Assembly (NCBI GenBank): GCA_017538685.1
Contig: JAFYIK010000266.1
Coordinates: forward strand, 1-8,704
Length of the DNA: 8,704 nucleotides
From: Bacteroidales bacterium
Lineage (GTDB): Bacteria > Bacteroidota > Bacteroidia > Bacteroidales > UBA932
Direction: 5' to 3'
Shown: one piece after another, positions 1-8,704 of the stretch
How the letters are laid out: each line of letters starts with the position of its first letter
Position numbering within the stretch: the first letter of the stretch is position 1
Position numbers and translations under genes: made by a program
The notes under the pieces: model-generated
What the model was told of the DNA's origin: nothing
Seen by the model: the letters and a program-made list of their open reading frames with translations, nothing else
Database searches by the model: none

Positions 1-35
1 GACAAAATGCCGGGAACAAGCAGGAAGGCAAATGA
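1..35 (+). CDS. 3' end of an unidentified upstream gene (partial)
   Basis: Read in the frame of positions 3-35, the window opens with an uninterrupted stretch ending QNAGNKQEGK and a TGA at 33-35. This TGA overlaps the ATG of the corA gene as ATGA, the same 4-nt overlap style seen at later junctions in this window. The visible tail is short, polar and lysine-rich, so no family can be named. Because only about 11 codons are visible, an open frame here could be chance. The overlap and the ribosome binding site inside it are the only support for a real gene that is co-transcribed with corA. Confidence 0.35.
   Translation, partial: QNAGNKQEGK
22..28 (+). promoter_or_regulatory. Ribosome binding site of corA
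   Basis: AGGAAGG lies just upstream of the ATG at 32 and contains an AGGA core about 6 nt from it. It supports this start over an in-frame start upstream of the window. Confidence 0.5.
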
Positions 36-979
36 TCAGAATTTTCTACAGACAAGGTAAGGAAATACTCCTTACGCAGTCCCAAACGGAGTTTGCGACT
101 ATCAGCAAAGAAAACGTCCTCTGGATAGATCTTCAAGACCCCAGCGGTGAAGAAAAAAGAGCGGCGGAAGATTTTCTTGGCACCAGGATTCAGAACCGCG
201 GCCAGGCGGAAGAGATCGAGACATCGTCCCGTTTTTACGAGACGGCGGGCTTCATCTTTGCCAACACCAACTTCCTCTCCCCTACCGGAGACGAAATGAG
301 TATGGATCCGGTGTCGTTCATTCTCACCAAACACACACTCACAACCCTTCGTGAGATTCCTATCCGCAGTTTCGACCTTCTGAGGAACAAGATCCAGGCT
401 CGCCCGGACCTTTTCCCCGACGGTTTCCATATTTTCGTCGAGATCATCGACAAGAGGGTCGACCTTGATGCCGACATAGTCGAGCTTGTCTCGCAGGACA
501 CCAGCCAGTTCAGCAAGCGCATCAACCAGCAGGAAGATATCAACGAAGAGTTCCTCCTCGACATCAACCAGCTGCAGGAAAACGCTATGCTCGTCCGCGA
601 GAACGTGGTGGACAAGCAGAGAATCCTGGGTAACGTTCTGAAGAGCGACCTTTTCCCGGATTCCCTGGACAAGAAGTTCAGCATCATCCTTCAGGATATC
701 GCTTCGCTAATCAACCACATCAACTTCTCCTTCGAGAGGCTGGAGTATCTGCAGGACACCGTGGTCGGTATGATCAACCTCGAGCAGAACCGCATTATGA
801 AGGTGTTCACGCTGATTTCCCTGCTGCTTATGCCGGCGACCCTCATCGCCAGCTTCTACGGAATGAACGTGAAACTGCCCTTCGACGGTTTCCGCTGGAT
901 GTGGCTCGTGATACTCGCGGCGATGGCCATTCTGGTCACCGCCCTGGTGTGGGTTTTCCGCAAGAAGAAATTTATGTAG
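32..979 (+). CDS. corA: CorA-family magnesium/divalent cation transporter
   Basis: This 315-residue protein is predicted to be an inner-membrane channel of the CorA family, a homopentamer that lets Mg2+ (and often Co2+ or Ni2+) into the cell. The N-terminal two thirds are soluble and charged. They end in a long helical stretch (about residues 150-250, rich in Q, E, N and L) matching the CorA stalk helix. Two membrane helices follow, near residues 255-275 and 290-310. Between them is the family's signature filter loop YGMN (GMN at 277-279), and the chain ends in a basic RKKK tail as in CorA. Length is normal for the family. The start at 32 is backed by a purine-rich ribosome binding site and by the ATGA overlap with a preceding frame. 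Its stop (977-979) directly abuts the stop of the convergent lipoprotein gene. Identification is firm; ion preference cannot be read from sequence alone. Confidence 0.93.
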   Translation: MIRIFYRQGKEILLTQSQTEFATISKENVLWIDLQDPSGEEKRAAEDFLGTRIQNRGQAEEIETSSRFYETAGFIFANTNFLSPTGDEMSMDPVSFILTKHTLTTLREIPIRSFDLLRNKIQARPDLFPDGFHIFVEIIDKRVDLDADIVELVSQDTSQFSKRINQQEDINEEFLLDINQLQENAMLVRENVVDKQRILGNVLKSDLFPDSLDKKFSIILQDIASLINHINFSFERLEYLQDTVVGMINLEQNRIMKVFTLISLLLMPATLIASFYGMNVKLPFDGFRWMWLVILAAMAILVTALVWVFRKKKFM

Positions 980-1927
980 TTATTTGACGCAACGGACGTT
1001 TGCGGCAAAATCGGTAGGGCTGGGCGAACCCCAGGCCTTGATGTCCGCGTCCTTGACGTAGATCGAGCGGCACATCGGCGCGCCGGCGTTGTCTACCCAG
1101 AAATAGGCGTAGTCGTTCGTGCCGTAGAAGGTGTACGCTCCGTCCACGATGGTCGCGTAGCCGTAGGGCAGCGCGCTGAAACCGGTGGCGTTCGTGATCT
1201 TAACCTCCGGCCAGAACTCCCACATAAGGGCGCCGTTGAAACGGCCGTTGCACATAAGGGCGCCGGCGTCAGTGCCGAGGGCGTCGAATTCTTCTGCAGT
1301 CGGCAGGTGCCAGCCGGCGGGGCAGGCGGCCTGCGCGTCCGTCCAGGTGTAGAATCCGCCTACGATATCTTCAGTTGCCCTGGAGTCGGCATAAGGATGA
1401 CCGAGGGTGTAGTTATTGTCGGCGTCTTTTTCGAAATAGGCGAGGTTCCGGGCGAACCAGGTCTTGCCTCCGGCTGCGACGGTGTTATACTTTTTATTGT
1501 CGCGGGTGTCCGTGAAATCGGGATCCTTTTCTTCCAGGCCGGTGCCGGTGAGGGAGCGCTCGCTGATTACCACGGTGCTGAGGGTCGCAGTCTTGGTGTA
1601 GTACCCTTCCGCCTTCGCCGTGGCCGTGATGCTGTAGGTTCCGAGCGTGTCCGGCACGATGAAGGTGAAGGTGGTGGTGGTGTCCGCATAATCCCCGTCT
1701 TTGAAGTAATAGACTATCTCCAAAGTCTGGTCCTCCTCGTCAGAGGGCAGGGAGACGCCGCTGCAAGTGAAGGTGTAGGTGTCTCCGGGATTGGAGTACG
1801 CGTCCATCTTGCCAGCAGACAGCGTTCCGTCGAGAGTCTTGGAGGTGGTGGTTTCTTCATCGTCTTTGCAGGCAGTCAGAGCAAGGGCTCCGAGCGCCGC
1901 AATCAGAAGGATCCTATAGAGTTTCAT
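980..1927 (-). CDS. Surface lipoprotein with C-terminal FISUMP domain
   Basis: The gene encodes 315 residues from the ATG whose first base is at 1927. The open frame continues upstream to 2053, but that extension is charged, would bury the signal peptide and overlaps the divergent apbE gene. Residues 1-19 form a lipoprotein signal peptide ending in the lipobox LTAC (Cys20). The following residues KDDEE match the acidic surface-export tag known for Bacteroidota lipoproteins, so an outer-surface location is likely. Residues about 30-125 look like a beta-rich, Ig-like domain (alternating T, V, Y and F strands). From about residue 141 to the end is a Fibrobacter succinogenes major paralogous (FISUMP) domain: GGKTWFARNL, then CPAGWHLPTAEEF at 202-214, and a terminal VRCVK. 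FISUMP proteins are abundant in gut Bacteroidota but have no assigned biochemical activity; a binding or adhesion role is only a guess. Confidence is high for the domain and lipidation, low for function. Confidence 0.85.
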   Translation of the reverse strand: MKLYRILLIAALGALALTACKDDEETTTSKTLDGTLSAGKMDAYSNPGDTYTFTCSGVSLPSDEEDQTLEIVYYFKDGDYADTTTTFTFIVPDTLGTYSITATAKAEGYYTKTATLSTVVISERSLTGTGLEEKDPDFTDTRDNKKYNTVAAGGKTWFARNLAYFEKDADNNYTLGHPYADSRATEDIVGGFYTWTDAQAACPAGWHLPTAEEFDALGTDAGALMCNGRFNGALMWEFWPEVKITNATGFSALPYGYATIVDGAYTFYGTNDYAYFWVDNAGAPMCRSIYVKDADIKAWGSPSPTDFAANVRCVK

Positions 1928-1942
1928 CAGCGAATATTCGTA

Positions 1943-1977
1943 TTTGGTGCAAAGATGCAAAATTTCCCGTAATTTTG
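1943..1977 (+). promoter_or_regulatory. Putative Bacteroidota promoter for apbE
   Basis: TAATTTTG at 1970-1977 is a perfect TAnnTTTG -7 box, with a TTTG at 1943-1946 placed 23 nt upstream as a slightly distant -33 element. The last G is 18 nt from the ATG at 1995. This predicts a leader of only about 10-12 nt and no Shine-Dalgarno sequence, which supports the chosen apbE start. Confidence 0.55.
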
Positions 1978-1983
1978 TGCAAA
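1950..1983 (-). promoter_or_regulatory. Putative Bacteroidota promoter for the FISUMP lipoprotein gene
   Basis: On the minus strand a -33 TTTG (plus-strand 1980-1983) is followed after 22 nt by CATCTTTG (1957-1950), one mismatch from the Bacteroidota -7 consensus TAnnTTTG. The start codon begins 23 nt after the last G. It overlaps the oppositely oriented apbE promoter, so the two genes may compete for polymerase. Confidence 0.45.
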
Positions 1984-1994
1984 TACTTTGCCAG

Positions 1995-3083
1995 ATGCGC
2001 CGCAGCTTCGCTTTGCTTTTGATTCTTTTGGTGACCGCCTCCGTCTCCTGCACGGACAGGCGCTACTACCAGGTGAGCGGCTACGCTCAGGGCGGGACTT
2101 ATTCCGTCAAATACCGCGGCGCCTCCGTCCGGCCTGAAAAGGTCCGCGCCCTCACGGATTCGCTTCTGCGCGAGATTGATTTCACCCTCTCAGGGTACAA
2201 TAAGAATTCGCTTCTGAGCCGCTTGAACCGCGGCGACACCGTCGTCTTGAATCCTATGTTCGCCGAGATCTACCGCCTTTCGTACGAGATGTGGCAGCTC
2301 AGCGACGGCGCCTTCGACGCTGCCTGCGGTCCCCTCTTCGACATCTGGGGTTTCGGCTTCACCTCCGGCGAAATGCCCTCCGACGACCTGGTCGCCGCCA
2401 CCCTTTCCCGCTGCGGAATGTCCCGCCTGGTCGGGCCGGATGTCGTAGATTCCCTCGTCGCCGCCGCGCAGCCTGTGACTGGCTATGATCTGCGCGTCAT
2501 CCCCGACCATCCCGGCACTGTCATCCCCGACCTGATCGGGGATCTTCCCGTCCTGAACTTCAACGCCATCGCGCAGGGGTACAGCTGCGACCTGGTGTTC
2601 AATATGCTCCGCGGCCTGGGCGCGACGGACATTCTGGCGGACATAGGCGAAATCCGCTGCTGCGGCCGCAACCCTCTGGGCAAAGGCTGGAGCATCGGCA
2701 TCGACAATCCCGTGGACGGCAACGACCAACCAGGCGAAGACATACGCCAGGTCTGGGCCTCCGACGGCGGCGACTACGGGGTCGTCACCTCAGGCAACTA
2801 TCGCAAGTTCTACGTCCGCGACGGCCGCAAGTACTCCCACACCATCGACCCCCGCACCGGCCGCCCCGTGGAGCACGACCTCTTGAGCGCCACCGTCATA
2901 GTTCCCGGTGATTCCCCCGTTCTTTCACACTCCGGTCGCGCCTCCTTCGCGGCTGCCGAGGCCGACGCCCTCGCGACCATCTTTATGGTGACCGGCCTGG
3001 ACGCCTCCCGCGACTTCCTCGCCGCTCACCCCTCCCTCACCGCCTACCTCATCACCTCCGACACCCTCTGGAGCTCCAGATAA
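1995..3083 (+). CDS. apbE: FAD:protein FMN transferase ApbE, lipoprotein form
   Basis: ApbE transfers FMN from FAD onto a Thr or Ser of exported flavoproteins such as RnfG or NqrC subunits, on the periplasmic side. The protein is 362 residues from the ATG at 1995, which places a hydrophobic signal peptide ending SVSC (Cys19) at the N-terminus. Family motifs appear in order: SGYNKNSLLSRLN (from about residue 66), DGAFDAACGPLFDIWGFG (104 on), LNFNAIAQGYSCD (187-199), ADIGEI, TSGNYRKF (265-272), HTIDPRTGRPV (282-292), and the Mg2+-binding DALAT (324-328). Two stretches do not match the family pattern. Residues 168-184 are encoded by a REP-like palindrome, and about 305-322 form a Ser/Ala-rich insertion just before DALAT. 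Neither removes a catalytic motif, so the enzyme is probably active. The gene is transcribed alone: a divergent promoter precedes it and a strong hairpin follows at 3193-3226. Its stop codon lies inside a 32-bp tandem repeat. Confidence 0.92.
   Translation: MRRSFALLLILLVTASVSCTDRRYYQVSGYAQGGTYSVKYRGASVRPEKVRALTDSLLREIDFTLSGYNKNSLLSRLNRGDTVVLNPMFAEIYRLSYEMWQLSDGAFDAACGPLFDIWGFGFTSGEMPSDDLVAATLSRCGMSRLVGPDVVDSLVAAAQPVTGYDLRVIPDHPGTVIPDLIGDLPVLNFNAIAQGYSCDLVFNMLRGLGATDILADIGEIRCCGRNPLGKGWSIGIDNPVDGNDQPGEDIRQVWASDGGDYGVVTSGNYRKFYVRDGRKYSHTIDPRTGRPVEHDLLSATVIVPGDSPVLSHSGRASFAAAEADALATIFMVTGLDASRDFLAAHPSLTAYLITSDTLWSSR
2496..2546. repeat. REP-like palindromic element inserted in frame within apbE
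   Basis: GTCATCCCCGACC occurs at 2496-2508 and again at 2520-2532. The second copy continues into a hairpin with ATCCCCGA (2523-2530), a 5-nt loop and TCGGGGAT (2536-2543). This resembles the REP-type palindromes of general form GTCATCCC(G)GAC...GATC...GGGATC that are dispersed in many bacterial genomes. Here it is read as protein (V168 to L184, with VIPD twice), exactly between the conserved ApbE blocks ending GYD and starting LNFNAIAQGYSCD. It keeps the frame and has no stop codon. Confidence 0.7.
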
Positions 3084-3137
3084 CCATCCAGCGCGGGCGT
3101 TAAAGCTCCAGATAACCATCCAGCGCGGGCGTTAAAG
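3072..3137 (+). repeat. 32-bp tandem duplication spanning the apbE stop codon
   Basis: Two identical 32-nt units (3072-3103 and 3104-3135), followed by 2 further matching bases, begin AGCTCCAGATAACC and end GCGGGCGTTAA. The first unit contains the last codons and the TAA (3081-3083) of apbE; the second is downstream. The perfect identity points to a recent duplication, probably by replication slippage. Confidence 0.9.
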
Positions 3138-3284
3138 AACTATCCCTTCGTGCGGCGTGGGAGATAATCTCCTGAATATCAGCCAATTAAGCAAAAGAGG
3201 TCTCCCAAAAACGGGAGACCTCTTTTAATCAACTCTCTGACACACAGCAACTTAGCCCCCACACGGAACGATGAAGCGGGATAA
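3133..3284 (-). repeat. Dispersed repeat element, copy A
   Basis: The reverse complement of 3133-3248 aligns without gaps over 116 nt to 7634-7749, with about 98 identities by hand count. A looser match continues to 3284 against 7601-7633. The element is itself an imperfect palindrome: a 13-nt outer arm at 3155-3167 pairs imperfectly with 3252-3264, and the 14-bp hairpin at 3193-3226 has the same centre (about 3209.5). It carries no coding sequence. The matching copy lies on the other side of the five-gene operon in opposite orientation. Confidence 0.85.
3193..3226 (+). terminator. Strong hairpin terminator after apbE, probably bidirectional
   Basis: AAAAGAGGTCTCCC (3193-3206) pairs perfectly with GGGAGACCTCTTTT (3213-3226) around the 6-nt loop AAAAAC. 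The stem ends in T's on either strand, as expected for an intrinsic terminator. On the plus strand it would end apbE transcripts. It is the central part of repeat copy A. Confidence 0.8.
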
Positions 3285-3354
3285 CAAGCAGCGACTTAAC
3301 CCCCACGCGGAACGATGAAGCGGGATAACAAGCAGCAACTTAACCCCCACGCGG
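3245..3354 (+). repeat. 44-bp tandem repeat, about 2.5 copies
   Basis: Units start at 3245, 3289 and 3333 with a 44-nt period. The unit runs CAGCRACTTARCCCCCAC through GAAGCGGGATAACAAG. The third copy breaks off after 22 nt, at GCGG (3354). Units 1 and 2 differ at only a few positions. The first unit overlaps the edge of dispersed repeat copy A, and copy B at 7601-7633 contains one diverged unit, so the array looks like local amplification of one end of that element. The period is not a multiple of three, which argues against coding. Confidence 0.88.
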
Positions 3355-3406
3355 GCTTTAAAGCGCTAAACACGGGCGGGGCTGAGGGCGATCAAAGGAT
3401 TTTTAC

Positions 3407-3414
3407 TATATTTG
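3407..3414 (+). promoter_or_regulatory. Putative promoter of the SPFH-kinase-peptidase-PqqD-ABC operon
   Basis: TATATTTG is a perfect TAnnTTTG -7 box in an AT-rich patch. Its last G is 18 nt from the ATG at 3432, the same spacing as at apbE. No clear TTTG -33 element is present. It is the only good promoter seen between the upstream hairpin and the end of the ABC gene. Confidence 0.55.
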
Positions 3415-3431
3415 AAAAAATAATTATTGAT

Positions 3432-4274
3432 ATGGTTAGCAAAGCGACAAAATCTACATTTATCGCACTGGCCATCACGACTTTGACTATAGTCGTGCTG
3501 GCATCGTGCTGTACGACCATCGACTCTGCGTCGGTGGGTATACGCTTCAAGAAGTGGAGCTCGAACGAAAACCTGAAGGGCGGTGTGGAAGGAACGTGCC
3601 GAGGATGGGTGTGGTTCAACCCCATCACGGAGCGCATTTTCGAGTACCCGACCTACATCCAGCGTGTGACTTACGAGCCCTTCACGGTGAACCCGAAGGA
3701 TGCGGCTATTTTCTCGATGACCCCGACCCTGGCCTATCAGATCGACGAGGCGAAGGCGACCGACATCTTCATCAAGTACCGAAAACCCGTGCGGGAGCTG
3801 GAGATGGGATACATTAAGACGTGTATCTTCGAAGCTTACCGTACCTGCGCGAACAACTACACCTCGGACGAGCTGATGGCCAACCGCGCACGTTTCGAGA
3901 CTGAAGTGCGCGCCCGTCTGGACGAATCTATGAACCAGGAAGGCTTCATAGTCCGCGAGTTCACGACGAAGATCGACCCGCCGGCATCCCTGACCGCTGC
4001 TATCAACGCCAAGAACGAAGCCGTTCAGAATGCGCTCAAGGCTGAGAACAAGGTAAAGGAAGCCGAGGCCGAAGCGAAGATCGAAATCGCCAAGGCGGAA
4101 GGTGAGGCGAAAGCCCTCAAGATCAAGGGCAACGGCGAGGCCTACTACAACCGCGTTGTGTCCGCTTCTCTCAACAAACTGATAGTCGAGCAGTACGCCA
4201 TCGAGAAATGGGACGGCAAACTGCCCACCTACAATGGTGGCGGCTCCATTCCGTTCATCGACATCCAGAAGTGA
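3432..4274 (+). CDS. SPFH/prohibitin-family lipoprotein
   Basis: The protein is 280 residues. SPFH (stomatin/prohibitin/flotillin) proteins oligomerise on membranes and act as scaffolds or protease regulators. The ATG at 3432 is chosen because it follows a TATATTTG promoter box at the usual distance and starts a signal peptide; the frame also runs upstream to 3315 through repeat DNA, which is rejected. Residues 5-25 are hydrophobic and end in the lipobox LASC (Cys26), so the N-terminus is probably lipidated. Residues about 30-185 fit the band-7/SPFH domain. Residues 190-231 form an Ala/Glu/Lys-rich coiled coil (KVKEAEAEAKIEIAKAEGEA), and the tail KLPTYNGGGSIPFID resembles prohibitin-type C-termini. 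Its TGA overlaps the GTG of the kinase-like gene by 4 nt (GTGA), so it is translationally coupled to the peptide-system genes. The usual NfeD partner of bacterial SPFH genes is absent nearby. Confidence 0.85.
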   Translation: MVSKATKSTFIALAITTLTIVVLASCCTTIDSASVGIRFKKWSSNENLKGGVEGTCRGWVWFNPITERIFEYPTYIQRVTYEPFTVNPKDAAIFSMTPTLAYQIDEAKATDIFIKYRKPVRELEMGYIKTCIFEAYRTCANNYTSDELMANRARFETEVRARLDESMNQEGFIVREFTTKIDPPASLTAAINAKNEAVQNALKAENKVKEAEAEAKIEIAKAEGEAKALKIKGNGEAYYNRVVSASLNKLIVEQYAIEKWDGKLPTYNGGGSIPFIDIQK

Positions 4275-5164
4275 CGCACGATTTCCTGGTAGCGGAGCAC
4301 CTTTTCAGGGTGATTGTTCCCGACGGGCAACCGATCGGGATGGATAATTACGCGCCGTTCACGGCGACGGAAGGCGGGGAGCCGCTGTTCACGCTGGAGG
4401 TGGCCGCGGGGGAGGCGCCGGAGTTCGGGGAGCTCGAGCTGGTGATCGACCAGGGGGCGGAGCCGGGAGAGACGGTGCTTTCGCTATGGCGCCTGGAAGG
4501 CGGCCGCGGCTGGCTCGTGAAGATGGCGCCCAGCCCGGGCCGAAAGACTTCCGGCCTGCTGACGCTCGACCAGGATTTCAAACATTCGACGCTATACGTC
4601 CTAAGGCCGCAGGAGGCCGATTTCGCGCTGAACAACTCGCTGATGCTGCAATATGCCTTCGCGACCGCGACTCTCGGCACCCTCGAGATGCACGCCAGCA
4701 CCGTAGTCAACGGCGGCAGGGCGTACCTCTTCCTCGCGAAGAGCGGAACGGGCAAGAGCACTCACAGCCGGATGTGGCTGAAAGCTATCCCCGGCACGCA
4801 TCTGATGAACGACGACAACCCCGTCGTGCGGGTGTATCCGGGCGGCCGGGTGATGGCCTACGGCACGCCGTGGAGCGGAAAAACGCCGTGCTACCGCGCT
4901 GAAGCGTTCCCAGTCGGGGCGTTCGTGCGGATAGTCCGCGCGCCCGAAAACCGCCTCGAGCGGCTGTCCGTGGTGGAATCGTATGCGAGCGTCTATTCGT
5001 CCAGCTCTGGCTTCAAGGCCGACCGTGCAATGGGCGACGGGCTGCACTCCGCAATATCGGCCGCCGTTCAAGGCGCGCCCTCGTTTGCGATGCACTGCCT
5101 GCCGGACGAAGATGCCGCCCGCGTGTGCTTCGCAGGCATCGCCGGGGAGGGCGCGCACTCGTGA
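4271..5164 (+). CDS. HPr-kinase-like P-loop protein of a PqqD-linked cluster
   Basis: This 297-residue protein has the C-terminal core of HPr serine kinase-like proteins. It shows a hydrophobic strand and P-loop, FLAKSGTGKST, with AKSGTGKST at residues 156-164; an acidic pair NDDN (181-182) where HPr kinases have their DD motif; and GTPWSGKTP (200-204 region), typical of the relatives that accompany PqqD proteins. The N-terminal 130 residues are not recognisable. True HPr kinases phosphorylate the sugar-transport protein HPr. Relatives in lasso-peptide clusters phosphorylate the peptide, and others (HprK-related A and B groups) sit beside PqqD proteins with unknown substrates; this one fits the last type. 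The GTG at 4271 is chosen because it forms a GTGA overlap with the SPFH stop; the upstream ATG at 4208 would lie inside the SPFH gene. It in turn overlaps the peptidase gene by GTGA. The fold is well supported; the substrate is unknown. Confidence 0.78.
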   Translation: MTHDFLVAEHLFRVIVPDGQPIGMDNYAPFTATEGGEPLFTLEVAAGEAPEFGELELVIDQGAEPGETVLSLWRLEGGRGWLVKMAPSPGRKTSGLLTLDQDFKHSTLYVLRPQEADFALNNSLMLQYAFATATLGTLEMHASTVVNGGRAYLFLAKSGTGKSTHSRMWLKAIPGTHLMNDDNPVVRVYPGGRVMAYGTPWSGKTPCYRAEAFPVGAFVRIVRAPENRLERLSVVESYASVYSSSSGFKADRAMGDGLHSAISAAVQGAPSFAMHCLPDEDAARVCFAGIAGEGAHS

Positions 5165-5604
5165 ATATGACCTTTCCCAACGAAGTGCTGCTGCCGGAGG
5201 TGGCCGAACTGCTCGCGCGCGGTAGCGAGGTGGAAATCCGCACGAAAGGCTCGAGTATGCTGCCGTTCATCGTGGGCGACCGCGACAGCGTCCGCTTGCG
5301 CGCTATGCCGGCCTATGCCGAAGGCGACGCCGTCCTCGCCGAGATTGCAAAGGGCCGTTTTGTGCTGCACAGGATAGTGCGAATCGACGGAGAATGCGTA
5401 ACTTTGAAGGGCGACGGGAACCTCGTGGGCACGGAGAACTGCCGATTGGCGGATGTGAAGGGAAAGGCTATGGCGGTTGTGAAGCCAGGCGGCCATATCA
5501 GCGATTTCGCGGGTCCAAGGGCCCTGCGCCGCGCCCGCAGGTGGAACGCGCTACCATATTTTATCAGAAGATATTATCTGGCTATTCTTAGGAGATTGAT
5601 ATGA
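5161..5604 (+). CDS. S24/S26-family signal-peptidase-like protein (S26B, Ser-His-Asp type)
   Basis: The protein is 147 residues. The block TKGSSMLPFIVGD gives the nucleophile Ser32 in the G-S-S-M-x-P motif of S26 signal peptidases. The second block has VLHRIV (His70) and LKGDGN (Asp85). This matches the Ser-His-Asp set of SipW/ER-type (S26B) enzymes rather than the Ser-Lys pair of bacterial LepB. Unlike ordinary signal peptidases it lacks an evident membrane anchor; its C-terminus is basic and aromatic (FIRRYYLAILRRLI) and could be a short amphipathic helix. Small proteins of this type commonly accompany PqqD and ABC exporter genes in Bacteroidota, suggesting leader removal from a peptide, though that is inference. 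The GTG at 5161 overlaps the kinase stop as GTGA, with GGGGAGG 10 nt upstream; an ATG at 5167 is the alternative. The stop overlaps the next start as ATGA. Confidence 0.8.
   Translation: MNMTFPNEVLLPEVAELLARGSEVEIRTKGSSMLPFIVGDRDSVRLRAMPAYAEGDAVLAEIAKGRFVLHRIVRIDGECVTLKGDGNLVGTENCRLADVKGKAMAVVKPGGHISDFAGPRALRRARRWNALPYFIRRYYLAILRRLI
5590..5594 (+). promoter_or_regulatory. Ribosome binding site of the PqqD-family gene
   Basis: AGGAG lies 6 nt before the ATG at 5601, within the last codons of the peptidase gene. It is the clearest Shine-Dalgarno sequence in the operon and may give the small recognition protein its own efficient initiation. Confidence 0.6.
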
Positions 5605-5870
5605 AAACAGTAGAAGGATTCAGGCTGAGAGAGATTTGCGGCGAGTTCATAATCGTGCCGGAGAGCACGAAACTCGTGAATTTCAACAAGATGATTCATC
5701 TCAACGCGACCGCCGCTTATCTTTGGGAGGAGGTCAACGGTCTTGAGGAGTTCACAGTCGAGGGGCTCGCCAAATTGCTGACGGACAAGTACGACGTGTC
5801 CGACGAAGTCGCCCTGAAAGACGCAGAGGCCATCGCTGAAAAGTGGAAAGAAATAGGAATCGCAGCCTAG
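5601..5870 (+). CDS. PqqD-family RiPP recognition element protein
   Basis: The protein is 89 residues, the normal size for a stand-alone PqqD-like protein. These small winged-helix proteins bind the leader of a ribosomally made peptide and present it to tailoring enzymes. Visible hallmarks are GFRLREICGEFIIVPE (beta strands, residues 6-21), FNKMIHLNATAAYLWEEVNG (31-50) with the LNxTAxxLWE motif, and the helical tail EFTVEGLAKLLTDKYDVS followed by ADAEAIAEKWKEIG-like spacing typical of the family. It overlaps the peptidase gene by ATGA and ends 1 nt before the ABC gene. The enzymes often served by PqqD proteins (radical SAM, lasso cyclase, YcaO) are absent here, so the linked kinase-like protein is the best candidate partner. 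Assignment to the family is firm; involvement in pyrroloquinoline quinone synthesis is not supported, since no other pqq gene is present. Confidence 0.88.
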   Translation: MKTVEGFRLREICGEFIIVPESTKLVNFNKMIHLNATAAYLWEEVNGLEEFTVEGLAKLLTDKYDVSDEVALKDAEAIAEKWKEIGIAA

Positions 5871-5871
5871 G

Positions 5872-7581
5872 ATGAAAGATTTCGGACCGTGCTTGAAAGG
5901 GGTTTGGAGACTGCTCCGGACCGTCAGGTGGAAGGTGCTGTTCAGCGCTTTCCTGCAGACGGTCGCTGCCGCCGCTTCGCTCGCTTTCGTATGGTTCAGC
6001 AAGAGGGTGGTGGACATAGCCACGGGGCATCTGGACGCTCCGCTCGGCGCCGGCATAGGCGTGCTGATAGGCATTATGGCCCTGCAGGTCCTCACCCGCG
6101 TTTTCGTCAAATACTACGAAGGCCGCATAACGATTCAGGCCAAAAACCGCATACGCTCGGAGGTGTTCGACAAGGCCCTCCGCAGCACCTGGACGGGTAA
6201 GGACAAGTTCCACAGCGCCGATATGGCGAACCGTATGGAAGAGGATATTCGGGTGGTGACGGATTTCATCTGCTGCGACATTCCGGAGGCGTTTGTCACT
6301 GTGATTCAGCTGATTGCGGCGGTGATAATGCTGTTCGTATTCTCCTCGTCGCTGGCTTGGATCCTGATTTGGATTATGCCGGTGGCCGTCGTGGGCGCCC
6401 GTCTCTATTTCCGCCGTATGCGCGCGCTGACCACCGAAATCCGCACCATCGACGGTCACATCAACGGCCACCTCCAGGAGACCCTACAGCACCGGGTGCT
6501 CGTGAAGACGCTCGGCAGCGTGGGCGCTTCGCAGGAAGAGTTGGAGGCGCTGCAGGAGCAGGAGATGGACCGCACGGTGACGCGCCTTGGGTATTCGGCT
6601 CTTTCGCGCGGTTTTATGTCAGTCGGCTTCTCGGCGGGTTATCTGACTGCCTTCATCTGGGGAGTCCTGGGTCTTAAAGACGGCTCGGTGACGTATGGCT
6701 TGATGGTCGCATTCCTGCAGATGGTCGGCCAGGTGCAAAGGCCCGTCGCTAATCTGGCGCTGTACATCCCGGCGTTTATCAAATCGCTTTCTTCCGAGGA
6801 GCGTTTGCTGGAGATAGGAGAACTGCCGCAGGAAGGCGAGTACGAAGATGTCCTTCTCGATGGCGCTCCGGGAATACGCATTTCGGACCTTTCATTCACC
6901 TACGAAGACCGCGGCTCGAAGGTCCTTTCCGATTTCTCCTTCGATTTCAAGCCCGGCCGTATGACCGTCATCACCGGTCCCACCGGCGAGGGCAAGAGCA
7001 CGCTCGCGCAGCTGATGCTGGCTTTATTGAAGCCAGATTCCGGGACTATTGAACTGTATTCCGACCCCAAGACCCCCGCTCTTCTCATCAGCCCGGCGAC
7101 GAGGTGCAACTTTATGTACGTGCCTCAGGGGAATTCTCTGCTGAGCGGCTCGGTGCGGGCTAACCTGCTGATGGCCAAGCCTTCAGCCACGGACGAAGAG
7201 CTTCGCGAGGCCCTCCACCTCGCCGCGGCCGATTTCGTCCTCGACCTGCCCGACGGACTGGACACCTCCTGCGCCGAAATCGGCCGCGGCCTCTCCGAGG
7301 GCCAGGCCCAGCGCATCGCCATCGCCCGCGCCCTCCTGCGCTCCGGCGGCATCCTCATTCTGGACGAAGCCACCTCCGCACTCGACCCCGCGACCGAGCA
7401 GCTCGTCCTCGGCCGTATCCGTGAACGCTTTACCGTCTCCCCCGGCCACGACCTCGTTTCCGATTCTACTGGCGACGTTTCTGGTTTCCCGCCCTCGTGT
7501 CCCGCTCTGTCAAAGACGATCATCTGCATCACCCACCGCCCCGCCGCCGCTGCCCTCGCCGACGCGCACCTCGCGCTTTAA
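5872..7581 (+). CDS. ABC exporter, fused membrane and ATPase domains
   Basis: The protein is 569 residues and acts in the inner membrane, probably as a homodimeric exporter. Residues about 20-305 contain hydrophobic helices near 22-42, 58-75, 140-160, 161-178, 250-268 and 275-300, an ABC type-1 membrane domain without a C39 peptidase domain. The ATPase domain has Walker A GPTGEGKST (369-377), Q-loop YVPQG (Gln419), signature LSEGQ (474-478, E for the usual second G), Walker B ILILDE (494-499) with D-loop SALD, and switch His555 in ITHRP. Two oddities stand out. About 26 Ser/Pro/Gly-rich residues (522-547) are inserted between the helix after Walker B and the strand before His555. The protein ends only 14 residues after His555, shorter than most ABC exporters. 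It starts 1 nt after the PqqD gene, so it is the likely exporter of that system's product. The inverted repeat copy B begins just after its stop. Confidence 0.87.
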   Translation: MKDFGPCLKGVWRLLRTVRWKVLFSAFLQTVAAAASLAFVWFSKRVVDIATGHLDAPLGAGIGVLIGIMALQVLTRVFVKYYEGRITIQAKNRIRSEVFDKALRSTWTGKDKFHSADMANRMEEDIRVVTDFICCDIPEAFVTVIQLIAAVIMLFVFSSSLAWILIWIMPVAVVGARLYFRRMRALTTEIRTIDGHINGHLQETLQHRVLVKTLGSVGASQEELEALQEQEMDRTVTRLGYSALSRGFMSVGFSAGYLTAFIWGVLGLKDGSVTYGLMVAFLQMVGQVQRPVANLALYIPAFIKSLSSEERLLEIGELPQEGEYEDVLLDGAPGIRISDLSFTYEDRGSKVLSDFSFDFKPGRMTVITGPTGEGKSTLAQLMLALLKPDSGTIELYSDPKTPALLISPATRCNFMYVPQGNSLLSGSVRANLLMAKPSATDEELREALHLAAADFVLDLPDGLDTSCAEIGRGLSEGQAQRIAIARALLRSGGILILDEATSALDPATEQLVLGRIRERFTVSPGHDLVSDSTGDVSGFPPSCPALSKTIICITHRPAAAALADAHLAL

Positions 7582-7600
7582 CGCTTTTCGTTGTTTTTCA

Positions 7601-7749
7601 TCCCGCTTCAAATTTCCGCGTGGGGGATAAGTCGCTGTATGTCAGAGAGTTGATTAAAAGAGGTCTCCCAAAAACGAGAGACCTCTTTTGCTTAATTGGC
7701 TCATATTCAACTTGTTATCCCCCACGCCGGGCGAAGGGAGAGTTCTTTA
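7601..7749 (+). repeat. Dispersed repeat element, copy B
   Basis: Positions 7634-7749 align without gaps to the reverse complement of 3133-3248, and 7601-7633 matches one diverged 44-bp unit of the upstream array (TCCCGCTTCA, then CCGCGTGGGGG). Copy B is a cleaner palindrome than copy A: GCGTGGGGGATAA (7618-7630) is the exact reverse complement of 7715-7727, and these arms share their centre (about 7672.5) with the inner hairpin. It fills most of the gap between the convergent ABC exporter and galM genes and contains no gene. Confidence 0.85.
7656..7689. terminator. Bidirectional hairpin terminator between the ABC exporter and galM genes
   Basis: AAAAGAGGTCTCCC (7656-7669) pairs with GAGAGACCTCTTTT (7676-7689) around the loop AAAAAC, with one mismatch in 14 bp. 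The A's and T's at the ends let it act in both directions, as fits its place between convergent genes. It is the same hairpin as at 3193-3226, with the loop in the same orientation although the surrounding element is inverted. Confidence 0.8.
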
Positions 7750-7780
7750 TAGTGCGCCACGGGATGCTGCCAAGCGCCAG

Positions 7781-8704
7781 TTATTCGCGACTAGTGCCGA
7801 AGCGGTAGATGCAAGCGTGCGTGTAGGCCTCTCCGGGGCGGAGGATTATCGGGCCGAAATCCGGGTGGTTCACGGCGTCGGGATAGCGCTGGGTCTCGAG
7901 GGCGAGGGAGCTGCGGAAGCCAAGGATATGGCCGTTCGCTCCGCACTCCTTTCCGTCGAAGAAGTTCCCGCTGTAGAACTGTAGCCCAGGCTGGTCGGAA
8001 AGCACTTCCACCCATCGACCGCTGACCGGGTCCTCAACGCGGCAGACCAGTTCCACGCCGTCGGTCTGCTTGTCGATGCACCAATTGTGGTCATAGCCGC
8101 GGGCGTTGCGAAGTTGCGCGTCATCCTCTGAAATGCGCTGTCCTATGGCGTGCGGGGTACGGAAATCGAAGGGTGTACTCCGCACAGGGGCAATTTCGCC
8201 GGTAGGAATGGACAACGGGTCGATAGGGAGATAATGGGAAGCATTGATCCACATCAGGTACTCCTCCACGCTGCCGTTTCCTTCCCCGCGAAGGCAGAAG
8301 AATGGATGATGGGTGAAGTTCACCGGAGTGGCTTTGTCGGTGGTGGCATAGTACTTCACGGAAAACTCTCCCTGGGGGCCGAGCGAATCAGACATAGTCA
8401 TATCCAGGTTCCCGGGGTATCCTTCCAGGCCGTCGGGATGCAGGAGATGGAGGACTATGGAAGTGTCCGTGGAGCCAACCACGTCCCAGACCATATTGTC
8501 TACTCCCTTGAAACCGCCGTGAAGGGTATTCTTTCCGTTGTCGTTGACAGGCGTATTGCAGACTTCCCCGTCGACTGTGAAGGAAGCGTTACCTATTCGG
8601 TTTGCCACCGGCCCCACGCACGCGCCGAGAAAGCGCTCCCCCGGAGGCGTGAGATAATCCTTCAGGTTATCGTGTCCCACCACTATGCTTGTGTATTTCC
8701 CGTC
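7781..8704 (-). CDS. galM: Aldose 1-epimerase (mutarotase), N-terminus cut by window edge
   Basis: GalM interconverts the alpha and beta anomers of galactose, glucose and related sugars. The reading frame is open from the window edge: the first visible codons give DGKYTSIVVGHDNLKDYL, which matches the family block that follows the first strands, so roughly 40-60 residues plus the start lie beyond 8704. An internal GTG at 8683 is not a plausible start. Family motifs seen in order are GPVANRIGNASF, NTLHGGFKGVDNMVWD (the first active-site His), VNFTHHPFFCL (the catalytic acid His), YDHNWCID, and LALETQRYPDAVNHPDF, whose Glu is the expected catalytic base. All key residues are present, so the enzyme should be functional. 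It converges on the ABC exporter gene with 199 nt between stops. Whether it is cytoplasmic or secreted cannot be judged without the N-terminus. Confidence 0.92.
   Translation of the reverse strand, partial: DGKYTSIVVGHDNLKDYLTPPGERFLGACVGPVANRIGNASFTVDGEVCNTPVNDNGKNTLHGGFKGVDNMVWDVVGSTDTSIVLHLLHPDGLEGYPGNLDMTMSDSLGPQGEFSVKYYATTDKATPVNFTHHPFFCLRGEGNGSVEEYLMWINASHYLPIDPLSIPTGEIAPVRSTPFDFRTPHAIGQRISEDDAQLRNARGYDHNWCIDKQTDGVELVCRVEDPVSGRWVEVLSDQPGLQFYSGNFFDGKECGANGHILGFRSSLALETQRYPDAVNHPDFGPIILRPGEAYTHACIYRFGTSRE

What the first reader, a model, noticed from the sequence alone, without database searches (positions are those of the whole stretch)
3432..7581. Five-gene coupled operon: SPFH lipoprotein + HPr-kinase-like + S26B peptidase + PqqD + ABC exporter
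Sequence shows five genes on one strand with 4-nt, 4-nt and 4-nt overlaps and then a 1-nt gap, behind one promoter box. Known families: PqqD proteins bind RiPP leaders, HPr-kinase relatives phosphorylate lasso peptides, S26 proteins cleave leaders, and ABC exporters secrete. Inference: a peptide phosphorylation, cleavage and export system lacking any radical SAM, YcaO or lasso cyclase gene. The kinase-peptidase-PqqD-ABC group resembles sets I recall from Bacteroidota, but an SPFH scaffold gene locked to it by a GTGA overlap is unexpected.
Basis: partly seen in the sequence, partly recalled or inferred. Interest (0 to 1): 0.8.

Follow-up and report, generated by a model that had tools for sequence, protein, structure and literature searches.

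The report
Bacteroidales phosphopeptide maturation and export operon
Four of the five genes look like a machine that grabs small peptides by a conserved tag, phosphorylates them, clips the tag off and exports them, and in related gut bacteria its likely targets are small genes scattered round the chromosome, most of them just in front of a gene for a surface protein.

Summary
The five-gene run and its spacing are real, but it has two parts. Kinase-peptidase-PqqD-ABC is a conserved cassette: of 80 related loci 79 hold the peptidase, 72 PqqD, 68 the exporter. SPFH adjoins it only in the three closest. The cassette matches the core of Linear Polyphosphorylated Peptide (LPP) RiPP clusters described in Bacillota in 2026 (PMC13381572): HprK-like kinase, discrete RRE, SipW-type peptidase, MsbA-like exporter, no cyclase. 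The PqqD model best matches lasso B1 proteins bound to leaders. Seeking substrates, I found a peptide family with a YxxP leader, usually a Ser 19 residues after the Tyr, and a variable acidic tail. In 149 genomes of one family it occurs in 46 of 71 kinase-positive and 2 of 78 kinase-negative genomes, with up to 19 matches per genome; 27 of 28 examined precede a lipoprotein gene by 6-21 nt. Best reading: a Bacteroidales LPP-like pathway acting in trans on dispersed peptide-lipoprotein operons. Chemistry, export and function are untested; the window holds no precursor and its own genome is not held.

The parts
3407..3414 (+). Bacteroidales-type -7 promoter box TATATTTG upstream of the operon (consensus recalled)
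   Evidence: count in the window not significant (26 of 200 shuffles reach it), same box seen in L001
3432..4274 (+). SPFH/Band_7 lipoprotein gene; overlaps the kinase gene but is not a conserved part of the system
   Evidence: Band_7 E 4e-20; adjacent in 3 of 80 loci
4271..5164 (+). HprK/PEPCK-like peptide kinase (LppK/BsfK-like): H141, Walker A around 156-163, D181 D182, PWSGKTPCY 200-208
   Evidence: (invariant in 81 rows)
5161..5604 (+). SipW/archaeal-type signal-peptidase-like leader peptidase, S32 and H70; no transmembrane helix seen by eye
   Evidence: (S32 100%, H70 99% of 80 rows)
5601..5870 (+). discrete PqqD-like RiPP recognition element (winged helix)
   Evidence: pLDDT 88.5; best PDB matches TbiB1 and TfuB1 with leader peptides
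5872..7581 (+). MsbA-type ABC exporter, transmembrane plus ATPase, no C39 peptidase domain
   Evidence: TIGR02203 E 5e-62 and CydD E 8e-62, both below their cut-offs
3133..3294 (.). left copy of a dispersed palindromic intergenic repeat
   Evidence: I1, 83% complementary to 7588-7749; 6 matches in G001, 3 in G002, none in 8 others
7588..7749 (.). right, inverted copy of the same repeat

Best explanation
The kinase-peptidase-PqqD-ABC genes are a Bacteroidales LPP-like RiPP maturation and export cassette that works in trans. The PqqD-like RRE binds the YxxP motif in the leader of small precursor peptides encoded elsewhere in the genome. The HprK-like kinase phosphorylates the Ser found 19 residues after the Tyr. 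The SipW-type Ser/His peptidase removes the leader next to that Ser. The MsbA-like ABC protein exports the acidic core to the periplasm. Precursor genes sit a few nucleotides before surface-lipoprotein genes, so the exported phosphopeptide probably acts with, or on, that lipoprotein. SPFH is a later, lineage-specific neighbour. Shown here by computation: cassette conservation, catalytic motifs, predicted folds, the peptide family, co-occurrence, and peptide-lipoprotein gene pairing. Inferred: binding, phosphorylation, cleavage site, export and partnership with the lipoprotein.
For: Cassette conserved in Bacteroidales loci: S26 in 79, PqqD in 72, ABC in 68 of 80. Catalytic residues invariant or nearly so. 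PqqD model best matches lasso B1-leader complexes; kinase model has HprK/PEPCK-type matches. The peptides were found by clustering small ORFs near cassettes and carry the YxxP motif that B1/LppB proteins bind (PMC10368454 passages; PMC13381572). Co-occurrence: family level 46 of 71 kinase+ against 2 of 78 kinase- genomes (Fisher 1e-17; 42 of 67 against 2 of 78 without the four genomes that supplied model rows); order level all 5 peptide+ genomes are among the 18 kinase+ of 247. Genomes whose kinase matches at E 1e-80 or better (a cut chosen after seeing the table): 35 of 38 have peptides, 228 of 252 matches. Variable acidic tail, Ser at Tyr+19 in 59 of 77; LPP has its phosphorylated Ser3 at Tyr+18 (my count on the printed motif YxxPxVLxHQxIxFETxxS). 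27 of 28 peptide ORFs precede a lipobox gene by 6-21 nt, against 132 of 652 long ORFs with that pattern. The closest relatives G001-G003 hold 2, 6 and 2 matches at E<=0.1.
Against: No precursor in the window, and its genome is not held. 25 of 71 kinase+ genomes in the family set and 13 of 18 in the order set show no peptide at the thresholds used. One of the five order-level genomes (G487) has its only match in a 370-residue open frame, which may not be a small peptide. Two peptide+ genomes, G546 and G563, lack the kinase. Only 9 of 80 cassette loci hold a peptide. The third catalytic Asp of the peptidase is not clearly conserved, and the first Walker Gly is Ala156 in this kinase. Co-occurrence was not corrected for phylogeny and the peptide models were built from cassette genomes. 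The NTP transferase of LPP clusters is missing here.
Confidence: 0.72

Rival explanations
1. The cassette modifies some other substrate, a protein or an unrelated peptide, and YxxP peptides co-occur only because both are inherited in the same clades.
For: 25 of 71 kinase+ genomes show no peptide; only 9 of 80 loci hold one; phylogeny was not controlled; the peptide models were built from cassette genomes.
Against: Only 2 of 78 kinase- genomes of the same family carry peptides; the peptides were first found near cassettes; they bear the motif bound by the protein class this PqqD resembles.
Confidence: 0.15
2. The five genes are one functional system in which the SPFH lipoprotein scaffolds the kinase or peptidase at the membrane.
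For: GTGA overlap in the window, and SPFH directly upstream in L001-L003.
Against: Not found beside the kinase in 77 of 80 loci, although 75 of the 80 hold at least 1 kb of upstream DNA (match positions); elsewhere SPFH homologues have unrelated neighbours by eye; identity 95-98% against 78-91% for the cassette proteins.
Confidence: 0.06
3. The YxxP peptides are upstream leader ORFs that regulate translation of the lipoprotein genes and are not exported products.
For: Constant 6-21 nt spacing before lipoprotein genes.
Against: Amino-acid-level conservation of YxxP and of one Ser, conserved leaders joined to different tails, and co-occurrence with the kinase of an RRE/peptidase/exporter cassette.
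Confidence: 0.07

Closest known systems
Linear Polyphosphorylated Peptide (LPP) RiPP clusters (LppA/K/B/S/D/N; Popov et al. 2026, PMC13381572; outline with abstract, sections 6, 7, 11, 12 and found passages read; supplements not seen)
   Same: HprK-like kinase, discrete PqqD-type RRE, archaeal/SipW-type Ser-His peptidase, MsbA-like exporter, no cyclase; precursors with YxxP leader, a Ser 18-19 residues after the Tyr, and variable C termini.
   Different: Bacteroidales: the paper's text calls LPP restricted to Bacillota (its peptidase network is 'predominantly' Bacillota) and does not contain the word stem Bacteroid. No NTP transferase in the window. Precursors lie dispersed in trans before lipoprotein genes, where LPP clusters hold one to three precursors in cis, often in capsule loci. 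Leader consensus YxAPxxEVxExxxEGxICxS, where LPP has YxxPxVLxHQxIxFETxxS.
Phosphorylated lasso peptides (paeninodin group; Bsf of Bradymonas, PMC10368454, passages read)
   Same: HprK-like kinase with the same H, P-loop and DD motif order; PqqD-type B1 that binds a YxxP leader; ABC exporter; optional nucleotidyltransferase.
   Different: No cyclase or B2 protease among the scanned window proteins; PF13471 (the B2 domain, recalled) in 0 of 9 related genomes; a SipW-type peptidase in its place.
HPr-rel-A system (NCBIfam TIGR04352; its associated genes are recalled, not looked up)
   Same: HprK-related kinase grouped with a PqqD-type protein.
   Different: The window kinase scores 18.7 bits against a cut-off of 200.

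Membership tests
LPP RiPP | SpI-like (archaeal/SipW-type) Ser-His leader peptidase | tested here: met
   S32 100%, H70 99% of 80 rows. The third Asp is not clearly conserved; LppS uses S29, H68, D93. Pfam and NCBIfam matches are below cut-off.
LPP RiPP | discrete PqqD-type RRE | tested here: met
   PF05402 E 1.4e-14; model matches TbiB1, TfuB1 and PqqD structures.
LPP RiPP | HprK-like kinase | tested here: met
   PEPCK/HprK matches of the model; H141, K162, S163, D181, D182 invariant in 81 rows, same order as the BsfK motif and same His-Lys distance.
LPP RiPP | MsbA-like exporter without peptidase domain | tested here: met
   TIGR02203 MsbA is the best NCBIfam match, E 5e-62, 210 bits against a cut-off of 602, CydD close behind; no C39 domain among the 14 Pfam families listed.
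LPP RiPP | NTP transferase (LppN) in the core set | tested here: not met
   None among the window proteins. A homologue cluster, two members of which were tested and match PF14907, lies in 10 of the 81 sequences. Deleting lppN changed no detectable product in the paper.
LPP RiPP | precursor with YxxP leader encoded in the cluster | tested here: not met
   0 in the window; 9 of 80 loci hold one. Family-wide the matches are scattered over many contigs.
LPP RiPP | no macrolactam cyclase and no lasso B2 protease | tested here: met
   Neither among nine window proteins scanned; PF13471 in 0 of 9 genomes, while 2 of 14 control genomes match, 1 above cut-off. The cyclase was not searched genome-wide.
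LPP RiPP | RRE falls in the LPP clade of the RRE tree | not tested
LPP RiPP | polyphosphorylation of core Ser3 | not testable with these tools
   Only a Ser at Tyr+19 in 59 of 77 peptides was seen.
Lasso peptide cluster | asparagine-synthetase-like cyclase and B2 protease | tested here: not met
   Neither among the window proteins scanned; B2 domain in 0 of 9 genomes.
Five-gene SPFH system | SPFH conserved beside the kinase | tested here: not met
   3 of 80 loci.

The most novel reading that the evidence does not exclude
One phosphopeptide-maturation cassette serves an array of up to about 19 dispersed peptide-lipoprotein gene pairs per genome, and each exported phosphopeptide is attached to, or folded into, its cognate surface lipoprotein. 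That would be a surface-display or recognition system of gut Bacteroidales, and it would suggest a biological role for LPP-type peptides.
Probability: 0.3. Interest if true: 0.87.

Novelty: new variant of a known kind. Interest (0 to 1): 0.72.

Why it matters
LPP peptides were described in 2026 as restricted to Bacillota and of unknown biological role (PMC13381572). Here the same core machinery appears in Bacteroidales, its kinase in 71 of 149 genomes of one family, with likely substrates dispersed in trans and paired with surface lipoproteins. The pairing is a strong hint to function and can be tested directly. It would also explain a family of short peptides of which 5 of 46 retrieved proteins bear a name, always hypothetical protein. 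I found no description of a Bacteroidota version in the literature searches (open-access library, listings, plus passages of PMC7533575, PMC10352776 and PMC10368454).

Tried and rejected
SPFH as an integral part: rejected. Operon-specific inverted repeats or an invertible element: the 162-nt arms have no match in the 80 loci but match several places in G001 and G002, so they are probably not specific to the operon. RNA families and tRNAs in the window: none. Family names for the nine first peptides: none above cut-off in NCBIfam or Pfam; L072 hit NF033524 (paeninodin lasso) at E 0.069 and other chance-like hits were listed. A solved relative of the kinase by sequence: none meaningful (best E 0.017). 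A precursor in the window: none. A cut after [CA]-x-S by a signal-peptidase -3/-1 rule was my first idea; the LPP precedent (Ser at core position 3) makes a cut just before that Ser motif at least as likely, and the site is left open. Class-level survey (6 of 247 kinase+) was too sparse, and no peptide search was run on it.

One search printed its top 25 small-ORF clusters; besides the two YxxP clusters (4 and 3 loci) a Lys/Ala-rich ORF and its antisense recur in 3 loci and were not pursued. In one search, 9 of the 33 genomes had supplied the model and E 0.1 lets in chance matches. The 20 regions were picked by me from strong peptide hits in 13 genomes, not at random; of their 30 peptides 2 had no downstream ORF in the DNA held, and of the other 28 one (L124) lacked a lipoprotein. 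The gap is counted to the Met that the lipobox pattern chose. That pattern is mine and simple, with a 20% background. The 77 peptides are what is left of 97 after dropping 1 without YxxP and 19 as too alike (70% cut); a profile chose them, so conservation within the motif is partly circular. The search for PqqD in G546 and G563 was empty but had no positive control in the same run. The first look of the genome search may miss short peptides. Names FtsK, LolA and DUF4290 are by eye.
Full report
OBSERVATION. The five ORFs, their strand, three 4-nt overlaps and one 1-nt gap are exactly as described. Flanking genes are CorA (32-979 +), a FISUMP lipoprotein (980-1927 -), ApbE (1995-3083 +) and an aldose epimerase (7781-8704 -). 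No RNA family or tRNA lies in the window. The window's genome is not held; its closest relatives are uncultured Bacteroidales from ruminant samples (L001-L003, kinase 79-84% identical).

TWO PARTS, NOT ONE. tblastn of the window's proteins found the peptidase in 79, PqqD in 72, the ABC exporter in 68 and SPFH in 3 of the 80 loci (one search counts 80, 73, 69 and 4 of 81 with the window included); in L045 and L046 PqqD and ABC lie on the other strand some kb away. Some of the 80 are short contigs, but only 5 hold less than 1 kb upstream of the kinase (match positions), so missing DNA does not explain SPFH's absence. In 24 whole genomes behind these loci, SPFH adjoins the kinase in G001-G003, a 53-62% identical homologue stands on another contig in 7, a weak partial match is in 1, and 13 have no match; the 7 homologues have no neighbours in common by eye. 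The cassette sits at many chromosomal places: beside genes that by eye are DUF4290, FtsK and LolA in one group, elsewhere in others.

THE ENZYMES LOOK INTACT. Across 81 kinases H141, G159, G161, K162, S163, D181, D182 and PWSGKTPCY (200-208) are invariant; across 80 peptidases S32 is invariant and H70 is 99%; across 73 PqqD proteins N35, A38, L41 and W42 are invariant. The kinase model (pLDDT 91.2) matches PEPCK (best E 4.5e-8, TM 0.52 by query length) and HprK/P (about 1e-4, TM 0.2-0.3). The PqqD model (pLDDT 88.5) has as its six best matches TbiB1 and TfuB1, lasso B1 proteins solved with leader peptides (E 3e-4 to 1e-3, TM 0.71-0.72), then PqqD of M. extorquens at E 0.02; by sequence profile the one PDB match at E 0.1 is TfuB1. 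The order of the kinase motif and its His-Lys distance fit those reported for BsfK, a lasso-precursor kinase; the distance to the Asp pair differs by two, and the first Walker Gly is Ala156 here though Gly in most relatives.

FINDING THE SUBSTRATE. The window has no candidate precursor, so I clustered small ORFs near the cassettes in the 80 loci. Of the 25 clusters printed, two, in 4 and 3 loci, were short ORFs with a Y-x-x-P motif near the N terminus; a Lys/Ala-rich ORF in 3 loci was not pursued. A profile of the YxxP ORFs converged on 9, in 9 loci (the same 9 with a later profile). In 33 cassette genomes, 9 of which had supplied the model, it gave matches in 32 at E 0.1, including 2, 6 and 2 in G001-G003. 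The wider family has the consensus YxAPxxEVxExxxEGxICxS followed by an Asp/Gly/Glu-rich tail. Ser is at Tyr+19 in 59 of 77 and reaches at most 19% at any other position printed. Near-identical leaders occur with different tails: five MKKKL[MF]YE and two MKTKTVLHEGYEAPQ peptides among the 17 of 46 retrieved proteins that I read, and one more of the latter. The 46 relatives came from a search of 5.8 billion proteins; the 5 that bear a name are called hypothetical protein.

CO-OCCURRENCE. In 149 genomes of the family of G001 the kinase (E 1e-20) is in 71 and a peptide (E 0.01) in 48; 46 of the 48 are kinase-positive, so 46 of 71 against 2 of 78 (Fisher 1e-17). Without four genomes that supplied peptide-model rows it is 42 of 67 against 2 of 78. 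Genomes whose kinase matches at E 1e-80 or better (a cut chosen after seeing the table) have peptides in 35 of 38 and hold 228 of 252 matches; those with weaker kinase matches in 11 of 33. At order level 18 of 247 genomes have the kinase and 5 have a peptide at E 1e-3, all 5 kinase-positive (hypergeometric 1e-6, or 2e-5 without G001), but 13 kinase-positive genomes had none at that threshold, and the match in G487 lies in a 370-residue open frame, so it may not be a small peptide. At class level the kinase is in 6 of 247. The two exceptions in the family set, G546 and G563, showed no PqqD match either, in a search without a positive control. These tests do not correct for shared ancestry.

GENE PAIRING. 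In 20 regions of 13 genomes, chosen for strong hits, 30 peptide ORFs were seen. Of 28 with a downstream ORF, 27 are followed 6-21 nt later by a gene with a lipoprotein signal, against 132 of 652 long ORFs with that pattern in the 81 sequences. Pairs stand in tandem in L131, L132, L136 and L140 and are clustered in L133; in L140 two pairs directly precede the kinase. The lipoprotein ORFs are 286-1237 aa as called. Of 8 tested against Pfam, 2 match the InlB B-repeat-like family Flg_new_2 above cut-off, 2 have only weaker hits (BT_3987-like, Reelin, BACON) and 4 none; of 8 tested against NCBIfam, 3 match FISUMP below cut-off, the domain of the lipoprotein at 980-1927 in the window.

HOW IT PROBABLY WORKS. 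RRE binds YxxP; kinase phosphorylates the fixed Ser; SipW-type peptidase removes the leader beside it; the ABC protein exports the core. The first three steps have a demonstrated counterpart in the LPP pathway: the YxxP motif needed for LppB binding, LppK phosphorylating core Ser3, and LppS (S29, H68, D93) cutting with LppB's help; the exporter is part of the core set, its activity not shown in what I read (PMC13381572). In LPP the Ser is 18 residues after the Tyr by my count of the printed motif; here it is 19. None of this has been shown for the Bacteroidales proteins.

RELATION TO KNOWN SYSTEMS. It works like LPP. I do not file it as a strict LPP member, because two features of the published clusters are not met in the window (NTP transferase, precursor in cis) and RRE phylogeny was not tested. 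A homologue cluster, two members of which match NTP_transf_5, does occur in or near the cassette in 10 of the 81 sequences. New here: the phylum, the trans organisation, and the pairing with surface lipoproteins. The paper's discussion calls LPP restricted to Bacillota, while its peptidase network is predominantly, not wholly, Bacillota; its supplements were not seen. Literature searches gave no account of a Bacteroidota version. PMC10352776, a RiPP survey of Bacteroidales (passages only), does not contain the words S24 or S26. PMC7533575 (passages only) reports HPr kinase, PqqD and nucleotidyltransferase genes with lasso clusters of rumen bacteria, chiefly Firmicutes.

OTHER FEATURES. A 162-nt inverted repeat flanks the operon (3133-3294 and 7588-7749, 83%). 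It has no match in the 80 loci, but its left arm matches 6 places in G001 and 3 in G002 and none in 8 other genomes. Relative to ApbE the operon is in the opposite orientation in L002, so a rearrangement happened in one lineage; whether the repeats caused it is unknown.

Noticed in passing
window 3133-3294 and 7588-7749: 162-nt imperfect inverted repeats, each itself a long palindrome, flank the operon; the left arm has 6 matches in G001 and 3 in G002, so it is a dispersed repeat.
   Followed up: partly
window 1995-7581 compared with L002:7155-14502: The operon has opposite orientation relative to ApbE in the window and in L002, and CorA also differs relative to FISUMP, pointing to local inversions.
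   Followed up: partly
window 3072-3135 and 3240-3354: A perfect 32-nt tandem duplication covers the end of ApbE, and a 44-nt-period repeat with CCCCCACGCGG lies further on.
   Followed up: no
window 980-1927; among others L002, L004, L005, L007-L011, L013, L018, L027, L029: A FISUMP lipoprotein, often beside ApbE, recurs near the cassette (cluster in 14 of 81 sequences); 3 of 8 lipoproteins paired with the peptides show FISUMP similarity below cut-off.
   Followed up: partly
L024, L040, L045, L056, L068, L069, L072, L076, L077, L079: A roughly 380-aa gene lies in or near the cassette; the two members tested match NTP_transf_5 (PF14907), which strengthens the LPP parallel.
   Followed up: partly
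L045 and L046: The cassette is split: kinase and peptidase on one strand, PqqD and ABC on the other several kb away.
   Followed up: no
L149:4199-4399 (G546) and L150:3829-3954 (G563): YxxP peptides in two genomes without a detected kinase; the first still precedes a lipoprotein gene. Loss or an incomplete assembly.
   Followed up: partly
L024:7945-8229, L048:14533-14796, L052:12188-12490: A Lys/Ala-rich small ORF (MSxEPKKKAMDLxGDGKVT...) recurs near three cassettes; nature unknown.
   Followed up: no
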